A stretch of DNA of 64,000 nucleotides from Brotaphodocola catenula (GTDB lineage: Bacteria > Bacillota > Clostridia > Lachnospirales > Lachnospiraceae). This document shows, one piece after another, positions 1 through 64,000 of the stretch. Both the position numbers and the translations under genes were made by a program. The notes below the pieces were generated by a model that worked only from the letters and a program-made list of their open reading frames with translations, was not told the origin of the DNA and made no database searches. The stretch spans positions 1 through 64,000 of the forward strand of contig JAJEPU010000013.1 in NCBI GenBank assembly GCA_020686985.1, in the 5' to 3' direction. The first letter of the stretch is position 1. Each line of letters opens with the position of its first letter.

Positions 1-77
1 GGTAGCAGATTTTGCCGATTTGGAATGCGAAGCATCGGCAAAATCCGTTGCTGTTTGCGCAATGCGTGAACAGTAAC
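1..77 (+). repeat. MITE-like dispersed repeat, copy A (cut by window edge)
   Basis: This is the right-hand part of a repeat that recurs at 24291-24422 and 30821-30953; it is identical or nearly identical to the last 77 bases of the copy at 30821-30953. It contains the hairpin with arms GATTTTGCCGAT and ATCGGCAAAATC and the terminal hairpin that ends in AACAGTAAC. The left end lies outside the window. Confidence 0.85.
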
Positions 78-82
78 AATTT

Positions 83-111
83 TTGTTTGGGTTCGATATT
101 TTTTATATATA
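83..111 (+). promoter_or_regulatory. possible promoter of the nitroreductase gene
   Basis: TTGTTT at 83-88 is followed after 17 bases by TATATA at 106-111. The match to the housekeeping consensus is only moderate and the region is AT-rich, so this is tentative. It lies about 125 bases upstream of the gene at 236. Confidence 0.3.
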
Positions 112-235
112 AAAGAGATGACAAGGTGATAGGAAAAGCGCTAAAATAAAGGGGAGTAATCAGAGACTCCAAGATGTAGGATCGTATACAGAAAGTGCTG
201 AGGAACACTTGGAGAAAAGAAAGGAAGAGAGCGCA

Positions 236-823
236 ATGTTAAAGGACCTTTTGAAAAAGAACCGCAGTTACCGTGGCTATAACGAGGAGAGACAGGTGAC
301 GGAGGAGGAGCTGACTGACCTTGTGGACTGTGCAAGACTTTGTCCATCATCGATCAATGGACAGCCGTTTCGCTATTACCTTGCATGGAAGAAGGAAGAG
401 GTAGATCGGATTCAGGCACAGACGAAGTGGGCGAGAGCGCTGAAAGATCTCACACTTCCGCATCCGGGGATGTGTCCGACGGCATTTATTGTGATCTGTC
501 AGGATACTCGTCTGGGCGCAAATCTGAATACGTACCAGAAGGATGTCGGAATCGTTGCACAGACGATGCTTCTCTCTGCGACGGAGAAGGGACTCGGTGG
601 ATGCATGATCGGCAGTTTTAATGCCGGAGGAATCAGGGAAGAACTGAAACTGCCGGAATATCTGGTGCCGATGCTGGTTGTTGCAATCGGGGAACCGAAA
701 GAGACGATTGTGCTCAAGGAGATCGATGAGGGCGAGAGCATTGCTTATTATCGGGATGAGAACGATGTTCACTATGTTCCGAAGAGAAAGCTCAAGGATA
801 TCATTCTGAAAGCGGGAGAGTAA
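236..823 (+). CDS. nitroreductase family protein
   Basis: A 195-residue protein of the FMN-dependent nitroreductase fold, which uses NAD(P)H to reduce nitro groups, quinones or similar acceptors in the cytosol. The N-terminal NRSYRGY segment and the CPSSINGQPFRYYL stretch match the FMN-phosphate and ring contacts typical of the family, and the late GLGGCMIGSF stretch is the usual glycine-rich loop. The ATG at 236 is chosen because AAGGAAGAG sits just ahead of it; a TTG at 209 extends the frame by nine residues without a better site. It stands alone, with the pxp promoter about 190 bases downstream. The natural substrate cannot be told from sequence. Confidence 0.85.
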   Translation: MLKDLLKKNRSYRGYNEERQVTEEELTDLVDCARLCPSSINGQPFRYYLAWKKEEVDRIQAQTKWARALKDLTLPHPGMCPTAFIVICQDTRLGANLNTYQKDVGIVAQTMLLSATEKGLGGCMIGSFNAGGIREELKLPEYLVPMLVVAIGEPKETIVLKEIDEGESIAYYRDENDVHYVPKRKLKDIILKAGE

Positions 824-1010
824 AATACAAAATCTTGTCGGGTCTGTCGGAATGACGGAAACTCATTAAAAACCTTTTGTAAAGCCGGAAAAAAATGAAA
901 AAAATGGGGCATTGACTTTGAAAAAATAAGTTTCAAATAGGAAATGTCCCATTTGCTATGTGAAAAAGTGCAAAAAGAGGGGGTCTTTTTGAAAAAAATA
1001 AACATTTGGG

Positions 1011-1039
1011 TTGCAATTTTCAGAAATGTAGGGTATACT
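1011..1039 (+). promoter_or_regulatory. promoter of the transporter-pxp-acc operon
   Basis: TTGCAA at 1011-1016 and TATACT at 1034-1039 are separated by exactly 17 bases, a good match to the housekeeping sigma consensus. The predicted transcription start near 1046 gives a leader of about 200 bases before the first gene. Confidence 0.65.
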
Positions 1040-1046
1040 ATGTTCC

Positions 1047-1100
1047 AATGGGAAGGCGAAGATGCTTTGAAAGTGTAATTCGTCTGCCCATTTTTTATTT
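1047..1100 (+). terminator. promoter-proximal intrinsic terminator or attenuator
   Basis: AATGGG pairs with CCCATT and, after a 2x2 internal loop, GGCGAA pairs with TTCGTC. The outer stem runs straight into a T-rich tract at 1091-1100. It starts at the predicted first transcribed base of the operon promoter, so full-length transcription would need readthrough or antitermination. It may alternatively stop transcripts entering from upstream. Confidence 0.6.
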
Positions 1101-1252
1101 CATAGATCCAAAGGAGTGGCATCCTCTGTGAAATGAAGGCTTTCGCGGGAAATCCCAGGAAAATTTCTAGCGGAAGAAAAGTTCCACATACAGAGAAAAC
1201 GTGCGGGAATGCGTTTTCTGTATGAAAATTTTATCCGACAGGAGGGCTTTAT
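1101..1252 (+). promoter_or_regulatory. structured leader of the pxp operon
   Basis: The rest of the 824-1252 gene-free interval. A hairpin has arms at 1187-1201 and 1212-1224 (CGTTTTCTGTATG on the right arm, 13 pairs with a two-base bulge). Looser complementarity joins the GGAAAATTTC stretch near 1158 to the GAAAATTTTATCC stretch that ends just before the AGGAGGGC ribosome binding site. No known riboswitch class was recognised. Bases 824-1010 are AT-rich with no feature I can support. Confidence 0.4.
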
Positions 1253-2455
1253 ATGAGTGAAAAGAAAAAAAGTGGTGGCGCGCTCTTAGGTGCAGCATTC
1301 TTGATGGCAACATCTGCAATCGGACCAGGTTTCCTTACTCAGACATCCACATTTACGGGGCAGTACCATGGAAGTTTCGGCTTCGTTATTCTGGTATCGG
1401 TGATTCTGGCGGCAATCGCACAGATTAATATCTGGCGTGTTCTCTGTATCACGGGTCTGCGCGGTCAGGAAGTGGCAAACAAGGTTTTCCCGGGACTGGG
1501 TTATTTTGTAGCCTTCATGGTTGTTCTCGGTGGTCTCGTCTTTAACATCGGTAATGTCGGTGGTGGAGCACTTGGACTGAACACTCTGCTCGGTGTTCCG
1601 ACAACGGTTGGATACATCATCGCAGGAGCAATCGCAATTGCGGTATTCCTGTTTAAGAACGCAAAGGCAGCGATGGATACGCTGACCAAGGTTCTCGGCG
1701 CAGTCATGATTGTGGTTATCTTTATTGTAATTATTGTAGTTAAGCCTCCGGTAGGAGAGGCAGTGGCAAATACATTTGCACCGTCAACTGGTATTCAGCC
1801 GTTATTCCCGGCAATCCTGACCCTGATGGGCGGAACCGTCGGCGGTTACATAACATTCGCAGGAGCACACAGACTGATCGATGCCGGTATCACCGGTAAA
1901 GAAAATTTGAACGAGGTAAACAGAAGTTCTGTAATGGGTATGCTGATTGCAACCGTTGTTCGTATCTTCCTTTTCCTCGCAGTTCTCGGTGTTGTTGCAA
2001 AGGGAGCAGAGCTTGATGCTTCCAACCCGGCAGCAAGTGCATTCCGTCAGGGTGCAGGTGAGCTCGGTTACCGTTTCGCAGGACTGGTTCTTCTGTGTGC
2101 AGCAGTTACCTCGATCATCGGTGCAGCTTACACCTCCGTTTCCTTCTTAAAGACTTTCAGCAAATCGATTGAGAAGAATGAGAATGCAGTCATCATCGCG
2201 TTCATCGTGGTTTCCACAGCAATCATGGTTGTTCTTGGAAATCCGGCAACTCTTCTGGTTGTCGCAGGTGCATTCAACGGACTGATCCTTCCGATCACCC
2301 TTGGTATCTGCCTGATCGCTTCCCAGATGAAGTCGATCATGGGAGAAGATTATCATCATCCGACGATCCTTCTGGTTCTTGGAATTATCGTGGTAATCTT
2401 ATCTGCATACATGGGAATTCCGACCTTCTTGACAAAGATGGGCGGTCTGTTCTAA
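1253..2455 (+). CDS. NRAMP-like membrane transporter (YcsG type)
   Basis: A 400-residue integral membrane protein with about eleven hydrophobic segments. It belongs to the NRAMP superfamily branch found with pxp genes (YcsG beside ycsF-kipI-kipA in Bacillus). The TM1 region reads AIGPGFLTQT and lacks the DPGN metal-binding motif of MntH-type transporters, and the MPH motif expected in TM6 is not visible (GGYITFAGAH instead). Metal transport is therefore doubtful. Position at the head of the pxp operon suggests uptake of 5-oxoproline or a related substrate; this is inference. Start at 1253 follows ACAGGAGGGC. Confidence 0.8.
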   Translation: MSEKKKSGGALLGAAFLMATSAIGPGFLTQTSTFTGQYHGSFGFVILVSVILAAIAQINIWRVLCITGLRGQEVANKVFPGLGYFVAFMVVLGGLVFNIGNVGGGALGLNTLLGVPTTVGYIIAGAIAIAVFLFKNAKAAMDTLTKVLGAVMIVVIFIVIIVVKPPVGEAVANTFAPSTGIQPLFPAILTLMGGTVGGYITFAGAHRLIDAGITGKENLNEVNRSSVMGMLIATVVRIFLFLAVLGVVAKGAELDASNPAASAFRQGAGELGYRFAGLVLLCAAVTSIIGAAYTSVSFLKTFSKSIEKNENAVIIAFIVVSTAIMVVLGNPATLLVVAGAFNGLILPITLGICLIASQMKSIMGEDYHHPTILLVLGIIVVILSAYMGIPTFLTKMGGLF

Positions 2456-2470
2456 TTTGAGAAATTGATG

Positions 2471-2506
2471 GAAATGGGCGCAGTTTTGTGGCTGTGTCCA
2501 TTTTCC
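2471..2506 (+). terminator. imperfect terminator hairpin between transporter and pxpB
   Basis: GAAATGGGCGCAG pairs with CTGTGTCCATTT (two G-U pairs) around an eight-base loop, followed by TTTT. The stem is fairly weak and the T tract short, so it may only lower transcription of pxpB and downstream genes relative to the transporter. Confidence 0.45.
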
Positions 2507-2585
2507 GATTCATTAAAAACAATTCATCTAAAAATTGATTTAAGATTCAAAAGACCTTTTTAAATGAAAGAAGGAGATTCTTGGC

Positions 2586-3314
2586 ATGAGTGAAATCAGT
2601 ATTCTGACAGCAGGTGACAGTTCCCTGTTGATTCAGTTTGGAAATGAGATCAGCCCAGAGATCAACCAGAGAATCAAGGCGACGGTTCAGCTGATGAGAG
2701 AACAGCACATTGAGGGTGTTCTCGATGTGATTCCGGCATTCTGCTCTCTGTTGATCAACTACGATCCGCGTGTAATCTCTTACAGCGAGATCACAAAGCG
2801 AATGAGAAAACTTCTGAAAGTGGAGACGAAGGCAGAAGATGAAAAGAAGAAAGTCTTCGAGATTCCGGTTTGTTATGGCGGAAAGTATGGCCCGGATCTG
2901 GCATACATCGCAGAGCATGCGGGAATGACGGAGGAGGAAGTCATTGCCCTGCACAGCTCGAAGGATTATCTGATCTATATGCTCGGATTCCTTCCAGGAT
3001 TCTGTTACCTCGGCGGACTCGATGAACGCCTTCACACTCCGCGACTGGCAACCCCGAGAATCAAGATTGACGCGGGAAGCGTCGGAATCGGTGGTTCTCA
3101 GACCGGTATTTATCCGATGGATTCACCGGGTGGCTGGCAGTTGATGGGAATGACTCCGGTGAAGACCTACGATCCGGAGCGCGAAGTTCCGATTCTTGTG
3201 GAAGCTGGTGATTACATTCGATTCGTTCCGGTGGACGAGGAAGAATATCTGCGAATAAAGGAACTGGTCGAGCGGGGAGAATATGAGTGTACCGTTCGCG
3301 AAGGTGAGGTGTAA
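2586..3314 (+). CDS. pxpB: 5-oxoprolinase subunit B (KipI / AHS1 family)
   Basis: A 242-residue cyclophilin-like AHS1-domain protein. With PxpA and PxpC it forms the prokaryotic ATP-dependent 5-oxoprolinase, which opens pyroglutamate to glutamate. Recognisable family segments include GDSSLLIQFG near residue 11, the central YMLGFLPGFCYLGGL and the RIKIDAGSVGIGG and PGGWQLMG stretches. The same fold forms half of the carboxyltransferase domain in urea carboxylase. The start follows GAAGGAGATTCTTGGC. pxpC begins one base after the stop. KipI in Bacillus inhibits the KinA kinase, but here the metabolic neighbours favour the enzyme role. Confidence 0.92.
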   Translation: MSEISILTAGDSSLLIQFGNEISPEINQRIKATVQLMREQHIEGVLDVIPAFCSLLINYDPRVISYSEITKRMRKLLKVETKAEDEKKKVFEIPVCYGGKYGPDLAYIAEHAGMTEEEVIALHSSKDYLIYMLGFLPGFCYLGGLDERLHTPRLATPRIKIDAGSVGIGGSQTGIYPMDSPGGWQLMGMTPVKTYDPEREVPILVEAGDYIRFVPVDEEEYLRIKELVERGEYECTVREGEV

Positions 3315-3315
3315 T

Positions 3316-4323
3316 ATGGGAATCCGTATCTTAAAAGCCGGACTGCTCACAACCGTTCAGGATCTCGGAAGAACGGGATACCAGAGCCAGGGATTCGGCG
3401 TTTCGGGCGTTATGGATGTCCGGTCATTTAAAATAGCAAATCTTCTGATTGATAATCCGGAGAATGAGGCCGTTTTGGAGTTCACTCTGATCGGTCCGAC
3501 CCTGGAATTCACCTCTGCTTCGATCATCGCGATCACAGGAGGAGATTTCCATCCGGAAGTAAACGGAGAGCCGGTGCCGATGTACACCGCCCTCTATATG
3601 AATAAGGGAGACATCCTGAAATTTGGAAGTGCAAGAACCGGAAGCCGTGGTTACATTGCCTTTTCCGGTTATTTAAAAATCCCGGTAGTCATGGGAAGCC
3701 GATGCACGAGCTTAAAGAGTAAGATCGGTGGTTTCAAGGGAAGAAAGCTGATGGAGGGAGATTACATCAGTTTCCGAATCAAGAGAAACTACCTTCCGTT
3801 TTTCCTCTCAAGAAAGCTCAATCTCAATGAGTTCGATCAGGAGAGTGTGACTCTTCGCGTGGTCATGGGACCGCAGAACGATATGTTCAGCAAGCAGGGA
3901 ATCCGCAATTTCCTGAACGAGGAGTTCACGGTGACGAGTGATTTTGACCGAATGGGTTGCCGACTCGAGGGACCGTTCATCGCGCCGAAGACGACATCCG
4001 ACATCATCTCAGAGGGAATTGCCCTCGGTTCGATTCAGGTTCCGTCACACGGCAAGCCGATTATTCTGCTTGCAGACCGCCAGACGACAGGCGGATATGC
4101 AAAGATTGCGACCGTGATCAGCGTGGATATCCCGAAGCTGGTACAGAGAAAAACGGATCACAAGATTCGTTTTCAGGAGGTTTCGGTTGAGGAAGCACAG
4201 CATCTGTATCAGGAGGAAGAGAAAGAGCTTGCCGCTATGCGCATGCAGATCCACAAGCCGTGTAAGGAAGTTCTCGAGTGCAGACAGGTTGCAAAGCGCC
4301 TGAGAAGACTCTTTGCTGATTAA
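3316..4323 (+). CDS. pxpC: 5-oxoprolinase subunit C (KipA / AHS2 family)
   Basis: A 335-residue AHS2-domain protein, partner of PxpB in the 5-oxoprolinase complex. Family segments are GLLTTVQDLGRTGYQSQGF near the N-terminus, ALEFTLIGPTLEF-like strands, and the C-terminal ILLADRQTTGGYAKIATV. The ATG at 3316 is used because AAGGTGAGGT overlaps the pxpB stop just ahead of it; an in-frame ATG at 3283 lies inside pxpB and has no site of its own. The one-base gap to pxpB implies coupled translation. The next gene encodes a biotin carrier, an unusual neighbour for a plain PxpABC enzyme. Confidence 0.92.
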   Translation: MGIRILKAGLLTTVQDLGRTGYQSQGFGVSGVMDVRSFKIANLLIDNPENEAVLEFTLIGPTLEFTSASIIAITGGDFHPEVNGEPVPMYTALYMNKGDILKFGSARTGSRGYIAFSGYLKIPVVMGSRCTSLKSKIGGFKGRKLMEGDYISFRIKRNYLPFFLSRKLNLNEFDQESVTLRVVMGPQNDMFSKQGIRNFLNEEFTVTSDFDRMGCRLEGPFIAPKTTSDIISEGIALGSIQVPSHGKPIILLADRQTTGGYAKIATVISVDIPKLVQRKTDHKIRFQEVSVEEAQHLYQEEEKELAAMRMQIHKPCKEVLECRQVAKRLRRLFAD

Positions 4324-4404
4324 AGATTTAAAGATGGGAATTTATTTAAGTCATTTTGCGATTTCAGAACATCGATGAAAAATAGGGATAAGGAGATTGT
4401 TCAT

Positions 4405-4845
4405 ATGGATTTAGAGAAGATTGAAGGACTGGTAAAAATTATTGAGAATTCTTCCCTGACGGAGTTTTCGATCAAGGATGGCGATACAAAGATTACGATG
4501 AGCAAGCTGACTCATCCGCCGGTAGTGACGACCGGAATTGCGCCGACTCCGGTTCCGGCAACTGCACAGCCGACCGCAGAGACAAAGGAAGAGGAGGCAG
4601 ATGACATCGAGCTGATCCTCGCTCCGATCGTCGGTACGTTTTACTCTGCATCTGCGCCGGACGTTCCGGCATTTGTAAAAGTCGGAGATCGCGTGAAGAA
4701 TGGTCAGACGGTATGTATTCTTGAGGCAATGAAACTGATGAATGAGATCCAGTGCGACTATGACTGCGAGATCGAGGCTGTTCTTGTGAGCAACGAGCAG
4801 AAAGTAGAATACGGTCAGCCACTGTTCCGTGTAAGGAAATTATAA
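4405..4845 (+). CDS. accB: biotin carboxyl carrier protein (AccB type)
   Basis: A 146-residue biotin carrier. Residues 1-40 resemble the AccB N-terminal helix (KIEGLVKIIENSSLTEF), residues 43-65 form a Pro/Ala/Thr-rich flexible linker, and the C-terminal biotinyl domain carries the canonical EAMKLMN motif with the biotinylated lysine near residue 110. The ATG at 4405 follows ATAAGGAGA; the ATG at 4375 adds ten residues and has no clear site. It would carry carboxybiotin made by the downstream AccC. No accA or accD carboxyltransferase gene lies in the window, so the acceptor enzyme could be the neighbouring PxpB-PxpC pair rather than fatty acid synthesis. Confidence 0.88.
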   Translation: MDLEKIEGLVKIIENSSLTEFSIKDGDTKITMSKLTHPPVVTTGIAPTPVPATAQPTAETKEEEADDIELILAPIVGTFYSASAPDVPAFVKVGDRVKNGQTVCILEAMKLMNEIQCDYDCEIEAVLVSNEQKVEYGQPLFRVRKL

Positions 4846-4864
4846 GAGCGGGGAGGAGCGGACG

Positions 4865-6211
4865 ATGTTTGAAAAAATACTGATTGCCAATCGAGGCGAG
4901 ATTGCGGTCCGCATCATCCGGGCGTGCAGAAATATGGGAATCCGCAGTGTTGCGGTGTATTCAAAGGAAGATCAGGACAGTCTTCATGTCCAGCTCGCGG
5001 ATCAGAGAATCTGTATCGGTGAGGGACCTGCGAAAAACAACTATCTGAACATGGATCAGATTATTATGGCAGCAAAAAACATGGGTGCGGATGCGATTCA
5101 TCCGGGCTATGGATTCCTGTCAGAGAACAGTGAGTTTGTGCGCCGATGCAAGGAAAATGGCATTGCGTTCATCGGTCCGGAGGCAGATGTCATCGATCGT
5201 ATGGGAAACAAGTCCCATGCGAGAAAGACAATGATGGATGCAGGTGTTCCGGTTGTTCCGGGAACGAGAGAGCCGGTCTATGACGCTGAGGTCGGAAAGA
5301 AGCTGGCGAAAGAGATCGGTTATCCGGTGATGATCAAGGCTTCCTCCGGTGGTGGCGGAAAGGGCATGCGTGTCGCTGAGAATGAGGACGAGTTTGAGTT
5401 CCAGTTTGGAATGGCACAGAGAGAGTCTGCAAATGCATTTGGTGACGATACGATGTACATTGAACGTTATATACAGAATCCGCGCCATGTTGAGATTCAG
5501 ATCATGGCAGATTCGTTCGGAAATGTGGTTGCTCTCGGAGACAGAGACTGTTCCGTGCAGAGAAATCACCAGAAGCTGATTGAGGAATCCCCGTCCCCGG
5601 CAGTGAGCGATGAGATGCGTGCAGAGATGAACAAGTATGCGATTCTTGCAGCAAAGACGGTTGGCTACACGAATGCTGGAACAATCGAATTCATCGTTGA
5701 TCCGAAGGGGCACTTCTATTTCATGGAGATGAATACGAGAATCCAGGTTGAGCACGGTGTTACGGAGATGGTGACTGGAACTGATCTAATTATCGAGCAG
5801 ATCCGCGTGGCAATGGGAGAACCGCTGAGCTTTACGCAGGAGGATGTGCGCCCGAGAGGTCATGCGATCGAGTGCAGAATCAATGCGGAGATCCCGGAGA
5901 AGAACTTTATGCCGAGCCCGGGTGTTGTCAGACACCTTCATCTTCCGGCAGGAAATGGAGTTCGCGTTGATACCGGACTTTACACCGGATACCGGATTCC
6001 GTCCGAGTACGACTCGATGATCGCAAAGGTGATCGTGCATGCTCCGACGAGAGAGGCGGCGCTGATGAAGATGCGCTCTGCACTCAATGAGATGCTTGTG
6101 ATCGGTGTGGAGACGAATCTGGATTTCCAGTATCAGATTATGAGACATCCGATTTTTGCAGAAGGAAAGGCAGATACCGGATTTATCGAGAATGCCATGC
6201 ATATCAAATAA
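4865..6211 (+). CDS. accC: biotin carboxylase (AccC type)
   Basis: A 448-residue ATP-grasp biotin carboxylase that uses ATP and bicarbonate to carboxylate biotin on the carrier. The N-terminal FEKILIANRGEIAVRIIRA, the ATP loop KASSGGGGKGMR, the RDCSVQRNHQKLIEE segment and the EMNTRIQVEH catalytic segment are all present and length is normal for AccC. One oddity is EHGVTE where most biotin carboxylases have EHPVTE. The gene starts 19 bases after accB behind GGGGAGG. Position inside a pxp operon, without carboxyltransferase genes, suggests a dedicated rather than housekeeping copy. Confidence 0.9.
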   Translation: MFEKILIANRGEIAVRIIRACRNMGIRSVAVYSKEDQDSLHVQLADQRICIGEGPAKNNYLNMDQIIMAAKNMGADAIHPGYGFLSENSEFVRRCKENGIAFIGPEADVIDRMGNKSHARKTMMDAGVPVVPGTREPVYDAEVGKKLAKEIGYPVMIKASSGGGGKGMRVAENEDEFEFQFGMAQRESANAFGDDTMYIERYIQNPRHVEIQIMADSFGNVVALGDRDCSVQRNHQKLIEESPSPAVSDEMRAEMNKYAILAAKTVGYTNAGTIEFIVDPKGHFYFMEMNTRIQVEHGVTEMVTGTDLIIEQIRVAMGEPLSFTQEDVRPRGHAIECRINAEIPEKNFMPSPGVVRHLHLPAGNGVRVDTGLYTGYRIPSEYDSMIAKVIVHAPTREAALMKMRSALNEMLVIGVETNLDFQYQIMRHPIFAEGKADTGFIENAMHIK

Positions 6212-6269
6212 AGATGGCGCTGGTATGATATGTATAGATATAGGCTAGGGAAGACGGGAGGAGAAGACA

Positions 6270-7037
6270 ATGTATCGTGTAGATTTGAACAGCGATCTTG
6301 GAGAGAGCTTTGGACGTTATACACTTGGAATGGATGACAAGGTGATTCCGTTAATCACATCTGCAAACGTGGCATGTGGATTTCATGCATCCGATCCGGT
6401 TGTGATGAAGAAGACGATTGAGATGGCAAAGGAGGCAGGCATCCGTGTCGGAGCACATCCGGGATATCCGGATCTGATGGGATTCGGCCGTCGAAACATG
6501 AATGTCTCTCCGGCGGAGGCGAAAGCCTACACCCTTTACCAGATTGGCGCTCTGGATGCATTCTGCAAGGCATCCGGTGTGGAGATGCAACATGTAAAAC
6601 CGCATGGCGCTTTCTATAACATGGCAGCAAAGGATTACAAGCTAGCAAAGGGAATCTGTGAGGCAATTGCAGAGTACAACCCGAAGCTGATTCTGATGGC
6701 ACTTGCAGGAAGTGAGATGATCCGTGCAGGACAGGACTGCGGACTGCGCACCGCATCTGAGGTTTTTGCAGACCGTGCCTATGAGGAGGACGGAACGCTC
6801 GTGGCAAGAACGAAAGAGGGCGCAATGATCACCGATGAGAATGAGGCGATTGCACGCGTGATCCGCATGGTCAAGGAGCAGAAGGTTCAGGCAATCACCG
6901 GAAGGGACATCTCCCTAAAGGCAGATTCGATCTGCGTACATGGAGATGGAGCAAGTGCACTTGCATTTGTCGCAAAGATCCGCGAGTCGTTTGCGCGCGA
7001 GGGCATCGAGATCTGCCCGCTTGCAGATATCGTATAA
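6270..7037 (+). CDS. pxpA: 5-oxoprolinase subunit A (LamB/YcsF family)
   Basis: A 255-residue LamB/YcsF protein, a deacetylase-like barrel that supplies the hydrolytic half of the PxpABC 5-oxoprolinase. Family signatures are DLNSDLGESFG at the N-terminus, ANVACGFHASDP near residue 33, GAHPGYPDLMGFGRR and VKPHGAFYN. It is last in the operon, 58 bases after accC, behind GGGAGGAG. Its stop codon lies inside a 28-base repeat that also covers the stop of the transglutaminase gene at 53066, and an intrinsic terminator follows at 7107. Confidence 0.93.
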   Translation: MYRVDLNSDLGESFGRYTLGMDDKVIPLITSANVACGFHASDPVVMKKTIEMAKEAGIRVGAHPGYPDLMGFGRRNMNVSPAEAKAYTLYQIGALDAFCKASGVEMQHVKPHGAFYNMAAKDYKLAKGICEAIAEYNPKLILMALAGSEMIRAGQDCGLRTASEVFADRAYEEDGTLVARTKEGAMITDENEAIARVIRMVKEQKVQAITGRDISLKADSICVHGDGASALAFVAKIRESFAREGIEICPLADIV

Positions 7038-7059
7038 TTCAGGGTGGATGCGCAGTGAT
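7032..7059 (+). repeat. 28-base repeat across a stop codon, copy 1
   Basis: This stretch, which includes the pxpA stop codon TAA at 7035-7037, matches 26 of 28 bases of 53061-53088, which includes the stop codon of the transglutaminase gene. The shared core is GTGGATGCGCAGTGAT. The two genes are unrelated in sequence, so the match is not from gene duplication. Confidence 0.75.
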
Positions 7060-7106
7060 AGCGAGTTTGAAGTAATTCTGAGATTCTGATAGGAAGAATT
7101 TTTGAG

Positions 7107-7146
7107 GGAGTGAGACAGAATTTTCGTTCTGCTCACTCCATTTTTT
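7107..7146 (+). terminator. intrinsic terminator of the pxp operon
   Basis: GGAGTGAG and CAGAA on the left pair with TTCTG and CTCACTCC on the right, with one bulged A and the loop TTTTCG, followed by a six-base T run at 7141. Confidence 0.88.
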
Positions 7147-7179
7147 GTTCTTTCATAGGAAACTTCGTCCCATTCCCTA

Positions 7180-7208
7180 TTGACGTTGTAAAAAAAATCA
7201 GTTATGAT
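7180..7208 (+). promoter_or_regulatory. promoter of the pur operon
   Basis: TTGACG at 7180-7185 and TATGAT at 7203-7208 are separated by 17 bases. The remaining leader of about 65 bases is AT-rich and too short for a purine riboswitch. Confidence 0.7.
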
Positions 7209-7281
7209 ATTGATAAGTAATAATTCATTTACAAGCACTAATTATAAGAATTACTAATATAATAATAAAGGAGAGCTTACA

Positions 7282-7794
7282 ATGGCAAAAGTAGGAATTG
7301 TGATGGGAAGCGACTCTGATATGCCGATTATGGCAAAGGCAGCAGAGATTCTGGACAAGTTTGGAATTGATTATGAGATGACGATTATTTCTGCACACCG
7401 TGAGCCGGATGTGTTTTTTGACTGGGCAAAGTCCGCAGAGGGAAAAGGAATCAAGGTGATTATCGCAGGTGCCGGAAAGGCAGCTCATCTTCCGGGTATG
7501 TGCGCAGCACTCTTCTCCCTTCCGGTTATCGGAATTCCGATGAAGACTTCCGATCTCGGCGGAGTGGATTCTCTCTATTCGATCGTGCAGATGCCGTCCG
7601 GAATTCCGGTTGCAACCGTGGCAATCAACGGCGGTGCAAATGCAGGAATTCTTGCAGCGAAGATGCTTGCAATGTCTGATGAGGCTCTCCTCGAGAAAGT
7701 AAAGGCATATGCAGAGAACTTAAAGAACGATGTTGTGAAGAAGGCAGAGAAGCTCGAGAACATCGGTTACAAGGAATATCTGGCACAGATGTAA
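7282..7794 (+). CDS. purE: 5-(carboxyamino)imidazole ribonucleotide mutase
   Basis: A 170-residue PurE that makes carboxyaminoimidazole ribonucleotide in de novo purine synthesis. The GSDSDMPIMAKA nucleotide loop, SAHREPD, and GAGKAAHLPGM segments are visible, and the length is normal. No purK appears in this window, so whether it uses N5-CAIR from PurK or CO2 directly cannot be settled here. Start follows AAAGGAGAG. It heads a four-gene operon with purM, purN and purD. Confidence 0.95.
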   Translation: MAKVGIVMGSDSDMPIMAKAAEILDKFGIDYEMTIISAHREPDVFFDWAKSAEGKGIKVIIAGAGKAAHLPGMCAALFSLPVIGIPMKTSDLGGVDSLYSIVQMPSGIPVATVAINGGANAGILAAKMLAMSDEALLEKVKAYAENLKNDVVKKAEKLENIGYKEYLAQM

Positions 7795-7890
7795 GAAATT
7801 CGTGAGTGTGAAGGTACTGAACAGTCACATTTATTCTAAAAAACATGTAGAAAACACAGTCGCGGATCGGGCGACAGAACGGAGAAAAAG

Positions 7891-8922
7891 ATGGATTATA
7901 AGAAAGCCGGAGTGGATATCGAAGCAGGTTACAAGTCAGTAGAGCTGATGAAAGAGCATGTAAAGAAAACCATGCGTGAGGAAGTATTAGGCGGTCTCGG
8001 CGGATTTTCCGGAGCATTTTCCCTCGCAAAGATCAAGGAGATGGAAGAGCCGGTTCTGCTGTCCGGAACGGATGGATGTGGTACGAAGGTAAAACTTGCA
8101 ATCATCATGGACAAGCATGACACGATCGGTATCGATGCCGTAGCAATGTGCGTGAACGATATCGCATGTGCAGGCGGTGAGCCTCTGTTCTTCCTCGACT
8201 ACATCGCATGTGGCAAGAACTATCCGGAGAAGATTGCAGACATCGTAAAAGGTGTGGCAGAGGGATGTCTCCAGTCTGAGGCAGCTCTGATCGGTGGTGA
8301 GACTGCGGAGCATCCGGGGCTGATGCCGGAGGAGGACTACGATCTGGCTGGTTTTGCAGTTGGTGTCTGCGATAAGAAAGAGATGATTACCGGCGAGCAG
8401 TTGAAGGCTAGCGATGTGCTGATCGGTATGGCTTCCACCGGTGTTCACTCCAATGGTTTCTCTCTGGTTCGCAAGGTATTTGAGAACGAGATGACGAAGG
8501 AAGGTCTTGACACTTACTACGACGAGCTTGGCAAGACCCTCGGTGAGGCTCTGCTTGCACCAACAAGAATCTATGTGAAGGCACTCAAGAGCGTGAAGAA
8601 GGCTGGTGTGAAAGTCAAGGCTTGCAGTCATATCACAGGTGGCGGTTTCTATGAGAATGTACCGCGTATGCTCAAGGAAGGTACCCGTGCAGTGATCAAG
8701 AAGGACAGCTATCCGGTTCCGCCGATCTTTGGAATGCTTGCAAAGAAGGGCGATGTCGCAGAAGAGATGATGTACAACACCTTCAATATGGGTATCGGAA
8801 TGATCGTTGCAGTAGATCCGGCAGATGTAGACAAGGCGATGAGCGCAATCCGTGAGACCGGAGATACCCCGTATGTGATCGGTTCGATCGAGGATGGTGA
8901 AAAGGGAGTGACCTTATGCTGA
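7891..8922 (+). CDS. purM: phosphoribosylformylglycinamidine cyclo-ligase
   Basis: A 343-residue AIR synthetase that closes the imidazole ring from FGAM with ATP. The N-terminal MDYKKAGVDIEAG, the GTDGCGTKVKLA loop and GGGFYENVPRML are family hallmarks. It starts 96 bases after purE behind GGAGAAAAAG and overlaps purN by seven bases, so the two are probably translationally coupled. Confidence 0.96.
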   Translation: MDYKKAGVDIEAGYKSVELMKEHVKKTMREEVLGGLGGFSGAFSLAKIKEMEEPVLLSGTDGCGTKVKLAIIMDKHDTIGIDAVAMCVNDIACAGGEPLFFLDYIACGKNYPEKIADIVKGVAEGCLQSEAALIGGETAEHPGLMPEEDYDLAGFAVGVCDKKEMITGEQLKASDVLIGMASTGVHSNGFSLVRKVFENEMTKEGLDTYYDELGKTLGEALLAPTRIYVKALKSVKKAGVKVKACSHITGGGFYENVPRMLKEGTRAVIKKDSYPVPPIFGMLAKKGDVAEEMMYNTFNMGIGMIVAVDPADVDKAMSAIRETGDTPYVIGSIEDGEKGVTLC

Positions 8923-9512
8923 GAGTCGGAGTAATGGTTTCCGGAGGTGGAACGAACCTCCAGGCGATTCTGGATGCGGTGGACAGCGGAAAAGTCACGA
9001 ATGCTGAGGTTGTGACCGTAATCAGCAACAATCCAAATGCCTATGCCTTAGAGCGTGCAAAAAAACATGGAATACCTGCAATCTGCATCTCCCCGAAGCA
9101 ATTTGAGACGCGCGAGGCATTCAACGAAGCTCTGCTTGAGCAGGTCGATGCATGCAACCTTGACCTGATTGTTCTTGCTGGTTTTCTCGTGAAGATTCCG
9201 GAGAAGATGGTCGAGAGGTACCAGCATCGGATCATCAACATTCATCCGTCGCTGATTCCGTCCTTCTGCGGAGTCGGCTACTATGGACTGAAAGTGCATG
9301 AAGCGGCTCTTGCGCGCGGAGTCAAGGTGACCGGAGCGACGGTTCACTTTGTGGATGGTGGAATGGACACCGGCCCGATCATTTTGCAGAAGGCGGTCGA
9401 GGTAGAAGAGGGCGATACGCCTGAGATTTTACAGCGCAGAGTCATGGAGCAGGCAGAGTGGGTGATTCTGCCGAAGGCGATTGATCTGATAGCAAACGGA
9501 AAAGTGAAATAG
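8916..9512 (+). CDS. purN: phosphoribosylglycinamide formyltransferase
   Basis: A 198-residue folate-dependent GAR transformylase. The N-terminal VMVSGGGTNLQAI nucleotide loop, INIHPSLIPSF with catalytic Asn and His, and TGATVHFVDGGMDTGPI with the catalytic Asp are all present. The ATG at 8916 overlaps the purM stop codon, with AAAGGGAGTG just upstream. It uses 10-formyltetrahydrofolate in the third step of purine synthesis. Confidence 0.95.
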   Translation: MLRVGVMVSGGGTNLQAILDAVDSGKVTNAEVVTVISNNPNAYALERAKKHGIPAICISPKQFETREAFNEALLEQVDACNLDLIVLAGFLVKIPEKMVERYQHRIINIHPSLIPSFCGVGYYGLKVHEAALARGVKVTGATVHFVDGGMDTGPIILQKAVEVEEGDTPEILQRRVMEQAEWVILPKAIDLIANGKVK

Positions 9513-9622
9513 GATATACAGATCGAGCGTATAGATCAAAATCAAACATATAGATCGAATATATAAAAAAACATACAGGTAAAATATATAATAGGTAGAA
9601 CATACAGACGGGAGGACACAGA
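9513..9622 (+). other. AT-rich spacer with short iterated motifs before purD
   Basis: The 110 bases hold repeated ACAGATC / ATAGATC words (four in about 45 bases) and several ATATA tracts, ending in GGGAGGACACAG before the purD start. No hairpin or terminator was found. It may be a simple low-complexity spacer. Confidence 0.4.
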
Positions 9623-10897
9623 ATGAAAGTTCTGGTTGTTGGTGGCGGTGGCAGAGAGCACGCAATTGTGTGGAAACTGGCAGAGAGCCCGAAAGTAGAT
9701 AAGATTTACTGTGCACCGGGCAATGCAGGAATTGCAGAGCTTGCAGAGTGCGTAAATATCGGTGTGATGGAGTTTGACAAGCTCGCAGAGTTTGCAAAGG
9801 AGCATGAGGTGGATCTGACAGTTGTCGCACCGGATGATCCGCTTGCAGGTGGCGCGATCGATGTGCTTGAGAAAGCCGGACTGCGCGCATTCGGACCGAG
9901 AGCAAACGCAGCGATTCTCGAGGGATCGAAGGCATTCTCGAAAGATCTGATGAAGAAATACGGCATTCCGACGGCAACTTACGAGACTTTTGACACGCCG
10001 GAGTCCGCACTCGAGTATTTGGAGACGGCTAAGATGCCGATCGTACTCAAGGCAGATGGTCTTGCACTCGGAAAAGGTGTGCTGATCTGCATGAACCGCG
10101 AGGAGGCAAAGGCAGGTGTGAAGACGCTGATGCTTGACAAGCAGTTCGGTTCTGCCGGAAACCGCATCGTTGTTGAGGAGTTTATGACCGGACGCGAGGT
10201 CTCGGTTCTGTCCTTTGTGGATGGAAAGACGATCCGCATCATGACTTCCGCTCAGGATCACAAGCGCGCGAAGGATGGCGATCAGGGACTCAATACCGGT
10301 GGTATGGGAACCTTCTCTCCGAGCCCATTCTACACCGAGGAAGTCGATGCATTCTGTCGGGAACACATCTATCAGCCGACGGTTGACGCGATGAGAGCAG
10401 AGGGCAGAGAGTTCAAGGGAATCATTTTCTTTGGACTGATGCTGACCGCGGAGGGTCCAAAGGTGCTCGAGTACAATGCACGTTTCGGTGATCCGGAGAC
10501 TCAGGTTGTGCTTCCGCGCATGAAGAACGATCTGTTTGAAGTGTTTGAGGCATGCATCGATGGAACTCTCGATCAGGTGGAGCTGGAGTTTGAGGATAAT
10601 GCGGCGGTTTGCGTGATGCTTGCATCCGACGGTTATCCGGAGCACTATGAAAAGGGATACCCGATCAGCGGTCTTGAGAAATTCAAGAACGCAGAGGGCT
10701 ACTATGCTTTCCATTCCGGTACAAAGTTCGATGAGAACGGACGCATTGTGACAAATGGAGGACGAGTGCTCGGCGTGACCGCACTCGGCAAAGACCTCAA
10801 AGAAGCTCGCGCGAATGCTTATCAGGCAACAGAGTGGGTGGAGTTTGAGAACAAGTACATGCGCCACGATATCGGACATGCAATCGACGAAGTGTAG
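9623..10897 (+). CDS. purD: phosphoribosylamine-glycine ligase
   Basis: A 424-residue ATP-grasp GAR synthetase that joins glycine to phosphoribosylamine. The N-terminal MKVLVVGGGGREHAIVWKL, the ATP-loop residues around VLKADGLALGKGV, and EYNARFGDPETQVVLPR are typical. It is the last gene of the pur operon; a strong hairpin terminator begins 33 bases after the stop. Confidence 0.96.
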   Translation: MKVLVVGGGGREHAIVWKLAESPKVDKIYCAPGNAGIAELAECVNIGVMEFDKLAEFAKEHEVDLTVVAPDDPLAGGAIDVLEKAGLRAFGPRANAAILEGSKAFSKDLMKKYGIPTATYETFDTPESALEYLETAKMPIVLKADGLALGKGVLICMNREEAKAGVKTLMLDKQFGSAGNRIVVEEFMTGREVSVLSFVDGKTIRIMTSAQDHKRAKDGDQGLNTGGMGTFSPSPFYTEEVDAFCREHIYQPTVDAMRAEGREFKGIIFFGLMLTAEGPKVLEYNARFGDPETQVVLPRMKNDLFEVFEACIDGTLDQVELEFEDNAAVCVMLASDGYPEHYEKGYPISGLEKFKNAEGYYAFHSGTKFDENGRIVTNGGRVLGVTALGKDLKEARANAYQATEWVEFENKYMRHDIGHAIDEV

Positions 10898-10930
10898 GAT
10901 GTGATGTGCTGAGATATTTACACATATATA

Positions 10931-10974
10931 AAAACGGGGATACGACACAGCGTTGTGTCGTATCCCCGTTTTTA
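10931..10974. terminator. bidirectional intrinsic terminator
   Basis: A perfect 19-base stem (arms 10931-10949 and 10954-10972) with a four-base loop, A-rich on the left and T-rich on the right. It lies between the convergent purD and sodium symporter genes and ends directly before the symporter stop codon, so it should serve both. Confidence 0.93.
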
Positions 10975-12342
10975 TTACATCGAGATCCATCCAAATGCAT
11001 TTGCCACAGAGCTAATCAGAATGATTCCTGCAAACAGCGGGCACAGATAACGGATCATGAAAAGGAAAATCTTTTTACGGCGGAAGGGCTGTCCATTCAA
11101 GGTAACCTCTTCCTCAATTTTTTCGACACCTACGACTCTTGACACGAACAGGCAGGTCGCAATCGCTGCGATCGGCATCATGACCGAGTTTGTCAGGAAA
11201 TCAAAAAAGTCCAGAAACTGCATGCCGATGATTGTCACATTTGCGAGCGGTCCGTATCCGAGGCAGGAGAGTGTGCCGAGAAGAACCATGATCACTCCCA
11301 TAAATATGGTTGATTTCTTTCGGCTCCAGTGAAGCTCATCCTCAAATGTAGAGACGGCGCTCTCTGTCAGCGCAATCGAACTTGTCACTGCGGCAAACAG
11401 GACGAGCAGGAAGAACAGGATACCGACTCCGGTTCCAAATCCCATGTTTGCAAAGACCTTAGGAATTGTGATGAACATCAGTGCAGGTCCGGCCTGAAGC
11501 GTGTTAGGATCTCCACCGGAGAACGCAAAGACTGCCGGAATGATCATCAGACCAGCCATGATTGCGATTGCGGTGTCGAAAATCTCAACGTGCTGGGTGG
11601 AATCCTCGATCGAAGTCTCCTTTTTCATGTAGGAACCGAAGGTAATCAGGATTCCCATTGCAATCGAGAGCGAGTAGAACATCTGTCCCATCGCAGATAC
11701 AACCGTCATCCACGAAAAATGTGCGACATTTGGGATGAGGAAGTATTTCACACCATCAAGCGCACCCGGTCTCGTCGTGGAATAGATCGCAATGATGACG
11801 GACAGTACAACCAGGATCGGCATCATGAATTTGGAAACGCGCTCAATTCCGTTTCGGACACCGGCATAGATGATGCCGAGGGTAAAAAACGTAAATACGA
11901 TGAAACAGATCTCCGTGGAAAGTCCGTTGGAAATAAAGCTGGAGAAATATCCGTCAGAAGCGAGTGTCTGCGCATTTCCTCTCAGATACTCAAACAGGTA
12001 TTTGATAACCCATCCGCCAATGACGGAATAGTACGGCACAATCAGAATCGGAATGATTGCATTGATCCATCCGCCAAATGATCGAGCTTTTGATTTTCCA
12101 AAACTCTGAAATGCACCTACCGGACTTTTCTTTGTCATGCGTCCGAGTGAGGTCTCTGCGATGATGATGGAGTAACCGAAGGTCAGTGCGAGGATGATAT
12201 AGACGAGCAGAAAGATTCCGCCTCCATATTTTGCTGCCAGATATGGAAATCTCCATATGTTTCCCAGTCCCACAGAAGCGCCGGCGGCAGACAGGACAAA
12301 GCCGAGCTTTCCGGAGAAGGTACTTCTCTTGTGTTTGTGCAT
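10975..12342 (-). CDS. sodium-dependent amino acid transporter (NSS/SNF family)
   Basis: A 455-residue neurotransmitter:sodium symporter family protein with about eleven to twelve membrane segments. The hallmark LGFVLSAAGASVGLGNIWRFP in TM1, which holds the sodium and substrate sites, is near the N-terminus, followed by YGGGIFLLVYI. Bacterial members of this length take up amino acids such as tyrosine or tryptophan. The start at 12342 (MHKHKRSTFSG) follows AGAAGGGG; a more upstream ATG gives an unlikely 16-residue extension. The substrate is not determinable from sequence. Confidence 0.88.
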   Translation of the reverse strand: MHKHKRSTFSGKLGFVLSAAGASVGLGNIWRFPYLAAKYGGGIFLLVYIILALTFGYSIIIAETSLGRMTKKSPVGAFQSFGKSKARSFGGWINAIIPILIVPYYSVIGGWVIKYLFEYLRGNAQTLASDGYFSSFISNGLSTEICFIVFTFFTLGIIYAGVRNGIERVSKFMMPILVVLSVIIAIYSTTRPGALDGVKYFLIPNVAHFSWMTVVSAMGQMFYSLSIAMGILITFGSYMKKETSIEDSTQHVEIFDTAIAIMAGLMIIPAVFAFSGGDPNTLQAGPALMFITIPKVFANMGFGTGVGILFFLLVLFAAVTSSIALTESAVSTFEDELHWSRKKSTIFMGVIMVLLGTLSCLGYGPLANVTIIGMQFLDFFDFLTNSVMMPIAAIATCLFVSRVVGVEKIEEEVTLNGQPFRRKKIFLFMIRYLCPLFAGIILISSVANAFGWISM

Positions 12343-12666
12343 AATAATAACCCCTTCTGTATTTATAAAAATAACCTGGATATAGCACAAGAAAAGGCGG
12401 AGTACCTGAATTCCATGATATAGATGAACTTATGAGTGATCCTAACCTTTTGTGCATGAGAATTAGTGTACCACAAGAGAGAAGGAAAAGCAATTTGAAT
12501 ACACTGGAAAAGAGTTTTCGGATGCCCTTTTATTTGACAATGAGAGTGAATGGTGGCAAAATAAAAAGACGTAACCGTATGAATAAAAAGAACCCCTGAT
12601 AATGATTTTGTGAGTGAAAACTCAAATGTTCAGGGTAGCTTTGGAGAGTACTCGGAAGGAGAAAAA
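12343..12666. promoter_or_regulatory. divergent intergenic region with leader hairpin
   Basis: Separates the symporter (minus) and the AEC transporter (plus). On the plus side CCCTGA (12594-12599) pairs with TCAGGG (12630-12635), and inside it GAGT pairs with ACTC around a GAAA loop (12612-12623). This lies 31 bases ahead of the AEC start, so it could influence AEC expression. A TTGACA at 12534 is a candidate -35 box for the plus-strand gene, with only a poor -10 partner. Confidence 0.4.
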
Positions 12667-13614
12667 ATGGAAAATCTGATTTTTAGTTTGAACGCCACAA
12701 TTCCCATCTTTTTATTGATGGTTTTGGGCGTTTTTTTTCGTCGCGTTGGGCTGATCAAGGGGGAGCTGATCGGTGGTCTCAACCAGTTTGTGTTTAAGGC
12801 AGCATTGCCCGTTTTGCTGTTTGGCGACCTCGCAGTGGAAGATTTTACCTCTGTCTGGGATACACGCTTTGTCGTGTTCTGTTTTGGCACAACACTTTTA
12901 AGCATCACAATTGTTTATCTGATCTCGCTGACACTCAAGGATTCCTCGATTCGAGGAGAATTTGTGCAGGGATCATATCGAAGCAGCGCAGCGATTCTTG
13001 GAATTGCGTTTATCAAAAATATTTATGGCACATCGGGAATGGCACCGCTGATGATTGTCGGAAGTGTCCCGCTCTACAATGTGATGGCGGTGGTGGTTCT
13101 CTCCTTTATGCGTCCGGGACAGAGTGGGATGAGTGATCCGACCCTGCTTAAAAAGACTCTTCGCGGAATTGCGACAAACCCGATTATTCTGGGAATTTTT
13201 TTCGGAGCCCTGTGGTCAGTACTCAAGATCCCGATGCCAGCAATCATGCTAAAGACAGTCAATACTCTTGGCGGAATGGCAACTCCGCTCGGACTTATGG
13301 CGATGGGAGCCGGATTTGACTGGAAACAGGCAAAACGTGGAATGGGATCGGCATTCCTTGGCAGTTTTATGAAACTATTTGGACTCTGCGCGATCTTTCT
13401 TCCTGTGGCAGTCTTCTTCGGCTTCCGGGAGGCAAAATTGATTGCGATTCTCGTCATGCTTGGCTCAAGTACGACGGTCAGCAGTTATGTCATGGCCCGC
13501 AATATGGGACACGCCGGAGTTCTCACCTCAAGCATTGTCGCATTGACGACCTGCGGAAGTGCGTTTTCGTTGACGTTCTGGTTATATTTATTAAAGACAT
13601 TAGAGTTGATTTAA
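12667..13614 (+). CDS. AEC family transporter (auxin efflux carrier type)
   Basis: A 315-residue membrane protein with about ten hydrophobic segments. The start MENLIFSLNATIPIFLLMVLGVFFRRVG and the C-terminal segment with SSTTVSSYVMARNMG match bacterial AEC transporters, which carry malate, malonate or other small organic acids. The ATG at 12667 follows CGGAAGGAG; the GTG at 12610 lies within a hairpin. Its stop overlaps that of the convergent acetyltransferase gene, sharing TTAA, and no terminator separates them. Confidence 0.85.
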   Translation: MENLIFSLNATIPIFLLMVLGVFFRRVGLIKGELIGGLNQFVFKAALPVLLFGDLAVEDFTSVWDTRFVVFCFGTTLLSITIVYLISLTLKDSSIRGEFVQGSYRSSAAILGIAFIKNIYGTSGMAPLMIVGSVPLYNVMAVVVLSFMRPGQSGMSDPTLLKKTLRGIATNPIILGIFFGALWSVLKIPMPAIMLKTVNTLGGMATPLGLMAMGAGFDWKQAKRGMGSAFLGSFMKLFGLCAIFLPVAVFFGFREAKLIAILVMLGSSTTVSSYVMARNMGHAGVLTSSIVALTTCGSAFSLTFWLYLLKTLELI

Positions 13615-14123
13615 AACTTCAACCGCATCTGGTACCACACGACATTGCCGTGTACGGACATCGAGATTCCCTCATTTTCAAATCCAAATGAGGAATAGTA
13701 AGGAATCAATTTATCTTTGCAGGTGAGCACAAGTCCTTTGCGTCCCTGTTCCTTTGCGTCGGAGATTGCCTGACGAAGCAATTCTCCGGCGTATCCTTTT
13801 TTCCGGCAGGAAGGGATCGTGTTGACACCAAAGATCATCTGCCAGTCGCCGGATTCATCGTGGAGTTCTGCGTGTTCATAGAGGTCATCGGTCAGATCTG
13901 CCTGATTTGTGACCATCCCATCCACAAAAGAGACGAGTTGTCCATTCTCAAACATCAGCCAGAAATGGTTGCCGTAAGCGCGAATCCGGCGTTCAAAATC
14001 TGCTTTTGAGGCTGCCTCGGCAGGAGGGAAACATTCAGCCTCCACCGCAGAGACAGCATTCAAATCATCAATCGAGGCGGTGCGGATGATTCGCCCGTCG
14101 TCCAGGAACTGTTCTTCTTTCAT
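13611..14123 (-). CDS. GNAT family N-acetyltransferase
   Basis: A 170-residue GNAT-fold acetyltransferase that would move acetyl groups from acetyl-CoA to an amine. The acetyl-CoA loop appears as IPSCRKKGYAGELLRQAI near residue 110, with LTCKDKLIPYYSSFGF as the typical late beta strand and helix. The fold start IRTASIDDLNAVSAVEAECFP resembles arylalkylamine-type acetyltransferases. The ATG at 14123 follows GGAG; a TTG at 14138 is possible. Substrate unknown. Confidence 0.82.
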   Translation of the reverse strand: MKEEQFLDDGRIIRTASIDDLNAVSAVEAECFPPAEAASKADFERRIRAYGNHFWLMFENGQLVSFVDGMVTNQADLTDDLYEHAELHDESGDWQMIFGVNTIPSCRKKGYAGELLRQAISDAKEQGRKGLVLTCKDKLIPYYSSFGFENEGISMSVHGNVVWYQMRLKF

Positions 14124-14252
14124 ACGAAAAATCTCCAATCATTTATTTGAAATTTTTTTCTTACTATTTTAGAACGAATTTGCAAAACCATCAATCCCAT
14201 TTTATCGGCACAAAAAGAGAAAATTACATTCCTGTTTGTAAAATACATAAAG

Positions 14253-14405
14253 AAACGCCTGACAGGTAACAGAAGTGAAAAAAACACAAGAAAACATAAG
14301 AAAATACAAGAAATCACGGAAAAATGAGGAAAAACAGGGTGGAAAAATTCAGCCTCCTGTGCTAAGATCATTAAAAATAAGATACAGGCATTTTGTCAGG
14401 CGTTT
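14253..14405. repeat. perfect 12-base inverted repeat flanking an intergenic segment
   Basis: AAACGCCTGACA at 14253-14264 is exactly inverted at 14394-14405, 129 bases apart, between the divergent acetyltransferase and thrH genes. The enclosed DNA is A-rich with AAGAAAA words repeated three times at 10-11 base spacing (14285-14320). It could be a pair of regulator sites or the ends of a tiny mobile element; no flanking direct repeat is evident. Confidence 0.55.
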
Positions 14406-14425
14406 GCCGGGAGGAGAGAAAAATC

Positions 14426-15031
14426 ATGTACATTACTTGTTTGGATTTAGAGGGAGTTCTGGTACCGGAGATCTGGGTAGCATTTGCAGAGGCGAGCGGA
14501 ATTCCGGAGTTGAAGCGCACCACGAGAGATGAGCCGGATTACGACAAACTGATGAAGTGGAGACTGGGAATCCTCAAAGAGCATGGTCTTGGACTTAAGG
14601 AGATTCAGGAGACGATCGCGAAGATTGACCCGATGCCGGGTGCAAGAGAGTTCCTCGATGAACTGCGCGAGATGGGACAGGTGATCATCATCAGTGACAC
14701 GTTCACACAGTTTGCAAAACCGCTGATGAAGAAGCTCGGCTGGCCGACGATTTTCTGCAACTCTCTCGAAGTCGCAGAGAATGGAGAGATCACCGGATTT
14801 AAGATGAGAATTGAAAATTCCAAGTATTCGACCGTGAAGGCACTCCAGTCGATCGGTTTTGAGACGATTGCAAGTGGAGACAGCTACAACGATCTCGGCA
14901 TGATCGAGGCGAGCAAGGCAGGATTTTTATTCCGGAGCACCGAGCAGATCAAGAAGGATCATCCGGAGCTTCCGGCATATGAGACATATGACGAACTGCT
15001 TTCTGCAATCTGCCGTGCAGTCAATGAATAA
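14426..15031 (+). CDS. thrH: bifunctional phosphoserine phosphatase / homoserine phosphotransferase
   Basis: A 201-residue HAD-family enzyme. The motif I reads CLDLEGVLVPEIW, the DLEG form that is typical of ThrH rather than SerB. Motif II is IIISDTF and the late motif ASGDSYNDLGMIEAS holds the magnesium-binding Asp pair. ThrH dephosphorylates phosphoserine and can pass the phosphate to homoserine, linking serine and threonine synthesis. The start at 14426 follows GGGAGGAGAG; the TTG at 14393 lies in the inverted repeat. The stop codon lies in a tandem 13-base duplication. Confidence 0.88.
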   Translation: MYITCLDLEGVLVPEIWVAFAEASGIPELKRTTRDEPDYDKLMKWRLGILKEHGLGLKEIQETIAKIDPMPGAREFLDELREMGQVIIISDTFTQFAKPLMKKLGWPTIFCNSLEVAENGEITGFKMRIENSKYSTVKALQSIGFETIASGDSYNDLGMIEASKAGFLFRSTEQIKKDHPELPAYETYDELLSAICRAVNE

Positions 15032-15052
15032 TCAAGTTCAATAATCAAGTTC
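15027..15052 (+). repeat. tandem 13-base duplication over the thrH stop
   Basis: AATAATCAAGTTC occurs twice head to tail. The first copy contains the thrH stop codon TAA at 15029-15031, and the second runs into the histidine kinase remnant. Confidence 0.85.
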
Positions 15053-15238
15053 GAAAGCCTTTACTTGACATCGGAAAATCACCTGATCGGAAGTCTGCTC
15101 CATCTCAAGCAGATCTTGCAGAATGTCGCAGGAAATGCAGTCAAATACAACAAGGACGGAGGAAGAATCCAGTTTTCTACAGAAGAGATTTCCTGTGAAG
15201 ACGGATGTGGAATCGTAGAAAATGAGCAAAGAGAATGA
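15044..15238 (+). pseudogene. remnant of a sensor histidine kinase
   Basis: One frame encodes about 64 residues ending at TGA 15236-15238. It contains LLHLKQILQNVAGNAVKYN, a clear N-box region of a histidine kinase ATPase domain, followed by KDGGRIQFSTEEISCEDG, as found in clostridial hybrid kinases. There is no start codon, no H-box and no later G boxes, so this is a decayed fragment. It is not derived from the intact kinase at 55300, whose N-box reads RLSQVLVNFLSNASKF. Confidence 0.75.
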
Positions 15239-15271
15239 GAACGTGCTTTGGTGCATAGCACATTCTCATTC
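15233..15271. repeat. 15-base imperfect inverted repeat
   Basis: GAATGAGAACGTGCT (15233-15247) pairs with AGCACATTCTCATTC (15257-15271) with one mismatch. There is no following T tract, so it is not a standard terminator on the plus strand. It overlaps the end of the kinase remnant and might mark where DNA was lost. Confidence 0.5.
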
Positions 15272-15320
15272 CCATCAGGAAAATTGGAAAAAGCATAAAA
15301 ATATAAAAGTAAACCGCAAA

Positions 15321-15396
15321 TTCGGAAAAGCCGAAGATGCACTGGAAAAGCCACCGAAGCATACATTATCATGAGTAAGCTTCAGGGTGGCTTTTT
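15321..15396 (+). terminator. hairpins overlapping the sigK start, terminator-like
   Basis: A small stem TTCGG/CCGAA (15321-15335) is followed by a large hairpin: GCCACC+GAAGC (15350-15360) pairs with GCTTC and GGTGGC (15379-15391) with a two-base bulge, then CTTTTTC. As an intrinsic terminator it would end just three bases before the proposed sigK start at 15399, and its right arm contains the only plausible ribosome binding site (AGGGTGG). Confidence 0.6.
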
Positions 15397-15398
15397 CT

Positions 15399-16040
15399 GT
15401 GCAGACATTTCCAAAGCCTTTGACACCTGAAGAAGAACGTGCCTGCCTGAAACGCTTGAGAGAGGGAGATCGGGAGGCACGCAATATCCTGATTGAACGA
15501 AATTTGAGACTTGTGGCTCATGTGGTTAAAAAATATCAGAGTACAGACTATGAGACGGAGGATCTTCTGTCGGTGGGGACGATCGGTCTGATCAAGGCGG
15601 TGAATACGTTTCATCCGGAGCGGGGTTCGAAACTGGCGACATACTCGGCAAAGTGCATTGAGAACGAGATCCTTATGCTCTTGCGCGCGGGAAAGAAGTA
15701 CAGCCGGGAGGTCTCGCTGTTCGAGCCGATTGGTCTTGATAAAGATGGGGAGGCAATCTCGCTTGTGGACGTGGTGCAGGCGGAAAACAAGGATTTCCTG
15801 GAAGAGATCATTCTTGATCAGGACGTCAGGGAGCTTTATGAAGCATTTGAGACCTGCTTGAGCGAGCAGGAGAAGACGGTCATCAGTATGCGATATGGTC
15901 TCTTGGGAAAACGGGCGTGGACGCAGAGGGAGATTGCAAAGCACTTGGGAATTTCTCGATCCTATGTATCGAGAATCGAGAAGAAGGCGGTGCTGAAAAT
16001 GCGGGCTTTTCTGTGCGCAGAAAAAATTTCTGCCAGATAA
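15399..16040 (+). CDS. sigK: RNA polymerase sporulation sigma factor, SigK type
   Basis: A 213-residue sigma-70 family factor. FPKPLTPEEE, NILIERNLRLVAHVVKKY (region 2.1), TEDLLSVGTIGLIKAVNTF (region 2.2), ATYSAKCIENEILMLLR (2.3-2.4) and the C-terminal TQREIAKHLGISRSYVSRIEKKA (region 4.2) are SigK-like. The protein lacks the hydrophobic pro-sequence of Bacillus pro-SigK. The GTG at 15399 is chosen for AGGGTGG eight bases ahead; a GTG at 15387 is an alternative, but the region is inside a terminator-like hairpin. It would direct late mother-cell genes if the organism sporulates. Confidence 0.8.
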   Translation: MQTFPKPLTPEEERACLKRLREGDREARNILIERNLRLVAHVVKKYQSTDYETEDLLSVGTIGLIKAVNTFHPERGSKLATYSAKCIENEILMLLRAGKKYSREVSLFEPIGLDKDGEAISLVDVVQAENKDFLEEIILDQDVRELYEAFETCLSEQEKTVISMRYGLLGKRAWTQREIAKHLGISRSYVSRIEKKAVLKMRAFLCAEKISAR

Positions 16041-16183
16041 AATCAGATGAGAACAGGTAAAATTAGATTGATTTGTAAATCGAGGGGGAAGGAATTCCTC
16101 CTCAAATTTTGCGCAGAAAACGTAAAGAAAGAAGAAATAGAAAAACTTCGATAAAAGTTGAACGAATTCAGAAGAAAATATCA

Positions 16184-16212
16184 TTGTTTTTCTTGGATTC
16201 TCCATTTATAAT
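16184..16212 (+). promoter_or_regulatory. promoter of galE
   Basis: TTGTTT at 16184-16189 and a perfect TATAAT at 16207-16212 with 17 bases between. The leader is about 60 bases and ends in AGAGGAGGACATT before the galE start. Confidence 0.68.
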
Positions 16213-16280
16213 AAAAAACAGAGTTATTATTAATCTCATGAAATCTCAGTATTTTTGAGAACAGCAAAGAGGAGGACATT

Positions 16281-17303
16281 ATGGCTACTATTTTGGTAAC
16301 AGGCGGAGCCGGATATATTGGAAGTCATACCTGTGTGGAACTGTTGAATGCGGGCTACGAGGTGGTAGTGGTTGACAACCTGTGCAATTCCTGCAAGGAG
16401 TCATTAAAGCGTGTGGAGGAGATTACCGGAAAGCCGGTAACATTCTATGAGGCAGATCTTCTGGACGAGCCGGCACTTGAGCACATCTTCCAGAATGAGA
16501 AGATTGATGCAGTCATTCATTTTGCAGGTCTGAAGGCAGTTGGTGAGTCTGTATACAAGCCATTGGAGTATTATCACAACAATATCACCGGAACCCTGAT
16601 CCTGTGTGATGTGATGCGCCGTCACGGAGTGAAGAATATCGTGTTCAGTTCTTCCGCAACCGTATACGGAGATCCGGCATTCATCCCGATCACCGAGGAG
16701 TGCCCGAAGGGTGAGATTACGAATCCTTACGGACGCACGAAGGGTATGCTTGAGCAGATTCTGACCGATCTTCATACCGCAGATCCGGAGTGGAAGGTTA
16801 TGCTTCTTCGTTACTTCAACCCGATCGGAGCACACAAGTCCGGACGTATCGGCGAGAATCCGAAGGGAATCCCGAACAACCTGCTTCCGTATGTAACCCA
16901 GGTTGCAGTAGGAAAGCTCGAGTGCCTCGGCGTATTCGGAAACGATTACAACACCCCGGATGGCACCTGTGTTCGTGACTACATCCATGTTGTAGACCTT
17001 GCAGACGGTCATGTGAAGGCTCTCGACAAGATGAGCAAGGAGCAGGGCGGTGTCTGGATTTACAACCTCGGAACCGGTGTTGGATACAGCGTACTCGATG
17101 TGATTCATGCATTTGAGGAAGCAAACAACCTCAAAGTCAACTATGTCTTCAAGGATCGCCGTGCAGGAGATGTTCCGGCATGCTACTGTGATCCGAGCAA
17201 GGCAGAGCGTGAGCTTGGCTGGAAGGCAAAGAACGGAATCAAGGAGATGTGCGAGGATTCTTGGCGTTGGCAGAAGAACAACCCGAATGGTTACGAAGAG
17301 TAA
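16281..17303 (+). CDS. galE: UDP-glucose 4-epimerase
   Basis: A 340-residue short-chain dehydrogenase/reductase-fold epimerase that interconverts UDP-glucose and UDP-galactose using tightly bound NAD. The NAD loop is [15 protein letters not shown] at the N-terminus and the catalytic segment is [10 protein letters not shown] followed by [11 protein letters not shown], with Tyr and Lys in place. [16 protein letters not shown] and [16 protein letters not shown] are typical. It has its own promoter and terminator, so it is monocistronic here. Confidence 0.95.
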
Positions 17304-17365
17304 GAGATAAGAATAGGGAATCTGAACCGAAGCAAAATAAAAAAAGAAACTGCAAGAAACAGAAA

Positions 17366-17400
17366 CAGGGGACAGTTAAGATGGCTGTCCCCTGAATTTT
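17366..17400 (+). terminator. intrinsic terminator after galE
   Basis: CAGGGGACAG (17366-17375) pairs perfectly with CTGTCCCCTG (17385-17394) around a nine-base loop, followed by AATTTT. Confidence 0.85.
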
Positions 17401-17417
17401 GAAAAATCAATCGTATC

Positions 17418-17960
17418 TTAATTTTCCGAGTTTTCTCCGCTTCCCATCAGCGTTTTCATGATATAGGCGTAGATCGTCTGGCTCTTGTCCTTCCATCGCG
17501 CACACATATCCTCCGCCTGCTCGCGGTCCGGCACAGAGATGCTTAAATCAATCAGCGTGCTTTTGCCCTCACGCACTTCGCAGTGGACGGTGTAGTCCTG
17601 ACTCGTGGACTTAAAGTAGTCGGAGACAACGCCGACCTCATTTCTCATGCGCAGACGGTTCTCTTTCAGGTAGTGATCCATATCCTCGACGATCGCCGGG
17701 GAAATGTTCTTTCCAAAAAAACTTAACGTCTCCTCGCCCTCTTTCGTGATCATGTAGCGGGTCGTGTTGTGCGTGGACTCTGTGCGAACAAGTCCGGACT
17801 CCTGAAGCTCCTTGAGTGCCTGCTGGAGCGTAAAATAACTGGTGTATTCATGCTGTAAAAAAAAGTCAGTCAGCTGTGCGTTTGTCAGTGGAAAGCTGAC
17901 CTGCCGGAGCATGTAGAGATTCATAAGTTTGTATAAAGTCATCGGTTCCGATAACATCAT
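17418..17960 (-). CDS. DUF4364 family winged-helix protein
   Basis: A 180-residue protein of the DUF4364 family, common in clostridia. Residues 5-80 read as a winged-helix domain (LYKLMNLYMLRQ, then LTNAQLTDFFLQHEYTSYF and TLQQALKELQESGLV, then a wing with TTRYMITKEGEETLSFF). The rest is predicted mixed helix and strand. A DNA-binding role is likely from the fold, but targets are unknown. It is divergent from the DUF5717 operon, 245 bases away, and could control it. Start follows GAGG. Confidence 0.78.
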   Translation of the reverse strand: MMLSEPMTLYKLMNLYMLRQVSFPLTNAQLTDFFLQHEYTSYFTLQQALKELQESGLVRTESTHNTTRYMITKEGEETLSFFGKNISPAIVEDMDHYLKENRLRMRNEVGVVSDYFKSTSQDYTVHCEVREGKSTLIDLSISVPDREQAEDMCARWKDKSQTIYAYIMKTLMGSGENSEN

Positions 17961-18205
17961 GATTAGCCTCTTTCCGTAAAGCAGTATTTGTATGCCTGCC
18001 TAGATTTTTTCTTTTTTCTTAATTTCTTAATCATAACAATTTAATCCTTTTAAATCAAGTAAAAATATGATAATATAGGGAAGATTAATGTAGGAGTTTG
18101 TCGAAATTTCTGAAATATCCCTGAAAGATCTTTAAAAGATTTTGGAAGACTTAAAAGAGAAAAGTCAGGAGACGGCATAAAACTCCGGAGTTTGCGGGAG
18201 ATACG

Positions 18206-21200
18206 ATGAGAGAGAAAATTAACCGTCTGGCGCGGGGAATTGTAGATACAGATGTATTACAGGTGAATGTTGTTCCGGAGTCCGTGGAAGAAGCGATACA
18301 GGCTGGAGAGCTGACGAAAAAAGAACTGTATGTGACGGATCTTCAGGGACGTTTTATCAAGGGACTGGTATATTCTTCCAATCCCCGCGTCCGGATTCAT
18401 AAGGAAGCATTTGGAGGCAATCGCAATCACATCACTTATGAGATTGATGGAAGAAACCTGTCAAAGGATGATGTGATTTCGGGTGCTTTTTATCTTGTAA
18501 CCAATGGGGGAGAGAGAAAGGTGCCTTTTTCTTTCTCCGTAGATATCGGTGTGTCGGGAAAAGTTCTTGACGGGCTTCAGACGGCAGGGGATTTGGCGGA
18601 GCTCGTTCACCGGGATCAGGAGCTTGCACTGAGACTGTTTGAGTACCAGGATTTTGCAGAGGCACCATTTATGCAGGATCTGCGTGTGCGTGCGCTCTAT
18701 GACGGTCTTAAGGGGCGACCAAACCGTCAGAATCAGCTTGAGGAGTTCCTTGTTGTTCAGGGCGCAAAAAAGCCGGTCAGCCTGAGTGTGGACACGAGGG
18801 CGAGACGCTATGAGGGACTTTCCGACATCCGTATGGATCTTCTTGAGATTAAGGCAGGTACCTGGGGTGCTGTCTCGATCGAGGTCATGGCGGAGGGAGA
18901 TTTTTTAGAGCTTCCGAGAAAGAGCTTTGAGCGAAAGGATTTCAAGGATCAGAGCTGTATGGTCTCGTTTGCAATCAATCCGGGACGACTTCACCGCGGA
19001 AAGAATCTCGGTGTGATCCATGTGCGAACAATCCGCCAGCAGTTCGATGTTCCGATCGAGGCAGTCGGAGAGGACGAGAGCGCAGAACCGAGACAAAAAG
19101 GGCGTAAGAAATCGATCTCTCGTTATCTGAAGATGAGACTGGAGTATGAGACAGTCTCCGGAAAACGTCGTCAGGCACTTGCCGGGAAGCTGAAACAGGA
19201 ACTCGAAGTTCAGAGAGAGACCGAAGGGGAGAATGCGAGAAATGCACTCTGTCTTGCAGAACTCTATGTGGTGAGCGGGGAGAGAGAGCATGCGATGGCA
19301 CTTCTCGAGTCCTGCCGTGCACAGGTCAACAGTCAGCGCATGGACGATCGGGTGATGTATTCGTATTTTCAGTACCTGCTCTACCGGATTCAGCAGAAAC
19401 CGGGACAGAGAGAGGGACTGCTTCGTCTTGTCAGACAGAATGAATCGATCGAGAAGAAGGCGATGGCGAGAGGATACCTCTACCTGATTCAGCTCCTGAT
19501 TGATCCGGATCAGGCAATGAACCCGGCGGGAACTCTCGATGAGATGCACACACTGTTTGCGCAGGGATGTACAAGCCCGTGGATGTATATGCAGGCACTC
19601 AAAATTTTTGAGGAGGATGTGAAATTGCTTCGCCGTCTCGATGAGTTTGAGATGCAGGTGATGAGCTTTGGAGCAAGGCGTGGGCTGATCAGTGAGGAGC
19701 TTGCAAAGCGGATTGCTCAGCTCTCCGTGACTGTGAGACCGCACCGTGTTCTTCACTACCGGATGCTCAGGGCGCTTTATGAGAAATATGAGAATAAGGA
19801 GCTGCTCTCCGCGCTGTGTGGAGTCCTGATTCGCAGTGACTGTCGGGATAAGCGCTATTTTTCATGGTATCAGAGAGCACTCAAGGAGGGAGTCAGCCTG
19901 ACCAGGCTTTATGAGTATTACCTCTATTCGCTTCCGGAGGATTACGCCTACCTGCTTCCGAGAGAGGTGCTTCTCTATTTCTCTTACGAGAAGAGTTTAG
20001 ATGAGGACAGCAGAGCTTCGCTGTATGTGAATATTTTGCGTTACATGAATCCGGAATCCGAGCTTTACAAAAAGTATGAGCGCGATATGGAAAAGTTCGC
20101 GATGGATCAGCTTCTCAAGTCGCGGATCAACAGCCGGATTGCCGTTTTGTACGAGCACATGCTCTACAAGGAGATGATCGACGAGAAGGTCGCAAGAGTG
20201 CTTCCGTCTATCCTTCGCTCTTATCGGATTCAGATTGATAATCCGTCGATCCGCTACGTTGTTGTGTGCAGTGGCGAGACCGAGGGACAGGATGCATTTC
20301 CAATCAAAGATGGGACAGCGTATGTTCCGCTGTTTTCCGAGAATCCGGTTCTGCTGTTTCAGGATGAGTACGGAAATCGCTATGCAAACCTTCCGTTCAA
20401 GAAACTTCCGGCGATGGCGCACAAGGAGGAGAGGGAGCTCGAAGCCCGCTGTTATGAGGTATTCCCGGAGCATCCGATGCTTCGCCTTCAGGAGTGCAGG
20501 TTGATCGTTGAGAATGGCATTTCCGATGACGGACAGCTGATCCGTCTCAGAGAGGCATCCGAGGAGATGAGATTTAACCTGCTGTTTCGTCGCAGAGTGC
20601 TCTCAAGAATTCTCGAGTACGATCAGCGCATGATCGAGAGCGATGCCGGGGAGCTTCCGGATGATGTGGAGTATCTCGCCCGCCTTGATTTGACGAAAAT
20701 GAACAATGCGGAGCGCGGACAGATCTGTGAGATTCTGACGTGGCAGGGTTATTACCGGGATGCATTTGACATCATGTGCACTTACGGTTGGGAGAGTGTT
20801 CGCAGTGCGCGACTCTTAAAGCTCTGTTCCGGCATGATTTTGAAGGAGATCTCGGGACGCGATGACCGTCTGGTATTGCTCGCTTGCAAGCTGTTCTCAG
20901 AGGGACGTTACGACGATGCCGTTCTCGACTATCTCTGTGAGTACTTTAACGGCTCGACGAAGCAGATGTTTAAGGTGCTCAGCCAGAGCGTCCGCGACCA
21001 TATTGCACTCTACGATCTGCCGGAGCGTCTGCTCGCCCAGATGATGTTCAGCGGGGAAACTGACCGTCTCGATCAGGTCTTTGACTGGTATGTGGATGGC
21101 AAGGCAACGAGTGAGCTTGTCGTGCGCGCCTACTTTACGACGAAGTCGGTGGACTATTTCCTGCACGAGAAGATTGGTTCGGGACGTGTTTTTGACTATC

Positions 21201-21793
21201 TTGAGCGCGTGATGAACAAGGCGGAGGATAAGAGCCGGGTTCCGACAATCTACCTGCTGGCGCTCTGTCGTCACTATGCGAGCATGAAGACCCTGAGTGA
21301 GGAGCAGAAGGAGCTTGCGAGAAAAATTGTCGATCTTTTGATTTCAGAGGGAAGAGTCTTTGCATGGTTCCATGATCTCGGACGCCTGACGCCGATGCCG
21401 GATGGAATTATGGACAAAGTGATTGTCGAGTATCACGGCGATCGGGACAGCCGACCGGAGCTGATGGCGAGAGTGCTTCCGGATGAGGAACAGTATGCGC
21501 CGGAGGAGCTGCGAAAGGTATATCCGGGAATCTATGTGCACCAGAAAGTTCTGTTTGAGGGAGAGCTTTTGGAGTATCAGGTTTACGACCGGAAAGATGG
21601 AAAGCGGGTTCTCGTGGACGAGGGAAGCATTTCCTGCGACATTGAGATGACAAGTTCAGCGGGAAATCGTTTTGCCTCCCTCAATGAGATGGGACTTTGC
21701 CTGTCTCTGAAGGAAGAGGGCACACTGAAAGATAAGATGAAAAAATATCTCACGGATAGTGCAGTCATGGAAGAGTTGTTTGGGCTGATGTAA
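18206..21793 (+). CDS. DUF5717 family giant protein, first gene of an unknown operon
   Basis: A 1195-residue protein of the DUF5717 type found in Lachnospiraceae. The first about 300 residues appear beta-rich, with two similar strand-rich segments (near YVTDLQGRFIKGLVYSSNPRVR and near SLSVDTRARRYEGLSD). The middle and C-terminal parts are helix-rich with repeat-like character (for example LCLAELYVVSGEREHAMALLESC near residue 350), suggesting an alpha-solenoid. The last about 150 residues again look beta-rich. No signal peptide, membrane segment or catalytic motif is evident. Its stop overlaps an upstream ATG of the next frame, and the ATPase start is 69 bases on. Probably cytoplasmic and a partner of the Hsp70-like protein; this is inference. 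Confidence 0.8.
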   Translation: MREKINRLARGIVDTDVLQVNVVPESVEEAIQAGELTKKELYVTDLQGRFIKGLVYSSNPRVRIHKEAFGGNRNHITYEIDGRNLSKDDVISGAFYLVTNGGERKVPFSFSVDIGVSGKVLDGLQTAGDLAELVHRDQELALRLFEYQDFAEAPFMQDLRVRALYDGLKGRPNRQNQLEEFLVVQGAKKPVSLSVDTRARRYEGLSDIRMDLLEIKAGTWGAVSIEVMAEGDFLELPRKSFERKDFKDQSCMVSFAINPGRLHRGKNLGVIHVRTIRQQFDVPIEAVGEDESAEPRQKGRKKSISRYLKMRLEYETVSGKRRQALAGKLKQELEVQRETEGENARNALCLAELYVVSGEREHAMALLESCRAQVNSQRMDDRVMYSYFQYLLYRIQQKPGQREGLLRLVRQNESIEKKAMARGYLYLIQLLIDPDQAMNPAGTLDEMHTLFAQGCTSPWMYMQALKIFEEDVKLLRRLDEFEMQVMSFGARRGLISEELAKRIAQLSVTVRPHRVLHYRMLRALYEKYENKELLSALCGVLIRSDCRDKRYFSWYQRALKEGVSLTRLYEYYLYSLPEDYAYLLPREVLLYFSYEKSLDEDSRASLYVNILRYMNPESELYKKYERDMEKFAMDQLLKSRINSRIAVLYEHMLYKEMIDEKVARVLPSILRSYRIQIDNPSIRYVVVCSGETEGQDAFPIKDGTAYVPLFSENPVLLFQDEYGNRYANLPFKKLPAMAHKEERELEARCYEVFPEHPMLRLQECRLIVENGISDDGQLIRLREASEEMRFNLLFRRRVLSRILEYDQRMIESDAGELPDDVEYLARLDLTKMNNAERGQICEILTWQGYYRDAFDIMCTYGWESVRSARLLKLCSGMILKEISGRDDRLVLLACKLFSEGRYDDAVLDYLCEYFNGSTKQMFKVLSQSVRDHIALYDLPERLLAQMMFSGETDRLDQVFDWYVDGKATSELVVRAYFTTKSVDYFLHEKIGSGRVFDYLERVMNKAEDKSRVPTIYLLALCRHYASMKTLSEEQKELARKIVDLLISEGRVFAWFHDLGRLTPMPDGIMDKVIVEYHGDRDSRPELMARVLPDEEQYAPEELRKVYPGIYVHQKVLFEGELLEYQVYDRKDGKRVLVDEGSISCDIEMTSSAGNRFASLNEMGLCLSLKEEGTLKDKMKKYLTDSAVMEELFGLM

Positions 21794-21861
21794 TGGGCGC
21801 AATAGAAAAACAGGCGACTGCGAACTGTGACTGTAAAAGTGAGAGAAAGGATAAGGGTTGT

Positions 21862-23085
21862 ATGGACGGACTGATTGTTGGCATCGATTTATGCGATGAA
21901 TATACGCAGGTCAGCTGTGCGGATGAGGAAAAGATCTGGTCGCTTCCGTCCGTGATCTGCAAGAACAGAACGGCGGATAGCTGGTATGTCGGAGAAGATG
22001 CCTATACGCACACCTTAAATGGCGACGGCGTGATTCTCGACAAGCTCGTGAGCCGTGCATTAAAGGGAGAGTCTTCGACAGTCGGAGATGTCCGTTATAC
22101 GGGAAAAGAAATTCTCGGACATTTTCTCGAGGAGATTTTGAAAATGATCCGGGCGGAGACGAAGAAGGAGACGGTTGACCGCATTGTCGTTGCTGTGCGC
22201 CGATACGATTCCAAGATGCTTGAGATTCTCGAATCGTGTGCAGACCGGCTTGGAATTCCCGCAGAGCGGATCGACATGATCAGCCATGCCGAGAGTTTTC
22301 TGTACTACATGGTCAGCCAGAAGCGCGAGATCTGGATGGGGACGACAGGAATGTTTGACCTCTCCGATGAGGGATTCCGCTATTATGAGATGAAAGTGCA
22401 GAAGACGACGAATCAGACGATCGTCATGGCAGATTACGAGGAGCTCGAGGAGAGTTTTCGTCTTGATATTCTCGCGACTGCCTCAGGAAAGCGTCTGGCG
22501 GACAAGATTGTCTGCTCGTGCGGAGAGCGGATGATGCAGAAAAAAGCGTATTCTGCAATCTTTCTTGCAGGAAAGGGATTTTTAAAGCGCGATTGGGCGC
22601 CGGAATTCATGAATATGGTCTGCATGAAACGCAGAGTCTATATGGAGACGGCTCTGTTTGCGAGAGGAGCATCCTACTGTGCAAAGGACATGAATCAGGA
22701 GAAAACATTGTTCCCGTACACGATGATCTGTGAGGGACGCTTGAAGACGACGATCTCGATGAATGTCATCCGCAAGGGACAGGAAACTTCGATCGTGCTT
22801 GCGTCAGCCGGAGACCGCTGGCACAGCCGTATCGCGAGCGTGGATGTGATTCCGGACCATCAGAATACCGTTGATCTTGTGGTGACTCCGCAGGATGTGA
22901 CGAACCGGAAGACTGTCTCGATTTTTCTGGAAGGATTTCCGAAGCGGGAAGAACGGACGACGAAGGTGCGGGTGCAGATTTCGTTTCCGGATGAACAGAC
23001 GATGGAAGTCATCTTAAAGGATCAGGGACTCGGAGAACTTTTCCCGTCCTCCGGGGTACAGATCAGACAAGAGGTTATGATATGA
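21862..23085 (+). CDS. DUF5716 family Hsp70/actin-like ATPase
   Basis: A 407-residue protein. The N-terminal LIVGIDLCDEYTQVSC looks like the phosphate-1 loop of the actin/Hsp70 fold, and residues to about 295 are compatible with such a nucleotide-binding domain (VDRIVVAVRRYDSKMLEILESC, SAIFLAGKGFLKRDWAPEF resembling the phosphate-2 and adenosine regions). The last about 100 residues (RVQISFPDEQTMEVILKDQG) recall the beta-sandwich substrate-binding part of DnaK, without the helical lid. The ATG at 21862 is preferred since the fold begins there and AAGGATAAGGG lies upstream; an ATG at 21793 overlaps the previous stop and would add 23 polar residues. It overlaps the next gene by four bases. Function unknown. 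Confidence 0.75.
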   Translation: MDGLIVGIDLCDEYTQVSCADEEKIWSLPSVICKNRTADSWYVGEDAYTHTLNGDGVILDKLVSRALKGESSTVGDVRYTGKEILGHFLEEILKMIRAETKKETVDRIVVAVRRYDSKMLEILESCADRLGIPAERIDMISHAESFLYYMVSQKREIWMGTTGMFDLSDEGFRYYEMKVQKTTNQTIVMADYEELEESFRLDILATASGKRLADKIVCSCGERMMQKKAYSAIFLAGKGFLKRDWAPEFMNMVCMKRRVYMETALFARGASYCAKDMNQEKTLFPYTMICEGRLKTTISMNVIRKGQETSIVLASAGDRWHSRIASVDVIPDHQNTVDLVVTPQDVTNRKTVSIFLEGFPKREERTTKVRVQISFPDEQTMEVILKDQGLGELFPSSGVQIRQEVMI

Positions 23086-23894
23086 GTTTATTGTTATGTA
23101 GACAGGAACATGTCACCCATCCTTACTATGCCGAGGAACTGGGACTGCGCCTCTCCTCCACTCAGGAGCTGGCCTATGTGATTTACCATTATCCACTGCT
23201 TGTGCTCGATGGTTTTGTCAGGGAATCCCTGCTTGATTTCATGCGGGAGGAACTCGGACAGGGCTTTCTCGCGCTCAAGATTGACCAGTGGATGAAGAGT
23301 GGGGAGAATCCGGATGAGATTCTGCCGATGATTCTTCAGGAGAGCGATTATTACACGGCACAGGAAGTCGCGCATTACCGTCAGCAGATGACGGATTTGC
23401 GCGGAAAACATCCGGCAGAATACCGCAGAATGAAGGCAGATGAGCTGTTTTCGATGCGCCAGTACGGGCGTGCGGTCAAGATTTATCAGGAACTTTTGGA
23501 ACTCCCGGCGGACGAGGTTGTCAATGAATCCTTCCGTTCACGTGTCGGAAATAACATTGGCTCCTGCTATGCGAGAATGTTTCGCTATGACAAGGCATTT
23601 GAGGCGTATAAGCGCGCATATTCAGCTGATGGCAATCCGGAGATTTTGCGCAAGATTTACTATCTGACAAGGCTCGACCCGGATTTGAGACTCGGTGAGA
23701 GATTTAAGGCTTTGGCGACGCCGGAGCTGAAAAATGGCTGGGAGCGGGAGATGGAGAGCGCAAGAAAACGTGCAGAGAATTCGGTTCAGGTCAGACAGCT
23801 CGACACGCTCTTTGCACAGGAGCAGGCGCAGAGAGAGAAGGGCGAAATGAAGTTAATCAAGCGCTGGAAGCAGGAGTACCGCACAATGGCGTAA
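23082..23894 (+). CDS. TPR-like protein, third gene of the DUF5717 operon
   Basis: A 270-residue, mostly helical protein without recognised family name. Residues about 115-200 look like two or three tetratricopeptide-type helical pairs (ADELFSMRQYGRAVKIYQELL; IGSCYARMFRYDKAFEAYKRAY), and the C-terminal about 50 residues are highly charged and probably coiled coil. Its ATG overlaps the ATPase stop in ATGA, so the two are translationally coupled. TPR proteins often act as cochaperones for Hsp70, which fits the neighbour, but no direct evidence exists. Confidence 0.75.
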   Translation: MSLLLCRQEHVTHPYYAEELGLRLSSTQELAYVIYHYPLLVLDGFVRESLLDFMREELGQGFLALKIDQWMKSGENPDEILPMILQESDYYTAQEVAHYRQQMTDLRGKHPAEYRRMKADELFSMRQYGRAVKIYQELLELPADEVVNESFRSRVGNNIGSCYARMFRYDKAFEAYKRAYSADGNPEILRKIYYLTRLDPDLRLGERFKALATPELKNGWEREMESARKRAENSVQVRQLDTLFAQEQAQREKGEMKLIKRWKQEYRTMA

Positions 23895-23946
23895 TGCGTG
23901 ATTGCAATTCGTTGCTGTTCGCGCGTTGTATCAACATCGATTTCCC

Positions 23947-23975
23947 TTGTGTTTTAGGCAGACCTGTGATAAAAT
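23947..23975 (+). promoter_or_regulatory. promoter of secG
   Basis: TTGTGT at 23947-23952 and TAAAAT at 23970-23975, 17 bases apart, about 75 bases before the secG start. Confidence 0.5.
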
Positions 23976-24053
23976 ATCTTTGTTTTATGGGAAAATACAA
24001 GAATCCCGCAAGAGAGATTCTTTATTAGTTTGGGAATTAGGAGGTGTTTTTGG

Positions 24054-24281
24054 ATGCTGAAGACAATTTTGTGCGTAATTTTCGTTCTTATATGCCTGTT
24101 TCTGACCGTAGTCGTTCTGATGCAGGAGGGAAAGAGCCAGGGTCTTGGAGCAATCGGTGGTATGGCAGATACCTACTGGGGCCGTAACAAGGGCCGTTCT
24201 ATGGAAGGAAACCTGGAGAAAGCGACAACAGCTGCCGCAGTTCTGTTTATGCTATTATCCCTTGTCCTGAATATTTTATAA
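24054..24281 (+). CDS. secG: preprotein translocase subunit SecG
   Basis: A 75-residue protein with two membrane segments (residues about 3-22 and 52-74) joined by the loop VVLMQEGKSQGLGAIGG, the SecG signature. It associates with SecYE in the membrane and aids protein export. The ATG at 24054 is chosen because TTAGGAGGTG lies eight bases upstream; a TTG at 24030 would include the ribosome binding site. A terminator follows at 24430, after the repeat at 24291-24422. Confidence 0.92.
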   Translation: MLKTILCVIFVLICLFLTVVVLMQEGKSQGLGAIGGMADTYWGRNKGRSMEGNLEKATTAAAVLFMLLSLVLNIL

Positions 24282-24290
24282 GAAATGAAG

Positions 24291-24422
24291 ATTATTGTAT
24301 ATGCTAGGAATTTTCTGAACTGAAAATTCCGTATGATACAATGTTGGAAGCAGATTTTGCCGATTTGGAATGCGAAGCATCGGCAAAATCCGTTACAGTT
24401 TGTGCAACGCAGGAACTGTGAC
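24291..24422 (+). repeat. MITE-like dispersed repeat, copy B
   Basis: This element between secG and rnr matches the copy at 30821-30953 over its length. The first hairpin has arms GGAATTTTC and GAAAATTCC (24307-24315, 24322-24330); the middle hairpin has arms identical to the other copies; the last has arms GTTACAGTT and AACTGTGAC. Relative to the other copy both arms of the outer hairpins change together. The flanks AAATGAAG (left) and AGGTGAAG (right) match at six of eight positions, like a decayed target duplication. Confidence 0.85.
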
Positions 24423-24429
24423 AGGTGAA

Positions 24430-24459
24430 GCACTCTTGTGGAAACAAGGGTGCTTTTTT
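24430..24459 (+). terminator. intrinsic terminator after secG
   Basis: GCACTCTTG (24430-24438) pairs with CAAGGGTGC (24445-24453) with one G-U pair, followed by TTTTTT. It lies between the repeat and rnr, which argues that rnr translation starts downstream of 24459. Confidence 0.8.
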
Positions 24460-24509
24460 CAAATAACGTTTTTCAAAAATTTTTGGAGAAAGGAAATAAA
24501 CTGGAATTT

Positions 24510-26636
24510 ATGACAGAAGAATTATTGAATCAGAGAAAAGAGACGATGCTGGCACTGTTAAATGATCCGACGTATGTGCCCATGAAGCTCAAGGAACTTG
24601 CGATGCTTCTGAATCTTTCGAGGGATCAGAGAGACGAACTGCGCGAGGTCATGGAATCGCTTGAGCAGGACGGAAAGGTCATTTTGACAAAGCGCGGAAA
24701 ATATAAGATTCCGTCAGCAGAATTCCTTACTGGTACGTTTTCCGGAACCGCGAAAGGCTTCGGTTTTGTCACAGTTGAGGGTCGCCCGGATGATATTTAC
24801 ATCCCGTATGACAAGGTAAAAGACGCGATGCATGGCGACCGGGTTCAGATTGTTGCAGAGCCGGCGCGCGGAGGACGCAGGGCCGAGGGGACGGTTGTGA
24901 AGGTGCTTGAGCGCGCAAATCAGACACTTGTGGGATATTATCAGAAGAGCAAGAATTTTGGATTTGTGATTCCGGATAACCAGAAGATCGGGGAGGATGT
25001 CTTTATCCCGCAGGGAAAGGATATGGGAGCAGTGACCGGTCACAAGGTCATTGTCAAGCTCACTGATTACGGCGGAGAGAGAAAGAAGCCGGAGGGAGAG
25101 ATCGTTGAGATTATCGGTCATGTAAATGATCCGGGCACTGACATTCTCTCAATCGTCAAGGCATACGGAATTCCGGATGAGTACCCGCAGGAAGTTATGG
25201 AGCAGATTGAGCACATCCCGGATGAGGTGCAGGAGGCGGAGAAAGTCGGAAGAAAAGACATCCGAGACTGGCAGACTGTCACGATCGACGGCGAGGACGC
25301 AAAAGATCTCGATGACGCGATCACGATCAGCAGAGAGGACTTCGGATATCGTCTTGGTGTTCACATTGCGGATGTCAGCCACTATGTCAGAGAGGGAAGC
25401 CCGCTTGACCGTGAGGCATTGAAGCGCGGAACGAGTGTCTACCTCGTGGATCGTGTTGTGCCGATGCTTCCGCACAAGCTCTCCAATGGAATCTGCTCGC
25501 TGAATCAGGGAGTCGATCGTCTTGCGCTGAGTTGTATCATGGATATTGATCCGCACGGAAAAGTACTCAGCCATGAGGTTGCAGAGACGCTGATCCGTGT
25601 CGACAGACGAATGACTTACACCGCAGTCAATGCGATTATCACCGACCGCGATCCGGCTGTGATGGCGGAGTACGACGGTTTTGTGGAGATGTTTGACTGC
25701 ATGAAGGAGCTCGCGGACATTCTGCGCGACAAGCGTTCCCAGCGCGGATCGATCGATTTTGATTTCCCGGAGACGAAGATTCTGCTCGATGAAAAAGGAC
25801 ACCCGACGGAGATCAAACCGTATGAGCGCAATTCTGCAACAAAGATTATTGAGGATTTCATGTTGATGGCGAATGAGACGATTGCGGAGGATTACTACTG
25901 GCAGGAAATTCCGTTTTTGTATCGTACCCATGACAATCCAGATCCGGAGAAGATGAAGCGACTTGGTATTTTCATCAACAATTTCGGTTATTCTCTGCAT
26001 TTGCAGAACGGGGAGGTTCACCCGAAGGAGATCCAGAAACTTCTGACAAAAATCGAAGGAACCGAGGAGGAGGCTCTGATCAGCCGTTTGACACTGCGCT
26101 CGATGAAGCAGGCAAAGTATATGCCGATCAGCGGTGGTCATTTTGGACTTGCAGCGCGCTACTATACGCACTTTACGTCCCCGATTCGCCGTTACCCGGA
26201 TCTCCAGATTCACCGGATTATCAAAGAGAATCTTCACGGAAATTTGACCGGCAAGCGGATCAGCCATTATGACAGCATTCTGACCGAGGTGTCGATCCAG
26301 TGTTCTCAGACGGAGCGCCGTGCGGATGAGGCGGAGCGCGAGGTCGTGAAGATGAAGAAGTGCGAGTATATGTCGAAGCGGGTCGGACAGATTTACGAGG
26401 GCGTGATTTCCGGTGTGACGAACTGGGGATTCTATGTGGAGCTTCCGAATACAGTCGAGGGACTTGTGCGCGTCAGCGATCTCTATGGGGATTACTATCT
26501 GTTCAGTGAGGAGAAGATGGAGCTTCGCGGAGAGCGGAGCGGACGGATCTATCGCCTTGGACAGAAGGTTAAGGTCACGGTATCTGGAACGGATAAACTG
26601 ACGAGAACTGTGGATTTTCTGCCATATTTTGAGTAA
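24510..26636 (+). CDS. rnr: ribonuclease R
   Basis: A 708-residue processive 3'-5' exoribonuclease. An N-terminal helix-turn-helix (MKLKELAMLLNLSRDQRDEL) is followed by cold-shock type OB domains (GTFSGTAKGFGFVTVEGR; NFGFVIPDN), the RNB catalytic domain with DGEDAKDLDDAITI metal-binding aspartates near residue 270, and a C-terminal S1 domain (GQIYEGVISGVTNWGFYVEL). The ATG at 24510 is preferred because a GTG at 24438 lies within the secG terminator hairpin. RNase R degrades structured RNA and clears tmRNA-tagged transcripts with SmpB, whose gene is next. Confidence 0.94.
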   Translation: MTEELLNQRKETMLALLNDPTYVPMKLKELAMLLNLSRDQRDELREVMESLEQDGKVILTKRGKYKIPSAEFLTGTFSGTAKGFGFVTVEGRPDDIYIPYDKVKDAMHGDRVQIVAEPARGGRRAEGTVVKVLERANQTLVGYYQKSKNFGFVIPDNQKIGEDVFIPQGKDMGAVTGHKVIVKLTDYGGERKKPEGEIVEIIGHVNDPGTDILSIVKAYGIPDEYPQEVMEQIEHIPDEVQEAEKVGRKDIRDWQTVTIDGEDAKDLDDAITISREDFGYRLGVHIADVSHYVREGSPLDREALKRGTSVYLVDRVVPMLPHKLSNGICSLNQGVDRLALSCIMDIDPHGKVLSHEVAETLIRVDRRMTYTAVNAIITDRDPAVMAEYDGFVEMFDCMKELADILRDKRSQRGSIDFDFPETKILLDEKGHPTEIKPYERNSATKIIEDFMLMANETIAEDYYWQEIPFLYRTHDNPDPEKMKRLGIFINNFGYSLHLQNGEVHPKEIQKLLTKIEGTEEEALISRLTLRSMKQAKYMPISGGHFGLAARYYTHFTSPIRRYPDLQIHRIIKENLHGNLTGKRISHYDSILTEVSIQCSQTERRADEAEREVVKMKKCEYMSKRVGQIYEGVISGVTNWGFYVELPNTVEGLVRVSDLYGDYYLFSEEKMELRGERSGRIYRLGQKVKVTVSGTDKLTRTVDFLPYFE

Positions 26637-26810
26637 ACAGACAGAAGAGTAGACAAGAGATAGACAGAAATGTAGACAGAATAGTTTGGTTGAGATAGTG
26701 AGCGAGGAATAGTAAGCAGAGATTCGGAACGATTCCGAATATGGGTATGCGGAAATAAGTTGTATGGAAATGAGCATGGAAGAAAAATAAGCGAGGAGGA
26801 GTGAGAAAAA
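26637..26810 (+). other. rnr-smpB spacer with TAGACA direct repeats
   Basis: The first 50 bases hold TAGACA three times at 11 to 12 base spacing, after an initial CAGACAG. The rest is purine-rich on the plus strand and ends in GCGAGGAGGAGTGAG before smpB. No terminator was found, so rnr and smpB may be cotranscribed. Confidence 0.5.
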
Positions 26811-27281
26811 ATGGGTAGCAAAGAGGCATTTAAACTGATTGCGAATAACAAAAAAGCATATCACGATTATTTTATCGATGAGAAATATGAGTGCGGAATC
26901 GAGCTGTTTGGCACGGAGGTCAAGTCGATTCGCATGGGAAAATGTAGCATTAAGGAGGCGTTTGTCCGCATCGACAACCACGGCGAGGTCTATGTCTACG
27001 GCATGCATGTCAATCCGTATGAGAAGGGAAATATTTTCAATAAAGACCCGCTCCGCGCGAGAAAACTTCTGATGCACCGCAAGGAAATCTTGAAACTCGA
27101 GTCCAAGATCAAGGAGAAGGGATATACGCTCGTCCCGCTCCAGGTTTACTTTAAGGGAAGTTTGGTAAAAGTCGAGATCGGTCTTGCGCGAGGAAAGAAA
27201 CTCTATGACAAGCGCGATGATATGGCAAAGAAGGATATGCGCCGAGAGGTTGAGAGGGATTATAAGCAGAAGTTGCGCTAA
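26811..27281 (+). CDS. smpB: SsrA-binding protein SmpB
   Basis: A 156-residue SmpB, the tmRNA partner that brings it to stalled ribosomes. [29 protein letters not shown] near the N-terminus is the core of the OB fold that binds the tRNA-like domain, and the basic C-terminal tail ([21 protein letters not shown]) is the segment that enters the empty decoding site. The ATG at 26811 follows GAGGAGGAG. The tmRNA gene itself is 3.1 kb away on the other strand. Confidence 0.96.
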
Positions 27282-27507
27282 GGAATTTTTGCAAACTCGT
27301 TCGCACTCCGGGTTCAGCCAACGGAAGAGCCACTGGCGCTTTGCATTTTTGTGGAGCGTATAACTCAGAAGGGGATTGTCTCCCCTACTGAGAAAATTTG
27401 CGATACCCATATATCATATAGAGGCGGGGACATTCACTTTGAGTTATGCGATCATGGCGGTTATATCTGACATAGAAGACAGATATGTCAAAAACGAAAA
27501 AGAGGCA
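27282..27507 (+). other. smpB-ilvE intergenic region
   Basis: A GC-richer stretch with a small hairpin in which AGGGGA pairs with TCCCCT, enclosed by CTCAG/CTGAG (27364-27396). GTATAACTCAGA at 27359-27370 matches the start of the 28-base repeats at 7032 and 53061, and an inverted related word TTTGAGTTATGC lies near 27439. A 65-codon frame at 27376-27573 has no ribosome binding site and overlaps the promoter, so it is not called. Confidence 0.35.
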
Positions 27508-27536
27508 TTGATTTTGACGGATAATGGGGCTATAAT
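27508..27536 (+). promoter_or_regulatory. promoter of ilvE
   Basis: TTGATT at 27508-27513 and a perfect TATAAT at 27531-27536 with a 17-base spacer. Transcription would start near 27543 and give a leader of about 200 bases. Confidence 0.7.
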
Positions 27537-27590
27537 AACTTTATCGTTCAGACAGAAAATAAAATTGGGCTGAATTAAAAAAGAAAAGGG

Positions 27591-27628
27591 TAGCGGTTCA
27601 GTAAGCTTGTAGACTGACTGAACCGCTA
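27591..27628. promoter_or_regulatory. 12-base perfect hairpin in the ilvE leader
   Basis: TAGCGGTTCAGT (27591-27602) pairs perfectly with ACTGAACCGCTA (27617-27628). A-rich DNA follows on the plus strand, so it is not a terminator for ilvE; read on the minus strand it is followed by a T-rich stretch. No T-box consensus is visible. It may be a leader structure controlling ilvE. Confidence 0.5.
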
Positions 27629-27740
27629 TGAAAAAAGAATGTGTGTCTGCCGGGGAATGGTGCGGAGCGTGCTTTGGGTATCGTTTCGTATTTTCAGAGA
27701 TTTTTCGGTAAGATGCGGATACCGAATGGAGGAAAGATTT

Positions 27741-28766
27741 ATGGCTAAGAAAGATCTTGACTGGGGTAATATCGGTTTTGCATATCATGTTACCGACAAA
27801 CGTTACGTAGCAAATTATAAGGATGGAAAGTGGGACGAGGGTGGTCTGACTTCCGATCCGAATGTCGTAATCAATGAGTGTGCAGGCATTCTTCAGTATT
27901 GCCAGGAGTGTTTTGAGGGTCTGAAGGCTTACACTACCGAGGATGGAAGCATTGTTACTTTCCGCCCGGACTTAAACGCAGAGCGTATGATGGATTCTGC
28001 AAGCCGTCTGGAGATGCCGGTATTCCCGAAGGAGCGTTTCCTTGAGGCACTTGATGAGGTTGTAAAGGCAAATGCAGATTGGGTTCCGCCGTATGGCAGT
28101 GGTGCGACTCTTTACGTTCGTCCATACATGTTCGCATCAGGCCCGGTTATTGGTGTAAAGCCGTCTAGCGAGTATCAGTTCCGTATTCTGGTAACTCCGG
28201 TTGGACCGTACTTCAAGGGCGGTGCAAAGCCGTTAACTCTGTGTGTAAGTGATTTCGACCGTGCTGCACCTTGCGGAACCGGTCATGTAAAGGCTGGTTT
28301 GAACTACGCAATGAGTCTGCATGCAAATGTAACTGCTCATGCAAACGGATTCGATGAGAACATGTTCCTTGATCCGGCAACCAGAACCTACGTTGAGGAG
28401 ACCGGTGGTGCAAACTTCCTGTTTGTAACAAAGGATGGCGAGGTTGTCACCCCGAAGTCTAATTCCATTCTGCCGTCTATCACCAGACGTTCCCTGCTCT
28501 ATGTAGCAGAGCACTACCTTGGTTTGAAGGCAACTGAGCGTCCGGTTAAGTTAGAGGAACTGAAGGACTTCGCAGAGTGTGGTCTGTGCGGTACCGCAGC
28601 AGTGATCTCTCCGGTTGGCAAGATCGTGAACCACGGCGAGGAGATCTGCTTCCCGAGTGGAATGGAGAAGATGGGACCGGTTATCCAGAAGCTGTATGAC
28701 ACCCTGACTGGTATCCAGATGGGTAGAATCGAAGCTCCGGAAGGCTGGATTCGCAAAATTCAGTAA
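27741..28766 (+). CDS. ilvE: branched-chain amino acid aminotransferase
   Basis: A 341-residue fold-type IV PLP aminotransferase that swaps amino groups between valine, leucine or isoleucine and 2-oxoglutarate. QECFEGLKAYTTEDGSIVTFRPDLNAERM, TLYVRPYMFASGP, the lysine-bearing GHVKAGLNYAMSL and the late CGTAAVISPVG are characteristic. Length fits the longer BCAT type. The ATG at 27741 follows GGAGGAAAGATTT; an upstream extension of the frame reads into non-conserved sequence. It is monocistronic, with its own promoter and terminator. Confidence 0.95.
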   Translation: MAKKDLDWGNIGFAYHVTDKRYVANYKDGKWDEGGLTSDPNVVINECAGILQYCQECFEGLKAYTTEDGSIVTFRPDLNAERMMDSASRLEMPVFPKERFLEALDEVVKANADWVPPYGSGATLYVRPYMFASGPVIGVKPSSEYQFRILVTPVGPYFKGGAKPLTLCVSDFDRAAPCGTGHVKAGLNYAMSLHANVTAHANGFDENMFLDPATRTYVEETGGANFLFVTKDGEVVTPKSNSILPSITRRSLLYVAEHYLGLKATERPVKLEELKDFAECGLCGTAAVISPVGKIVNHGEEICFPSGMEKMGPVIQKLYDTLTGIQMGRIEAPEGWIRKIQ

Positions 28767-28848
28767 GAATAATCAGAATTTAATTTGAGACGATGATGTG
28801 AGACAAATTTTGAGGAAAAACAATTTCACAAAAAGTTTCAGAGAGAAG

Positions 28849-28889
28849 AGCAGGCAGAGATCCGAGATGGGTTTCTGCCTGCTTTTTTG
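28849..28889 (+). terminator. intrinsic terminator after ilvE
   Basis: AGCAGGCAGA (28849-28858) pairs with TCTGCCTGCT (28874-28883), followed by a run of T. Confidence 0.9.
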
Positions 28890-28940
28890 TTTTATAGGAA
28901 ATTGTTCTTTTTGTTTTTGGTTGTCGACTTCGAGGAAAAG

Positions 28941-29534
28941 TTATTTCCGGAAAAAATGAAAATCACAGCAATCTCCACCATAGCCTAAGGTTTTTGTCCG
29001 CGAAAATCCCAGCTTTTTCAAATTGCCGTAGGTCACGTTGTCGACATCACAGAACAGATGGCACAGGTTTGCACAGCTGTTTTCGACGCAGGCCGTGTGC
29101 CAGAGGCATTTTGTGATCGTAAAATCAAAGAAATCTCTGCCGTGATTCAATTTGCTTTCATGCAGATCACTTTTTCGCATAATTTTCAGGGCAATCGTGC
29201 TGTAAAGCCAGTAAAATCCGGGGATGAGTTCCATTTTTATCATGGTGGAATGTTTTTGTCTCGCGACAATCTCAAGCATATAAGTTCGCATATAGCTGTA
29301 TATATGCTCCTCTGAGAGGTCTTCTTTTGCGAGAACCTGATACAGTGCAATGCGGGGAAGGATGGTTTGCGTGAGAGTTTTCATCTGATTTTTTGACTTG
29401 TTTTTTGTGTCGTTTATCAGCTTGTCCAGCGCCTGCGTCTGCTTTTTAAATAATGCCTTGCCTGCATGTTCTCCAAATTCTTCAACTAAAAATAGACGTA
29501 TTTGTTTTTGCTGTTTTATCTGTCTTACTTTCAT
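28941..29534 (-). CDS. L-2-amino-thiazoline-4-carboxylic acid hydrolase family protein
   Basis: A 197-residue cytosolic protein of the ATC-hydrolase family, named for a Pseudomonas enzyme that opens aminothiazoline carboxylate during cysteine synthesis. The C-terminal GGDCCDFHFFRK and the CLWHTACVENSCANLCHLFCDVDN region, rich in Cys and His, are the family hallmarks. Clostridial members are often annotated this way but the true substrate is rarely known. Start follows AAAAGGTGG. Confidence 0.75.
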   Translation of the reverse strand: MKVRQIKQQKQIRLFLVEEFGEHAGKALFKKQTQALDKLINDTKNKSKNQMKTLTQTILPRIALYQVLAKEDLSEEHIYSYMRTYMLEIVARQKHSTMIKMELIPGFYWLYSTIALKIMRKSDLHESKLNHGRDFFDFTITKCLWHTACVENSCANLCHLFCDVDNVTYGNLKKLGFSRTKTLGYGGDCCDFHFFRK

Positions 29535-29729
29535 TGAAATGCCACCTTTTTGAAAAGTCCGAATGCTCAGTCATTTCTTTAATTTTTTGTGTGTAGTTAT
29601 AGCATTTGTTTTTTTATCCTACCGAAATTTCACAACATCCGCAAATGCTTTTCTCGGTCTCGGATTCAGTGAATCATTTGGATAAGAATGAGCGAGGATT
29701 CACGTTTAAATTTTGGCTTGCAGAGTCAA

Positions 29730-30191
29730 TTAGTAAATCTGATGCTCCATCTTTGCGTAATCCTTAAATAACTCTTTGCAGGCATCGCGCTCAAGTTCCT
29801 CGCCGTAGTTTCCGTCTTTATCGTCGTTCCATTTCTCATAGAAGACTTCATCGCGGAAACCGATTTGGTCGGTGTCGTTGATTGTGCATCCGTAGTAAAC
29901 TTTGTCGATGTTTGCCCAGAGGATTGCGCCTTTGCACATCGGACATGGGGCAGCGGTTGTGTAGAGAACAGCTCCTGACAGATCGTGGGAGCCAAGATTG
30001 CGGGATGCATCCCGAATTGCTTCCATTTCGCCGTGGCAGGTGGCGTCGTGGTTGAGGAGAACGCGGTTGTGACCTCTGCCTATGATTTTTCCGTCTTTTG
30101 CGATCACACATCCAAACGGACCGCCGTGTCTCTTCTGAATTCCTTCGTATGCTTCCTCAATTGCAAGTTTCATAAATTCGTTATGGTTCAT
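29730..30191 (-). CDS. nucleoside/guanine deaminase
   Basis: A 153-residue zinc deaminase of the cytidine deaminase-like fold, closest in layout to guanine deaminase GuaD. The zinc site is CHGEMEAI near residue 53 and PCPMCKGAI near residue 83, with the proton-shuttling Glu in HGE. GGPFGCVIAKDGKIIGRGHNRV is the typical N-terminal part. It would convert guanine to xanthine, or act on a related base. The start follows GGAGGAAAC. The C-terminus diverges from Bacillus GuaD, so the exact base is uncertain. Confidence 0.85.
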   Translation of the reverse strand: MNHNEFMKLAIEEAYEGIQKRHGGPFGCVIAKDGKIIGRGHNRVLLNHDATCHGEMEAIRDASRNLGSHDLSGAVLYTTAAPCPMCKGAILWANIDKVYYGCTINDTDQIGFRDEVFYEKWNDDKDGNYGEELERDACKELFKDYAKMEHQIY

Positions 30192-30308
30192 AAAAGTTTC
30201 CTCCTGTATATATAAAATTTTCGTTATTAGCTCAGTTTCTAAGTTTTTGTTGACGCTTGGAGAAGTTTGGTGCGTGATTTGAGTTAATTTACTGATGGTT
30301 TCTCAAAA

Positions 30309-30356
30309 AAATAACGATACTGTACCTTGTGTTACTCACATACAGTATCGTTATTT
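30309..30356 (-). terminator. intrinsic terminator of the tmRNA gene
   Basis: A perfect 16-base stem (30309-30324 with 30341-30356) with a 16-base loop; on the minus strand a run of T (TTTTTTGAGA) follows. It lies 26 bases past the 3' end of the tmRNA. Confidence 0.92.
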
Positions 30357-30382
30357 CATAAAATCATTCTGTCCAAGATAAA

Positions 30383-30719
30383 TGGACCTGAGGGGAATCG
30401 AACCCCTGTCCGAAAATCAATTCCCTGTTCTTCTACTATCATAGCCGGTTATTTGACATTCCCTCCGCCACACGAAAACAGGCACCCTTGTGGCTTCAGT
30501 AGCTTCATGATACGCCCATACACGCAAAGCTTAATGTATGTCGTTTCTCACATAGTCGATGCCAGATTCTTAATGTGTGAGTGCACTAAGGCTGACAGCA
30601 GCACTTAGGCTGCGTATGCTAAATTATCTTCAGCGTTTAATTTTAATTTTGCCATTTAACGCATCGCATGCGGATAGCTTCACCAGCTGCATGATCCCCG
30701 TCGAAACCAGTACAAGCCC
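30383..30719 (-). ncRNA. ssrA: transfer-messenger RNA
   Basis: The 5' end GGGCTTG pairs along seven positions (two G-U) with CAGGTCC at the 3' end, forming the tRNA-like acceptor stem. The 3' T arm (GGGGTTCGATTCCCC) and the 5' TTTCGACGGGG of the D-loop region are conserved tmRNA sequences. The tag reading frame lies at 30605-30652 (minus) and encodes AKLKLNAEDNLAYAA then TAA. The 3' CCA is not encoded (ATTT follows), so it must be added. Ends were set by pairing; the primary transcript starts about 25 to 30 bases earlier. The repeat copy C sits just upstream of its promoter. Confidence 0.95.
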
Positions 30720-30751
30720 TGACTGGTCCGCAGTATCTCAGCGGTAGATTT

Positions 30752-30780
30752 ATTCTATCACTGAAGATTCAGATTGTCAA
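30752..30780 (-). promoter_or_regulatory. promoter of ssrA
   Basis: On the minus strand a perfect TTGACA (30780-30775) is followed after 17 bases by TAGAAT (30757-30752). The start near 30745 gives a short 5' extension that RNase P would remove. Confidence 0.85.
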
Positions 30781-30820
30781 GGATAGAGATTTTGCGGGAA
30801 AATTTGTAATGACTCTTCGG

Positions 30821-30953
30821 GTTACTGTACACGGGTAGGCATTTTCTGAACTGAAAATGCCGTATGATACAGTGGTGGTAGCAGATTTTGCCGATTTGGA
30901 ATGCGAAGCATCGGCAAAATCCGTTGCTGTTTGCGCAATGCGTGAACAGTAAC
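30821..30953 (+). repeat. MITE-like dispersed repeat, copy C, with direct repeats at its ends
   Basis: A 133-base element between ssrA and the radical SAM gene. Its ends are inverted: GTTACTGT (30821-30828) and ACAGTAAC (30946-30953). It is flanked by the perfect 8-base direct repeat CTCTTCGG (30813-30820 and 30954-30961), as expected for target-site duplication. Inside are three hairpins: GGCATTTTC/GAAAATGCC, GATTTTGCCGAT/ATCGGCAAAATC and GTTGCTGTT/AACAGTAAC. No reading frame is present. Confidence 0.85.
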
Positions 30954-31110
30954 CTCTTCGGGTAATGCATGAACGGTAAATTTGTATGATTTTGATGATC
31001 TTCCTCTTGTATAAATCTGGAAAATCGATTATAATAAAAACAGAACAAACGTTCGTGGAGATAGATAACGATAAAATAGAGTTTATAGGGAAAAGTGAGA
31101 AGAACGAGCG

Positions 31111-32901
31111 ATGAAAATTCTTTTGACGGCGATCAATGCCAAATACATTCATTCTAATCTTGGAATTTACAGTTTGAAAGCATACGGGGAGAAGATTCTT
31201 AGGGAACAGTTTGGTGACTCAAATCGTGAGGAGCTTTCAGATCGAATGGTACAGATTGAGCTGGCGGAATACACGATCAACCAGCCGATCGGGCAGATTT
31301 TGCAGGATCTTTACCGAAGAAAGCCAGACATTATCGGATTTTCCTGCTATATCTGGAATATTGCCTATGTGAGAGAACTTTTGGCGGATGTGAAGAAGGT
31401 TCTCCCGGATGTGCAGATCTGGATGGGTGGTCCGGAGGTTTCCTATGATGTGAGCAAGACACTACAAGAGAATCCAGTGGTGGATCTCGTGATGAAAGGA
31501 GAGGGGGAAGAGACGTTTGCACAGTTGCTCGAAAACTGTGTGAGAGCGGGCGGAGATCCTAAAAACTGGAAGGAGATTGTCGGTTTGGCATACCGGAGTC
31601 CGGACGGTACAGGCGTGATAGAGACGGGAATCCGCCCTTATATGGATATGAGCCAGATTCCGTTTCCCTATGAGTGTGTGGACACAAAAGAGTTGGAGCA
31701 TCGCATCATTTATTATGAGAGCAGTCGCGGTTGCCCGTTTTCCTGTGCATACTGTTTGTCTTCGATTGACAAGAGAGTGCGGTTTCGCGGACTTGACCTT
31801 GTGAAGAAGGAGCTGGCGTGGTTTCTTGAGGCAAAGGTTCCACAGGTCAAGTTTGTGGATCGAACGTTCAACTGTCGGAAAGATCATGCGATGGAGATCT
31901 GGCGGTTTATCCGGGATCAGGACAATGGGATCACGAACTTTCATTTTGAGATAGCAGCGGATCTTCTCGATGATGAGGAACTTGAGCTCTTGTCAACGAT
32001 GCGCCCGGGACTTGTTCAGCTTGAGATCGGAGTTCAGTCGACAAACGAGAGAACGCTTGAGGCGATTCACAGAAAGACGGACATTGATCAGATTCGGGAG
32101 ATGACGGCGAGAATCAACAGCTGGGGACGGATTCACCAGCACCTTGATCTGATTGCGGGATTGCCGTGGGAGAATTTGGAAAGTTTCCGTCATTCATTTG
32201 ATGATGTCTACCGGATGGAGCCAGAACAGCTTCAGCTTGGATTCCTGAAGGTGCTGAAGGGTTCCTGTATGGAGAAGATGACGCAGGAGTGTGGTCTTCA
32301 GTATGCCTCCGCTCCGCCGTATGAGGTTCTGTCAACACGCTGGCTTCCGTATAGAGACGTGCTTGTGTTAAAGCAGATTGAGGAGATGGTCGAAGTCTAC
32401 TACAACAGTCGCCAGTTCTGTTTGACACTCGGAGAACTCGAGAAAGCGTATGATTCACCGTATGAGATGTTTGAAGTGCTCGCAGATTATTATGAGAAGA
32501 ATCATTTGTTTGAGGTAAACCACAGCCGAATGGCGCGCTATGAGATTTTGTGGGAATTGTTGACAGAGCTGTTTCCGAAGAAGCGGGAGGTATTTCGGGA
32601 TCTCCTGATGTGTGATCTTTATCTGAGAGAGAACATCAAGAGTCGTCCATCGTTTGCTCCCGACCCTGGAGAGTGGAAGGAGGAGACGAGAAGATTTTTC
32701 CGAAAGGAAGAGCAAAGTCCGCATTATTTGAAGCATTATGAGGGATATGATTCGAGACAGATGGCAAGAATGGCACATTTGGAGCGTTTGAGCAATGGAA
32801 CTTATCGATTGTTTGATTATAAAAGAAGAGATCCTTTGAGCAGAAATGCAGGAATGATCGAGATTTCACAGATTTCAAACGAGGAACTCACCGCATTATA
32901 G
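31111..32901 (+). CDS. B12-binding domain radical SAM protein with DUF4080
   Basis: A 596-residue protein. Residues 1-140 form a cobalamin-binding-type domain (INAKYIHSNLGIYSLKAY; IIGFSCYIWNIAYVRELL; QIWMGGPEVS). The radical SAM cluster motif is C208-PFS-C212-AY-C215 within ESSRGCPFSCAYCLSS, followed by the barrel (KFVDRTFNC; LQLEIGVQSTNERTLEAI). The C-terminal about 180 residues are DUF4080. A DxHxxGxxxH cobalamin lysine-off motif is not obvious, so B12 binding is uncertain. Substrate unknown; the family is common in anaerobic Firmicutes. The start at 31111 follows a weak site. Confidence 0.85.
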   Translation: MKILLTAINAKYIHSNLGIYSLKAYGEKILREQFGDSNREELSDRMVQIELAEYTINQPIGQILQDLYRRKPDIIGFSCYIWNIAYVRELLADVKKVLPDVQIWMGGPEVSYDVSKTLQENPVVDLVMKGEGEETFAQLLENCVRAGGDPKNWKEIVGLAYRSPDGTGVIETGIRPYMDMSQIPFPYECVDTKELEHRIIYYESSRGCPFSCAYCLSSIDKRVRFRGLDLVKKELAWFLEAKVPQVKFVDRTFNCRKDHAMEIWRFIRDQDNGITNFHFEIAADLLDDEELELLSTMRPGLVQLEIGVQSTNERTLEAIHRKTDIDQIREMTARINSWGRIHQHLDLIAGLPWENLESFRHSFDDVYRMEPEQLQLGFLKVLKGSCMEKMTQECGLQYASAPPYEVLSTRWLPYRDVLVLKQIEEMVEVYYNSRQFCLTLGELEKAYDSPYEMFEVLADYYEKNHLFEVNHSRMARYEILWELLTELFPKKREVFRDLLMCDLYLRENIKSRPSFAPDPGEWKEETRRFFRKEEQSPHYLKHYEGYDSRQMARMAHLERLSNGTYRLFDYKRRDPLSRNAGMIEISQISNEELTAL

Positions 32902-32990
32902 CATACAGGAAGTAGAAATTCCCAGGAGAAGAGACAGATAACTTTCTGTATGTGACATCTCTTCTTATGGAAAGAAAAGGAGGATATGCG

Positions 32991-33296
32991 ATGAAGAGAG
33001 AGCACAGTGGCGAAATAGGCAGGAGAATGTATCCGGTTATGCAGAGATTTCGGGAGCGGGCAAGGGCAGAGTTTGTTCTGTTACAGCCGAAACTCAGAGA
33101 GGAGATGGAGGAGGCTGCCAAGGCGAGCGATCACTATGCGCAACTGAGATTGGAGCTTGACCAGAGACATTGCATCGATGAGATGATTGAGAAGATCACG
33201 TCAGCATATGAGTGCGAATTGAACTGGACTTACATGGCGGGAATTCTGGACTGTCTGCGCTTTTTGGAGGAGACGGATGGCGGAGATTTTATTTGA
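32991..33296 (+). CDS. small conserved-looking hypothetical protein
   Basis: A 101-residue, charged and probably all-helical protein not recognised as a known family. The start at 32991 follows AAAGGAGGATATGCG, a strong site. It follows the radical SAM gene by 90 bases in the same direction and may be cotranscribed. Residues 20-75 (FRERARAEFVLLQPKLREEM onward) could form a coiled coil. Confidence 0.6.
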   Translation: MKREHSGEIGRRMYPVMQRFRERARAEFVLLQPKLREEMEEAAKASDHYAQLRLELDQRHCIDEMIEKITSAYECELNWTYMAGILDCLRFLEETDGGDFI

Positions 33297-33627
33297 GCGA
33301 AAATGCCTGAAGATGTCCGTTTTGTATGCATTTTTATGCAAGAAATACCGGTATCCCGCTTGTGAAAGCGACAGAGAAGTGGTAAAATAAAGACATCTTA
33401 CAGGATACAGTAAGAGAGAAAATCGAGCGTTCGCAAATCGGATTTTTCAGGTTTGTTCCGTTTGTAGAATGCTCAGGGGGAAATGTATTTTTATACAACG
33501 TTGAAGAAAGAGAAAATTTTTGCGGAAATTTTCTCTTTCGGATACGAAGAAATCTCAAACTTAAATTGTTTTTTGAAAAAACGTTTACAATCAGATTTCA
33601 GATCCGCTCATTTTGGGTTTGACATTT
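33297..33627. other. intergenic region with a 13-base hairpin
   Basis: Between a plus-strand small gene and the minus-strand LysR gene that ends at 33628. AAAGAGAAAATTT (33507-33519) pairs perfectly with AAATTTTCTCTTT (33526-33538). Being AT-rich and symmetric it could act as a weak terminator for either side. Nothing else was identified. Confidence 0.5.
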
Positions 33628-34566
33628 CTAGTTTGATACTGTGTGAGACTCCGCGAGATAAGGAGACTCTGTGATGGAATCAAAATAGTGGAGCAGAAGC
33701 TGATAAAATACCTGTTCTGCCTCGCTGGGGTTCCAGTTCTTGCGGTTGAAGAGTGCATTGAGCCGGAAAAGCGGCGGATTGAACGAATAGTAGGTGATCC
33801 GGTCGCGGTCGACTGCACAGGATTCTGCGATAAAGGCGACCCCATTCCCGTGAGCGATCATATTGCGGGTTGCGGCGATGTTGTTCGTCTCGCAGAAGGC
33901 GTGAGGCGTGAAGTTCGCTTCGCTCAGGATCTGATCTGCGACGATTCGCAGGGAAGAACCACGTTTGGAATTCAAAAAGTTCTCGTTCGAGAATGCCCTT
34001 GCTAACTCTTGCGGAGTCAACGTATCGTTTGGATGTTCCTTCGCATAGGGATGAGAGGACGGAACTGCGAACAGAATCAGCTCTTTGCGGAGTACCTTTG
34101 CCTGATCGGCAAACGGTGCGAGATTCGGAACGGCGACGATTCCAAGATCAAGAGATTCCTCCATGATCATCTTTTTGAGCGCAGGAAGTCCGAGCTCTGA
34201 GATCTCGATTGACACGTCTGGATATGTTTTCTTATAGTCTGGAATCAGTTCTGATAACATACGCATTCCAAAGTTGGAAGTCACTCCAATTCGGATATTT
34301 CCGCGGTGATTCAGCGCGGCGATATTATGGTAAAGCTCTTTCTGAATGGCTACAACCTTTTTTGCAGAATCGATGTAAAGCTCCCCTGCTGGTGTGGGAA
34401 CGAGCTCTGTCTTCGTCCGGTAAAAAAGAGGAGTACCAAGTTCCTGCTCCAGTCTGGAAAGATACTGGCTGAGAGAGGATTGAGAGACGAACAATTCTTC
34501 AGCAGCAATCGTCATATTCTTGTGTCTGGCAATCGCCAGAATGTAATTCAAATATTTCACATCCAT
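33628..34566 (-). CDS. LysR family transcriptional regulator, likely of tctBAC
   Basis: A 312-residue LysR regulator. The N-terminal helix-turn-helix is NYILAIARHKNMTIAAEELFVSQSSLSQYLSRLEQELGTPLF, followed by the effector-binding domain (IRIGVTSNFGMRMLSELIPDY onward). The ATG at 34566 is used as the natural start of the domain; the frame extends 13 residues upstream without a site. It is divergent from the TctBAC operon, about 540 bases away, the usual geometry of a LysR protein and its target. Confidence 0.88.
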   Translation of the reverse strand: MDVKYLNYILAIARHKNMTIAAEELFVSQSSLSQYLSRLEQELGTPLFYRTKTELVPTPAGELYIDSAKKVVAIQKELYHNIAALNHRGNIRIGVTSNFGMRMLSELIPDYKKTYPDVSIEISELGLPALKKMIMEESLDLGIVAVPNLAPFADQAKVLRKELILFAVPSSHPYAKEHPNDTLTPQELARAFSNENFLNSKRGSSLRIVADQILSEANFTPHAFCETNNIAATRNMIAHGNGVAFIAESCAVDRDRITYYSFNPPLFRLNALFNRKNWNPSEAEQVFYQLLLHYFDSITESPYLAESHTVSN

Positions 34567-34671
34567 ATCCGTATTATACCTACCTTTTTTATTTTTGACA
34601 CGCAAGAAGTGTTACCGTGTACCTTGGCTGGACTTAAAAGTATCTGAAATGTTAATTTGTATTTTCCCTCT

Positions 34672-34808
34672 AACTGTTTGCTTGTAGGCTTGCAAACACG
34701 CGCTCTCGCACTCACCTGTCTGCTGATACAGGTGGTTTGCTTGCTGACAGTTATTAGATCACGATTCGTACCTTCGGTACTTGATGCTACTTCGTAGCTA
34801 TCGTGATC
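34672..34808. promoter_or_regulatory. multi-hairpin intergenic element
   Basis: A dense set of perfect short stems: AACTGT/ACAGTT (34672-34677, 34747-34752) encloses GTTTGC/GCAAAC (34676-34697, sharing two bases) and CACCTGT/ACAGGTG (34713-34734). Then GATCACGAT/ATCGTGATC (34757-34765, 34800-34808) encloses two hairpins, GTACC-TTC-GGTAC (34768-34780) and GCTAC-TTC-GTAGC (34786-34798), which together form a three-way junction. It lies between the LysR gene and tctB, in a 537-base gap. No known RNA family was recognised. Confidence 0.6.
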
Positions 34809-34991
34809 GCCATTCGCCACTCGGGATGAACAAGTAAACTGGTTCCCCCTCGTTAACACTCATTATATCATGTTTAAATCTCAATTCCAATCGTTTTGTA
34901 TCCATTTCAACAAAACTCTCATATATCCAGTGAAAACAAAAAGGTCTATTGTGAAATTAGCTTTGCTTATTCTGTGAATAAAGAATAAATA

Positions 34992-35021
34992 TTGGCAATC
35001 TTTCTGTGAATTTGATATAAA
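34992..35021 (+). promoter_or_regulatory. probable promoter of tctBAC
   Basis: TTGGCA at 34992-34997 and TATAAA at 35016-35021 are 18 bases apart, about 80 bases before the tctB start. A preceding ATTCTGTGAATAAAGAAT stretch has partial dyad symmetry and could be a LysR site. Confidence 0.45.
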
Positions 35022-35077
35022 TAATTCATAAACAAAGAGAGAGATCATGAAGACATTAACAAAGGAGGAGTCGAGTG

Positions 35078-35134
35078 ATGGCACTGAGAAAGGAGGAACA
35101 GAGATGTTTTTCAAAAAGTATGGAGACATTGTAG
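35078..35134 (+). other. possible 18-codon leader frame overlapping tctB
   Basis: An ATG at 35078 with its own strong site (AAAGGAGG seven bases ahead) opens an 18-codon frame, MALRKEEQRCFSKSMETL, ending at TAG 35132-35134. It overlaps the start of tctB in another frame and contains the tctB ribosome binding site. It may couple translation of tctB or simply reflect a duplicated site. Confidence 0.35.
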
Positions 35135-35601
35135 TCGGTATCTTTTTCATGGCACTGTCCGCAGTCATGATGGTGATGGCGCAGATGCTCCCGAAGTCAA
35201 AGGTTATGGAGGTTGGACCGGAATTTATGCCGATGGTAATCGGAGTAATCACCTTTGCACTTGCAGCAGCGCTCACGTTCTTAAGCATCAAGAACTTTAA
35301 GATGCATAACGCGGAGATCAAGGCAGATGACATAGAGGACTGCGATTACAAGCGTGTGCTTGAGAGCGTGATTCTGATGCTGGTCTATGTGTTTATGATG
35401 AAGCCGGTTGGTTTCATTCTTTCCACCCTGGTATTCCTGTTTTGCCAGATGATGGTTCTTTCCCCGGACGACGAGAGAGGAAAGAAGCAGGCAATTCTAC
35501 TTGCAGTGATCGATGTGGTGTTTACCCTTGTGGTATTCTTCCTGTTCCGTTATGGATTTAAGATCGTTCTGCCGGCAGGAATTTTCTCAATTAATTTGTA
35601 G
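35104..35601 (+). CDS. tctB: tripartite tricarboxylate transporter TctB-type small membrane subunit
   Basis: A 165-residue membrane protein with four predicted segments (for example VVGIFFMALSAVMMVMAQMLP and ESVILMLVYVFMMKPVGFIL), the small subunit of a TTT-family carboxylate uptake system. The ATG at 35104 follows AGAAAGGAGGAACAG; a frame start at 35047 would add 19 polar residues. It is followed 12 bases later by tctA. These systems take up citrate and other di- or tricarboxylates with proton or sodium gradients. Confidence 0.86.
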   Translation: MFFKKYGDIVVGIFFMALSAVMMVMAQMLPKSKVMEVGPEFMPMVIGVITFALAAALTFLSIKNFKMHNAEIKADDIEDCDYKRVLESVILMLVYVFMMKPVGFILSTLVFLFCQMMVLSPDDERGKKQAILLAVIDVVFTLVVFFLFRYGFKIVLPAGIFSINL

Positions 35602-35613
35602 GAGGCGAAAGAG

Positions 35614-37122
35614 ATGCAGGCATTAGGACTTTTGGGAAATGCGTTTGTGAGTATTATGCACCCGGCATCCATTCTGTTGATGATCGCCGGCGTAGCAATC
35701 GGTATTGTATTTGGTTCGATTCCGGGACTGTCCGCTTCGATGGCAGTGGCACTGATGTTGCCGTTGACCTTCTCGATGACACCGTCCCTCGGTATGAACA
35801 CTCTGGTAGCTGTGTACATCGGAGGTATCTCCGGTGGACTGATTTCCGCAATTCTGCTGAACATGCCTGGTACGGCATCTTCCATCGCAACAACATTTGA
35901 TGGATATCCGATGGCGAAAAAGGGTGAGGCAATGAAGGCTTTGGGACTTGGAATTGTGTTCTCTGCACTGGGTTCCATTTTCTCCTTCCTGGTACTTACC
36001 TTCTGTGCACCGCTTCTGGCAGATGTGGCACTGAAATTTACTCCGGCTGAGAACTTTGGTATCTGCTTCTTCGCTCTGACGATGGTAGCAATCCTTTCTT
36101 CCGGAAACATGATTCGCGGTCTTTTAGCTGGTATGCTCGGTCTGATGTTTACCCTGATCGGTATGGCTCCGATCGATGGAACCGCACGTTTCACCTTTGG
36201 AAACCCAAACCTGATGGCAGGTTTTGATACCCTTCCTACTCTGATCGGTATCTTTGCAATCTCCGATATCCTGATCACCGCTGAGGCAATGGGTAACGGA
36301 AAACTTGAGACGATCCCGATCAACAAGGTAAAGGGATTTGGATTCAGCATGAAAGAGTTTGTTTATCACCTTCCGAACTTCCTTCGTTCTGCACTGATCG
36401 GAACCGGAATCGGTATCCTTCCTGGAATCGGTGGTTCTACTTCCGGAATGCTCTCCTATGTAACTGCTAAGAACATGTCCAAGCATCCGGAAGAGTTCGG
36501 AAAAGGATGCCCGGATGGTATCGTAGCAACTGAGTCTGCAAACAACGCAACAATCGGTGGAGCCATGATCCCGCTTCTGGTACTTGGTATCCCGGGTGAT
36601 GGCGTAACCGCAATGATGCTTGGTGGTTTCCTGATTCACGGTCTGTCCGCAGGTCCTCTGCTGTTCGTAAAGAACGGTGATGTCGTATACGGAATCTTCG
36701 CTGCATGTATCATTTGTACACTGATCATGCTGGTTGTAGAGTGGACCTGTATCAAGGGCTTCGTACAGGTACTGAAAGTTCCGAAGCACATCCTGCTTCC
36801 GCTGATTCTGGTTCTATGCTGTGTAGGTGCTTATGCAACGAATAACCGTATCTTTGATGTACAGTCGATCCTGATCTTCGGTGTGGTTGGATACCTCTTC
36901 CACAAGTTCAAACTGCCGACGACTCCGTTCGTTCTGTGCTTCCTGATCGGTAGCATGCTTGAGACTTACCTGCGCCGTGGTATCATGCAGTACAAGTCCT
37001 TTGGAGCATTCTTCACAAGACCGATTTTTGATGCATTCTTCTTTGTAGCAGTAGGAGTTCTGGTTTGGTCTGTATTTAAGGAGCTGAAGACCTTCTACGC
37101 AAAGAAAAAAGCATTGGGCTAA
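35614..37122 (+). CDS. tctA: tripartite tricarboxylate transporter TctA-type permease
   Basis: A 502-residue membrane protein with about twelve segments. The repeat signature GSIPGLSASMAVALMLPLTF near residue 34 and MPGTASSIATTFDGYPMAKKG near residue 88 are TctA family hallmarks, and LPGIGGSTSGMLSYVTAKNMSK near residue 270 is the inverted half. It is the substrate channel of the system. It lies between the small subunit and the binding protein genes. Confidence 0.95.
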   Translation: MQALGLLGNAFVSIMHPASILLMIAGVAIGIVFGSIPGLSASMAVALMLPLTFSMTPSLGMNTLVAVYIGGISGGLISAILLNMPGTASSIATTFDGYPMAKKGEAMKALGLGIVFSALGSIFSFLVLTFCAPLLADVALKFTPAENFGICFFALTMVAILSSGNMIRGLLAGMLGLMFTLIGMAPIDGTARFTFGNPNLMAGFDTLPTLIGIFAISDILITAEAMGNGKLETIPINKVKGFGFSMKEFVYHLPNFLRSALIGTGIGILPGIGGSTSGMLSYVTAKNMSKHPEEFGKGCPDGIVATESANNATIGGAMIPLLVLGIPGDGVTAMMLGGFLIHGLSAGPLLFVKNGDVVYGIFAACIICTLIMLVVEWTCIKGFVQVLKVPKHILLPLILVLCCVGAYATNNRIFDVQSILIFGVVGYLFHKFKLPTTPFVLCFLIGSMLETYLRRGIMQYKSFGAFFTRPIFDAFFFVAVGVLVWSVFKELKTFYAKKKALG

Positions 37123-37218
37123 AAAATAGGTGATTAGGTAAAAAGTAAAAACGGGTTAAGAAACTTAGAGCAGCAATACAAAACTATATAAAAAATAAAG
37201 GGAAAAGGAGATACAACT

Positions 37219-38277
37219 ATGAAAAAGAGATTTTTGGCAACGGTACTGGCAGGAGCAATGGTAATGGGTTTAGCAGGATGTAGCGGCGGAGCTGACAGCA
37301 CGACTGCAACGACAGCAGAACAGAAGGCTGATACTGCAACCGAGACCAAGACTGAAGGTGGCGAGAGCAAGGCAGATGCATCCACCGCTACAAGCGATTG
37401 GAAGCCGGATTCTACCGTATCCATCGTTGTACCGGCAGGTGCAGGTGGTAACACTGACCTTTCCGCTCGTGTATTTGCTCAGTACGCAAAAGAGCTGACC
37501 GGTGTTGATTTCATCGTTGTAAACGCAAACGGTGCAGCAGGTTCCGTAGCAGCAAACCAGGTGCTTTCCGCAGAGCCGGATGGCACGACCTTCCTGTATG
37601 GTCATAACCTTGTAAACGTTGCAAACATCGCAGGTGTAACGGATTACAACTATACCGCATTTAAGCTGGGACCGACCTTCGCAAAGGACCCGGCACAGCA
37701 GTTGTATGTAAACTCTGAGAAGTACAAGAATCTGGACGAGTTCATTGAGGCAGCAAAGGCAGCACCGGGACAGATGAAGGCTTGTACCGAGGTTGGTGCA
37801 TACACCTACTATGAGTTACTTGCATTTGAGAAAGAGGCAGGTATCGATCTGGATCTGGTAGATGTAGGTTCTAACTCCGATAAGATCGCTGCAATGCTTT
37901 CCGGTCAGGTAGACCTGATGCCGGGTGCATACATCAACTGTAAGGATTATCTGACCGCTGGACAGTTCACCTGCATCGGTGCTCCGACCGAAGAGCGTTA
38001 TGACCTGATCAAGGACATTCCAACTCTGAAAGAGCAGGGTATCGATCTGGTATATCCGGACTGTGACTTCTCCTTCTACTTCCCGAAGGATACCTCCGAT
38101 GAGATCATCACCTGGTATGAGAACCTCGTTCAGCAGATCCTTGACGATCCGAAGGCACAGGAAGCAGTTGCAAACGTAGATATGATGCCGTACTACTTAA
38201 ACGCAGCAGATTCTGAAAAGAACGATGAAGAGATCTTCAACACGATCCAGGAAATCGCTAAGAGCGTAGAGCAGTAA
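37219..38277 (+). CDS. tctC: tripartite tricarboxylate transporter substrate-binding lipoprotein
   Basis: A 352-residue extracytoplasmic binding protein with a lipoprotein signal: KKRF, a hydrophobic stretch and lipobox LAGC with Cys at position 21. A Thr/Ala/Glu-rich linker (residues 22-58) precedes the Bug-type domain (VSIVVPAGAGGNTDLSARVFAQY). The family binds carboxylates such as citrate, aspartate or aromatic acids through water-mediated contacts, so the ligand cannot be predicted. It is the last gene of the operon, closed by a terminator at 38370. Confidence 0.92.
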   Translation: MKKRFLATVLAGAMVMGLAGCSGGADSTTATTAEQKADTATETKTEGGESKADASTATSDWKPDSTVSIVVPAGAGGNTDLSARVFAQYAKELTGVDFIVVNANGAAGSVAANQVLSAEPDGTTFLYGHNLVNVANIAGVTDYNYTAFKLGPTFAKDPAQQLYVNSEKYKNLDEFIEAAKAAPGQMKACTEVGAYTYYELLAFEKEAGIDLDLVDVGSNSDKIAAMLSGQVDLMPGAYINCKDYLTAGQFTCIGAPTEERYDLIKDIPTLKEQGIDLVYPDCDFSFYFPKDTSDEIITWYENLVQQILDDPKAQEAVANVDMMPYYLNAADSEKNDEEIFNTIQEIAKSVEQ

Positions 38278-38369
38278 GCAGATTTAGAGAGTGATGGGAC
38301 AAATGCTTTGTCTATCGTAAGATTGCTTGAGAATCAACTGAAAATTTGATGATGAAATCCCAAAAAGAA

Positions 38370-38405
38370 CCCCGCAGGTGGAAATTCCGCTTGCGGGGGC
38401 TTTTT
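38370..38405 (+). terminator. intrinsic terminator of the tct operon
   Basis: CCCCGCA (38370-38376) pairs with TGCGGGG (38392-38398), with further pairing GTGG/CCGC inside, then CTTTTTG. It lies 92 bases past tctC, and its A-rich left flank could serve the convergent LysR gene as well. Confidence 0.9.
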
Positions 38406-38426
38406 GTTGTGATAGAAAAATGAGTT

Positions 38427-39335
38427 TTATACCTTGAGCCTGATTCCGCTTTTTTCTTCAAACAGGCGACAAATCGCGTTGGCGACGTTTTTAATTTCGA
38501 TTTTTTCTACAAACTGGGGGCTCTCAATCAATCGATAAAAAAATGTGATCTCCGGGGAGACTGTGAGAATGTAGCAGTGGGCACGGATATCTTCGGTAAT
38601 CATCGATCCCGGCAGAAAGGCGATTCCTTTGCCGTCCTCTAAGAATTCTTTTGCCTTGAGAGAGTGATCAACCTCATAGATGCGGTTTAGAATCAGATGA
38701 TTTTTTGCGAGAACCTGATCCTGACATTCTCGCATATAGCTTCCCCTTTTTAACAGAATAAATGGGATGGAGGCACAGTCGGAAAGCGTTGGGATATGAT
38801 TTAGTTTTGTGCGAAGGTATGCCATAGGGACAACAGGGAAAAGGCGGTCTTTTCCGAGCGTGATCTCATGACCGCTTGTCGGCATGGAGGCAGGGATTGT
38901 CACGAGGGCAAAATCTGCGAGACGGTTGTCTGTGTAGGCGACACCGGTTCGGGAATCGGTTGTGATCCACTCAAAGGTTTCATCAGGGAAGAGACGAGAC
39001 AATTCAGGTTTTAACACATCCTTGACAAAGCGGGATAGAACGGGGATTGCTGCAATGCGGATAGATGCGGTTGTCTCAGCGAGATGATGAATCTGTGCGA
39101 GTGTCTGGGAGCGGATCTGGAGAATTCGTCTCGCACCGTTGAGATAGATCTGACCGGCGGGAGTGGGAATCATTTTTCGGTCTTTGCGCTCAAAAATCGG
39201 ATAGCCGAACTGTTTTTCCTCGTTTTTGAGACACTGGCTGATTGCGGATGGAGAGACGAAAAAGTGCTCGGCGGTCTGCGTCACCGTGCCTGTCTTTTCA
39301 AGTGTGAGCATGTACTCAAAATTTGTTGTATTCAT
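38427..39335 (-). CDS. LysR family transcriptional regulator
   Basis: A 302-residue LysR protein with helix-turn-helix YMLTLEKTGTVTQTAEHFFVSPSAISQCLKNEEKQFG and an effector domain. The ATG at 39335 is chosen because GAAAGGAAC lies upstream and the domain begins there; upstream extension enters the preceding gene. It overlaps the 3' end of the LysR gene at 39316-40308 by 20 bases, so both are likely one transcript with coupled translation. It converges on tctC. Confidence 0.85.
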   Translation of the reverse strand: MNTTNFEYMLTLEKTGTVTQTAEHFFVSPSAISQCLKNEEKQFGYPIFERKDRKMIPTPAGQIYLNGARRILQIRSQTLAQIHHLAETTASIRIAAIPVLSRFVKDVLKPELSRLFPDETFEWITTDSRTGVAYTDNRLADFALVTIPASMPTSGHEITLGKDRLFPVVPMAYLRTKLNHIPTLSDCASIPFILLKRGSYMRECQDQVLAKNHLILNRIYEVDHSLKAKEFLEDGKGIAFLPGSMITEDIRAHCYILTVSPEITFFYRLIESPQFVEKIEIKNVANAICRLFEEKSGIRLKV

Positions 39336-40308
39336 AGGTGTTGATGCGTTCCTTTCGCTGTTCGAGATAGTAGTCGGCATACTGATGCATGTAGTACGGG
39401 GACCCCCAGCTGTTCATGACAAGGTGAATCAGGTATTCTTCTGCCTCGGACAGCTGGTATCCGCGCCGAATCCCGATGCCCTGATAGACGATGATCCGCG
39501 GGGAGAGGGAGTAGACGGAGACATCGTCGTCCGGGTTGTAGTAGGAGTCTGGCACGAGGGCAGTTCCGACTCCGTTTAAGACCATCTCGTAGAGCAGAGG
39601 GATGATGCCGGTACGAAAAATGATATTTGAGGTCAGACCGGCATTTCGGTAAAGCTCGTCGACGAGGTTGGAGTACGAGGTGTAGCTCTCGTTTGCCAGA
39701 ATCGGGGTATCTTTTAATACGCTCAGATCTTCGAGAACGGGGATCGGTTGGTTAGGCGCAAGTGTCTTATAGTCGTAGAAAAGCGGATGACCTTTTGGAA
39801 CCATCAGAAGAAGCTCCTCATCCATGAATTTCAGGTATTCAAGGTTTGGAACGCTTGTCTCCGTCGCTCCAAGCAGAGACATCGTGATCGAACCGTCTGC
39901 GAGCATTTCTTTTAAGCGCTGATTCAAGTCTGCGACAAAAAATAGATCAATCTCCGGATAGCGCTTGCGAAAATCCTGAAAAATCTTTGCAAACGCCTGT
40001 GCTCCGCGGATCGCACTTCCGCCAAGTGTGATCGAGGTTCGGGAAGGGTGGGAGAGAGCTTTGGCCTGACGACGGATTTCAGAGGCGGTGTTCAGACATT
40101 CCTGACAGCCGTGTAGGTAGATTTGTCCGGCTTCCGTCAGAAGCAGGTGCTTGCTGGAACGCAGAAAGAGCGGAGTTTTAAGCTGTGCCTCGAGAGAGGC
40201 GAGCCATTTGGAGAGCGCAGGCTGGGAGATGCCGAGCATTTTTGATGCCTTTGTCATCGAACCGGAGAGGGCGAGGGCATTCATATATTGCTGATCTTTC
40301 AGATACAT
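39316..40308 (-). CDS. LysR family transcriptional regulator
   Basis: A 330-residue LysR protein. The helix-turn-helix is YMNALALSGSMTKASKMLGISQPALSKWLASLEAQLKTPLF and the effector domain follows (ITLGGSAIRGAQAFAKIFQ). The start at 40308 is preceded by CAGGAGG at a rather long spacing of 12 bases. It is divergent from the first SLC13 permease gene, with about 260 bases between, so it probably controls that operon and, with the overlapping second LysR gene, forms a regulator pair. Confidence 0.87.
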   Translation of the reverse strand: MYLKDQQYMNALALSGSMTKASKMLGISQPALSKWLASLEAQLKTPLFLRSSKHLLLTEAGQIYLHGCQECLNTASEIRRQAKALSHPSRTSITLGGSAIRGAQAFAKIFQDFRKRYPEIDLFFVADLNQRLKEMLADGSITMSLLGATETSVPNLEYLKFMDEELLLMVPKGHPLFYDYKTLAPNQPIPVLEDLSVLKDTPILANESYTSYSNLVDELYRNAGLTSNIIFRTGIIPLLYEMVLNGVGTALVPDSYYNPDDDVSVYSLSPRIIVYQGIGIRRGYQLSEAEEYLIHLVMNSWGSPYYMHQYADYYLEQRKERINTYEYNKF

Positions 40309-40386
40309 GGAACAAGAAAACCTCCTGTAAAAAATCTTATGGATTATCAATAACTTTTACTTAAAAATATCATGAATTTTATGTGT

Positions 40387-40415
40387 TTGTCAATTCCTGT
40401 CGAATAGAGTATACT
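40387..40415 (+). promoter_or_regulatory. promoter of the SLC13 permease / esterase operon
   Basis: TTGTCA at 40387-40392 and TATACT at 40410-40415 with a 17-base spacer. The leader of about 140 bases before 40566 has no clear hairpin. Confidence 0.7.
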
Positions 40416-40565
40416 GGTATCATACAAGGAAAAAGATGAAAAGTACATGATTTCCTTGACAGCGCTGACAAGAATCAAAACTGAAAATCAATCCTGAGTG
40501 TATGCAAACAAAGACAGAAAATGGCAAACTAGTGATAAGTTTTGCTTAAATATGGAGGGATGAAC

Positions 40566-41849
40566 ATGTTGCACATGTATATTGTTTTAGGACTTTTGAT
40601 CTTTATGATCGCGATGTTCTTTACAGGAAAAGTGCCTTATGGTGTGACAACGATGACCTGTTGTGTGGTTCTTGCGCTCACTGGCGTGATGGATATTTCG
40701 GGAGCATTTTCCGGACTGGCAAATAAGACAACAATTTTGATTGCAAGTATGCTGACCGTTGCATTTGCATTTGGAAAGACGAGTCTGATCAACAAGATCC
40801 GGGCGCAGATGGATCGGATCAAGGAAAAGAGCGGACTGGCATTTATTGTCTTTCTGTTTCTCGTGACGATTGTTCTTGCACAGCTGATGGGAAGAACCGC
40901 GATTGTCTCGATCATTGCCCTGTTCCTGGTTTCTCTTGATGACAAAGATGAGATCTGTGGATCTCGAATGGTCTTTGCAGCATTTTCTGTTCTGGCAGCG
41001 TGGAGCTTGAAGATCCCGATGGGTCTTGGTGCGACTGCATCCGCAACTGCCAATGCGTATTATGAGGGAATTATCAACAATCCGGATCTGATGCTGAAGA
41101 CAGGAGATATGTTTAAGGTATCCGCAATTCCGGCAATTGCACTGACGGTATATGCACTGTTTGCGTGGAAATTGATTCCGAAGAATTCGATCAATACGAC
41201 GAACGTGAAAGAAGTGAAGGCGACCGCAGAGATCTCAAAGAAGGATGAGACCATCATCAATGTCGTGTTCATCGCTGTTCTTCTTGGATTTATCTTTGGA
41301 TCAAAAATTGGAAGCCTGATGTATGTGATTCCGGCAGCCGGTGTTCTCGTCCTGATTTACACGAAGGCATTGAGCACGAAGGAAGCAGTGAATTCTCTGA
41401 CAAGTGATATGGTATGGATGATCGCCGGTGTTCTCGTAATGTCAGACGCGATCGGCAAATCCGGCGTCGGAGATCTGATCGGAAATGGTCTTCTGAACAT
41501 TCTTGGTGACCACCCGTCAGGGATGGTTGTCCTGTTTGTCTTTGCAGTTGCAACGATTGTGATGACAACTTTTATGTCAAATACAGGAACCGCAGCGGTT
41601 CTGACTCCGATTGCAGCCTCCCTCTCCCTCGTGAGTGGAATGGACCCGAGAGGAATTGTGCTGATTATCAACATTGCATCGATCATGGCAATCGCATTCC
41701 CGAGCGGATCTGCTGAGTGTGCACTTGCATTTGCAATCGGTCAGCATGCACCGGCAAAGCTTTTGAAGTATACGATTCCGTATCTGCTGATTGCAGTGGT
41801 GACGCTTGTGCTTTCTGCAAACTTCTTCTATCCGGTATATCCGGGCTGA
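40566..41849 (+). CDS. SLC13-type (DASS family) carboxylate permease 1
   Basis: A 427-residue membrane protein with about eleven segments. Features of the divalent anion:sodium symporter family include KVPYGVTTMTCCVVLALTG near the N-terminus and the second SNT-type motif in VMTTFMSNTGTAAVLTPIA near residue 340, which binds sodium and substrate carboxylate. It is paralogous to the permease at 45916. The start at 40566 gives a six-base spacing after GGAGGG; the ATG at 40560 touches the site. The esterase gene follows 85 bases later. Substrate is probably a di- or tricarboxylate or an aromatic acid. Confidence 0.86.
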   Translation: MLHMYIVLGLLIFMIAMFFTGKVPYGVTTMTCCVVLALTGVMDISGAFSGLANKTTILIASMLTVAFAFGKTSLINKIRAQMDRIKEKSGLAFIVFLFLVTIVLAQLMGRTAIVSIIALFLVSLDDKDEICGSRMVFAAFSVLAAWSLKIPMGLGATASATANAYYEGIINNPDLMLKTGDMFKVSAIPAIALTVYALFAWKLIPKNSINTTNVKEVKATAEISKKDETIINVVFIAVLLGFIFGSKIGSLMYVIPAAGVLVLIYTKALSTKEAVNSLTSDMVWMIAGVLVMSDAIGKSGVGDLIGNGLLNILGDHPSGMVVLFVFAVATIVMTTFMSNTGTAAVLTPIAASLSLVSGMDPRGIVLIINIASIMAIAFPSGSAECALAFAIGQHAPAKLLKYTIPYLLIAVVTLVLSANFFYPVYPG

Positions 41850-41934
41850 TCAGATGGAAATCATACGAGCGATTTGATAAATCATGTGGATGATGCGAAC
41901 AAAAGATATGTAGAAAAAGAGGAGAGTAGGGACC

Positions 41935-43758
41935 ATGAAATCTTATTTACAGGAACCGGAAGCGCAGAGACTTCCGGATGCGACAGAAGCAACCATCAAT
42001 CGAAGCCATTATTATCGTCAATTTCTTCATGGCTATTATCAGTTTGACTGTGTAGTGGAAAAAGATGTGACCCGCTCCACAAAGTTTTATATCCCGGAAG
42101 GTTCAATTTATAATCAGCCGACAATCTTTCTCGGTGTTCCGGGCGGAAAAAATTCGTGGGATTTCCTGGTTGAGAGCGGATGGAAAGCCCTCGCGGATGA
42201 GTATGGACTCTATCTTGTTCTGATGGAGGCATCCGATGAGACAGGATGGAAGGGCGATCAGGCAGATGAGGCGTACTTAAATGCGCTGAATAACGATATT
42301 TCTCTGCGCCCGATGTTCTGCTCGTTTCAGCCGAATTTCTATGCAGTCGCATATGGGGATAGCGCCGATGTTGTTGCACGCCAGAGTAGAAAGTCTCCGA
42401 GAGCTTATGCAGCGGTCGCACTGATCGGAACCTCCGGAATGACCGAAGAGGAAGAAACAATGCTTAGTGAGACAGAGAGCCGTGTGCCGGGAGTGACATT
42501 CTCAGCGGTCCAGACACCGGTATGGATCGTGCCGGCAAGAACAAAGGATTCTCAGACCGATCAGGAAAAAGAAGCCGTAGAGCAAGCTGTGGAGCGTGAG
42601 ACTTCTTACTACCGCAGAGCAAACCACAGTGAGGAGAATGGATCTGTGTTGGGAACAAAGACGGTGTGGTTGCCAAAAGAGGGCGGAGATGACGATGAGT
42701 ACTGGTGTGCAAACGTTGTGGAAGATCAGTGCGAGTGGGAATCTTGTGTAAATCGTGCTTACAGTGAGGCAATTCTCACGGAACTTTTTGATGGAATCTA
42801 TCGCTATCCGGGCAATAACAATGGAGCACTCCGCAAAGCCGGAAACATCTATGAGAGAGGATTTCAGAAGTTTTCAGCGGATGTCTGGGGAGGATATTAT
42901 TCGGACAAGCGGGATACTTACCGCAGAGAGTGGTATGTCTATCTGCCGCAGAGCGCGCCGGAAAAAGAGATTCCGGTTGTCTTTGTTTTCCACGGTGCAG
43001 GTGGAGGTGGGGATGAGATCGCAGACCGTATCGGCTGGAGCACGGTCGCAGACCGTCATGGCTTTATGATTGTGATGATGTCCGCTTCTGAGCCGAATGA
43101 GGTTCGTGAGATCAGTGAGATTCGCACAAACAATATATTCCGTCCGATGTGGAATACAGGAAATCCTCAGCCGGAGCGCCCGGCAGACATGAAATTTCTC
43201 GATTATGTCTATGAGTGGCTGATTGAGAATTATCCGGTGGATCAGAGACGGATTTATGGAAGCGGTCAGTCTTCAGGCGGAATGATGAGCTGGGCATGTG
43301 CAGCGTACCGCCCGGATTACTTTACGGCAGTCGCTCCGTTCTCCGCAAGAGATATTGATATTGAGGCAGTTATGCGGGGCGAGCAGGAGAATCCTCCGAT
43401 TGAGGGATCAGACATTGCGATCATGGCAAATCTTGGATGCTGTGACTCGGCATTTAAGGGCGGATTTTCCGGATCTGAAAGATTAGTGGATTACTGGTGC
43501 GACCGCTATCAGCTCACGAAGCACTGGGCGGATTACACTTACATGGATGAGGGCAAACATTGCAGTTACCAGAAGGGATTGCTCACTCACTATGTGTTTG
43601 AGACAGAGGGGGGTGTTCCGATGCTTCATCTGACAGAGACGGCGACGAAGGCACATGCGACCTGGCCGTCTGAATGTGAGGAAGTCTGGAGTGAATTCTT
43701 TACAAAATTCACAAAAGACCCGAAAACTAAAAAGTTGTCCTATCAGAAAAATGACTGA
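41935..43758 (+). CDS. double-domain alpha/beta-hydrolase (PHB-depolymerase-like esterase)
   Basis: A 607-residue protein with two esterase-like halves. The C-terminal half (about 310-600) has the oxyanion segment VFVFHGAGGGGDEI and the nucleophile motif G444-Q-S446-S-G448 in YGSGQSSGGMMSW, as in LpqC/polyhydroxybutyrate-depolymerase type esterases. The N-terminal half (about 40-270) has the same layout but GVPGGKNSWDFL and AVAYGDSADVVA, where the motif lacks the final glycine, so it may be inactive. No signal peptide is seen, so it is probably cytosolic and acts on an imported ester. Start follows GGAGAGTAGGGACC. Confidence 0.78.
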   Translation: MKSYLQEPEAQRLPDATEATINRSHYYRQFLHGYYQFDCVVEKDVTRSTKFYIPEGSIYNQPTIFLGVPGGKNSWDFLVESGWKALADEYGLYLVLMEASDETGWKGDQADEAYLNALNNDISLRPMFCSFQPNFYAVAYGDSADVVARQSRKSPRAYAAVALIGTSGMTEEEETMLSETESRVPGVTFSAVQTPVWIVPARTKDSQTDQEKEAVEQAVERETSYYRRANHSEENGSVLGTKTVWLPKEGGDDDEYWCANVVEDQCEWESCVNRAYSEAILTELFDGIYRYPGNNNGALRKAGNIYERGFQKFSADVWGGYYSDKRDTYRREWYVYLPQSAPEKEIPVVFVFHGAGGGGDEIADRIGWSTVADRHGFMIVMMSASEPNEVREISEIRTNNIFRPMWNTGNPQPERPADMKFLDYVYEWLIENYPVDQRRIYGSGQSSGGMMSWACAAYRPDYFTAVAPFSARDIDIEAVMRGEQENPPIEGSDIAIMANLGCCDSAFKGGFSGSERLVDYWCDRYQLTKHWADYTYMDEGKHCSYQKGLLTHYVFETEGGVPMLHLTETATKAHATWPSECEEVWSEFFTKFTKDPKTKKLSYQKND

Positions 43759-43759
43759 T

Positions 43760-44692
43760 TTATAACCCCAGACTCTTATCTACCTGCCCGCGCACATAGT
43801 CGGTCGCAAGTGCGATGAAATACTTTTCTGGTTTTGTCAGGTAAGAACCCTTCAAAAACGAGATGCTTCTCATCCAGCGAAGTCTCGGCGGAACCGTAAA
43901 GTAGACGATCTCCTCGCTCGGGCGGACGTAGGACTGTGGGAAGAAAGCCGGAGCAATCTGGGATTTGACCATGCTGACGACGGTTGCCGTGCTGATGGAT
44001 TCAAACAGAATCTTTGGGGAGAATCCGACATTAGAGAAACACAGATCGATCATATCGCGCATTCTGGTCTCTTTTCCGAGAAGGATAAACGAATTGTCCC
44101 GAAACAGAGAAAGGTCGATCACGGGCAGGATCTCCCAGCTCTTTTCACCGGCAAGGTGGGCGAGCGGGTGGGAGGACGGAACGCCGAGCACCATATATTC
44201 GGAATCCATGTTGATGTACTCGAGATCCGGGTGTATGCTCCGCTCATAGTAGGAATTGCAGGCAAAGTCCACAACCTTCTGAAGAATCAGACGCTCCATC
44301 TCCTTGATGCGGGCTTCATGGATCTTAAACGTGATATCCGGATATTTCTGATGAAAGACCGGATAGATCTTGGCGAACATCCGTGATCCCGCCTCCGGGG
44401 TGTAGGCGATCGATATTTCACCGCGCCCTTCCTCGGCAATGTCGTGAATCATTTTATAGGTCTCTTTTTTCATCGAGAGCATTTCTTTGGCAGTATTCAG
44501 ATAAATTCTTCCTGCGTAAGTGGGAAGCATCGTCCGATTACGGCGCTCAAAGAGAGGAGTTCCAAGTTCCTTCTCAAGGCGCAGTAATTGCTGATTCAGT
44601 GCAGGTTGTGTGAGAAACAGCCGTTCCGCTGCCCGGGAAATGCTCTTTTCCTGTTCAATCGCAAGAATGTATTCCAACTGATGAAGATCCAT
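43760..44692 (-). CDS. LysR family transcriptional regulator
   Basis: A 310-residue LysR protein with helix-turn-helix YILAIEQEKSISRAAERLFLTQPALNQQLLRLEKELGTPLF and effector domain ISIAYTPEAGSRMFAKIYPVF onward. It ends one base after the convergent esterase gene and is divergent from the MBL-fold gene at 44973. The gap between holds an array of CTAAT/ATTAG boxes that is a good candidate for its operator. Confidence 0.9.
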   Translation of the reverse strand: MDLHQLEYILAIEQEKSISRAAERLFLTQPALNQQLLRLEKELGTPLFERRNRTMLPTYAGRIYLNTAKEMLSMKKETYKMIHDIAEEGRGEISIAYTPEAGSRMFAKIYPVFHQKYPDITFKIHEARIKEMERLILQKVVDFACNSYYERSIHPDLEYINMDSEYMVLGVPSSHPLAHLAGEKSWEILPVIDLSLFRDNSFILLGKETRMRDMIDLCFSNVGFSPKILFESISTATVVSMVKSQIAPAFFPQSYVRPSEEIVYFTVPPRLRWMRSISFLKGSYLTKPEKYFIALATDYVRGQVDKSLGL

Positions 44693-44808
44693 ATTCTTCT
44701 TATCCTTCTTTCTTTGTTTTCTTTTTGTTTCTTTGTTTCTTTTCTTTAAAATGCTCTTTTTTTCAAATCCTGACGATCGATATTTCGCAAATTTGTTAAC
44801 GAATATAT

Positions 44809-44842
44809 CTAATAAATAATTAGAAAAAATCTAATTACTAAT
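44809..44842. promoter_or_regulatory. CTAAT/ATTAG box array, probable LysR operator
   Basis: CTAAT-N5-ATTAG (44809-44823) overlaps AATTAGA-N5-TCTAATT (44818-44836), and another CTAAT follows at 44838. The second dyad contains T-N11-A, the LysR core pattern. The array directly precedes the promoter of the MBL-fold gene and lies 117 bases from the LysR start. Confidence 0.6.
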
Positions 44843-44845
44843 AAG

Positions 44846-44874
44846 TTATATTTAGCGATTTAGATAATTATAAT
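44846..44874 (+). promoter_or_regulatory. promoter of the MBL / SLC13 operon
   Basis: TTATAT at 44846-44851, 17 bases, then a perfect TATAAT at 44869-44874. The poor -35 box fits an activator-dependent promoter beside the LysR sites. Confidence 0.55.
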
Positions 44875-44972
44875 AAAAATAGATCAAAAAAACAACGTTG
44901 TTGAAAAAGAAAATAGTAAAAATAACAAGAGATCAAATAAGGATTTCGTTAAGAAAAAAGGAGAGTATTCAC

Positions 44973-45824
44973 ATGGGATTTCGATGCACACCGCCGACAA
45001 AAGATCCGGTAGCGACACTGGCCTATAAGCCATGGACGCTGGCGATCAAACCGTTTCAGGTGGCTCCACAGACATGGTATGTCGCAGGTCAGACTTGGGT
45101 GGGCTGTTACCTGATTGACACCGGAGACGGACTGATTTTGATTGATACGGCAATCATAGAGAGCCTTTATATGCTTGTAGATTCGATTTATCGTCTCGGC
45201 TATAAACCGGAAGACATCAAGATGATCCTGATCAGCCATGCACACTTTGACCACTGTGGTGGAGCACGGGCGATGAAGGAGCTGACCGGAGCACCACTCT
45301 ACATGTCCAAGGAGGACTGGGAGTTTATGAAGGCATGTCCGGACGAGACAATCGCAATCGACAAAGACGATCATCCACAGCCGTTTGAGCTGGATGGTTT
45401 CTTCTCAGATGATGAGCCGATTTGCCTTGGAAATGTGGAGATCCGCACAATGCTGACTCCGGGTCATACCGTTGGTTGCACGAGCTTTTTCTGGACCGTG
45501 ACAAATCCGGCAAACGGAGAAAAATATGTGGTCGGCATGCATGGCGGTGTCGGCGCCAATACGATGAACAACGAGTATTATGCGACGAGCCATTATCTGA
45601 CCCCGGATCTGCGCGAGCGTTTCTTAAATGACGCAGAGAAAGTCCGCAACATCCATGTGGATATTGCACTTCCGAGCCATCCGAATCAGATCGAGATTGT
45701 AGATCGTGCAGGACAGTACACCGATGAGAGTCAGCCATTCCTCGATGACACGATCTGGGCACAGTTCGTTGATGAGAGAGTGCGCCAGGTTCGCGCGGTG
45801 ATGGAAAAAGAAAACGAAAAATAA
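44973..45824 (+). CDS. MBL-fold metallo-hydrolase 1 (B3-like)
   Basis: A 283-residue metallo-beta-lactamase-fold hydrolase. The metal motif H89-A-H91-F-D93-H94 (ISHAHFDHCGGA), PGHTVGCTSFF and a late SHPNQ histidine follow the layout of subclass B3 enzymes. No export signal is seen, so a cytosolic ester, lactone or amide substrate is more likely than an antibiotic. The ATG at 44973 follows AAAAGGAGAGTATTC. It is followed by an SLC13 permease and a second MBL gene, which suggests that the transported compound is the substrate. Confidence 0.82.
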   Translation: MGFRCTPPTKDPVATLAYKPWTLAIKPFQVAPQTWYVAGQTWVGCYLIDTGDGLILIDTAIIESLYMLVDSIYRLGYKPEDIKMILISHAHFDHCGGARAMKELTGAPLYMSKEDWEFMKACPDETIAIDKDDHPQPFELDGFFSDDEPICLGNVEIRTMLTPGHTVGCTSFFWTVTNPANGEKYVVGMHGGVGANTMNNEYYATSHYLTPDLRERFLNDAEKVRNIHVDIALPSHPNQIEIVDRAGQYTDESQPFLDDTIWAQFVDERVRQVRAVMEKENEK

Positions 45825-45836
45825 GTGGAAACAACA

Positions 45837-45867
45837 GTTACCGTTTGTGCAACGCATGAACGGTAAC
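45837..45867 (+). repeat. isolated end-hairpin of the dispersed repeat family
   Basis: GTTACCGTT (45837-45845) pairs perfectly with AACGGTAAC (45859-45867). Loop and arms match the terminal hairpin of the repeats at 24291 and 30821, again with matched changes in both arms. It lies between the MBL gene and the second permease. Confidence 0.75.
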
Positions 45868-45915
45868 GACAGAAGAGACAAACTGGCATCAGGGATTTTT
45901 CAAAGGAGAAGCGTA

Positions 45916-47196
45916 ATGGAAATGTATATTGTACTTGCAGTGACATTGTTTATGATGGTAATGTTCGTCTGGCATAAAGTACCGTTTGGTGTGACGACGA
46001 TGACCTGCTGTATCGTACTTGCCGCAACGGGAGTGCTGAAACTTTCAGCAGCCTTTACTGGATTTGGAAACAAGATTGTGGTTCTGATTGCACCGATGCT
46101 TGCGCTGAGTGCGGCGCTCACAAAGACGAGTCTCGTCGCACGGATCGGCACAATGATGCAGAGCATGAAAGGAAAGAGCGGAATTGCCCTGATCCTGATG
46201 TTCTACATTGTTGGTATGGTTTTTGCACAGTTCATTCCGAGTACCGCAGTCATCAGTATCATGATCGTCTTTCTGATGACTATCGGAAACACTGGTGATG
46301 TGACTGCAAAGAGACTTCTGCTTCCTCTGCTCGGTGTTCTGTGTGCATGGAAGTTCCGTTTCCCGATCGGTCTTGGAGCATCCACGTTTGCACAGATCAA
46401 CGGTTACTATGAGGGAATCATCTCTGATCCGTCCATGCAGTTGACGATGATGGATCCATTCTTCTTTGCAATTCCGTCGATGATCGTTCTGGCAGGTTAC
46501 TGCATTTTTGGATGGAAGTTGATGCCGAAGGATGATGGAGATGTTGATAAGAGTGCTTTAAAAGAGTCCAAGAAGGCAAATGCCCTCACCCACGGACAGG
46601 AAGTTTATGTTTATGCAGTATTTGTAATTGTTATGCTTTTAATGATCTTGAACAAGTGGACCGGAAATCTTCTGTATCTGGCACCGGGCATGGGTGTTCT
46701 CGCTCTGCTTTACGGTGGAGTGATGAAGCCGGATGAGGCAGTTAAGGCAATGACCGTTGACATGATCTGGATGATCGCAGGCGTTCTGGTTGTCGCAGAT
46801 GCTCTTGGTTCCTCAGGAGCAGGTGATCTGATCGGAAATGCAGTTCTTGCAATCCTTGGCGAAAATCCGAGCTCGATGATGGTAATGTTGGTCTTCTCCG
46901 CAGCAACGATTGTGATGACGACTTTCCTCTCCAACACGGCAACTCAGGCAGTTCTGATCCCGATTGCAGCTTCGATCTGTCTGGCAGGTGGTTGGGACCC
47001 GAGAGGCGTTGTGCTGATCATCGGTACCGCAAACATGTTTGCACTTGGATTCCCGTCTGGTTCCGGTGAGACAGCAGTTGCATTTGCAGCGGGCGGATAT
47101 AACCCGGTAAAGGTTCTGAAATTTACGGTTCCGTACATGCTTCTAGCAATTATCACCTGTGCGCTGACCGCCCAGTTCATGTACCCGCTGTACTAG
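45916..47196 (+). CDS. SLC13-type (DASS family) carboxylate permease 2
   Basis: A 426-residue paralogue of the permease at 40566, with KVPFGVTTMTCCIVLAATG at the N-terminus and VMTTFLSNTATQAVLIPIA near residue 340. About eleven membrane segments. The ATG at 45916 follows CAAAGGAGAAGCGTA; a frame extension to 45847 runs through the hairpin repeat and is not credible. It follows the MBL gene by 91 bases in the same direction, so the two are likely cotranscribed. Confidence 0.87.
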   Translation: MEMYIVLAVTLFMMVMFVWHKVPFGVTTMTCCIVLAATGVLKLSAAFTGFGNKIVVLIAPMLALSAALTKTSLVARIGTMMQSMKGKSGIALILMFYIVGMVFAQFIPSTAVISIMIVFLMTIGNTGDVTAKRLLLPLLGVLCAWKFRFPIGLGASTFAQINGYYEGIISDPSMQLTMMDPFFFAIPSMIVLAGYCIFGWKLMPKDDGDVDKSALKESKKANALTHGQEVYVYAVFVIVMLLMILNKWTGNLLYLAPGMGVLALLYGGVMKPDEAVKAMTVDMIWMIAGVLVVADALGSSGAGDLIGNAVLAILGENPSSMMVMLVFSAATIVMTTFLSNTATQAVLIPIAASICLAGGWDPRGVVLIIGTANMFALGFPSGSGETAVAFAAGGYNPVKVLKFTVPYMLLAIITCALTAQFMYPLY

Positions 47197-47280
47197 AGAA
47201 TCATGGTGTGCAAACAAACATATCATTTGTTTCTTTGTTCTTGAAATGGAATAAATAAAATGGAATAGAAAATAAACTCA

Positions 47281-47346
47281 GGCTGAGAAGATTTCGATGT
47301 TCCCACTTTATGACTTATGACGGGACAGTCAAAATCCTGCTCAGCC
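47281..47346. promoter_or_regulatory. long-range stem in the permease-MBL intergenic region
   Basis: GGCTGAG (47281-47287) pairs with CTCAGCC (47340-47346), and inside TTCCC and GGGA can pair around a 17-base AT-rich loop. It lies between the permease stop and the next promoter and may be a weak terminator or structured 3' end. There is no T run directly after it. Confidence 0.4.
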
Positions 47347-47412
47347 ATTTGAACATAGGGACATAAAAAGACAGAAAATCAGAAAAAAAGCAAAAAAACA
47401 ATCGGAGATGGA

Positions 47413-47441
47413 TTGACAATTCGGTTATCGAATCCTAAACT
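47413..47441 (+). promoter_or_regulatory. promoter of the second MBL gene
   Basis: Perfect TTGACA at 47413-47418, 17 bases, then TAAACT at 47436-47441. ATTCG/CGAAT forms a small dyad inside the spacer. About 60 bases separate it from the gene start. Confidence 0.65.
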
Positions 47442-47500
47442 TTAAAAATTGATAATTTAGATGATTAAGTAAAAAATAGTAGAAAAAGGAGAGAAAAATT

Positions 47501-48388
47501 ATGTCGATGAAATCAGAGTATGAGGAGTATCTGGAACGTCGGGAAAAAATGAAAAAAAATCCGATGGCGCGTATCTGGATCAACCAGGAATCCCGCTATG
47601 TAAAGCCGTTTCAGATGTACGGAAATCTGTATTATGTGGGGGATAGCTGGGTGTGTGCACACATCGTGGATACCGGCGAGGGACTTCTTTTGTTTGATGC
47701 TGGAAACTGCGGAAATGGTGCAACCGCAATGCTGATTCAGGCGATCTGGGAGATGGGATTTAACCCGGCTGATGTGAAGTGGATGGTTCTCTCCCACGGA
47801 CATGTGGATCACATCGGAGCGGTTAATTTCTTTAAGAGAATGTTTGGAACGAAAATTTATCTTGGCGCTCTGGATGCGAAGATGTTCCGTGAACATCCGG
47901 AACTTGCACTTGTGCAGGAGAGCACGGACTACATGGATGAGCTCTTTGGGCCGGATGTGGAGATCCATGAGGGAGACAAGATCAAATTTGGAAACACGGA
48001 AGTGGAATTCCGTGAGGCTCCGGGTCACACCGAGGGCGTGATTTCCTGCTTCTTTGACGTGACAGACGGCAAGGAGACGAAGCGAGTCGGATATTATGGG
48101 GGATTTGGATTTAACACGCTTCAGAAATCGTTCCTGCTTGAGATTGGAGACACAAATTACTCGATGAGAGAGGCGTATCTGCGCTCAATCGAGAAAGTGA
48201 TCAATGAGAAAGTCGATATCTTCATGCCGAATCACTGTGTCAATGTCGATCTCTTGAACAAGAGACAGTTTATGATTGATCATCCGTCTGAGCCGAATCC
48301 GTTCATTGATGAGAATGCGTGGAAGAATTATCTCCAGATGAAGTACGATGACTTGAAAAAGCTGATGGCAGATCCGGCGCAAAACTGA
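47501..48388 (+). CDS. MBL-fold metallo-hydrolase 2
   Basis: A 295-residue metallo-beta-lactamase-fold protein related to the one at 44973, with H99-G-H101-V-D103-H104 (LSHGHVDHIGA), PGHTEGVISCFFD and a late MPNHCVN histidine. The shared plan (YVGDSWVCAHIVDTGEGLLLFD compare YVAGQTWVGCYLIDTGDGLI) shows common descent. Start follows AAAAGGAGAG. It has its own promoter and a strong terminator, so it can be expressed apart from the permease. Substrate unknown. Confidence 0.82.
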   Translation: MSMKSEYEEYLERREKMKKNPMARIWINQESRYVKPFQMYGNLYYVGDSWVCAHIVDTGEGLLLFDAGNCGNGATAMLIQAIWEMGFNPADVKWMVLSHGHVDHIGAVNFFKRMFGTKIYLGALDAKMFREHPELALVQESTDYMDELFGPDVEIHEGDKIKFGNTEVEFREAPGHTEGVISCFFDVTDGKETKRVGYYGGFGFNTLQKSFLLEIGDTNYSMREAYLRSIEKVINEKVDIFMPNHCVNVDLLNKRQFMIDHPSEPNPFIDENAWKNYLQMKYDDLKKLMADPAQN

Positions 48389-48443
48389 TAGATGCGAATG
48401 GACGCCACACAGAAAAATAAAAAATCAAAGAGTCTGTAAGCGC

Positions 48444-48481
48444 AAAAAACCGCCTTTTTTCTGCAAAAATGGCGGTTTTTT
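48444..48481. terminator. intrinsic terminator after the second MBL gene
   Basis: AAAAAACCGCC (48444-48454) pairs perfectly with GGCGGTTTTTT (48471-48481), and TTTTT/AAAAA extends the stem inward. T-rich on both strands. Confidence 0.9.
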
Positions 48482-48634
48482 GTGAACTTGTTTCCGAATT
48501 TGTATAGGCTTTTTTCTGTAAAAAGTATGCAAAGGATTTGTAAAAAACAAAAAAGAGCAAAACGGAGTGGAACCGGTACCGGAATTTGTACAGTTTTCCC
48601 ATAAAATCAAGAGTTTTTATGTACACACTGAAAT

Positions 48635-48663
48635 TTGACATGGACATGGAAACGTGATATACC
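48635..48663 (+). promoter_or_regulatory. promoter of the HPr-like gene
   Basis: TTGACA at 48635-48640, 17 bases, then TATACC at 48658-48663. The leader of about 87 bases contains an end-hairpin of the dispersed repeat. Confidence 0.68.
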
Positions 48664-48685
48664 TTTCACAACCAGTAGGCGTGAT

Positions 48686-48715
48686 GTTACTGTTCACGCG
48701 TTTTGCAAATGGTAA
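48686..48715 (+). repeat. reverse-oriented end-hairpin of the dispersed repeat in a leader
   Basis: GTTACTGTT pairs with AAATGGTAAT (three G-U pairs), with CACGCG and TTTGC in the loop as in the other copies but on the opposite strand. It lies within the predicted leader of the HPr-like gene. Confidence 0.55.
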
Positions 48716-48756
48716 TATCCTAATTTCTTCCAAATTTAGAAAAGGAGTTGTTTATT

Positions 48757-49002
48757 ATGAAGGAAAGAAAAATCAGACTGGCAACATTGGATGAGGCAAA
48801 GGCGTTTGTAACAGCAGCAGGAAAGTGCGATTTTGATATTGATGTTTATTATAATCGTGTCGTGATTGATGCAAAATCGATCTTAGGTGTTTGCAGTCTG
48901 GATTTGACAAAAGATCTGACTGTGAGAATGTACGGAGAGAATCCGGAGTTTGAGGCAGTCTTGGATCAGCTTGCACCGGAGAAGAACAGAGAGATTGCGT
49001 AA
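48757..49002 (+). CDS. HPr-like protein lacking the active-site histidine
   Basis: An 81-residue protein with the HPr fold. The segment VVIDAKSILGVCSLDLTKDLTVRM aligns with the KSIMGVMSL region of HPr, including the serine that HPr kinase modifies. The usual GIHARPA segment is replaced by TLDEAKAFV, so there is no phosphorylatable histidine and no phosphate transfer from enzyme I is expected. A regulatory role like that of Crh is possible but unproven. The ATG at 48757 follows AAAAGGAG. Confidence 0.75.
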   Translation: MKERKIRLATLDEAKAFVTAAGKCDFDIDVYYNRVVIDAKSILGVCSLDLTKDLTVRMYGENPEFEAVLDQLAPEKNREIA

Positions 49003-49053
49003 GAGCGATTGTAAACGGGCATAGCAAAATACAGAGATATAGATACGAATTAT

Positions 49054-49105
49054 AAAACAGCAGGAAAATTTCTTGGAACAGGAGAAGTTTTTCTGCTGTT
49101 TTTGT
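49054..49105 (+). terminator. intrinsic terminator after the HPr-like gene
   Basis: AAAACAGCAG (49054-49063) pairs with CTGCTGTTTT (49093-49102), with an inner A/T extension, followed by T. Confidence 0.85.
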
Positions 49106-49160
49106 GTAACCATATTTTTAATAATATTTCACATGCCCTTTCAAAATCACCGCGCTTAAG

Positions 49161-50036
49161 TTAGAGCATCTCCATAAATTGTCGTGCCGCCTGCGAGATC
49201 GGAACGTTCTCATTGTGTGCGACCACCATCTGTCTTGTCGGAAGTTCCTCCTCGAGATTGACGATAAAGAGATTTTTCTCCTCCTCAGGAATGCAGTAAT
49301 CCGGTACAAAGGCAATGCCAAGTCCGATTCTTGCAAGGTCGATCAACAGATCGTTGCTCGAAATCTCAATCTCCGGTACAAGATCAAGCTGGTGGCGCTG
49401 GAACATGCTGTGCAGAAACTCGCTCGTCGTGCTCTTGCGGTCGAGCATCAGAATCGGATATGTCTGAAGCTCTTTTAAGGAGACGCTCTTTCCGCGCAGG
49501 TCAGAGTACTCCTCATTTGCGACAAAGACATCGTGGAACTCGCGGATCACACGCACATGATGACTGCTTGAGAGACCGGAGTTCGGATAGTTTGTGATCG
49601 CAAAGTCGACCTGACCAGACTCAAGGAGCTTGGCGCAGGCGATCGAGGTCTGGTTCGTGACCTTGATGTGCACGCCCGGATAGAGGCGATGGAATTCTTT
49701 TAAATAGTGAAGCAGATAGTAACGGCAGATCGTGTCACTTGCGCCGATGCGAAGCTGACCGCCGTTTAGGGTGTTGGCCTCAAGAAGCTGATTCTCGCCC
49801 TGACGGATCAGATTCATCGCCGGCTCAATGTGCTTGAGCAGGATCTCGCCCTCCGGTGTCAGCTGGACGCGCTTCGTACTGCGGATAAACAAGGGTTGAT
49901 TTAACTTTTTCTCCAGGACCTTGATTGACTGGCTGACCGCAGACTGGGAAATAAAGAGCTGTTTGGAGGCTTCTGAGAAGCTGAGAGTATTCGCAACATG
50001 GTAGAATACTTTATATAATTCGTAGTTGATATCCAT
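49161..50036 (-). CDS. LysR family transcriptional regulator
   Basis: A 291-residue LysR protein with helix-turn-helix YKVFYHVANTLSFSEASKQLFISQSAVSQSIKVLEKKLNQPLF and effector domain LRIGASDTICRYYLLHYLKEF, in the CysL/YwfK-like branch. Start at 50036 follows AAGGAGAACTAAT. It is divergent from the ATP-grasp cassette, 192 bases away, and could regulate it. Confidence 0.9.
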   Translation of the reverse strand: MDINYELYKVFYHVANTLSFSEASKQLFISQSAVSQSIKVLEKKLNQPLFIRSTKRVQLTPEGEILLKHIEPAMNLIRQGENQLLEANTLNGGQLRIGASDTICRYYLLHYLKEFHRLYPGVHIKVTNQTSIACAKLLESGQVDFAITNYPNSGLSSSHHVRVIREFHDVFVANEEYSDLRGKSVSLKELQTYPILMLDRKSTTSEFLHSMFQRHQLDLVPEIEISSNDLLIDLARIGLGIAFVPDYCIPEEEKNLFIVNLEEELPTRQMVVAHNENVPISQAARQFMEML

Positions 50037-50103
50037 GATTATTAGTTCTCCTTATAAGTTGACTTTATTTTATCAGAAAATGCGGAGATTGTAAATGGAT
50101 AAT

Positions 50104-50132
50104 TTGACAAATAAGAAAAAACGTTGTATAGT
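50104..50132 (+). promoter_or_regulatory. promoter of the ATP-grasp cassette
   Basis: Perfect TTGACA at 50104-50109, 17 bases, then TATAGT at 50127-50132. Predicted start is near 50139. Confidence 0.8.
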
Positions 50133-50147
50133 GGTTTCATAAAGTAA

Positions 50148-50178
50148 AGGCGCTTTGGATCTCCCAGAGCGCCTTTTT
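50148..50178 (+). terminator. promoter-proximal intrinsic terminator or attenuator
   Basis: AGGCGCT with TTTGG (50148-50158) pairs with CC and AGCGCCT (50164-50174), then TTTTTCT. It begins about ten bases after the predicted transcription start and 51 bases before the ATP-grasp start, so transcripts must pass it to express the cassette. No upstream plus-strand gene needs it, since the neighbour is transcribed the other way. Confidence 0.8.
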
Positions 50179-50228
50179 CTATTATTCGATATCCGCTCGG
50201 ATAGAACAAAACAAAGGGGAGAGCGCTG

Positions 50229-51554
50229 ATGAGAGAACTGATTGAGCACAGAGAGGGAATCAACCGGCTGATGGCACGGTACGGAGTGAAATTCGGCATT
50301 TACAAGAACAACGAATTTCATGAGCAGTTATTTCCATTTGACCCAATGCCAAGAGTGATTTCAGCAAAGGAATTTGAGTTTCTGCAAAAGGGATTGACGC
50401 AGAGAGTCGATGCTCTGAATGCATTTCTTGCAGATGTGTATGGAGAGAAAAAGATTGTAAAAGACAAGGTAATTCCGGAAGATTTCATCTTTTCCTCCAA
50501 GGGATACCTTCCACAGTGTGAAGGGATCGTCCCGCCGAAAAAGATTTACAGCCATATTTCCGGAATTGATCTCGTTCAGGCAAAGGATGGCGAGTGGTAC
50601 ATTCTCGAGGATAACTTGAGAATCCCATCGGGAGCTTCCTATCCGATGATTGCGAGAGAACTGACGCGTCGGGCTTCTCCGAGAACATTTATCAACAACC
50701 GCATCGAGGACAACCGCGGTTATGCGTCTATGCTCAAGCAGATGATGGACAATGTGAATACGGGCGGAATCAATGTCGTTCTGACCCCGGGACGCTATAA
50801 TGCAGCCTTCTTTGAGCACTCTTACCTTGCAGAGCGCTCAGGAGCGATTCTTGCGATGCCTCAGGATCTGTTTGTGGAGAACAATTACCTCTACTATCGC
50901 CAGTATGGCGGAAGCCCGCTTAAGGTTGGAGCCGTTTACCGCCGGATTTCGGATGAATACTTAGATCCGATGTGCTTCCTTCCAGAGTCCCTGATCGGTG
51001 TTCCGGGTATTATGGATGTCTACCGGAGTGGTCATGTCGCCCTGATCAATGCGCCGGGCAATGGCGTTGCCGATGACAAGGGAATCTATTACTTTGTTCC
51101 GTACATGATCAAGTACTATCTCGGAGAAGACGCGATCCTCAAGAATGCGCCGACGTATCTGGCATTCTATGAGAAAGACCGCAACTTCATTCTCGAGCAC
51201 TTGAACCGTCTTGTTGTCAAGGATGTCTCAGAGGCAGGCGGATACGGAGTCATCTTCGGAAGCGATTTGAGCGCAGAAAAACTTGAGGAACTCAAGCAGA
51301 TTATTATCAACGAGCCTCGCCGTTTCATCGCACAGGAGGTCATCGACTTTATTGACCTCGACATTGTGGATGAGAGCAATCCGGGCGATCATCTCGTGCC
51401 GAGAAAGGCGGATCTGAGAGCCTTCGTGCTCACCGGAGAGAAGACAATGGTCTGGCCGAGCGGTCTGACCAGATTTTCGAGAAATCCGGATTCGTTTGTA
51501 GTAAACTCATCTCAGGGAGGAGGATTTAAGGACACATGGGTATTATCTCGTTAG
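50229..51554 (+). CDS. circularly permuted ATP-grasp protein
   Basis: A 441-residue type 2 circularly permuted ATP-grasp ligase-like protein. Family features are VIPEDFIFSSKGYLPQCEGIVPPKKIYSHISGIDL, the EDNLRIPSGASYP segment, ERSGAILAMPQDLFVENN and the invariant C-terminal VNSSQGGGFKDTWVL. Such proteins are predicted amidoligases that make or modify a peptide, together with alpha-E and transglutaminase partners. The next start lies 19 bases before this stop. Start follows AAGGGGAGAGCGCTG. Confidence 0.92.
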   Translation: MRELIEHREGINRLMARYGVKFGIYKNNEFHEQLFPFDPMPRVISAKEFEFLQKGLTQRVDALNAFLADVYGEKKIVKDKVIPEDFIFSSKGYLPQCEGIVPPKKIYSHISGIDLVQAKDGEWYILEDNLRIPSGASYPMIARELTRRASPRTFINNRIEDNRGYASMLKQMMDNVNTGGINVVLTPGRYNAAFFEHSYLAERSGAILAMPQDLFVENNYLYYRQYGGSPLKVGAVYRRISDEYLDPMCFLPESLIGVPGIMDVYRSGHVALINAPGNGVADDKGIYYFVPYMIKYYLGEDAILKNAPTYLAFYEKDRNFILEHLNRLVVKDVSEAGGYGVIFGSDLSAEKLEELKQIIINEPRRFIAQEVIDFIDLDIVDESNPGDHLVPRKADLRAFVLTGEKTMVWPSGLTRFSRNPDSFVVNSSQGGGFKDTWVLSR

Positions 51555-52207
51555 AAAAAGCAGATCACCTGTTTTGGCTTGGACGTTACACGGAGCGGGT
51601 GTTCACGACATTAAATACATTTTTTACTTACTATGACAAGATGCTCGACATTGAGGAGGAAGTATATAAGAAGTTCTGTGAGAAGCTGGCGATTCCGATG
51701 GTGTACAAGGATAAGGAGGATTTCATTCGCACCTATCTCTTTTCCGAGAATGATCCAAACTCGGTGTACAGCAATATACTCCGCGCGTTTGATAATGCGG
51801 TTGTGCTCCGTGATGAGCTGAGCAGTAAGACGCTCTCCTATATTCAGATGGCACTAGACTGCATCGAGCATGCAAAGGATTCGCAGGCACTTGTCTACGA
51901 TCTTCAGCCGGTCATTGATGATCTGTTCGCATTCTGGGGCTGTCTCGACGACAATGTGGAGGATGAGGAGTGCCGAAACATCATCAAGTGCGGAAAGTAT
52001 TTGGAGCGCCTGGATCTGTACATGCGCCTCGACTATTCGTATCGCCAGATTGAAAAAGAATACAATAAATTCCTAAACCGCTTGCATAAAATCCGAATTG
52101 GGTATAATCTGTCAGAGGTAGATAAGCTGTCTGAGATCATCAATCTGGGAGAAGACTGGAAATCCCGCTATTACGAAGCGATCAATGCACTGTGGAGCGT
52201 TTTTTAA
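51536..52207 (+). CDS. alpha-E domain protein
   Basis: A 223-residue, all-helical alpha-E domain protein. Hallmarks are ISLEKADHLFWLGRYTERVFTTLN at the N-terminus and the C-terminal CGKYLERLDLYMRLDYS, with a repeated conserved Glu-Arg pair. The ATG at 51536 is preceded by GGGAGGAGGATTTAAGGACAC inside the ATP-grasp gene, so the two are translationally coupled. The alpha-E domain always occurs with these ATP-grasp proteins; its chemistry is unknown. Confidence 0.9.
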   Translation: MGIISLEKADHLFWLGRYTERVFTTLNTFFTYYDKMLDIEEEVYKKFCEKLAIPMVYKDKEDFIRTYLFSENDPNSVYSNILRAFDNAVVLRDELSSKTLSYIQMALDCIEHAKDSQALVYDLQPVIDDLFAFWGCLDDNVEDEECRNIIKCGKYLERLDLYMRLDYSYRQIEKEYNKFLNRLHKIRIGYNLSEVDKLSEIINLGEDWKSRYYEAINALWSVF

Positions 52208-52256
52208 GTCTCTTGACGGAATCATTTAACTGCAAAAGAATGACAGAGGTGATGAT

Positions 52257-53066
52257 TTGAAGAATCTGCGTTTTCAATATGAAATGACGCTGACTCTGGA
52301 CCGGGAGGTGCGGGACCATCATGTTCTGCTTCGCTGTCGTCCGATGGAAAATGAGATCCAACATCTGACTTCCTATGCCTGCGAGGTGTCGCCAAAGATT
52401 TTGCTTCACCTCTCGCAGGATGGATTTGGCAATCTGGGATATACTGGAGTCATTCAAAAACCGCACAGTCTTTTCGCGGTGCAGGCGAGCGGAATCGTAC
52501 AGAAGATAGAGGGACGGTGCACGGATTTTCATCCGATGTACCGCTTTCCGTCTGTCCGCACGATGCTGGACCCGGGATTGCGTGCGTTTTTACACGAGGT
52601 TGAGGAAAGGCTTGGCACTCCGGTGAGGACGTTTCAGGATGTCTGTTTTCTGATGCAGTGTCTTCATGAGCATTTCGAGTATGTCCCCGGAGCGACGACG
52701 ACGGCGACAACAGCTGGAGAGGCATTTGCGGGAGGAAGAGGAGTCTGTCAGGACTATGCCCATATTATGATTGCGCTGTGCCGTCTTGCCGGCATCCCCG
52801 CGCGCTATGTCGCCGGAATGATGATCGGGGAGGGCGCAACCCATGCATGGTGTGAGGTCTGGCTGTCCGATGTCTGGATCGGGTTGGACCCGACGAACAA
52901 CTGTCTTGCGAAGGATTCTTATATCCGTCTCTCTCAGGGGCGGGATTTCGTGGATGGAGCGGTCGATCGCGGGTGTTTCGTGGGATTTGCATCTCAGACT
53001 CAGCAGATCTATGTGAAAGTAGAAGAAATAGAAGATAACCCGTCAGAGGAGATTTCCACGGTATAA
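52257..53066 (+). CDS. transglutaminase-like cysteine peptidase
   Basis: A 269-residue protein with an N-terminal bacterial transglutaminase-like beta domain and a catalytic domain carrying Cys in GGRGVCQDYAHIM, His in GATHAWCEVWL and Asp in GLDPTNN. It is the expected third member of the ATP-grasp / alpha-E cassette and may cleave or crosslink the peptide product. The start is TTG at 52257 behind GAGGTGATGA. The stop lies in the second copy of the 28-base repeat. Confidence 0.88.
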   Translation: MKNLRFQYEMTLTLDREVRDHHVLLRCRPMENEIQHLTSYACEVSPKILLHLSQDGFGNLGYTGVIQKPHSLFAVQASGIVQKIEGRCTDFHPMYRFPSVRTMLDPGLRAFLHEVEERLGTPVRTFQDVCFLMQCLHEHFEYVPGATTTATTAGEAFAGGRGVCQDYAHIMIALCRLAGIPARYVAGMMIGEGATHAWCEVWLSDVWIGLDPTNNCLAKDSYIRLSQGRDFVDGAVDRGCFVGFASQTQQIYVKVEEIEDNPSEEISTV

Positions 53067-53088
53067 CTCAGAGTGGATGCGCAGTGAT
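53061..53088 (+). repeat. 28-base repeat across a stop codon, copy 2
   Basis: Matches 7032-7059 at 26 of 28 positions; the differences are at positions 7 and 12. The stop TAA at 53064-53066 belongs to the transglutaminase gene. The first 12 bases recur at 27359-27370. Confidence 0.75.
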
Positions 53089-53199
53089 TTTGACAGGAAG
53101 AATAAGTTGGGAGAGTTCACGTTGGTGAAACCGATGATGGGAGAAAACGACGACAGAAGTCAGAAATAAAAAACGACAGAAGTAAAGAGGGCAGAGCAA

Positions 53200-54147
53200 A
53201 TGAAAGAGATGACGATGGATGTGGTCTCGGTCGGACTTGCGGTGGATGAACAGCTTCGCGTGAAGAAACATGTGTTAGAGCCGGACGGCTATGACGGAAG
53301 CGGAAAGAGAATCTGCATTGTGACCGGAACCCACGGAGATGAGCTGGAAGGTCAGTATGTCTGTTATGAGGTCAACCGGAGAATCAGGGAACACAAGGAA
53401 TGTCTGAAAGGGCGGGTAGAGATTTACCCGGCGTTAAATCCGCTCGGTGTGGATTCAATTTCCCGCGGAATCCCGATGTTTGATCTCGATATGAACCGAA
53501 TTTTTCCGGGAAGTGAGGGTGGAAGTGTTGCAGAGCATATTGCCGAAAAGATTGTGCAGGATATTGCAGGTGCAGATCTCTGTCTCGACATCCATGCGAG
53601 CAACATTTTCCTCAGAGAGATTCCACAGGCGAGAATCAACGTCAATGTGGCAGATGGACTGCTCCCGTTTGCGAAACGCTTAAATCTGGACTTTGTCTGG
53701 GTACATGCGGCGGCAACGGTTCTCGAGTCCACGCTTGCACACAGCTTAAACTCGATCGGAACCCCGACGGTTGTTGTCGAGATGGGTGTTGGCATGCGTC
53801 TGACAGAGAGTTTCTGTCACCAGCTGACGGACGGAATCTTCTGTGTGATGAAGGATCTTGGAATCTGGGACGGAGAGACGATTGAGCCGAAGGAGCCGAT
53901 TGTGTCCGAGGATGGAAAAGTTGGATTCTTGAATGCCGGAGCACCGGGAATCTTTGTGCCCTGTGTGGAACACTGGAGAAATGTGGAGGAAGGGGAACTC
54001 ATCGGACGAATTCTTAATCCGCTTGAGGGAACGGTCGAGGAGGAAGTGCGCGCGCCGATTCACGGAATGCTCTTTACGCTTCGCGAATATCCGGTTGTGT
54101 CCTGTGGTTCTCTGCTTGCGCGTGTCCTGGGAGGTGATTACGAATGA
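53200..54147 (+). CDS. succinylglutamate desuccinylase/aspartoacylase family metallohydrolase
   Basis: A 315-residue zinc carboxypeptidase-fold deacylase (M14/AstE-AspA type). Zinc ligands His and Glu are in GTHGDELEGQ near residue 48, the third His in LCLDIHASN near residue 130, and the catalytic Glu in TVVVEMGVG near residue 195. A C-terminal biotinyl/lipoyl-like beta domain (EGELIGRILNPLEGTVEEEV) is seen in this branch. It removes acyl groups from N-acyl amino acids or peptides. It overlaps its paralogue by four bases. Confidence 0.85.
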   Translation: MKEMTMDVVSVGLAVDEQLRVKKHVLEPDGYDGSGKRICIVTGTHGDELEGQYVCYEVNRRIREHKECLKGRVEIYPALNPLGVDSISRGIPMFDLDMNRIFPGSEGGSVAEHIAEKIVQDIAGADLCLDIHASNIFLREIPQARINVNVADGLLPFAKRLNLDFVWVHAAATVLESTLAHSLNSIGTPTVVVEMGVGMRLTESFCHQLTDGIFCVMKDLGIWDGETIEPKEPIVSEDGKVGFLNAGAPGIFVPCVEHWRNVEEGELIGRILNPLEGTVEEEVRAPIHGMLFTLREYPVVSCGSLLARVLGGDYE

Positions 54148-55079
54148 GAAAAGAAAAAATTTTCACTCTGAAAAACTGCTACCGGGATGACATGGATGTT
54201 TACGGATTTCATTTCGGAAAAGGAGAAAAGTCGGCATGTATCGTCGGAGCAATGCGTGGAAATGAGGTTCAACAGCTATACATCTGTTCTCAGCTTGTGA
54301 AGGCACTCAAGGAGCTTGAGGAGAAGGGGGCGATCGTCCACGACAACGAGATCCTCGTGATTCCTTCGGTCAACCACAGTTCGATGAACATCGGAAAACG
54401 GTTCTGGGCGACCGACAACACGGACATCAACCGGATGTTCCCGGGATACAGCGAGGGCGAGACGACGCAGAGAATTGCGGGAGGAGTATTTGAGGCGATT
54501 CAGGGATACAGTTACGGAATTCAGTTTCCGAGTTTCTATATTCCGGGAGATTTTGTTCCCCATATTCGCATGATGGAGACAGGATTTCAGAATCCGAGCC
54601 TTGCAAACCTTTTTGGTCTTCCCTATGTTGTGATCCGCAAGCCGAAGCCGATCGACACGGCAACGCTCAATTACAACTGGCAGATCTGGAACACGAATGC
54701 GTTCTCCGTCTACACGAGTGCGACGGATTACATCGATGAGGCATCGGCAAGAATGGCGGTTGCCTCGGTTCTGCGTTTCTTAACGAGAATGGGAATTTTG
54801 CGCTACACAAGCCACAGCGGATACATCGCAAGTGTGCTCCGAGAGGACGATCTGACGAATGTAAAAAATGATCTTCCGGGACTCTACCGCAGACATGTCG
54901 ATCCGGGTCAGGAGGTGCATCGCGGGGATGTGCTTGCGTCAATCATTGATCCGCTTGAGGGAGAGATCATCAGTCAGATCCTCTCACCGACCGACGGCAT
55001 TGTCTTCTTTGCCCACCATGCCCCGACCGTTATGGAGGGAACGATCATCTTCAAGATCATCCGTCGCCTGCACGAATAA
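54144..55079 (+). CDS. aspartoacylase-like paralogue without zinc ligands
   Basis: A 311-residue paralogue of the preceding enzyme with the same domain order, including the C-terminal beta domain (DVLASIIDPLEGEIISQIL). The metal motif reads GAMRGNEVQQ in place of GTHGDE, so the first His is Arg, and the second motif reads YGIQFPSF in place of LDIHASN, so the third ligand is lost. The catalytic Glu segment is also not recognisable. It is therefore probably inactive as a hydrolase and may be a structural or regulatory partner of the active copy. The start overlaps the upstream stop in ATGA. Confidence 0.8.
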   Translation: MRKEKIFTLKNCYRDDMDVYGFHFGKGEKSACIVGAMRGNEVQQLYICSQLVKALKELEEKGAIVHDNEILVIPSVNHSSMNIGKRFWATDNTDINRMFPGYSEGETTQRIAGGVFEAIQGYSYGIQFPSFYIPGDFVPHIRMMETGFQNPSLANLFGLPYVVIRKPKPIDTATLNYNWQIWNTNAFSVYTSATDYIDEASARMAVASVLRFLTRMGILRYTSHSGYIASVLREDDLTNVKNDLPGLYRRHVDPGQEVHRGDVLASIIDPLEGEIISQILSPTDGIVFFAHHAPTVMEGTIIFKIIRRLHE

Positions 55080-55089
55080 GTGTTTTTTT

Positions 55090-55138
55090 GCCTCTGCTCA
55101 CAAAAATTTTGACATGTTCTTGTGGGCAGAAGCTTTTT
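55090..55138 (+). terminator. intrinsic terminator after the aspartoacylase pair
   Basis: GCCTCTGCTCACAA (55090-55103) pairs with TTGTGGGCAGAAGC (55120-55133) with one mismatch and one G-U pair, followed by TTTTTCT. Confidence 0.85.
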
Positions 55139-55299
55139 CTAAGGCTATACATCTGCGAAAAATTATTGTATACTAATAACGATAAGCGCTATAAAGCCAT
55201 AGTATTGTAGCGATATATAAACGATAAAAACGATATAAGGATATGATATAAAGACGGGATAGAGGGATTTTTTACTGTACATTCGGGGGGAATAATATA
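55139..55299 (+). promoter_or_regulatory. AT-rich leader with ACGATA repeats before the hybrid kinase
   Basis: Contains ACGATA or CGATATA words five times between 55180 and 55250, reminiscent of the iterated ATAGATC words before purD. Candidate promoter TTGTAT near 55166 with TATAAA near 55190. The gene start follows GGGGGGAATAATATA. Confidence 0.4.
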
Positions 55300-57012
55300 A
55301 TGGAGAAACTCATACAGATTCTGCAACTGCTTGGAAGCTATCGAATCCCGGCAGTTATTTTTAGTGTGGAGGTTTTTGTGGCAGTCTGTCTGCTGCTTGC
55401 CGGCTTGAGTCTGGGTGGAAGATACCATTATCGAAATTTCCGCGCGAATCGGGGCGGAAAGCGGGCGCGACAGGAAAAAAAGATCCTCTTTGAGCGTGAT
55501 CGGGAGCCGGAGCTGTTAATTCGCAGAAAAGACCGCTATCCGGAATTTCAGACAGAGAGTTTTGCCCGAGTGTTCGGTGTGACGAAAGAGCAGATGCAGG
55601 CGGATTTGACCTGCTTTTTGGATCAGATGGATGAAAACTTTGGAAAGAAGTTCTGGAAATTCTATCAGAGATGGGATGGAAAGAGCGAGTTTGAGACAGA
55701 GATTCAGCTTAAGGACAGTGAGTGCTGGTATCGGATTCGAGTGCTCAGGAGTTGGGATGAGCAGTATGACTGGTTCCGCTTTGCAGACATCACGCAGTAT
55801 CGCACTCAGATCACGCAGACGGAGGAGAAACTTGAAAAGGCGGAGGAGGTCAGCCAGTCCAAGACAACCTTCCTCTCCAACATGTCTCACGAGATTCGTA
55901 CCCCGATGAACGGTATTATCGGTATGCTCACACTCGCACATGGCAAACTGAACGGTCATCAGGCGGAGCCATATATTGAGAGGGCAGAACAGCTCTCTCA
56001 GTATCTGTTGTCTGTCATCAATGATATTCTCGATATGTCCCGAATTGAGGCAGGTAAGATTGAGCTCGAGAAGAAGGCATTCAGCCTTCAGGCAATGGCA
56101 GAACAACTCAGAGCAATGTTCCAGAAAAATATCGAGGCGAAGGGTGTGGCCTTTTCGGTGGAGCTTCAGGATTTTGATCTCGACTGGGTCATCGGAGACG
56201 AGCTTCGCCTGTCTCAGGTTCTTGTGAACTTCCTCTCAAATGCCTCCAAATTTACGAGCAGCGGAGAGATTCGGGTGCTCTTCCGTCAGCTCTTGAAAGA
56301 AAATGGAAGAGTCAGCCTGATGATGCGAGTGCACGATACCGGTACCGGAATGGATACCTCGTTTGTCAGCCGAATCTTTCGACCGTTTGAGCAGGAGAAC
56401 AGCCACATTGCAAGACAGTATGGCGGTTCTGGTCTTGGAATGGCGATCACCGATCAGATTGTGCGCCTGATGGGCGGAGAGATCGTGATTGACAGTATGA
56501 AGGGGCGAGGATCAGACTTTACGGTTTATTTGACTCTGCCAATTGCAGAGAACCAGAATGTCGACAAGCAGGCGCTCGAGGAGGAGCGTGCTGTGGAGTC
56601 GTTTGATTATCAGGGTATGCATATTCTGATGGCAGAGGACAATGAAGTCAATGCAGAGATTGCCGTCAGCATTCTTGAGATGAATGGAGCGAAGGTCGAC
56701 ACGGTTGTGGATGGACAGCAGGCGATTGAGCAGTTTGAGGTCTGCCCGCCGGGAACATATGACTTTATCCTCATGGATATTCAGATGCCGGTGATGGATG
56801 GAAGAACGGCATCGAGAGCGATTCGTGCGATGAACCGCCCGGATGCGAAGACAATTCCGATTTTTGCTCTGTCGGCAGATGCATTTGTGGAAGACCAGAG
56901 ATTGTCGGCAGAGAGTGGAATGAATGGACATTTCTCGAAGCCGATTGATTTTGAGAAGATGAAGAAAGAGATTGGAAAGATACTGATAAAAGGAAAGCGA
57001 GTCGGAGCGTGA
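55300..57012 (+). CDS. membrane-anchored hybrid sensor histidine kinase / response regulator
   Basis: A 570-residue protein: one membrane segment (about 15-40), a PAS-like sensor region (about 85-170), a HisKA domain with His near 197 in NMSHEIRTPMNGIIG, an ATPase domain with N-box VLVNFLSNASKF, DTGTGMD and GGSGLGMAIT, and a receiver domain (about 445-565) with the phosphorylated Asp in FILMDIQMPVMDG and Lys in FSKPIDF. There is no output domain, so phosphate may pass to another protein or the receiver may modulate the kinase. The LRR gene start is adjacent, with the frames almost touching. Confidence 0.92.
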   Translation: MEKLIQILQLLGSYRIPAVIFSVEVFVAVCLLLAGLSLGGRYHYRNFRANRGGKRARQEKKILFERDREPELLIRRKDRYPEFQTESFARVFGVTKEQMQADLTCFLDQMDENFGKKFWKFYQRWDGKSEFETEIQLKDSECWYRIRVLRSWDEQYDWFRFADITQYRTQITQTEEKLEKAEEVSQSKTTFLSNMSHEIRTPMNGIIGMLTLAHGKLNGHQAEPYIERAEQLSQYLLSVINDILDMSRIEAGKIELEKKAFSLQAMAEQLRAMFQKNIEAKGVAFSVELQDFDLDWVIGDELRLSQVLVNFLSNASKFTSSGEIRVLFRQLLKENGRVSLMMRVHDTGTGMDTSFVSRIFRPFEQENSHIARQYGGSGLGMAITDQIVRLMGGEIVIDSMKGRGSDFTVYLTLPIAENQNVDKQALEEERAVESFDYQGMHILMAEDNEVNAEIAVSILEMNGAKVDTVVDGQQAIEQFEVCPPGTYDFILMDIQMPVMDGRTASRAIRAMNRPDAKTIPIFALSADAFVEDQRLSAESGMNGHFSKPIDFEKMKKEIGKILIKGKRVGA

Positions 57013-57017
57013 ATCGT

Positions 57018-60000
57018 ATGAGAGAAGAGAAAAGCGGTCAGAGAAAGGAAAATGGACCGTCGAGTGAGATCAAATCGGAACAAAAGAAGATTGAGAAGAT
57101 CGACGGAAAAAATTCTGAAAAAGACGGATGGAGGAAAAAAATGCCGAGAGGAAGAGTCGTCGCAGGTGCGCTTGCTCTCGTGCTCTTCACCGGAGGGTCT
57201 GTCGTTCTCTGGAAAGAGTATCAGGCGGGAGCCCTTTTCCATCCGGAATATTTTCTGAGCCGTCAGGAACTTCGAGAAAACCAGATCTCCTTTGCGGACA
57301 GCAATCGCTATGCGAAGAACAATCTTCCGGAGAAGGACTCCTCTGACAATGAGATGCTTGAGAAAGATCCGCAGGCGCAGGAGAAGACGGGTCAGGAGAT
57401 GGATGATGTCTCTCCGCGTGTCACGATGGATGAATCACAGAAGCAGACCGGGGATGCCGGTAATCTTCTGCTTGAGCAGATGCCGGAGGCTGGAACTGCC
57501 GATGCTTCCGATCGAGGTCTCTCTGATTTTGAGAACAGTGGTGCGATGATGCTTGTCGCAGGTGGGGGTGACAATGGACAGTCAGAACATGTCTCGATTG
57601 GAAATGTGGCAGGAGGTCTGACAGATGGAAACAGTCAGAATCCAACCGGCACGGCGGGATCAATTGTGAGCGGAAAGGCTGACAGTGAGCGGGAAAATGG
57701 ATCGTCCTCTTCCGGCGGTGGTGGAAGCAATGGGGGCGGAGAAAACAGTGGTGACAATCCGTCCGTTCCGGATCATTCGGACAACCAGACTCCGTCGAAC
57801 CCGGACACACCAAGCCCAAGTCCGACTCCTACACCGGATAAGCCGGGCAATAATCCGACCGAGGGAAAGGATTCCAATTTAAGCGATCCGGACTATCCGG
57901 ACAGTTCCGAGAAACCACAACTTCCGAAAGACCCGTCGTGGAGCGGGGACTCAGCGATCTATCCGTCATTTCCGGACACGGGAATTATTTCGGATGAGCG
58001 TGCCCAGGATGCACAGCTTATCCTGATTCCGTGTATTGATGACTCGGCGGAGACCCTTTATCAGGGAGCGGTTCTGACGAAATGGAAATTGCTCTGCTCT
58101 CTTTACGCCTATGTCGATGTGGGAGGAACGAGATACCGTCTGACGGACTACAATGACAATTTCCGCATCGGAGAGTTTCCGGAGACTGCCACGAAGGATA
58201 TGACGGTAACCTTTTATTTCCGCGGAAATGCAAATTGTCCGTGGCAGGAGGTCTCTTACACGTTTCCGGTCGAGTACAGCAAGCTTGTGATGATGGGAAT
58301 GCCGGACGAGGATGGCAGCCGGGAAGTCGTGGATACGATTTACCTGGATGAGGGAAGCGAAATCTATCTGCCAAATGAGACGATGAAACTCGCAAGTGCG
58401 GAAAGCTGGGAGTCGTTTGGAGACTGGATGACAGAGCTGTTCCCGCAGTGGTCTCTGACGGAGGGCGGAGAGGATATAGGAAGCTATTTCAAGGTGGACA
58501 AACCGGGAAGATATGTGTTCTATCCGCTTTCGAGAACCCCACTGCCGGACGAGTTTTATGGGGTATTTGATGTCAATGAGGATCGGACAACCGGAAGTCT
58601 CTTTTTAGAGCAGAAGCTGACGTTTTGGCCATCCAAGCAGGAACGTTTTGAGATTCCACAGGGAATTCAGGGTGTAGAGCAGGATATGTTCTTTATTGCC
58701 GATGATGTGGCGGAGACTGCATGGATTCCGGAGAGCGTTCAGTTTATTGACAGTCCTGCGTTTGAAGTAAAAAAAGAATATCAGGTATCTGAGAAAAACC
58801 GGTATTTTACGGTGAAAGACGGGATGCTGTTTGACAAGCTCAAGAAGGAACTCATCGGAATTCCACTTGAGTGTGAGAGCGTGGAGGTTCCAAAGGACAT
58901 TGAGGTTGTGTCTCTGTCGAGCAAGAATTCGATTCATGAGATGACGTTTCTGTCTGCGACTCCGCCGGAGATCAATCTGAGCTGTCTGAACAATGCGACG
59001 TTGATTGTTCCGGAGAGTGCCTACGGGAGGTATCTGTTCGCCTGGGGATCAGAGCTTGGGATGAACCATCTGGAGACAGGCGGAGAGGAAAAACCCGATT
59101 ACGATTACCGAGACGGAGCACTGTTCTCGAAGGACGGAAAGAAGTTGTATCAGGTTTCCAAAGAAAATTCCGGCCTCTATTTTGTGCCGGATGGAGTGGA
59201 GAGCGTTGCCTCGCAGGCATTTGAGGTTTCGGAATACATAGACCGCGTATTTTTACCGGAGAGTTTGCAGAAGCTGGAGTCAGAGAGTCTGAGTGGAGAG
59301 AGTCTGACGGAACTTTTCTTTGCATCCGAGGTTCCGCCGGAGATCGAGAAGGATACGTTTGGCGAGATCGAGACAGTGCTTGAGAGAGGACTCCATGTCC
59401 GGGTGGCAGAGGGAAATCGTGATGCCTACTTGGAAGCGTGGGGACCGATTTTCGGAGAAGAACAGGCAGAGCGACTGATTGTGGATGAGCCGTTTGACTT
59501 GGTAGAGAAGGAGAGCGGGTTGTCCTATTTGAATCTGCCTGACGGAGCCGTTCTTCTTCAGGCACCGGAGGATCTGACTTCGTTTGATGACATTGTCGCA
59601 GAGGCAGGCGAGGAGGTTGTCTGGAAGGAGATTGGCGTTCGTGCGTTTGGAACGTGCGAGTCGCTTAAGACAATTGAACTTCCGGAGACGATTGAAAAGA
59701 TTGCAAAAGAAGCCTTTGTTCAGTGTAAGAATCTCCAGATTGCGGTATGCAAGACGAAGGAAACGATCGAAGTCGGAAAGAATGCCTTCCCGACAATTCG
59801 GGCAGTTACCTTTGATGCGCTGGAAGTGAAATTTGCGGAAGATGAGGAAAATATGATCTATACCTCCTGCTATGTCAATAACGACTGCGAGGTATCAGGT
59901 GGAATGATGCCGGCTCTGGTCAATCTGTGGGGAACTTCCTACGAGTTGATGGATTCCGATCAGAGCGGACGTTTTCTGTATGGAATGGATGGGGATGTTT

Positions 60001-61415
60001 CTTACCTGATTGGTGGAACGACCGATGTTTCGGGAGAGATTGTGGCTCCGGAGGGAACAATTCTTCGAGAAATCGGATACTATGCACTTGAAAACTGTGA
60101 GGGGGATTTAACGATCTCCGAGGAATACTCGCGGGGACTGTGGTTTGTCGGTCCGGGAGCGTTCCGAAATTCCGGGCTTTCCGGAACTGTCGCGCTCTCG
60201 GAGGCTGTCTGGAGAATTGAGGAAAATGCGTTTGCCGGATGTTCGGGAGTCACGGAGATCCGCTTTGATGCAGAGCCGGATGAGCCGGTCGATGAGACGC
60301 CACTTGTGATTGGAGATCAGGCATTTGCGAACACATCGATTGAGGAAATCTGCTTTCCACACACGCTCAGCACGCTTGGTCAGTATGCGTTCTTACAGTG
60401 TTTAAATCTGGAGCGGGTGGTATTCACCAGCGAAGAGGCTCCAACGCTTGTGACATTCAGCCGTGGCAGTCAATATATGTTTGGCTGGGAGGATGATGAG
60501 CATGAGGTGGCGATCGCGCTCGAGGACACGGCAGAAGGCTGTGAGCAGGAGTATATCGATAAGTGGAAGTTGAGCATGTTCGGTTATCTCTCAAAAGAGG
60601 AGATGGCGCAGGATATGTCGTTTAACCTGATGATAGATGTCATGTTTGATTGGCCTGGAGAGATCTGGGGAGACGATGGCGAGTATACGCCGGAATTCTC
60701 CGCGTACTTTGATGACTATGTGGATGTGAAAGTCGATCAGAAGCTCTATGAGACGGAAGTTCTGCTGAGTGAGATGATGGGAATCGATCCGCCGGAGGAG
60801 CCGGACTGGGTATTTCCGAATCCGGACGATTATCTCACAGACAGCACCGAGGAGATCGAGAATCCGGACGAATTGATTAAGGAAATTCTTCCGGTAAATC
60901 CGATTGAGGAGCCAGTCAACCCGGATGATCCGACTGAGGAAGTGGACGGAGAGATCGATGAAATTGATAAAACCGGTGGGAATGATGAGATCGAGGATAC
61001 CGATGAAATCAAGGATACCGATGCAGATGACAAGTCCAATGACAAGTCTGACGATAAAGTTAATGACAAATCGGATGACAAATTGGATGATAAATCTGAG
61101 GAGACAAAAGATGATGGATCAGATGAAAAAGTGGATCATGAATCGGGCGATAACTCTGGGGAGACGAAAGATGACACGGCGGATGAGACCGGAGATTCGG
61201 ACGTCGAAGACGGTCGGGATGGAGATGACAATGAGACCGGCGAGGATGCCGATGACAGCAATTCGGATATAGGTTCCGACTTGGAGGATGAAAAAGCAGG
61301 GCAGGAAGTCGAGAATTCTGGAGAAGACGCGAAGACTGCACAGGATAAAGAGACGAGAGAGACGACAGAAAAAATAAAAGAGACAGAAAAGACAGAGGGG
61401 GAATCGCAATCATGA
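57018..61415 (+). CDS. giant membrane-anchored leucine-rich repeat protein (BspA type)
   Basis: A 1465-residue protein. The first 43 residues are charged and cytoplasmic, a single membrane anchor follows (VVAGALALVLFTGG, about 46-66), and the rest is outside. Residues 100-320 are a low-complexity Gly/Ser/Asn then Pro/Thr linker. Residues about 500-1180 contain several LRR_5/BspA-type repeats, such as KEIGVRAFGTCESLKTIELP and IEENAFAGCSGVTEIRF. The last about 150 residues are a highly acidic Asp/Lys/Ser repeat region. No sortase motif is seen. BspA proteins bind host or surface ligands; the role is unknown. Start at 57018 has GGAG ten bases ahead; GTG at 57009 is an alternative. It overlaps the MoxR gene by four bases. 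Confidence 0.85.
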   Translation: MREEKSGQRKENGPSSEIKSEQKKIEKIDGKNSEKDGWRKKMPRGRVVAGALALVLFTGGSVVLWKEYQAGALFHPEYFLSRQELRENQISFADSNRYAKNNLPEKDSSDNEMLEKDPQAQEKTGQEMDDVSPRVTMDESQKQTGDAGNLLLEQMPEAGTADASDRGLSDFENSGAMMLVAGGGDNGQSEHVSIGNVAGGLTDGNSQNPTGTAGSIVSGKADSERENGSSSSGGGGSNGGGENSGDNPSVPDHSDNQTPSNPDTPSPSPTPTPDKPGNNPTEGKDSNLSDPDYPDSSEKPQLPKDPSWSGDSAIYPSFPDTGIISDERAQDAQLILIPCIDDSAETLYQGAVLTKWKLLCSLYAYVDVGGTRYRLTDYNDNFRIGEFPETATKDMTVTFYFRGNANCPWQEVSYTFPVEYSKLVMMGMPDEDGSREVVDTIYLDEGSEIYLPNETMKLASAESWESFGDWMTELFPQWSLTEGGEDIGSYFKVDKPGRYVFYPLSRTPLPDEFYGVFDVNEDRTTGSLFLEQKLTFWPSKQERFEIPQGIQGVEQDMFFIADDVAETAWIPESVQFIDSPAFEVKKEYQVSEKNRYFTVKDGMLFDKLKKELIGIPLECESVEVPKDIEVVSLSSKNSIHEMTFLSATPPEINLSCLNNATLIVPESAYGRYLFAWGSELGMNHLETGGEEKPDYDYRDGALFSKDGKKLYQVSKENSGLYFVPDGVESVASQAFEVSEYIDRVFLPESLQKLESESLSGESLTELFFASEVPPEIEKDTFGEIETVLERGLHVRVAEGNRDAYLEAWGPIFGEEQAERLIVDEPFDLVEKESGLSYLNLPDGAVLLQAPEDLTSFDDIVAEAGEEVVWKEIGVRAFGTCESLKTIELPETIEKIAKEAFVQCKNLQIAVCKTKETIEVGKNAFPTIRAVTFDALEVKFAEDEENMIYTSCYVNNDCEVSGGMMPALVNLWGTSYELMDSDQSGRFLYGMDGDVSYLIGGTTDVSGEIVAPEGTILREIGYYALENCEGDLTISEEYSRGLWFVGPGAFRNSGLSGTVALSEAVWRIEENAFAGCSGVTEIRFDAEPDEPVDETPLVIGDQAFANTSIEEICFPHTLSTLGQYAFLQCLNLERVVFTSEEAPTLVTFSRGSQYMFGWEDDEHEVAIALEDTAEGCEQEYIDKWKLSMFGYLSKEEMAQDMSFNLMIDVMFDWPGEIWGDDGEYTPEFSAYFDDYVDVKVDQKLYETEVLLSEMMGIDPPEEPDWVFPNPDDYLTDSTEEIENPDELIKEILPVNPIEEPVNPDDPTEEVDGEIDEIDKTGGNDEIEDTDEIKDTDADDKSNDKSDDKVNDKSDDKLDDKSEETKDDGSDEKVDHESGDNSGETKDDTADETGDSDVEDGRDGDDNETGEDADDSNSDIGSDLEDEKAGQEVENSGEDAKTAQDKETRETTEKIKETEKTEGESQS

Positions 61416-62365
61416 TATTGGAGCAGTCGGAGCATATCATTCATGAGGTAAAAAAAGTTTTTATCGGAAAGGATGATACCATCCGCCGGGTACTGACAAC
61501 CATCTATGCGGGAGGTCATATTCTTCTTGAAGATTGTCCGGGAGTGGGAAAAACGACGCTTGCGCTGGCGTTCTCGAGAGCACTCGGTCTGGATTACAGA
61601 CGAATTCAGTTTACGACAGATACCCTTCCGTCAGACATCACGGGATTTACAATGTACAACACACAGACCGGAAAGTTTGAGTATCGGAGCGGTGCGACAA
61701 ACTGCAATCTTCTTCTTGCGGATGAGATCAACCGAACCTCTCCGAAGACACAGTCGGCTCTGCTCGAGGCAATGGAGGAGCGGAGTGTGACGGTGGACGG
61801 AGTGACACACCTGCTTCCGAATCCGTTTATCTGCATCGCGACGCAGAACCCGATCGGAACATCCGGAACACAGGCACTTCCGGAGTCCCAGATGGACCGT
61901 TTCATGGTGCGTCTCTCGATCGGTTATCCGTCGGATGAGGATCAGCTGAAAATTCTGAGAACAAGAAAATATACGAATCCGCTGGATGACATTCAGGTAG
62001 TCTCCGGGGCGGAGAATATCGTGGATATTCAGAATTACCTCTCAACGATGACGATGAGCGATGAGGTCCTCTATTATCTGATTCATTTGTGCGAAGCGAC
62101 GAGACAGGATGCAATGGTAGATCTTGGCGTGAGTCCGCGAGGCGTGTTCGCACTGACGCAGATGGCGAGGGCACATGCGATGCTCGAGGAGCGCAGTTAT
62201 GTGATTCCTGAGGATGTTCAGGCGACGTTTGAGGATGTCTGTGCGCATCGTCTGATTCTCAAACCTCAGGCGAGAGTGGAGGGTGTGACGGAGAGAGACG
62301 TGCTTCAGAAGATTCTGGCGCAGGTGAAACCACCGTCAGCTCCAAAGAGGTGGAATCATGGCTAA
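61412..62365 (+). CDS. MoxR family AAA ATPase
   Basis: A 317-residue MoxR-type AAA ATPase. Walker A is GVGKTTLALAFSRAL, Walker B LLLADEINR, with NRTSPKTQSALLEAMEERSVTVDG and ATQNPIGTSGTQALPESQMDRF as typical. These chaperone-like ATPases work with DUF58 or VWA proteins to mature or activate protein complexes. It overlaps the genes on either side (4 and 8 bases), so the operon from LRR through DUF58 is coupled. Confidence 0.94.
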   Translation: MILEQSEHIIHEVKKVFIGKDDTIRRVLTTIYAGGHILLEDCPGVGKTTLALAFSRALGLDYRRIQFTTDTLPSDITGFTMYNTQTGKFEYRSGATNCNLLLADEINRTSPKTQSALLEAMEERSVTVDGVTHLLPNPFICIATQNPIGTSGTQALPESQMDRFMVRLSIGYPSDEDQLKILRTRKYTNPLDDIQVVSGAENIVDIQNYLSTMTMSDEVLYYLIHLCEATRQDAMVDLGVSPRGVFALTQMARAHAMLEERSYVIPEDVQATFEDVCAHRLILKPQARVEGVTERDVLQKILAQVKPPSAPKRWNHG

Positions 62366-63524
62366 GATCCGGGGTGTCTATGCGCTGGTGGTGGAAGCGA
62401 CATTGGCACTGTTTCTGTGGCAGAGAGAGTGGTTCGTATTTGGAATTTTTCTTTTTGAAATTTTATGGTTTGCGGTGCTTTGGCTGTTGATTCGCATGGA
62501 GGCGCCGGAGATTCAGGTTTCGATCCGCACCTCCGCAAAGTGGAGAGCGGGAAAACCGCTTCGGATGGAAATTCGTGCGGACAGTCGCCGGTTGCTTTCA
62601 GCGGGCATTCTTGAGGGAAGTCTGGAATGTGAGAATCTGACGATCGGAGAGACGAAGATTGTGCCGATTCGCATGAATCTCTCTGCAAAGTCCATTTCAC
62701 TGACGCTTCCGATTGAGACGACTCTGTGTGGCAGAATCCGAATCTGTTTAAAGAATGCCAGATGTTATGATTTATTTGGTCTCAACTGTGCGCCTGTTTC
62801 CTCAGCAGAAGAATGTCAGATCCTGCTGTATCCGGCGCAGTGTCCGGTGGAGATTATAAAGCAGGGAACTCCTGCGGGAGACAGTCTCGATGGAACGCAG
62901 ATGGCATCGAAGAAGGGAAAAGATGCGAGTGAGGTCTATGATCTGAGAGAGTATCACGTCGGGGATGATTTTCGATCGATTCATTGGAAGCTGACTGGAA
63001 AACTCGGAGTGATGATGGTGAAGGAAGCGAGTGATTCGACTCGCCATGACATACTGATTCTTCTTGATATCGGACGTTCAGATGAGAGAGAGAGCGTTTC
63101 CTCTAAGGCACTGAGCTTTGCGTTCTCTCTGACAGCGGGAATCTGTGGAAAATTGCAGGAATCCGGTTTCTTTTTTGACGCAGGGCTTCCGGTTAACGGA
63201 CAGATTCTGATCCGTCAGGTTTCGGATGAGAGAGAGTACGAAAAAATGCTCGACGCATGGATGTATCTGGTGATTCCGGAGAAGAGCGGTTCGGGACTTT
63301 TGTGGTTTGAGGCAGAAAATATGCAGAGAACGTTTCGCAGGGTGATCTATGTGACCGCAGGTACCTGCCCGGAGGCGTTTTTTCATCTGCCTGAGAATCT
63401 AGACATTACGGCAATCTGTGTTCAGGATGAGGGAGCGATCCGTGTATCCCAGCAGGGAAGAAGAATGCTGATGGAGGTTTCCACGAAAGAGCTGGTCAAG
63501 AACACGTTCCGCGTGGTGATTTAG
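62358..63524 (+). CDS. DUF58 domain protein
   Basis: A 388-residue protein with two N-terminal membrane segments (about 10-40) and a C-terminal DUF58/VWA-like domain. The signature is SEVYDLREYHVGDDFRSIHWKLTGKLGVMMVKE near residue 190. It is the usual partner of MoxR ATPases. The start overlaps the MoxR stop by eight bases, behind AGAGGTGG. Confidence 0.9.
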   Translation: MAKIRGVYALVVEATLALFLWQREWFVFGIFLFEILWFAVLWLLIRMEAPEIQVSIRTSAKWRAGKPLRMEIRADSRRLLSAGILEGSLECENLTIGETKIVPIRMNLSAKSISLTLPIETTLCGRIRICLKNARCYDLFGLNCAPVSSAEECQILLYPAQCPVEIIKQGTPAGDSLDGTQMASKKGKDASEVYDLREYHVGDDFRSIHWKLTGKLGVMMVKEASDSTRHDILILLDIGRSDERESVSSKALSFAFSLTAGICGKLQESGFFFDAGLPVNGQILIRQVSDEREYEKMLDAWMYLVIPEKSGSGLLWFEAENMQRTFRRVIYVTAGTCPEAFFHLPENLDITAICVQDEGAIRVSQQGRRMLMEVSTKELVKNTFRVVI

Positions 63525-63602
63525 GACATCTAAGCGGGAATCCTCGACCATTCAATGACTGAGTAGTTCACAAAGAGTTTGTGTTAGGAGAAGGACGGCT
63601 GA

Positions 63603-64000
63603 TGAAGAAGGAAAAGAGGCATGACAGACAACAGAGATGGAAAAATTACGCAGATTTATTCAGCTATACGGTGTTAGGTCTGTTTCTGGCGATTGGTCTT
63701 TTGTTGTCCTGGTTCCGTATCATTTCATTTTCAACAGAATTTTATCGGTTTTCCGTGGAGCTTGCGAGTGTCGCCGTTTTCTGTGAGACTCTATGTCGGA
63801 GATTCTTTTCAGAGAGAGAAAAAATGGTTCTGGTGCCTCCTGTTGGAGGAGCAATGGTGATGGGATTTCTTGCCGGTTGGGATCGGGTCCTGGCAGGGAT
63901 GAGAGATTATCTCAATGTGATGATTTCGTTTTGGAATGAAAAGTACAGCGATAATCTTTCCTATCTGGGATCGTTCGCCACAACGCAGGAGAATCTGACC
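63603..64000 (+). CDS. membrane protein, truncated by window end (probable transglutaminase partner)
   Basis: An ATG at 63603 behind TTAGGAGAAGGACGG opens a frame that stays open to the window end (132 codons). It begins with a basic segment and has hydrophobic stretches VLGLFLAIGLLLSWF, YRFSVELASVAVFCE and GGAMVMGFLAGW, so it is a membrane protein. MoxR-DUF58 operons commonly continue with a TgpA-like transglutaminase with several N-terminal membrane segments; the catalytic domain would be beyond the window, so this identity is inferred from context only. Confidence 0.6.

Follow-up and report, generated by a model that had tools for sequence, protein, structure and literature searches.

The closest described system to the locus considered here is PxpABC, an ATP-dependent enzyme of three subunits, for which the excerpts of PMC13274462 available to us mention no biotin step. 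According to the same excerpts, PxpT, a transporter 50% identical to YcsG, is needed by C. glutamicum for growth on 5-oxoproline. In the open-access PMC literature, no paper was found that reports a biotin test of PxpABC. An operon with the genes discussed below is already in print for S. aureus: as excerpted, it is a six-gene target of CcpE that includes pxpB, pxpC, pxpA, accB and accC, and its accBC genes are assigned by the authors to fatty-acid synthesis, with no assay for dependence on biotin in the excerpts (PMC11315280). Such accBC genes are likewise taken as fatty-acid genes in the excerpted account of L. pentosus (PMC12427679). In mycobacteria, PDB entry 9yx5 is described in its title as the PxpC/PxpB homologs MSMEG_0435-MSMEG_0436 bound to the M. 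smegmatis long-chain acyl-CoA carboxylase complex, and expression of the mycobacterial PxpC/PxpB-like pair rises when nitrogen is limiting (PMC4617892, in excerpt). The accessible main text of PMC4347857, on pull-downs of mycobacterial acyl-CoA carboxylase, does not mention allophanate hydrolase, and the accessible parts of PMC11001197 and PMC10433963 add nothing further on a link between PxpBC and AccA3.

In the window, i.e. the whole 64,000-nucleotide stretch of Brotaphodocola catenula DNA analyzed here, a pxp operon carries accB and accC, and the recurrence of this gene arrangement in distant bacteria and on plasmids suggests that this 5-oxoprolinase may be driven by biotin.

Layout of the operon and proposed pathway

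Open reading frames and profile HMM scores confirm the original prediction of a six-gene run on one strand, closed by a single terminator and devoid of accA and accD:

1253..2455, + strand: Nramp-like transporter (PF01566, 97.1 bits; far under the MntH cut-off)
2470..2505, + strand: RNA hairpin with a 16 bp stem and without a T run, in the transporter-pxpB gap
2586..3314, + strand: pxpB (KipI fold, CT_C_D; TIGR00370, PF02682)
3316..4323 (ORF from 3283), + strand: pxpC (KipA fold, CT_A_B; TIGR00724, PF02626)
4405..4845 (ORF from 4375), + strand: accB, ACC-type biotin carboxyl carrier (TIGR00531, 150 bits)
4865..6211, + strand: accC, biotin carboxylase (TIGR00514, 668.2 bits; cut-off 626.5)
6270..7037, + strand: pxpA (LamB/YcsF), ring-opening subunit (PF03746, 352.6 bits; NF003814, 383 bits)
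7107..7148, + strand: intrinsic operon terminator, with a T run after the hairpin GGAGTGAG...CTCACTCC

The transporter, 52.5-54% identical to pxp-adjacent transporters of B. badius (L136) and of loci L033 and L244, is probably of the YcsG/PxpT kind, for 5-oxoproline uptake. PxpB (227.9 bits against TIGR00370, cut-off 145.55), AccB (TIGR00531 cut-off 115.2) and PxpA (NF003814 cut-off 226, the family of ordinary PxpA) all score above their thresholds. PxpC passes the domain-level model TIGR00724 (289.7 bits, cut-off 230.2) and fails the equivalog NF045499 (237.6 bits versus a cut-off of 500). We infer the pxpC start at 3316 from a ribosome-binding site and from the MGIR start conserved in relatives; that of accB is probably at 4405, and its biotinyl Lys codon lies at 4732-4734, within EAMKLM. 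The tight spacing initially described holds for the most part, with 1 bp between pxpB and pxpC, 81 bp between pxpC and the probable accB start, 19 bp between accB and accC, and 58 bp between accC and pxpA, but 130 bp separate the transporter gene from pxpB. This gap contains the strong hairpin, and its fold (2456-2585) reaches -34.9 kcal/mol (z -3.64). The terminator at 7107-7148 was missed by the pattern scan.

The same genome has other carboxylase genes. Its single accD above the cut-off is fused to accA and adjoins a second accC on another contig (C28), in a cluster that reads as fabF-accB-fabZ-accC-accDA and represents a separate fatty-acid set. Given this fatty-acid accBC set, the operon copies are not the only accBC of the genome; had they been, and had they served fatty-acid synthesis, the original prediction would by its own terms have been refuted. 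The operon AccC is 64% identical to the fatty-acid AccC and contains a stretch, ADQRICIGEG, that is characteristic of the pxp AccC of Lachnospiraceae in a comparison with 35 reference rows (L188 left out). Finally, an MmdA-like carboxyltransferase (L008; 457.8 bits, under the mmdA cut-off) could be a partner of the operon AccBC.

The reading that we favor, at a probability of roughly 0.4, is that the operon serves 5-oxoproline utilization through a ring-opening enzyme fed by biotin, in which AccBC would give carboxybiotin to PxpBC. The Nramp-like transporter would import 5-oxoproline. AccC, considering its family and intact motifs, would use ATP and bicarbonate to carboxylate the biotin borne by AccB; PxpB-PxpC would replace AccA-AccD as carboxyl acceptor and transfer the carboxyl onto a lactam, most likely 5-oxoproline; PxpA would then open the activated ring, and the carbamate would break down to glutamate and CO2. 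A more specific version is held more tentatively still: that this biotin-dependent 5-oxoprolinase, with carboxylation of the 5-oxoproline lactam by PxpBC and opening by PxpA, is a cousin of urea carboxylase/allophanate hydrolase that is of Arg type and divided among separate proteins, that plasmids account for part of its spread, and that the theme of carboxylase, carrier, CT-like pair and PxpA came together two or more times, with different biotin carboxylases.

Residues of PxpB and PxpC compared with urea carboxylase

PxpBC was initially likened to the carboxyltransferase part of urea carboxylase, a claim that found no support. In KlUA, the catalytic Lys of the carboxyltransferase site is Lys1605 (PMC5770610, in excerpt), which we placed on the KYNPAR motif by our own reading of alignments. 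In the window, Arg153 of PxpB occupies this site, as in plain PxpB. Of the PxpB rows counted, every one from Lachnospiraceae (44), Staphylococcus-like genomes (10) and L. plantarum (1) has Arg there, and so do all 73 plain rows (a set excluding L135, L171, L172, L176 and type IV rows); the residue is Lys in the four rows of urea-carboxylase type and the nine of type IV. Sequence comparison reveals Arg in the PxpB-like chain of 9yx5 as well. Most plain-type marks, defined as residues conserved in plain PxpBC and different in urea carboxylase, are kept: D104, H123, R153, P157, Q172, W184 and G208 of PxpB and M213, G246 and Y261 of PxpC are present in 44/44 Lachnospiraceae rows. Gly118-Gly119 of PxpC is changed to Ser-Tyr in Lachnospiraceae.

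Scored as separate proteins against TIGR02712, the single-chain urea carboxylase model (cut-off 1303.85), PxpB, PxpC, AccB and AccC reach 78.4, 181.6, 26.6 and 544.7 bits, respectively, each below the family threshold. Predicted structures, built from shallow alignments of near relatives, have a mean pLDDT of 59.1 for PxpC and 44.0 for PxpB, and are thus not good enough to compare active sites; that of PxpC served solely for listing PDB matches and their titles.

Distribution and history of the acc-linked order

Loci were counted as linked when they have the order pxpC-accB-accC, leaving out the split urea-carboxylase-type locus L110, which was also flagged. This order is kept in 43 of 51 close Lachnospiraceae loci (31/31 in a set chosen by closeness to the PxpC of the window, 12/20 in another), and its recurrence is more than chance. 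Two pairs of loci have identical PxpC: L089 and L103, whose contigs are also equally long and which look like one locus counted twice, and L095 and L096. The order pxpB-pxpC-accB-accC-pxpA-transporter occurs in ten Staphylococcus-like loci, while none of 20 further Bacilli loci has accBC within the pxp operon. Among six opened plasmid pxp regions, two, both from Lactobacillaceae, carry the accBC-pxp module with pxpA and a transporter gene and without accA/accD; accBC is absent from the pxp operon of the other four. The cassette of L. plantarum and two of the Staphylococcus-like loci also include a DUF1445 gene, which we take to be linked to D-glutamate cyclase. The adjacency of pxpBC and accBC anticipated in other genomes holds for close relatives, Staphylococcus-like loci and Lactobacillaceae plasmid records, but for none of the 72 loci obtained in two broader draws at phylum level, 10 of which have less than 2.5 kb downstream of pxpC. 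Overall, accBC is a conserved part of the operon, apart from the fatty-acid accBCDA of the genome, a point in favor of the original prediction.

A distinct combination of carboxylase, carrier, PxpBC-like (CT-like) subunits and PxpA characterizes a group next to urea carboxylase, whose AccC belongs to another clade. The multi-domain ORFs among those fetched comprise eight PxpB-PxpC fusions, three urea carboxylases and a cut copy of one of them, and none of them joins a BCCP or BC domain to PxpBC of the plain type; since the BCCP of urea carboxylase likewise went undetected by the carrier queries, a fused short carrier could have escaped.

The AccC tree includes 16 of the 44 Lachnospiraceae pxp AccC, the window among them (L193, a broken ORF, was lost by length). 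They form a separate clade, adjoining the Lachnospiraceae fatty-acid AccC (support 91), and recruitment of accBC from the family's own fatty-acid set is possible. Such recruitment is unsupported for the Staphylococcus-like pxp AccC, which stands apart from the Bacilli fatty-acid AccC. A single pxp AccC clade uniting Lachnospiraceae, Staphylococcus-like and L. plantarum proteins is not rejected (p-AU 0.446), so that transfer of the operon followed by later loss fits too. A single origin of the acc-linkage is not the simplest scenario on the PxpC tree, whose starred branches force at least four changes; this is a quick tree with one in five Lachnospiraceae rows, on which gains and losses look alike.

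We checked 17 acc-linked genomes for other accC and for accD (E up to 1e-20). Whether a second accBC with accAD exists, a question raised at the outset, varies among them: 10/17 have a fatty-acid accC separate from the pxp accC, but in 4/17 (G154, G165, G167 and G168) the pxp AccC is the sole AccC found, accDA is present, and the pxp AccC thus probably also serves acetyl-CoA carboxylase. The other three (G151, G164 and G171; completeness 99, 91 and 90%, with 7% contamination in G171) have the pxp accC alone and no accD detected at this threshold. In all 14 accD-bearing genomes, accD lies away from the pxp locus. By this census, a partnership of AccBC with AccDA is likely in four genomes, and impossible in three if accD is truly absent. 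The argument that AccBC serves PxpBC alone in these three was dropped, as only accD was sought there and an MmdA-like carboxyltransferase can exist, as in the genome of the window. Acc-linked and plain pxp loci coexist in G168 and G176.

Alternative explanations and comparison with described systems

A biotin-fed PxpBC is plausible overall on the basis of gene content, order, recurrence and AccC clade. It is favored by an order kept in close relatives (43/51) but seen in 0/72 loci of the phylum draws, by the separate fatty-acid accC of 10/17 genomes and the undetected accD of 3/17, by the recurrence of the module in Staphylococcus-like loci and Lactobacillaceae plasmid records, by the unrejected grouping of pxp AccC from three groups, and by the separate combination found next to urea carboxylase. 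The split biotin-dependent enzyme originally envisaged also gains from 9yx5, in which PxpC/PxpB homologs sit, according to its title, on a biotin carboxylase complex, and loses from the four genomes whose sole AccC lies with accDA. Further weakening comes from the mostly plain-type PxpBC without the urea carboxylase Lys, the MmdA-like potential partner, the excerpted description of PxpABC without a biotin step (PMC13274462), the lack of BCCP/BC fusions to plain-type PxpBC among fetched ORFs, the position of Lachnospiraceae pxp AccC beside fatty-acid AccC (support 91), and the absence of accBC from 4/6 plasmid regions and 20/20 further Bacilli loci.

The most serious alternative, though an unlikely one, is that AccBC is an ordinary biotin half-enzyme for a carboxyltransferase encoded elsewhere, AccDA or MmdA-like, merely co-regulated with a PxpABC running on ATP alone. 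The ACC-type AccB, the four genomes with a sole AccC and accDA, the MmdA-like protein of the window's genome and the fatty-acid assignments made, as excerpted, in PMC11315280 and PMC12427679 are consistent with it. It fits poorly with the full fatty-acid accC of 10/17 genomes and the undetected accD of 3/17, with an accD apart from the pxp locus wherever present, and with two plasmid cassettes that bear pxpA and a transporter gene without accA/accD. Clearly less probable is a biotin-dependent carboxyltransferase for another substrate (lactam, cyclic ureide or amide), plain PxpABC handling 5-oxoproline where both exist. The paired loci of G168 and G176, the Ser-Tyr change in Lachnospiraceae PxpC and its score under the NF045499 cut-off would agree with this, against the probable YcsG/PxpT kind of the transporter, the ordinary family of PxpA, and the DUF1445 genes. 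The least probable is an AccBC-PxpBC complex with mutual regulation and no carboxylated lactam (e.g., PxpBC inhibiting or storing carboxybiotin), which the excerpted mycobacterial data (9yx5; PMC4617892) would suit but which leaves pxpA and the transporter gene beside accBC in plasmid cassettes unexplained.

If carboxybiotin does feed PxpBC, a common bacterial enzyme gains a second, biotin-driven form, and some extra accBC copies of gut bacteria, staphylococci and lactobacilli, annotated as fatty-acid genes, belong to glutamate salvage. This would help to account for the fold common to PxpBC and the carboxyltransferase of urea carboxylase, and would bear on the action of PxpBC homologs on mycobacterial acyl-CoA carboxylase. 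Even if this proves false, the way in which genome annotators and lipid researchers interpret accBC copies is affected.

Compared with PxpABC (pxpTABC of C. glutamicum and the B. subtilis genes), the window has the same PxpA, PxpB and PxpC with plain-type residues and a similar transporter, probably of the YcsG/PxpT kind; it differs by accB and accC between pxpC and pxpA, and by a PxpC under the NF045499 cut-off with Lachnospiraceae-specific changes. Five named genes are shared with the S. aureus operon, as excerpted (PMC11315280); the transporter gene comes first in the window and last in the ten Staphylococcus-like loci. PxpC/PxpB homologs go together with a biotin carboxylase both in the locus, as neighboring genes, and in 9yx5, as a structure going by its title; the 9yx5 enzyme is an acyl-CoA carboxylase. 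Urea carboxylase (K. lactis 3va7, 5i8i) has the BC, BCCP, CT_A_B and CT_C_D parts in common with the operon, and homology is detectable, but the window encodes them as four separate proteins, with Arg for the catalytic Lys, and PxpA stands where allophanate hydrolase would.

The operon and its carboxyltransferase-like subunits

The six genes and their order (Nramp-like transporter, pxpB, pxpC, accB, accC and pxpA) were borne out as originally predicted by open reading frames and family models, the products of all six passing their models in a profile search, PxpC in part, scoring above the general model TIGR00724 and below the PxpC equivalog NF045499. This gene order is real and conserved. The next gene downstream, as read from the sequence, is purE-like. 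The host genome (3.32 Mb, 112 contigs) has Blautia and further Lachnospiraceae as its named near relatives; a single CT_A_B (PxpC-type) place was found in it. Elsewhere in the window, a tmRNA gene lies on the minus strand (30380-30719, 126 bits).

3' end of the operon: operon terminator, a hairpin followed by a T run
2470-2505, between the transporter gene and pxpB: strong 16-bp hairpin, no T run (z -3.64)
526-2109 of locus L008 (contig C21 of the same genome), minus strand: carboxyltransferase resembling MmdA, 527 residues long, scoring 457.8 bits against a TIGR01117 cut-off of 998.8

The proposal that PxpBC is urea-carboxylase-like was not upheld. The likely general base of Kluyveromyces lactis urea carboxylase is Lys1605, according to the accessible portion of PMC5770610. 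Alignment of its KYNPAR motif with TPRLATPR of the window, a placement of our own, therefore equates the urea carboxylase lysine with Arg153 of PxpB. Arginine occupies this position in all 73 plain PxpB rows, 44 Lachnospiraceae rows, 10 Staphylococcus-like rows and the single Lactiplantibacillus plantarum row counted, and lysine in four urea-carboxylase-type and nine type IV rows. Residues marking plain PxpBC against urea carboxylase, namely D104, H123, R153, P157, Q172, W184 and G208 of PxpB and M213, G246 and Y261 of PxpC, are kept in 44/44 Lachnospiraceae rows. PxpC Gly118-Gly119, 99% conserved in plain PxpC, becomes Ser (93%)-Tyr (100%) in Lachnospiraceae. Because of Arg153 and the plain-type residues, PxpBC of the window is, judged by sequence, of 5-oxoprolinase type with biotin genes adjacent, rather than a urea carboxylase. 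PDB 9yx5 offers a physical precedent: by its title a Mycobacterium smegmatis long chain acyl-CoA carboxylase complex with MSMEG_0435-MSMEG_0436 bound, it contains PxpC and PxpB homologs and the biotin carboxylase subunit AccA3. Its PxpB-like chain has Arg, not Lys, and the bound pair may act as a carboxyltransferase or inhibitor, or simply be a bystander.

The most likely mechanism, to which we give a probability of roughly four in ten, is that PxpBC would activate 5-oxoproline, driven by carboxybiotin, and that PxpA would then complete the reaction. The presence of the MmdA-like protein in the genome slightly lowers our confidence in this mechanism.

Biotin carboxylase genes and fatty acid synthesis

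The main rival explanation is that AccBC is an ordinary biotin half-enzyme co-regulated with the pxp genes, for which the MmdA-like protein on C21 is another possible partner; such partners were sought in the window's genome only. Two accC genes exceed the cut-off in this genome, the operon copy (668 bits) and one on contig C28 (708.2 bits), the latter in a stretch comprising fabF, accB, fabZ, accC and an accD-accA fusion of 580 residues (fab names are our reading). The original prediction had asked whether a second accBC accompanied by accAD exists; it does, on C28, and the operon genes are thus not the sole accBC of the genome. The MmdA-like protein on C21 is itself a weaker accD-type match (40.6 bits).

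A census of 17 acc-linked (pxpC-accB-accC) Lachnospiraceae draft genomes, searched for accC and accD, yielded three situations. First, ten carry a fatty-acid accC besides that of the pxp operon (the window's genome G000, as well as G149, G150, G153, G160, G162, G169, G170, G176 and G192), so that lipids there can be made without the operon copy, which speaks against the co-regulated half-enzyme. Second, in four (G154, G165, G167 and G168) the pxp accC is the sole accC found and accDA lies elsewhere, with no fab genes recognised in its ~1.5 kb flanks; the operon copy can thus probably stand in for a lost one, in favour of this rival. The accD-accA fusion of these four genomes (L209-L212) is longer, with open frames of 635-687 residues. 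Finally, no accD was found at E up to 1e-20 in G151, G164 and G171 (completeness 99%, 91% and 90%, the last with 7% contamination), where the pxp accC is also the sole accC, so the operon copy may exist without acetyl-CoA carboxylase.

Distribution and origin of acc-linked loci

All 31 loci of a set picked by closeness to the window's PxpC, a search favouring its near relatives, have accB and accC 3' of pxpC (AccC of L065 and L077 being cut by contig ends), as do 12 of 20 loci fetched from relatives. In total, pxpBC-accBC adjacency was recovered in 43/51 close loci (counting L089/L103, probably a single locus, and L095/L096, with identical PxpC) and in 0/72 loci from two phylum draws, 10 of which have <2.5 kb downstream of pxpC. 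These draws gave PxpC in 50/149 genomes, the window's included, with accBC in 0/52 loci fetched, and close PxpC in 84/398 genomes, with accBC in 0/20 further loci taken among the best matches. Two genomes, G168 and G176, carry an acc-linked locus plus a second, plain one (L094 + L098; L103 + L097).

In a quick PxpC tree (113 rows), acc-linked rows are scattered, the starred branches forcing at least four changes, and the nearest neighbours of the window's clade are plain Lachnospiraceae PxpC (L093, L097 and L098; support 99). In a quick AccC tree (67 rows), Lachnospiraceae pxp AccC form a single clade (100) neighbouring Lachnospiraceae fatty-acid AccC (91); both join Staphylococcus-like pxp AccC, L. 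plantarum and locus L180 in one group (98), apart from Bacilli fatty-acid AccC. Forcing every window-kind pxp AccC into a single clade costs a log-likelihood of 1.25 and is not rejected (p-AU 0.446). Of 78 alignment columns without variation among 35 other biotin carboxylases, 29/31 pxp AccC deviate at one to five each and two at none; the window's AccC preserves GGGGKGMR, RDCSVQRNHQK and EMNTRIQVEH. At position 47, all 35 other biotin carboxylases have Glu, as do four of the ten Staphylococcus-like pxp AccC and that of Limosilactobacillus fermentum; a shared change gives Gln in L. plantarum and in 16/16 Lachnospiraceae pxp AccC placed in the tree, and Gln, His or Tyr in the remaining six Staphylococcus-like ones.

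In the class around genome G139, PxpC occurs in 219/299 genomes, and accC lies within ~1 kb of pxpC in 14 of the 38 opened, which were chosen for several or weaker PxpC matches, so that 14/38 is not a rate. Four of the 14 (G681, G577, G506 and G610) are type IV: they encode PxpA, AccC, a PxpB-like protein of ~300 residues and a short BCCP whose open frames span 87 to 108 residues. G593 shares this gene content but lacks a linked AccC. The type IV group of the PxpC tree (98) adjoins urea carboxylase (96), both joined at 96, its PxpB retains the urea carboxylase Lys, and its AccC groups with biotin carboxylases of urea carboxylase and of what we label yngH-type, apart from window-kind pxp AccC. 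Since type IV is built from different parts, the combination of carboxylase, carrier, CT-like subunits and PxpA arose at least twice, which in our view is the strongest comparative case for a genuine functional link.

Several other arrangements were observed. Type IV loci L160, L163, L170 and L175 have a second PxpB/PxpC-like pair 5 to 13 kb from the first, with no carrier or carboxylase beside it and Lys in the PxpB-like protein. In Staphylococcus-like loci L171, L172 and L176, a further PxpB/PxpC pair is highly divergent and altered in the conserved Arg region, and the fetched stretch shows no PxpA with it. Locus L110 (G188, of the window's own family; 7975-11316, minus strand) is split urea-carboxylase-like: its AccC-like, CT_C_D-like (with KYNPAR) and CT_A_B parts are encoded as individual proteins, together with a small biotinyl protein (12527-12787); it adjoins a methionine gamma-lyase-like gene, and no pxpA was found there. 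L248 (G592; 520-2430 and 3894-8450), a Bacilli locus, has a plain pxpB-pxpC-pxpA-transporter-DUF1445 cluster and, next to it in divergent orientation, accB and accC genes that seem to be of the fatty-acid kind.

Plasmid-borne modules and published operons

The module was present in two of six plasmid regions opened, and not in those of Fusobacterium, Methylobacterium, Rhodococcus and Bacillus badius. The L. plantarum plasmid carries pxpB, pxpC, carrier, biotin carboxylase, a DUF1445-kind hydro-lyase, pxpA and transporter, flanked by transposase genes, and the L. fermentum record a six-gene form; AccC of the L. plantarum type (≥95% identity) occurs in 13 plasmid records, one of them opened. In the accessible part of PMC12427679, an L. 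pentosus genome has an extra BC and BCCP copy, read by its authors as an additional acetyl-CoA carboxylase, and, separately, pxpB/pxpC among group-specific genes.

Ten of the 14 genomes with accC near pxpC in the class around G139 have the order pxpB-pxpC-accB-accC-pxpA-transporter, and most are taken, partly from gene order, as Staphylococcaceae; accBC was inside the pxp operon in 0 of 20 other Bacilli loci (L248 among them), mostly picked for long PxpC frames. The gene set of the Staphylococcus-like loci agrees with that of a six-gene S. aureus operon including pxpB, pxpC, pxpA, accB and accC, which PMC11315280 describes as a CcpE target, filing its accBC under fatty-acid synthesis. For S. 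aureus, this gene set has been published as an operon.
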